Below, in pieces: positions 1-6,997 of a DNA stretch of 6,997 bases; the stretch's first letter is position 1, and the number at the start of each line of letters is the position of its first letter. The DNA comes from Gemmatimonadota bacterium (GTDB lineage: Bacteria; GCA-2686955). The position numbers and the translations under genes are program-made. The stretch is taken from positions 1 to 6,997 of the forward strand of contig NYZA01000047.1 of NCBI GenBank assembly GCA_002686955.1, in the 5' to 3' direction. The notes under the pieces are model-generated. The model was given only the letters and a program-made list of their open reading frames with translations. It had not been told where the DNA came from and did no database searches.

Positions 1-159
1 AGCCTGTTGCGCATAGACTTTCGAGCCCGGTATTCGAGTTCGTTTCGAGATCAAGGAGCCGAGTCCGCGGGAAGGCTGGTTGCCTTTCAAGGACTTGGCG
101 ACGCGGAGATCGGAACGAAGACGGATGCCGGGCGAAGCGAAGACTATGCGCAGCAGGCT
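1..159 (+). repeat. Long imperfect palindrome, possible structured RNA or ERIC/NEMIS-like repeat
   Basis: The stretch folds on itself around a five-base loop at 77-81. Hand pairing gives helices 1-16/144-159, 18-21/139-142, 25-36/122-133, 39-48/110-119, 51-52/106-107, 58-66/91-99 and 70-76/82-88, about 60 pairs in all. Seven are G-U wobbles when read as plus-strand RNA (7/153, 21/139, 31/127, 34/124, 45/113, 61/96, 71/87); on the minus strand these would be A-C mismatches. Positions 49-50 and 108-109 form a tandem G-A/A-G mismatch, also typical of RNA helices. The two arms are diverged, so this is not a fresh assembly inversion. The left edge coincides with the window edge, so the element may be longer. 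It lies just beyond the 3' end of the sulfotransferase gene and points towards it. I do not recognise the family. An ERIC- or NEMIS-type intergenic palindromic repeat, a non-coding RNA, or a bidirectional 3'-end structure are all possible. Confidence 0.75.
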
Positions 160-196
160 CGTAGATGCTACAAGATCGCGGCGGTGATCGATGCCC

Positions 197-1000
197 TCAG
201 CCGGCCGCCACCGACCGCTCGGGCTCTCGCAACCAACCGCTGCAATCCCAGCCGAGCAGTCTCTCGAGAGCGTGGATCTCGGGCTCGAGGATCGCCTGGA
301 CCAGTTGACGCTCATGGCTGGTCATCGCGCTTTTGTAGGGAAGTTCGTGCGCCGTCAAGGAGACATCGATCCTCATGCGAGCAGCGCCCAGGAAATCGCA
401 GATCTTGTGGATCGTCGCCTGGGGCTGCCGGCGAAGCTCCTCGTTTCTCAGGATCAGCGTGCGCTCCTGGGAGAAGAGATGCCAGATTCGGCGGATCTGC
501 TCACAGTAGTAGCCGCGATCGATGTAGGAGTGACGGCGGTGTTGATGGGGTAGATGTGTGCGGACGCGAGCCCTCTCCTGCTCGATAGCCGCGAAGAAGG
601 GTAGCCGCTCAGCGTTCCGCTGCGTCTCCATGTTCCAGTGAGAGTACGCCCGCTCGATCGGGTTGCGCAGAATCAGGATCCATTTCATCGAAGGGTTGTA
701 CTGCCAGATTCTGCGAGGGGTCGACGACCAGTACATGTAGATGGGGGTCGCCTCGCCTCGGATCCTCTCGGGATCGGTCCAGTCGAAATTGGCGTGGTAG
801 GGCGTGACACTCACGCTTTGACTGGCGAAGACCTCCTCGTTGTCGAAGAAGTGAGGCTCCTTCCGGTGCGCCATGCAGAGATCGGGGTGTAGGCGCAGGT
901 ACTGGTCGAGAGCGGAGGTACCACCCTTCTGCGTTCCACCGATGACGAAGTCGATCCGTTCCCGTCCAGCGGGATTGTTGTCCACGTTTCGCGGCATCAT
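197..1000 (-). CDS. PAPS-dependent sulfotransferase (Sulfotransfer_1-like)
   Basis: This 267-residue protein should transfer a sulfuryl group from PAPS to a hydroxyl or amine of a sugar, lipid or other acceptor; the acceptor cannot be read from the sequence. The 5'-phosphosulfate loop is GGTQKGGTSAL at residues 21-31, with the expected Lys25. KEPHFF (47-52) resembles the region carrying the catalytic acid in heparan-sulfate-type enzymes. The 3'-phosphate motif is LRNPIERAYSHW (111-122), with Arg112 and Ser120. YIDRGYYCEQIRRIW (159-173) and the later NEEL...CDFLG segment (186-204) are typical of bacterial members. No signal peptide or membrane segment is seen, so it is probably cytoplasmic. 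It is complete and of normal length. The start is one of two adjacent ATG codons (1000 or 997), and neither has a good Shine-Dalgarno sequence. It follows the BatA-like gene by 108 bases. Family assignment is firm; substrate and operon membership are not. Confidence 0.93.
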   Translation of the reverse strand: MMPRNVDNNPAGRERIDFVIGGTQKGGTSALDQYLRLHPDLCMAHRKEPHFFDNEEVFASQSVSVTPYHANFDWTDPERIRGEATPIYMYWSSTPRRIWQYNPSMKWILILRNPIERAYSHWNMETQRNAERLPFFAAIEQERARVRTHLPHQHRRHSYIDRGYYCEQIRRIWHLFSQERTLILRNEELRRQPQATIHKICDFLGAARMRIDVSLTAHELPYKSAMTSHERQLVQAILEPEIHALERLLGWDCSGWLREPERSVAAG

Positions 1001-1006
1001 TGGTTC

Positions 1007-1102
1007 ATTTCAAGTCGTCGGCGCCTAACCCGGATTTCTCACCAACTTTCGTCGCGAGGCGGCGCACTTCGCTGATCGGCCGAAAACACCAGGACTTGAA
1101 AT
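1007..1102 (-). promoter_or_regulatory. Inverted repeat spanning the sulfotransferase leader
   Basis: ATTTCAAGTC at 1007-1016 is the exact reverse complement of GACTTGAAAT at 1093-1102. In a minus-strand transcript the two arms would pair across 76 bases, and the second arm would lie 6 to 16 bases before the sulfotransferase ATG, where a ribosome binding site should be. A smaller nested pair, CGCCT (1022-1026) with AGGCG (1057-1061), is also possible. The upstream arm is at the same time part of the local dyad at 1090-1106, so the long and short pairings exclude each other. A regulatory role is inference; a single 10-base match in a window this size could arise by chance. Confidence 0.3.
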
Positions 1103-1106
1103 CCTG
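1081..1106 (-). terminator. Weak candidate terminator after the BatA-like gene
   Basis: Two bases beyond the TAG stop of the BatA-like gene lies an imperfect dyad (plus strand CAGGACTTGAAATCCTG, 1090-1106). Its five outer pairs are perfect. In the minus-strand transcript it is followed by GUGUUUU, a short and interrupted U run. The stem is short and not very GC-rich, so termination would be partial at best. If it works, it separates the alr-to-BatA unit from the sulfotransferase gene; if not, the sulfotransferase is the fifth gene of the operon. Confidence 0.25.
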
Positions 1107-1108
1107 AT

Positions 1109-3121
1109 CTACCTTCCCGGCCGCCTGATCCACGCCTCGCTCAGCAGCAGAAGGGCGAGGAGCGCGACGAGGAACGGCTCGAGCGCGAGACCGGGCGGAC
1201 GCAACCCTTCGGTACGCGCCTGATCCGGACGCAACAGTTGAATGGCTGCGTGGCCCTCGACCGTGTGTAGAGAGGCGGGATCGGTCCATCCCAAATCCCC
1301 TACTCGGGCTGAGACATTGGCCGCGAAGTCGGCCCGCTCCACCCCGATCCACCAATGGTGGGGGCCGGGGTTCCGCAGCAGATCGGGTGGCAGACGCACG
1401 CCACCGGCCGCGACACGTGCCGAATCTCCGTCGGGAAAATGGAGCAGGGCCTCGGTCACGCCGGGTGGACCGAGGGGCGATGCGAGGGGTGCGCCCAAAT
1501 CGACCGACTCCGCGGCGGCCGCCCGACCCGATAGGTGGAGCGCGCACTGGTGCAGCAAGGCCACGACCGGCGCATGGGCGGGCCACTCGCCCCAGTTCAT
1601 GTCGAGCGCGGTCGCGAGCAGGGCGACCCGACCCCGGCCGACATCCCGCGTGGTGAGAAGAGGTCCGCCCCCGGCGAGGCCGATGAGGGTACGGGCGGAA
1701 GACCCGGGGTCGACCGCGATGGAAAGCGCACGGCGGATCGGGACCTGCTCGAGGGCATCGAGCTCCTCGGGCGAGAAGATGGCGAGGATCGGATGGGAAG
1801 GATCGAGGCGTTCCACGAGCAAGGGGGCGTCGCCGTCGAGCAGATCGACCGCCTCGGCGCCGCAAAGCATGGCGAGCCCGGAGGAGTGGAATGCGCGTAG
1901 ATCGGTGCGCGGCCCCAGGATGGTGAGCAGGCCGGCACCCCCGCGCACACGTAGGGCGATCTCGTCGACGACTTCGCGCGGGAGGCTCTCGACATCGGCC
2001 AGGACGAGAAGATCGGGAGGTTCGACCCATCGCTCGGGGGCAAGCTCGCTCGGCGGAATGCGGCTCAGCGGGCCGACCTCCTCGGGATCGAGAATGCGCG
2101 CGGCCCAGGCGTCGCTCGTATCATCGCCGCCCTCGCCCGCGACCCAGATCGAGAGGGGGCGCCAGGGGGCGATGTAGGCATGGCGCTGGTCGTCCAGGGC
2201 GAGTCCGTCCGCTTCGATCGACGCGCGAAGATGTCCGCCCGAGGGGGTTTCGATCTCCAGCCGGCCGCTGTTCGTGGTATCCGCGGGGAGCTCCAGCCGT
2301 CGGATCAGCTCCCCCTCTAGCTCGATGTTCAGCTCGATCGGGTGGCCGGCGCCCCACTGCCGCACGGCGTAGTCGACTTGGACCCGTTCGGGCCCGATCC
2401 GCGCGGCACGGAGGGCGGTGATGCCGCGATTGGCGCCGTCGCGTCGCGCCACGGGGAGCGCGATGACGCGGATCTGGTTCGCGGGATGCGCGTCATGGGC
2501 GGGGGGGGGCGTGCGCCAGGTCTCGCCCCGAAAATCGGAGATGACGACGAGGTCGATGGCCTGCGCGCCGGCCTCGGCTCCCCAGTCGGCCGCGGCCTTT
2601 CTCAGGGCCGAGAGGGGCCGTGGCAGGCCGGGACGAGGGAGCGGTTCCAGCCGCCGGAGCGAGGCCAGCGGAGGCTCCGGTTCCTCGGAAGGGAGCCCGA
2701 CGCGCCGCGCGCCGGTCGAGTCGAAGGCGAGCAGGGCGACCGGCTGCCGGCGATCGGTCCTTCTCAGGAGAGCATCCGCCGCGGCGATCGCCTTCTCCCA
2801 GGAGCTTCGGCCGGTCGCTTCCCGGTGAGTCATCGATGCCGAGGTATCGAGGGCGATGATCGCGAGCCGCCTGCCCGCCTCCGATCCCCGGTAGGGGCGG
2901 GCGGCCAGCAAGACGACGGCGGCGATCAGGGCGGTCCGGAGCAGGAGGAGCAGCTTCTCCCGCAAGCGGCTCGCGCGAGCGTTCGACTCGACCACGTCGG
3001 CCAGTTCTTCGACCGCGGGGAATTCGAGGAACTTGCGACGCGCGCGAGAGAGGAGGTGGATCAGCGCCGGAAGGGCGGCGAGTGGAAGTGCCCAGAGAGC
3101 GGCTGGAGCGAGGTAGCTCAA
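1109..3121 (-). CDS. BatA-like membrane protein with vWA and glutamine-amidotransferase-like domains
   Basis: Read from a TTG at 3121 this is a 670-residue inner-membrane protein. Residues 1-40 form the BatA-type N-terminal segment: a first membrane helix (about 4-24) followed by the typical SRARRKFLEFPAVEEL stretch. A second helix covers about 58-75. A vWA domain follows (about 86-225) with the metal-site motif DTSAS at 92-96 and a further Asp196 in VVISDF. Residues about 325-530 look like the class I amidotransferase-like fold of large BatA relatives (LLVLADVESLP at 371-381, GRGRVALLATALDMNW at 495-510). A third helix lies at about 648-664. The TTG start is preferred because it overlaps the DUF58 stop as TTGA and puts the conserved helix at the very N-terminus, as in the family. 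An upstream start at 3232 would add 37 Arg/His/Pro-rich residues that only mirror DUF58 coding sequence. It probably works with the MoxR ATPase encoded two genes upstream. Its exact function is unknown. Confidence 0.9.
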   Translation of the reverse strand: MSYLAPAALWALPLAALPALIHLLSRARRKFLEFPAVEELADVVESNARASRLREKLLLLLRTALIAAVVLLAARPYRGSEAGRRLAIIALDTSASMTHREATGRSSWEKAIAAADALLRRTDRRQPVALLAFDSTGARRVGLPSEEPEPPLASLRRLEPLPRPGLPRPLSALRKAAADWGAEAGAQAIDLVVISDFRGETWRTPPPAHDAHPANQIRVIALPVARRDGANRGITALRAARIGPERVQVDYAVRQWGAGHPIELNIELEGELIRRLELPADTTNSGRLEIETPSGGHLRASIEADGLALDDQRHAYIAPWRPLSIWVAGEGGDDTSDAWAARILDPEEVGPLSRIPPSELAPERWVEPPDLLVLADVESLPREVVDEIALRVRGGAGLLTILGPRTDLRAFHSSGLAMLCGAEAVDLLDGDAPLLVERLDPSHPILAIFSPEELDALEQVPIRRALSIAVDPGSSARTLIGLAGGGPLLTTRDVGRGRVALLATALDMNWGEWPAHAPVVALLHQCALHLSGRAAAAESVDLGAPLASPLGPPGVTEALLHFPDGDSARVAAGGVRLPPDLLRNPGPHHWWIGVERADFAANVSARVGDLGWTDPASLHTVEGHAAIQLLRPDQARTEGLRPPGLALEPFLVALLALLLLSEAWIRRPGR
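2501..2509 (-). repeat. Nine-base C tract inside the BatA-like gene
   Basis: Nine consecutive G on the plus strand read as nine C in the coding strand and encode Pro-Pro-Pro (residues 205-207, in TWRTPPPAHD). The frame is open on both sides with good family resemblance, so the length given here is the coding one. A tract of this kind can slip in replication or be miscounted in sequencing; one base more or less would truncate the protein inside its vWA-to-amidotransferase linker. Confidence 0.6.
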
Positions 3122-4038
3122 GGCCCCGATCTCACTCGGCGCCGGAGGAGCGCCCCGAGCGCCAAATCGAAAGGTTGATCGGTGGTGAGGGTGCTGAAGT
3201 CGGCTCCGGCCGCGCCGAAAAGGGAGATCCACTGGCGCGTTCGCTCCGCTTGGCGGGCACGGATCGCCCGGCGGGCCTCGATTCCGTGTGTAGCGACCAC
3301 GCGGCCGGTTTCGAGGTCCTTCAGGATCACGTCGCCGCTCAGGTCGAGCTCCAATTCGCTGGGGTGCAGCACGCGAATCGCGAGCACGGCATGGCCCCGA
3401 TGACGCAGGTGGCGAAGACCGTGCTCTACCGAAGTAGCGTCACAAGCCTGCAGGTCGGAAAGGAGGATCACCAGCCCGCGACGCCGCATTCTCTCCGCGG
3501 CCCGGTGCAGTGCTCCGGGAACATCGGTGCGCCTGGCATGCGGCTCGGCTCCTTCCAGCAAGGTGAGAAGGACGCGTCGATGGCTCGATCGTGAGGACGG
3601 GGCCACGATTCGCACGACCCGATCGGAGAAGAGCATGAGGCCGACGGCATCACGTTGACGCAGCAAGAGGTGCGTCAACGAGGCGGCGAGCGCACGGGAG
3701 TAGAACGATTTGTCGATCCCGCCTCCCGCGTTTCCCCCCTTGCCGGGGTAGGCCATCGAATGGGATAGATCGAGCAGGATCATTGCGTTCAGATTGGTCT
3801 CCTCTTCGAACTGCTTCACGAAGAGGCGATCTGTGCGGCCCCAGACTCCCCAATCGATCTTGCGCAGGTCGTCGCCGGGGCTGTAAGGACGATGCTGGGA
3901 GAATTCCGACGAGAAGCCGTGGTAGGGGCTGCGGTGAAGACCCGCGAAGAAACCCTCGACTACGTGATGGGCGATGAGGTCGAGATTCGCGAGGCGGGCG
4001 ACCGCCTCCGGGGAGAGGAGATGCCGGCGGCCACTCAT
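3118..4038 (-). CDS. DUF58-family protein with vWA-like domain
   Basis: This is a 306-residue soluble protein, the usual DUF58 partner of MoxR ATPases. The DUF58 signature runs from about residue 35 to 83 and includes HRSPYHGFSSEF, then the HRPYSPGDDLRKIDW block (49-63), then LFVKQFEEETNL (72-83). A vWA-like fold follows, with the metal-site motif DLSHS at 90-94, a Thr171 in RTDVPGAL and Asp195 in LLSDLQ, so the metal site looks intact. There is no signal peptide or membrane helix. The ATG at 4038 overlaps the MoxR stop as ATGA, and no Shine-Dalgarno sequence is visible before it, which suggests translational coupling. A longer open frame reaches back to 4254, but its extra 72 residues are Arg/Pro-rich and mirror MoxR coding sequence. 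The C-terminus overlaps the BatA-like start by four bases. Family assignment is firm; the client it acts on is unknown. Confidence 0.95.
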   Translation of the reverse strand: MSGRRHLLSPEAVARLANLDLIAHHVVEGFFAGLHRSPYHGFSSEFSQHRPYSPGDDLRKIDWGVWGRTDRLFVKQFEEETNLNAMILLDLSHSMAYPGKGGNAGGGIDKSFYSRALAASLTHLLLRQRDAVGLMLFSDRVVRIVAPSSRSSHRRVLLTLLEGAEPHARRTDVPGALHRAAERMRRRGLVILLSDLQACDATSVEHGLRHLRHRGHAVLAIRVLHPSELELDLSGDVILKDLETGRVVATHGIEARRAIRARQAERTRQWISLFGAAGADFSTLTTDQPFDLALGALLRRRVRSGP

Positions 4039-5036
4039 GTCGATGCGCGAAGAACGTGGTCCACGACCCCGTCGGCATCGATCTCGTCCACCTCGGCGGC
4101 GTAGGAGGTAACGATCCGATGCCGCAGGACCGGCGCGGCGAGGGCGTGGAGGTCTTCGGTGGAGGGAGTGACCCGGCCGCTCAGCAGGGCACGCGCCTTC
4201 GCACCGATCACCAGCGCTTGCGTAGCCCTGGGGCCCGCACCCCAGCCGACCCACGAGCGGATTTCGTCGGTTGCGCTTTCGCCCGCCGGTCGGGTGCGGC
4301 GTACCAGGTCGACGGCGTCGGAGACGAAGCTCTCGCTGACCGGCACGCGACGGACGAGAGCCTGGAACGACTCGAGGGTTGGGCCGTCGATGACCGCTTC
4401 GATTTCGGGTGGGGGAGCGCCGGTGGTGGCGCGAGCGATCCGCGCCTCCTCTTCGCGCGTGGGATAGTCGATCCGGATCTCGAGCAGGAAACGATCGAGC
4501 TGGGCTTCGGGGAGTGGATAGGTCCCCTCTTGCTCGATCGGGTTCTGTGTCGCCAGCACGAAGAAAGGGTGAGGGATCGCGTGGGTCGTCCCCCCGATCG
4601 TGACGCGGCGCTCCTGCATCGCCTGGAGGAGCGCGGCTTGGGTGCGGGGAGGTGTGCGGTTGACCTCGTCGGCCAGCAATATGTTCGTGAAGATCGGGCC
4701 GGGGAGGAAGACCTTCCGCTTCCGTCCCGTGGCCGGATCGTCTTCGAGAACATCGGTGCCGGTGATATCGCTCGGCATGAGATCGGGGGTGAACTGCACA
4801 CGATCGAATCCGAGAGATAGGGTGCGGGCGATCGAGTCGACCAAGAGGGTCTTGGCCAGCCCCGGGACTCCGACCAGGAGCGCGTGGCCGCCCGAGAGAA
4901 TCGTCACGAAGATCTGCTCCAGCACGTCGTTCTGCCCGATGACGACCTTGGCGACCTCCGCCTCGATCCTGGCGCGTGCCACGGCGAGCTGCTCGGCCAG
5001 GGCGACGTCGCCCTCACGCTCGGGAATCGCGGACAT
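4035..5036 (-). CDS. MoxR-family AAA+ ATPase
   Basis: This is a 333-residue cytoplasmic ATPase of the MoxR family, thought to act as a chaperone-like motor that activates or assembles clients recruited by vWA partner proteins. The Walker A motif is GVPGLAKT (56-63) and Walker B is ILLADE (119-124), followed by VNRTPPRTQAALLQAMQE, which is diagnostic of the family. Sensor 1 is in ATQNPIEQEGTYPLPEAQ (162-179), and the arginine in QLDRF (Arg182) is the likely finger. The sensor 2 region is GWGAGPRATQAL (264-275, Arg270). Length is normal and no key residue is missing. The ATG at 5036 lies inside the 3' end of alr and has a good AAGGAG nine bases upstream. It overlaps the next gene as ATGA. The two following vWA proteins are its likely partners. 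Whether they serve envelope integrity, stress tolerance or assembly of a particular enzyme cannot be told from the sequence. Confidence 0.97.
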   Translation of the reverse strand: MSAIPEREGDVALAEQLAVARARIEAEVAKVVIGQNDVLEQIFVTILSGGHALLVGVPGLAKTLLVDSIARTLSLGFDRVQFTPDLMPSDITGTDVLEDDPATGRKRKVFLPGPIFTNILLADEVNRTPPRTQAALLQAMQERRVTIGGTTHAIPHPFFVLATQNPIEQEGTYPLPEAQLDRFLLEIRIDYPTREEEARIARATTGAPPPEIEAVIDGPTLESFQALVRRVPVSESFVSDAVDLVRRTRPAGESATDEIRSWVGWGAGPRATQALVIGAKARALLSGRVTPSTEDLHALAAPVLRHRIVTSYAAEVDEIDADGVVDHVLRAST

Positions 5037-6225
5037 CCTCTTCGGCTCCTTTCTCGAACGATCTGCGCCCGAGCAGCGTGCGCGCCCCGACCCTCACGCC
5101 CTCGCGCAGGTAGATTCGAGGAACGCGGGGACCGATGCCGGTGAGCACGTCCCAGGGGATCGTCTCACGTATGGCGGCCATCTCGATCACGTCGATCGAT
5201 TCGGCGCCGTCCTCGCCGATGAGGACGACGGGATCGCCCACATCTACGCTGGAATCGCCGTCGAGCTTCACCAGAATCTGGTCCATAGTGACGCTGCCGA
5301 TGACTGGATGGCGCCTGCCGTCGATCAGCACCTCTCCCCTTTCGCACGATAGCCTGCGTGAGAAGCCATCGGCATATCCGACGGCGACGCAGGCGATCTC
5401 GGTCGGGCGCTCGGCGTGAAACCGGCGCCCGTACGAGACGGGGTGCCCGGCGGGGATCCGCTTGATGTGGGTCACCCGGCTCTTGAAGGCAAGGACCGGA
5501 TCGACCCGCACAGTGCGGGAAACCGCACCGGAGGGATACAGACCGTAGAGGAGCAATCCCGGACGCACCAGATCGAGGTGCGATTCGGGGAAATCGAGCA
5601 CACCCGCCGAGTTGGCGGCATGGCGAAGGAGGGGCTCGCCGGCGACACCCGCGGTGTTGAGGATCGCTTCGAAACGCTCGAGCTGCCCCAGAGTGAAGGC
5701 ACGTTCCCCCTCGTCGGCGGATGGGAAGTGGGTGAAGACCCCTTCGACGCGGAGTTCGGGGATTGAATAGGCCCGGCGGATCAATGCGCTCGCCTCTTCC
5801 GGCAGCGCTCCTTCACGCCCCATGCCGGTGTCGATGCCGATATGGACGCCGATCCTGCCTTGGGTCGCCACACGGGCGATCTCTTCGATGTAGACCACCG
5901 ACGAAACCGTGATCGACAGACCGTGCGCCGCGGAGGCGGCGACCTCGTCGACCCCGATCGGGGAGAGCACGAGGACCGGGGCTCTCAAGCCGGCGCGACG
6001 GATCTCCACCCCCTCTTCGACCGTGGCCACTCCGAGCCAGCCCACACCCGCCTCGACGAAGGCGCGCGCGCAGAAGACCACTCCATGGCCGTATGCATCG
6101 GCCTTCACGGTCGCGAGAATCCGCTCGGCGCCGCCGACATGGCGCCCAACCGCGGCGGTGTTCGCGGCGAGGCGATCGAGATCGATCTCGAGCCAGGTGC
6201 GGGCGAGCGTGGTGGGGATCGTCAC
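5014..6225 (-). CDS. alr: Alanine racemase
   Basis: This is a PLP-dependent racemase interconverting L- and D-alanine for peptidoglycan precursors, and is cytoplasmic. The 403-residue chain has all key features: the PLP lysine Lys41 in VKADAYGHG, Arg136 in GMGREG, the HAANSAG block (202-208), Arg221 in LVRPGLLLYG, the second catalytic base Tyr265 in HPVSYGRRF, AVGYADGFSR (281-290), and Met314 in SVTMDQ. The usual family end (PRVPRIYL) is at about residue 373, and a polar tail of some 30 residues follows; its coding DNA carries the ribosome binding site and start of the MoxR gene (23-base overlap). The start is GTG at 6225. It is the first start codon after an in-frame TAG at 6280-6282, and it places the conserved WLEIDLDRL at residue 11, so it is well supported although no clear Shine-Dalgarno precedes it. 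It is the first gene of the minus-strand cluster. Confidence 0.97.
   Translation of the reverse strand: MTIPTTLARTWLEIDLDRLAANTAAVGRHVGGAERILATVKADAYGHGVVFCARAFVEAGVGWLGVATVEEGVEIRRAGLRAPVLVLSPIGVDEVAASAAHGLSITVSSVVYIEEIARVATQGRIGVHIGIDTGMGREGALPEEASALIRRAYSIPELRVEGVFTHFPSADEGERAFTLGQLERFEAILNTAGVAGEPLLRHAANSAGVLDFPESHLDLVRPGLLLYGLYPSGAVSRTVRVDPVLAFKSRVTHIKRIPAGHPVSYGRRFHAERPTEIACVAVGYADGFSRRLSCERGEVLIDGRRHPVIGSVTMDQILVKLDGDSSVDVGDPVVLIGEDGAESIDVIEMAAIRETIPWDVLTGIGPRVPRIYLREGVRVGARTLLGRRSFEKGAEEDVRDSRA
5046..5053 (-). promoter_or_regulatory. Ribosome binding site of the MoxR gene, inside alr
   Basis: The minus strand reads GAAAGGAG here, followed by nine bases and the ATG at 5036. It is the only strong Shine-Dalgarno sequence in the four-gene cluster. 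It is embedded in the alr tail, where the same bases encode Glu-Lys-Gly-Ala. The two downstream genes lack such a site and probably depend on coupling. Confidence 0.75.
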
Positions 6226-6276
6226 GGGCGCTGTGGTGTGGGGCGGGGGTGAATCGGTAGACGACGCGGGCGGTGG

Positions 6277-6282
6277 ATTCTA
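6277..6282 (-). promoter_or_regulatory. Possible -10 element for alr
   Basis: The minus strand reads TAGAAT, one base from the sigma-70 consensus, placed so that transcription would start about 45 bases before the alr GTG. No recognisable -35 hexamer lies 16 to 18 bases further upstream, so this is only a candidate. The same bases contain the in-frame TAG that closes the alr frame upstream. Confidence 0.2.
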
Positions 6283-6436
6283 GCCCCAACCTCTCATCAC
6301 GCGCGTAATCGATTGCCCCGTTTTGCCGTGCAACTTCCGGTCAGTGAGACCACGGATCTCGAAAAGCGAGGTTAGGATCGAATCGCGCCCGGATCCTCGG
6401 GCCTTCCCAACTACCCACTTTGCCCGTTCCCTCCAC

Positions 6437-6446
6437 AGAAGGAGAG
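6437..6446 (+). promoter_or_regulatory. Ribosome binding site of the redoxin gene
   Basis: AGAAGGAGAG lies six bases before the ATG at 6453. It is a near-ideal Shine-Dalgarno sequence and decides the start of a gene whose other end is outside the window. Confidence 0.85.
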
Positions 6447-6452
6447 TTCCAA

Positions 6453-6997
6453 ATGCTCACGCACGCGCGTCTGACGATTCCGGCCATCGCTCTTGCCGTC
6501 ACGGCCCCCGCGATGGCGGTCTACCAGGTCGGAGATATCGTCGACGATTTCACCCTCGTGGACCACGAGGGGATCAGCCATTCCCTCTACGACTACAAGG
6601 GCCAGATCGTCGTTCTGAATTTCGGCGAGTACTGGTGCGGTCCCTGTCTGAGCGAATGGGCGGTGATGAAGAGCGACTTCTGGAATCCGAACAAGGATCA
6701 GGGAGTCATGATGCTGACGATCGGCTCCGATTCGGAGCCCCAGTTCAATAGCAAAGCGAATCTGTACAGCGGCGGAATCGACGACGGCGGATGGCCCTGG
6801 CTCTTCGACGCCGCCAACTCCCTCTATTGGGACTACGGCGACGGCTACATCCCGTATAACGCCATCGTCGACCAGGACTCCCGCCTGGTCTGGGGCGATG
6901 CCGGCTGGTACGGCAATTTCAACACGCCGCAGGCCCAGATCGACGCCAATCTGGCCGATGTGGTGATCCACCAGATCGATCCGCTGATGACGACCCT
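6453..6997 (+). CDS. Secreted thioredoxin-like (TlpA/AhpC-type) protein, 3' end outside window
   Basis: 181 codons are present and the frame is still open at the window end. Residues 1-22 are a signal peptide: a short positive start (HAR), a hydrophobic stretch and a probable cleavage after APAMA. The mature protein starts VYQVGDIVDDFTLVDHEG, the usual opening of TlpA- and peroxiredoxin-like proteins. IVVLNFGEYWCGPC (52-65) is the thioredoxin active site with Cys62 and Cys65. The cis-proline is probably Pro134 in GYIPYNAIVD. It should act outside the cytoplasm as a thiol-disulfide reductant or oxidant; the partner is unknown. The segment from 104 to 155 is rich in Trp, Tyr, Gly and Asp (for example DDGGWPWLFD and YWDYGDGY). 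The predicted chain continues past the redoxin fold (QIDPLMTT near the edge), so a C-terminal domain may follow. An open frame on the other strand over the same bases is its shadow. Confidence 0.9.
   Translation, partial: MLTHARLTIPAIALAVTAPAMAVYQVGDIVDDFTLVDHEGISHSLYDYKGQIVVLNFGEYWCGPCLSEWAVMKSDFWNPNKDQGVMMLTIGSDSEPQFNSKANLYSGGIDDGGWPWLFDAANSLYWDYGDGYIPYNAIVDQDSRLVWGDAGWYGNFNTPQAQIDANLADVVIHQIDPLMTT

Follow-up and report, generated by a model that had tools for sequence, protein, structure and literature searches.

Palindromic intergenic repeats of roughly 100-170 bp, a size like that of the element considered here, include Correia/NEMIS and ERIC sequences, and NEMIS hairpins are substrates of RNase III; by description, both have other ends and other hosts than our element. 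The GTAG and CGTC families of REPs are intergenic palindromes as well, found in several phyla, and their G-T pairing has been taken as a sign of RNA function, but they measure 20-40 bp, carry a tag at one end and, for the GTAG type, are tied to RAYTs, unlike the present element (PMC3733652). A published precedent is MITEPye1 from Paracoccus yeei, an ORF-free intergenic MITE of the IS1182 type, 159 bp long, with 18-bp ends, short direct repeats and a long RNA stem-loop (PMC11578231). Within the IS1182 family, IS1272 acts on stem-loop targets, and some members target palindromes or stem-loops (PMC5678879).

The window analysed here, 6,997 nucleotides, is the whole of contig C47 of a Gemmatimonadota genome (hereafter G000). 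Its position 1 is therefore an assembly break, and the start coordinate of the hairpin found there is set by the end of the contig and not by that of an element. The hairpin itself, proposed by a sequence-only reading, was confirmed: the plus strand of positions 1-170 folds at -106 kcal/mol, against -60 +/- 4.1 for shuffled sequences (z = -11.2, equalled by none of 200 shuffles), the minus strand folding more weakly (-73.9 kcal/mol). In its minimum-energy fold, 1-159 forms 62 pairs (55 Watson-Crick and seven G-U), has no A-C opposition and closes on a five-base loop, so that the earlier counts (about 60 pairs, seven G-T and no A-C) were essentially right, while purine-purine oppositions had been put at five with one tandem G-A/A-G and the fold has seven symmetric ones, two tandems among them. 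The consensus of the subfamily, with arms aligned in a gap-tolerant way that does not favour wobble, gives seven or eight G-T against one or two A-C. The claim that no gene explains the stretch was upheld, and the element has no protein family (Pfam) match. What did not stand was its extent (1-159), as internal copies run two bases further on each side. The complete element measures 163 bp (GGAGCC...GGCTCC), is almost wholly palindromic with 18-bp terminal inverted repeats at each end, and lies between TA dinucleotides, internal copies being bounded CTAG-GAGCC...GGCTC-CTAG. The copy in the window starts at the third base, its initial GG and the left TA falling outside the contig, and ends in G where other copies end in C. 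Its features are the following.

1..161, plus strand: copy of the MITE, 161 of 163 bp, from blastn matches in its own genome, with bounds taken from internal copies
1..16, plus strand: left terminal inverted repeat, bases 3-18 of GGAGCCTGTTGCGCATAG, the full repeat being 18 bp as at the ends of IS1182-family elements
53..58, plus strand: 5' half of the internal-loop motif, AAGGAG in the window, recognised by comparison with other groups
77..81, plus strand: terminal loop of five bases in the predicted fold
100..106, plus strand: 3' half of the internal-loop motif, GACGCGG in the window (AACGCAG in other groups)
144..161, minus strand: right terminal inverted repeat, reading CTATGCGCAGCAGGCTCG on the plus strand (consensus CTATGCGCAACAGGCTCC)
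162..163, no strand: TA of the right target site, a direct TA duplication being inferred from other copies

A search of the genome for copies, suggested earlier, points to a repeat family, with dozens of sites. The stretch has 41 blastn matches in G000, a figure that rests on 40 scored of 89 candidates and in which two halves of one copy may count twice because many copies stop at contig ends, and 41 in G001, the genome of another genus of the same family. A safer count is that of left junctions, at least 34 in G000 and 35 in G001, most of them at CTAG. The flanks of the copies are unrelated to each other, as for a dispersed multicopy sequence, and the element accounts for many contig breaks in its source genome. 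Among other sequences searched, viral contigs gave four matches, none of which is the element palindrome, and plasmids gave no element match.

What happens to the target upon insertion can be approached through the junctions that deviate. In G001, five of the 15 left junctions without TA have their altered dinucleotide repeated at the right junction (TC, AA, CA, CA and TG), against 1.5 expected by shuffling (p about 0.006), and since these matches are direct rather than inverted, they are what a target duplication predicts and are not attributable to repair between arms. In G000 alone no such matching deviant duplications were seen. The outer C/G of the site varies more often than the terminal G/C (12/82 vs 3/82, p = 0.03), which fits a duplication of TA within CTAG better than one of four bases. 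Judged from these junction sequences, the best-supported duplication would thus be at least TA inside CTAG, with four bases possible. The target site seems to include, in several copies, the TAG stop codon of the adjoining gene, although the gene calls come from a crude codon model.

IS1182-family transposons carry the same 18-bp ends as the element, GGAGCCTGTYGCGCATWG. When GTDB genomes were scanned for TAGGAGCCTGTYGCGCATWG, at least 98 stretches were found and, among the matches listed, the records are labelled Acidobacteria, Cyanobacteria, Gemmatimonadetes, Myxococcales, Planctomycetota and Deltaproteobacteria. One complete IS1182 transposon with these ends was found, in a member of Thermoanaerobaculia (L187), where two 18-bp ends, one of which has two mismatches, are separated by 1.72 kb, bordered by CTAG, and enclose a gene for a 500-aa transposase that scores 364 bits against NF033551 (IS1182; cutoff 270) and also matches PF05598 (DUF772), PF01609 (DDE_Tnp_1) and PF13751. 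A dozen further loci have IS1182-like transposase frames near the identical 18 bp and a CTA flank, the cyanobacterial 18-bp matches mostly resemble the left ends of similar IS1182 elements, and IS1182 elements coexist with palindromes having the same ends in the Acidobacteria bin WY1.bin89 and the cyanobacterium LacPavin_MAG_64_39. No IS1182 transposase was found in G000 or G001, but at about 84% completeness of both genomes this negative result carries little weight. We consider it very probable that the window element is an IS1182-type MITE; of the three options offered earlier, that of a mobile palindromic repeat was therefore correct, the type being an IS1182-family MITE instead of ERIC or NEMIS.

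Two other classes of mobile DNA were weighed. Duplication of TA within CTAG is what would lead one to an MITE of the IS630/Tc1-mariner type, which nevertheless seems very improbable because the genome contains no PF13358 (DDE_3) match, its matches to IS630 models are partial and concern short HTH-type frames without these ends, and every transposase found with these ends is IS1182-like. That the element is a REP or REPIN mobilised by a RAYT (Y1) transposase is very improbable too: it is a palindromic intergenic repeat and G000 has one Y1_Tnp gene, but Y1_Tnp is absent from G001 in spite of its many copies, the element is far longer than the 20-40 bp of REPs, and it has symmetric CTAG ends with terminal inverted repeats of the IS1182 kind instead of a GTAG-type tag.

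Compared with its precedent, the IS1182-type element described here is similar by description to MITEPye1 in size, intergenic position, lack of an ORF, IS1182-like 18-bp ends, short direct repeats and stem-loop, but is present in dozens of copies as opposed to one to three per chromosome, folds at -106 to -144 kcal/mol as opposed to a reported -48, and best supports TA within CTAG where 4-bp repeats were reported (PMC11578231). IS1272 belongs to the same transposase family as the elements with these ends, but it replaces its stem-loop target without duplication, whereas the present element sits at CTAG with TA apparently duplicated (PMC5678879).

Because frame 2 is open in G001 copies and a length of 165 bp is divisible by three, a coding origin was weighed, with insertion in frame as known from the palindromic elements of Rickettsia. 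It was rejected: of the 38 copies checked, L102 alone shows an unambiguous open frame through the insertion site with coding signal to either side, and Pfam gave no match.

Same-ended palindromes are also present beyond these two genomes. Those of 162-163 bp were found in Planctomycetota OFTM79 (L210) and uncultured CALHGQ (L213, L157 and L178), and those of 178 bp in WY1.bin89, clean3599 and a Myxococcales bin; these phylum assignments come from metagenome bins made of short contigs, and mis-binning may explain part of the near-identity of the 178-bp element between bins assigned to two phyla. An internal-loop motif, AAGGCG opposite AACGCAG, is kept at a nearly constant position although the stems have largely diverged. 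AAGGCG lies at element positions 55-60 in G001, L210 and L213 and at 54-59 in the 178-bp group, while AACGCAG, which L178 lacks, ends 52-55 bases from the other end of the element; the corresponding halves in G000 copies are AAGGAG and GACGCAG. Within positions 19-54 of the arms, 18 of 32 paired bases are common to L210 and L213, which differ on both sides at 12; G000 and G001 have only 9-10 of 29-30 in common with either. A covariance model, another check that had been proposed, was built from G000 and G001 and found L210 with 81 bits and L213 with 78, the score of an unrelated palindrome from the same genome being 49 bits. The 37-49 bits obtained for the 178-bp group and for L133 indicate palindromes only, since that control reaches 49, and membership of the 178-bp group, which does not exceed the control, rests on its ends and motif. 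A full-length motif pattern run against 386 diverse genomes retrieved G001 only, the pattern being exact and therefore missing even G000.

The motif makes it possible to orient the palindromes independently of their mismatches. With arms aligned without favouring wobble, the motif excluded and four groups oriented by it, G-T to A-C oppositions number 7:1 in G000, 9:0 in L210, 10:0 in L213 and 0:2 in L158, taken for the 178-bp group, whereas purine-purine to pyrimidine-pyrimidine oppositions number 6:0, 3:0, 2:1 and 9:1, respectively. Pooled over the four groups, the ratios are 26:3 (p = 1.5e-5) and 20:2 (p = 1.2e-4), p values that are optimistic because the groups share some ancestry. A G-T excess is absent from the 178-bp group (2:3 in L191, besides L158) and from a cyanobacterial palindrome with these ends (L204, 8:8). 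It is possible, although we find it somewhat doubtful, that no strand selection was involved, the one-sided mismatches having been frozen by chance in a few founders and arm-to-arm conversion having produced the covariation described below. Copies of one group do have their mismatches in common through descent, and the 178-bp group and the cyanobacterial palindromes without bias are as this scenario would have it. It is harder to reconcile with the bias running in one direction (G-T to A-C 26:1) in three groups whose paired bases mostly differ and whose orientation comes from an independent motif, and with a purine-purine bias that points the same way, even though L210 and L213, with 18/32 identical arm pairs, are not fully independent.

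A second reading of the bias is that the MITE carries a structured RNA, its plus strand being transcribed and its hairpin and internal loop selected as an RNase III site, an RNA-binding site or for transcript insulation. Consistent with this, the plus strand folds better by 25-35 kcal/mol in G000, G001, L210 and L213, G-U and purine-purine oppositions are in excess, the motif has stayed in place while the stems changed, and wobble pairing in REPs was interpreted likewise (PMC3733652). However, we regard it as rather unlikely: copies whose plus strand lies downstream of a gene are in no clear excess (35 vs 27), folding of single-stranded DNA would yield the identical bias, and the comparison with Rfam proposed at the outset matched no family, at the gathering score or in loose-threshold searches. 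In addition, changes at paired sites that are private to one copy are without bias (19 of G-U type vs 21 of A-C type), and were rejected as evidence of RNA selection; the window copy thus need not be a functional RNA. The argument from G-T against A-C with which the sequence-only reading began fares well for the family, as the bias recurs in two further motif-oriented groups, and fails for single inserted copies.

Arm covariation, on whose presence the earlier interpretation depended, is strong, with 98.2% of cells paired over 14 copies and 48 two-sided cells vs 17 in shuffles, but it is not proof of RNA function because arm-to-arm repair in a palindrome also yields it. Such conversion predicts compensation within single copies, and this was seen for ten of 74 private changes (e.g. 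in L082, L084, L088 and L095), in accord with the chance-founder scenario. Rare alleles were also compared with widespread ones, copies without the partner base being omitted. Alleles found in a single copy comprise 17 G-U, 16 A-C, 29 other, ten compensated and two broken on both sides, while those in at least four copies comprise eight G-U, one A-C, three other and seven compensated. Changes that keep pairing thus stand to those that break it as 27:47 in single copies and as 15:4 in the shared class (p = 0.0015), the contrast of G-U with A-C alone (17:16 vs 8:1) giving p = 0.06. Inserted copies look neutral, decaying as ordinary DNA, whereas source copies appear to have passed a filter for folding, which may concern a single strand: G-U and compensated changes were those that spread, and A-C and other breaks mostly did not. 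Whether this amounts to strand-specific selection on the folding of spreading copies is, in our estimation, an even call.

In the reading that we favour, positions 1-163 are very probably a copy of a non-autonomous, gene-free transposable element that entered a CTAG site and duplicated TA at the least. It would be moved in trans, now or formerly, by an IS1182-family DDE transposase recognising its ends, which we infer from transposases found with these ends in other genomes, none having been found in the source genome. Source copies that spread would have been filtered for the long hairpin, probably on the strand reading AAGGCG...AACGCAG; the filter is seen statistically and its cause is presumed. 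Most likely the hairpin would have a role, either extruded as DNA or transcribed, in the mobility of the element or in its tolerance by the host, action on stem-loops being already reported for IS1182-family transposases, and inserted copies, that of the window included, would then drift as plain intergenic DNA. An importance for spread of one folded strand, as RNA or as single-stranded DNA, is suggested. More tentatively, and with the chances rather against it, these MITEs might form a scattered, possibly cross-phylum family in which the conserved unpaired motif (AAGGCG opposite AACGCAG), located some 54 bases from the end, is recognised in the plus strand once folded, as RNA or single-stranded DNA, and is needed for IS1182-type spread; we found no structure-guided step of such kind described in the literature for IS1182-type transposition. 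An MITE is an ordinary, known kind of mobile DNA. What is unusual is a strand-oriented folding bias together with an internal-loop motif common to palindromes whose stems have largely changed, which turns the use of a folded strand by IS1182-type transposition into a testable question. The case also shows how selection on source copies is told from the decay of inserted ones, and represents a trap for RNA discovery based on covariation.

Several minor observations concern the element and its surroundings. A longer variant in G000 (L035, L024, L060, L061 and L063) has about 76 added bases after position 99 (AAACCGAAGCCATGGATGGCGG...GGCGCCCCGTC), which hold a GC-rich hairpin of their own. Inside an element copy, at about 780-830 of L028, sits yet another small hairpin, the third kind seen (GGGTTCGCGCAAGAAT...ATTCTTGCGCGAACCC), and L065 has a related motif. 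Two loci of G000 (L116 on C232 and L118 on C62) have short HTH-type frames like the N-terminal part of IS630 transposases, and no catalytic domain was found in the genome. In the window, a sulfotransferase-like reading frame (assigned by eye) occupies 197-1000 on the minus strand and ends 33 bases from the target site of the element; BatA/DUF58/MoxR-like frames and an alanine racemase-like frame lie past it. Another palindromic repeat, unrelated to the first, has one of its ends (CTAG-CCCGGATTTCTCACCAACTTTCGTCGCGAGGCGGCGCA) at positions 1025-1066; this second repeat has 46 matches in G000, and its CTAG end is often adjoined by copies of the 163-bp element. In full copies of the second repeat, of about 180 bp, one strand folds much better than the other (-141 vs -112 in L259).
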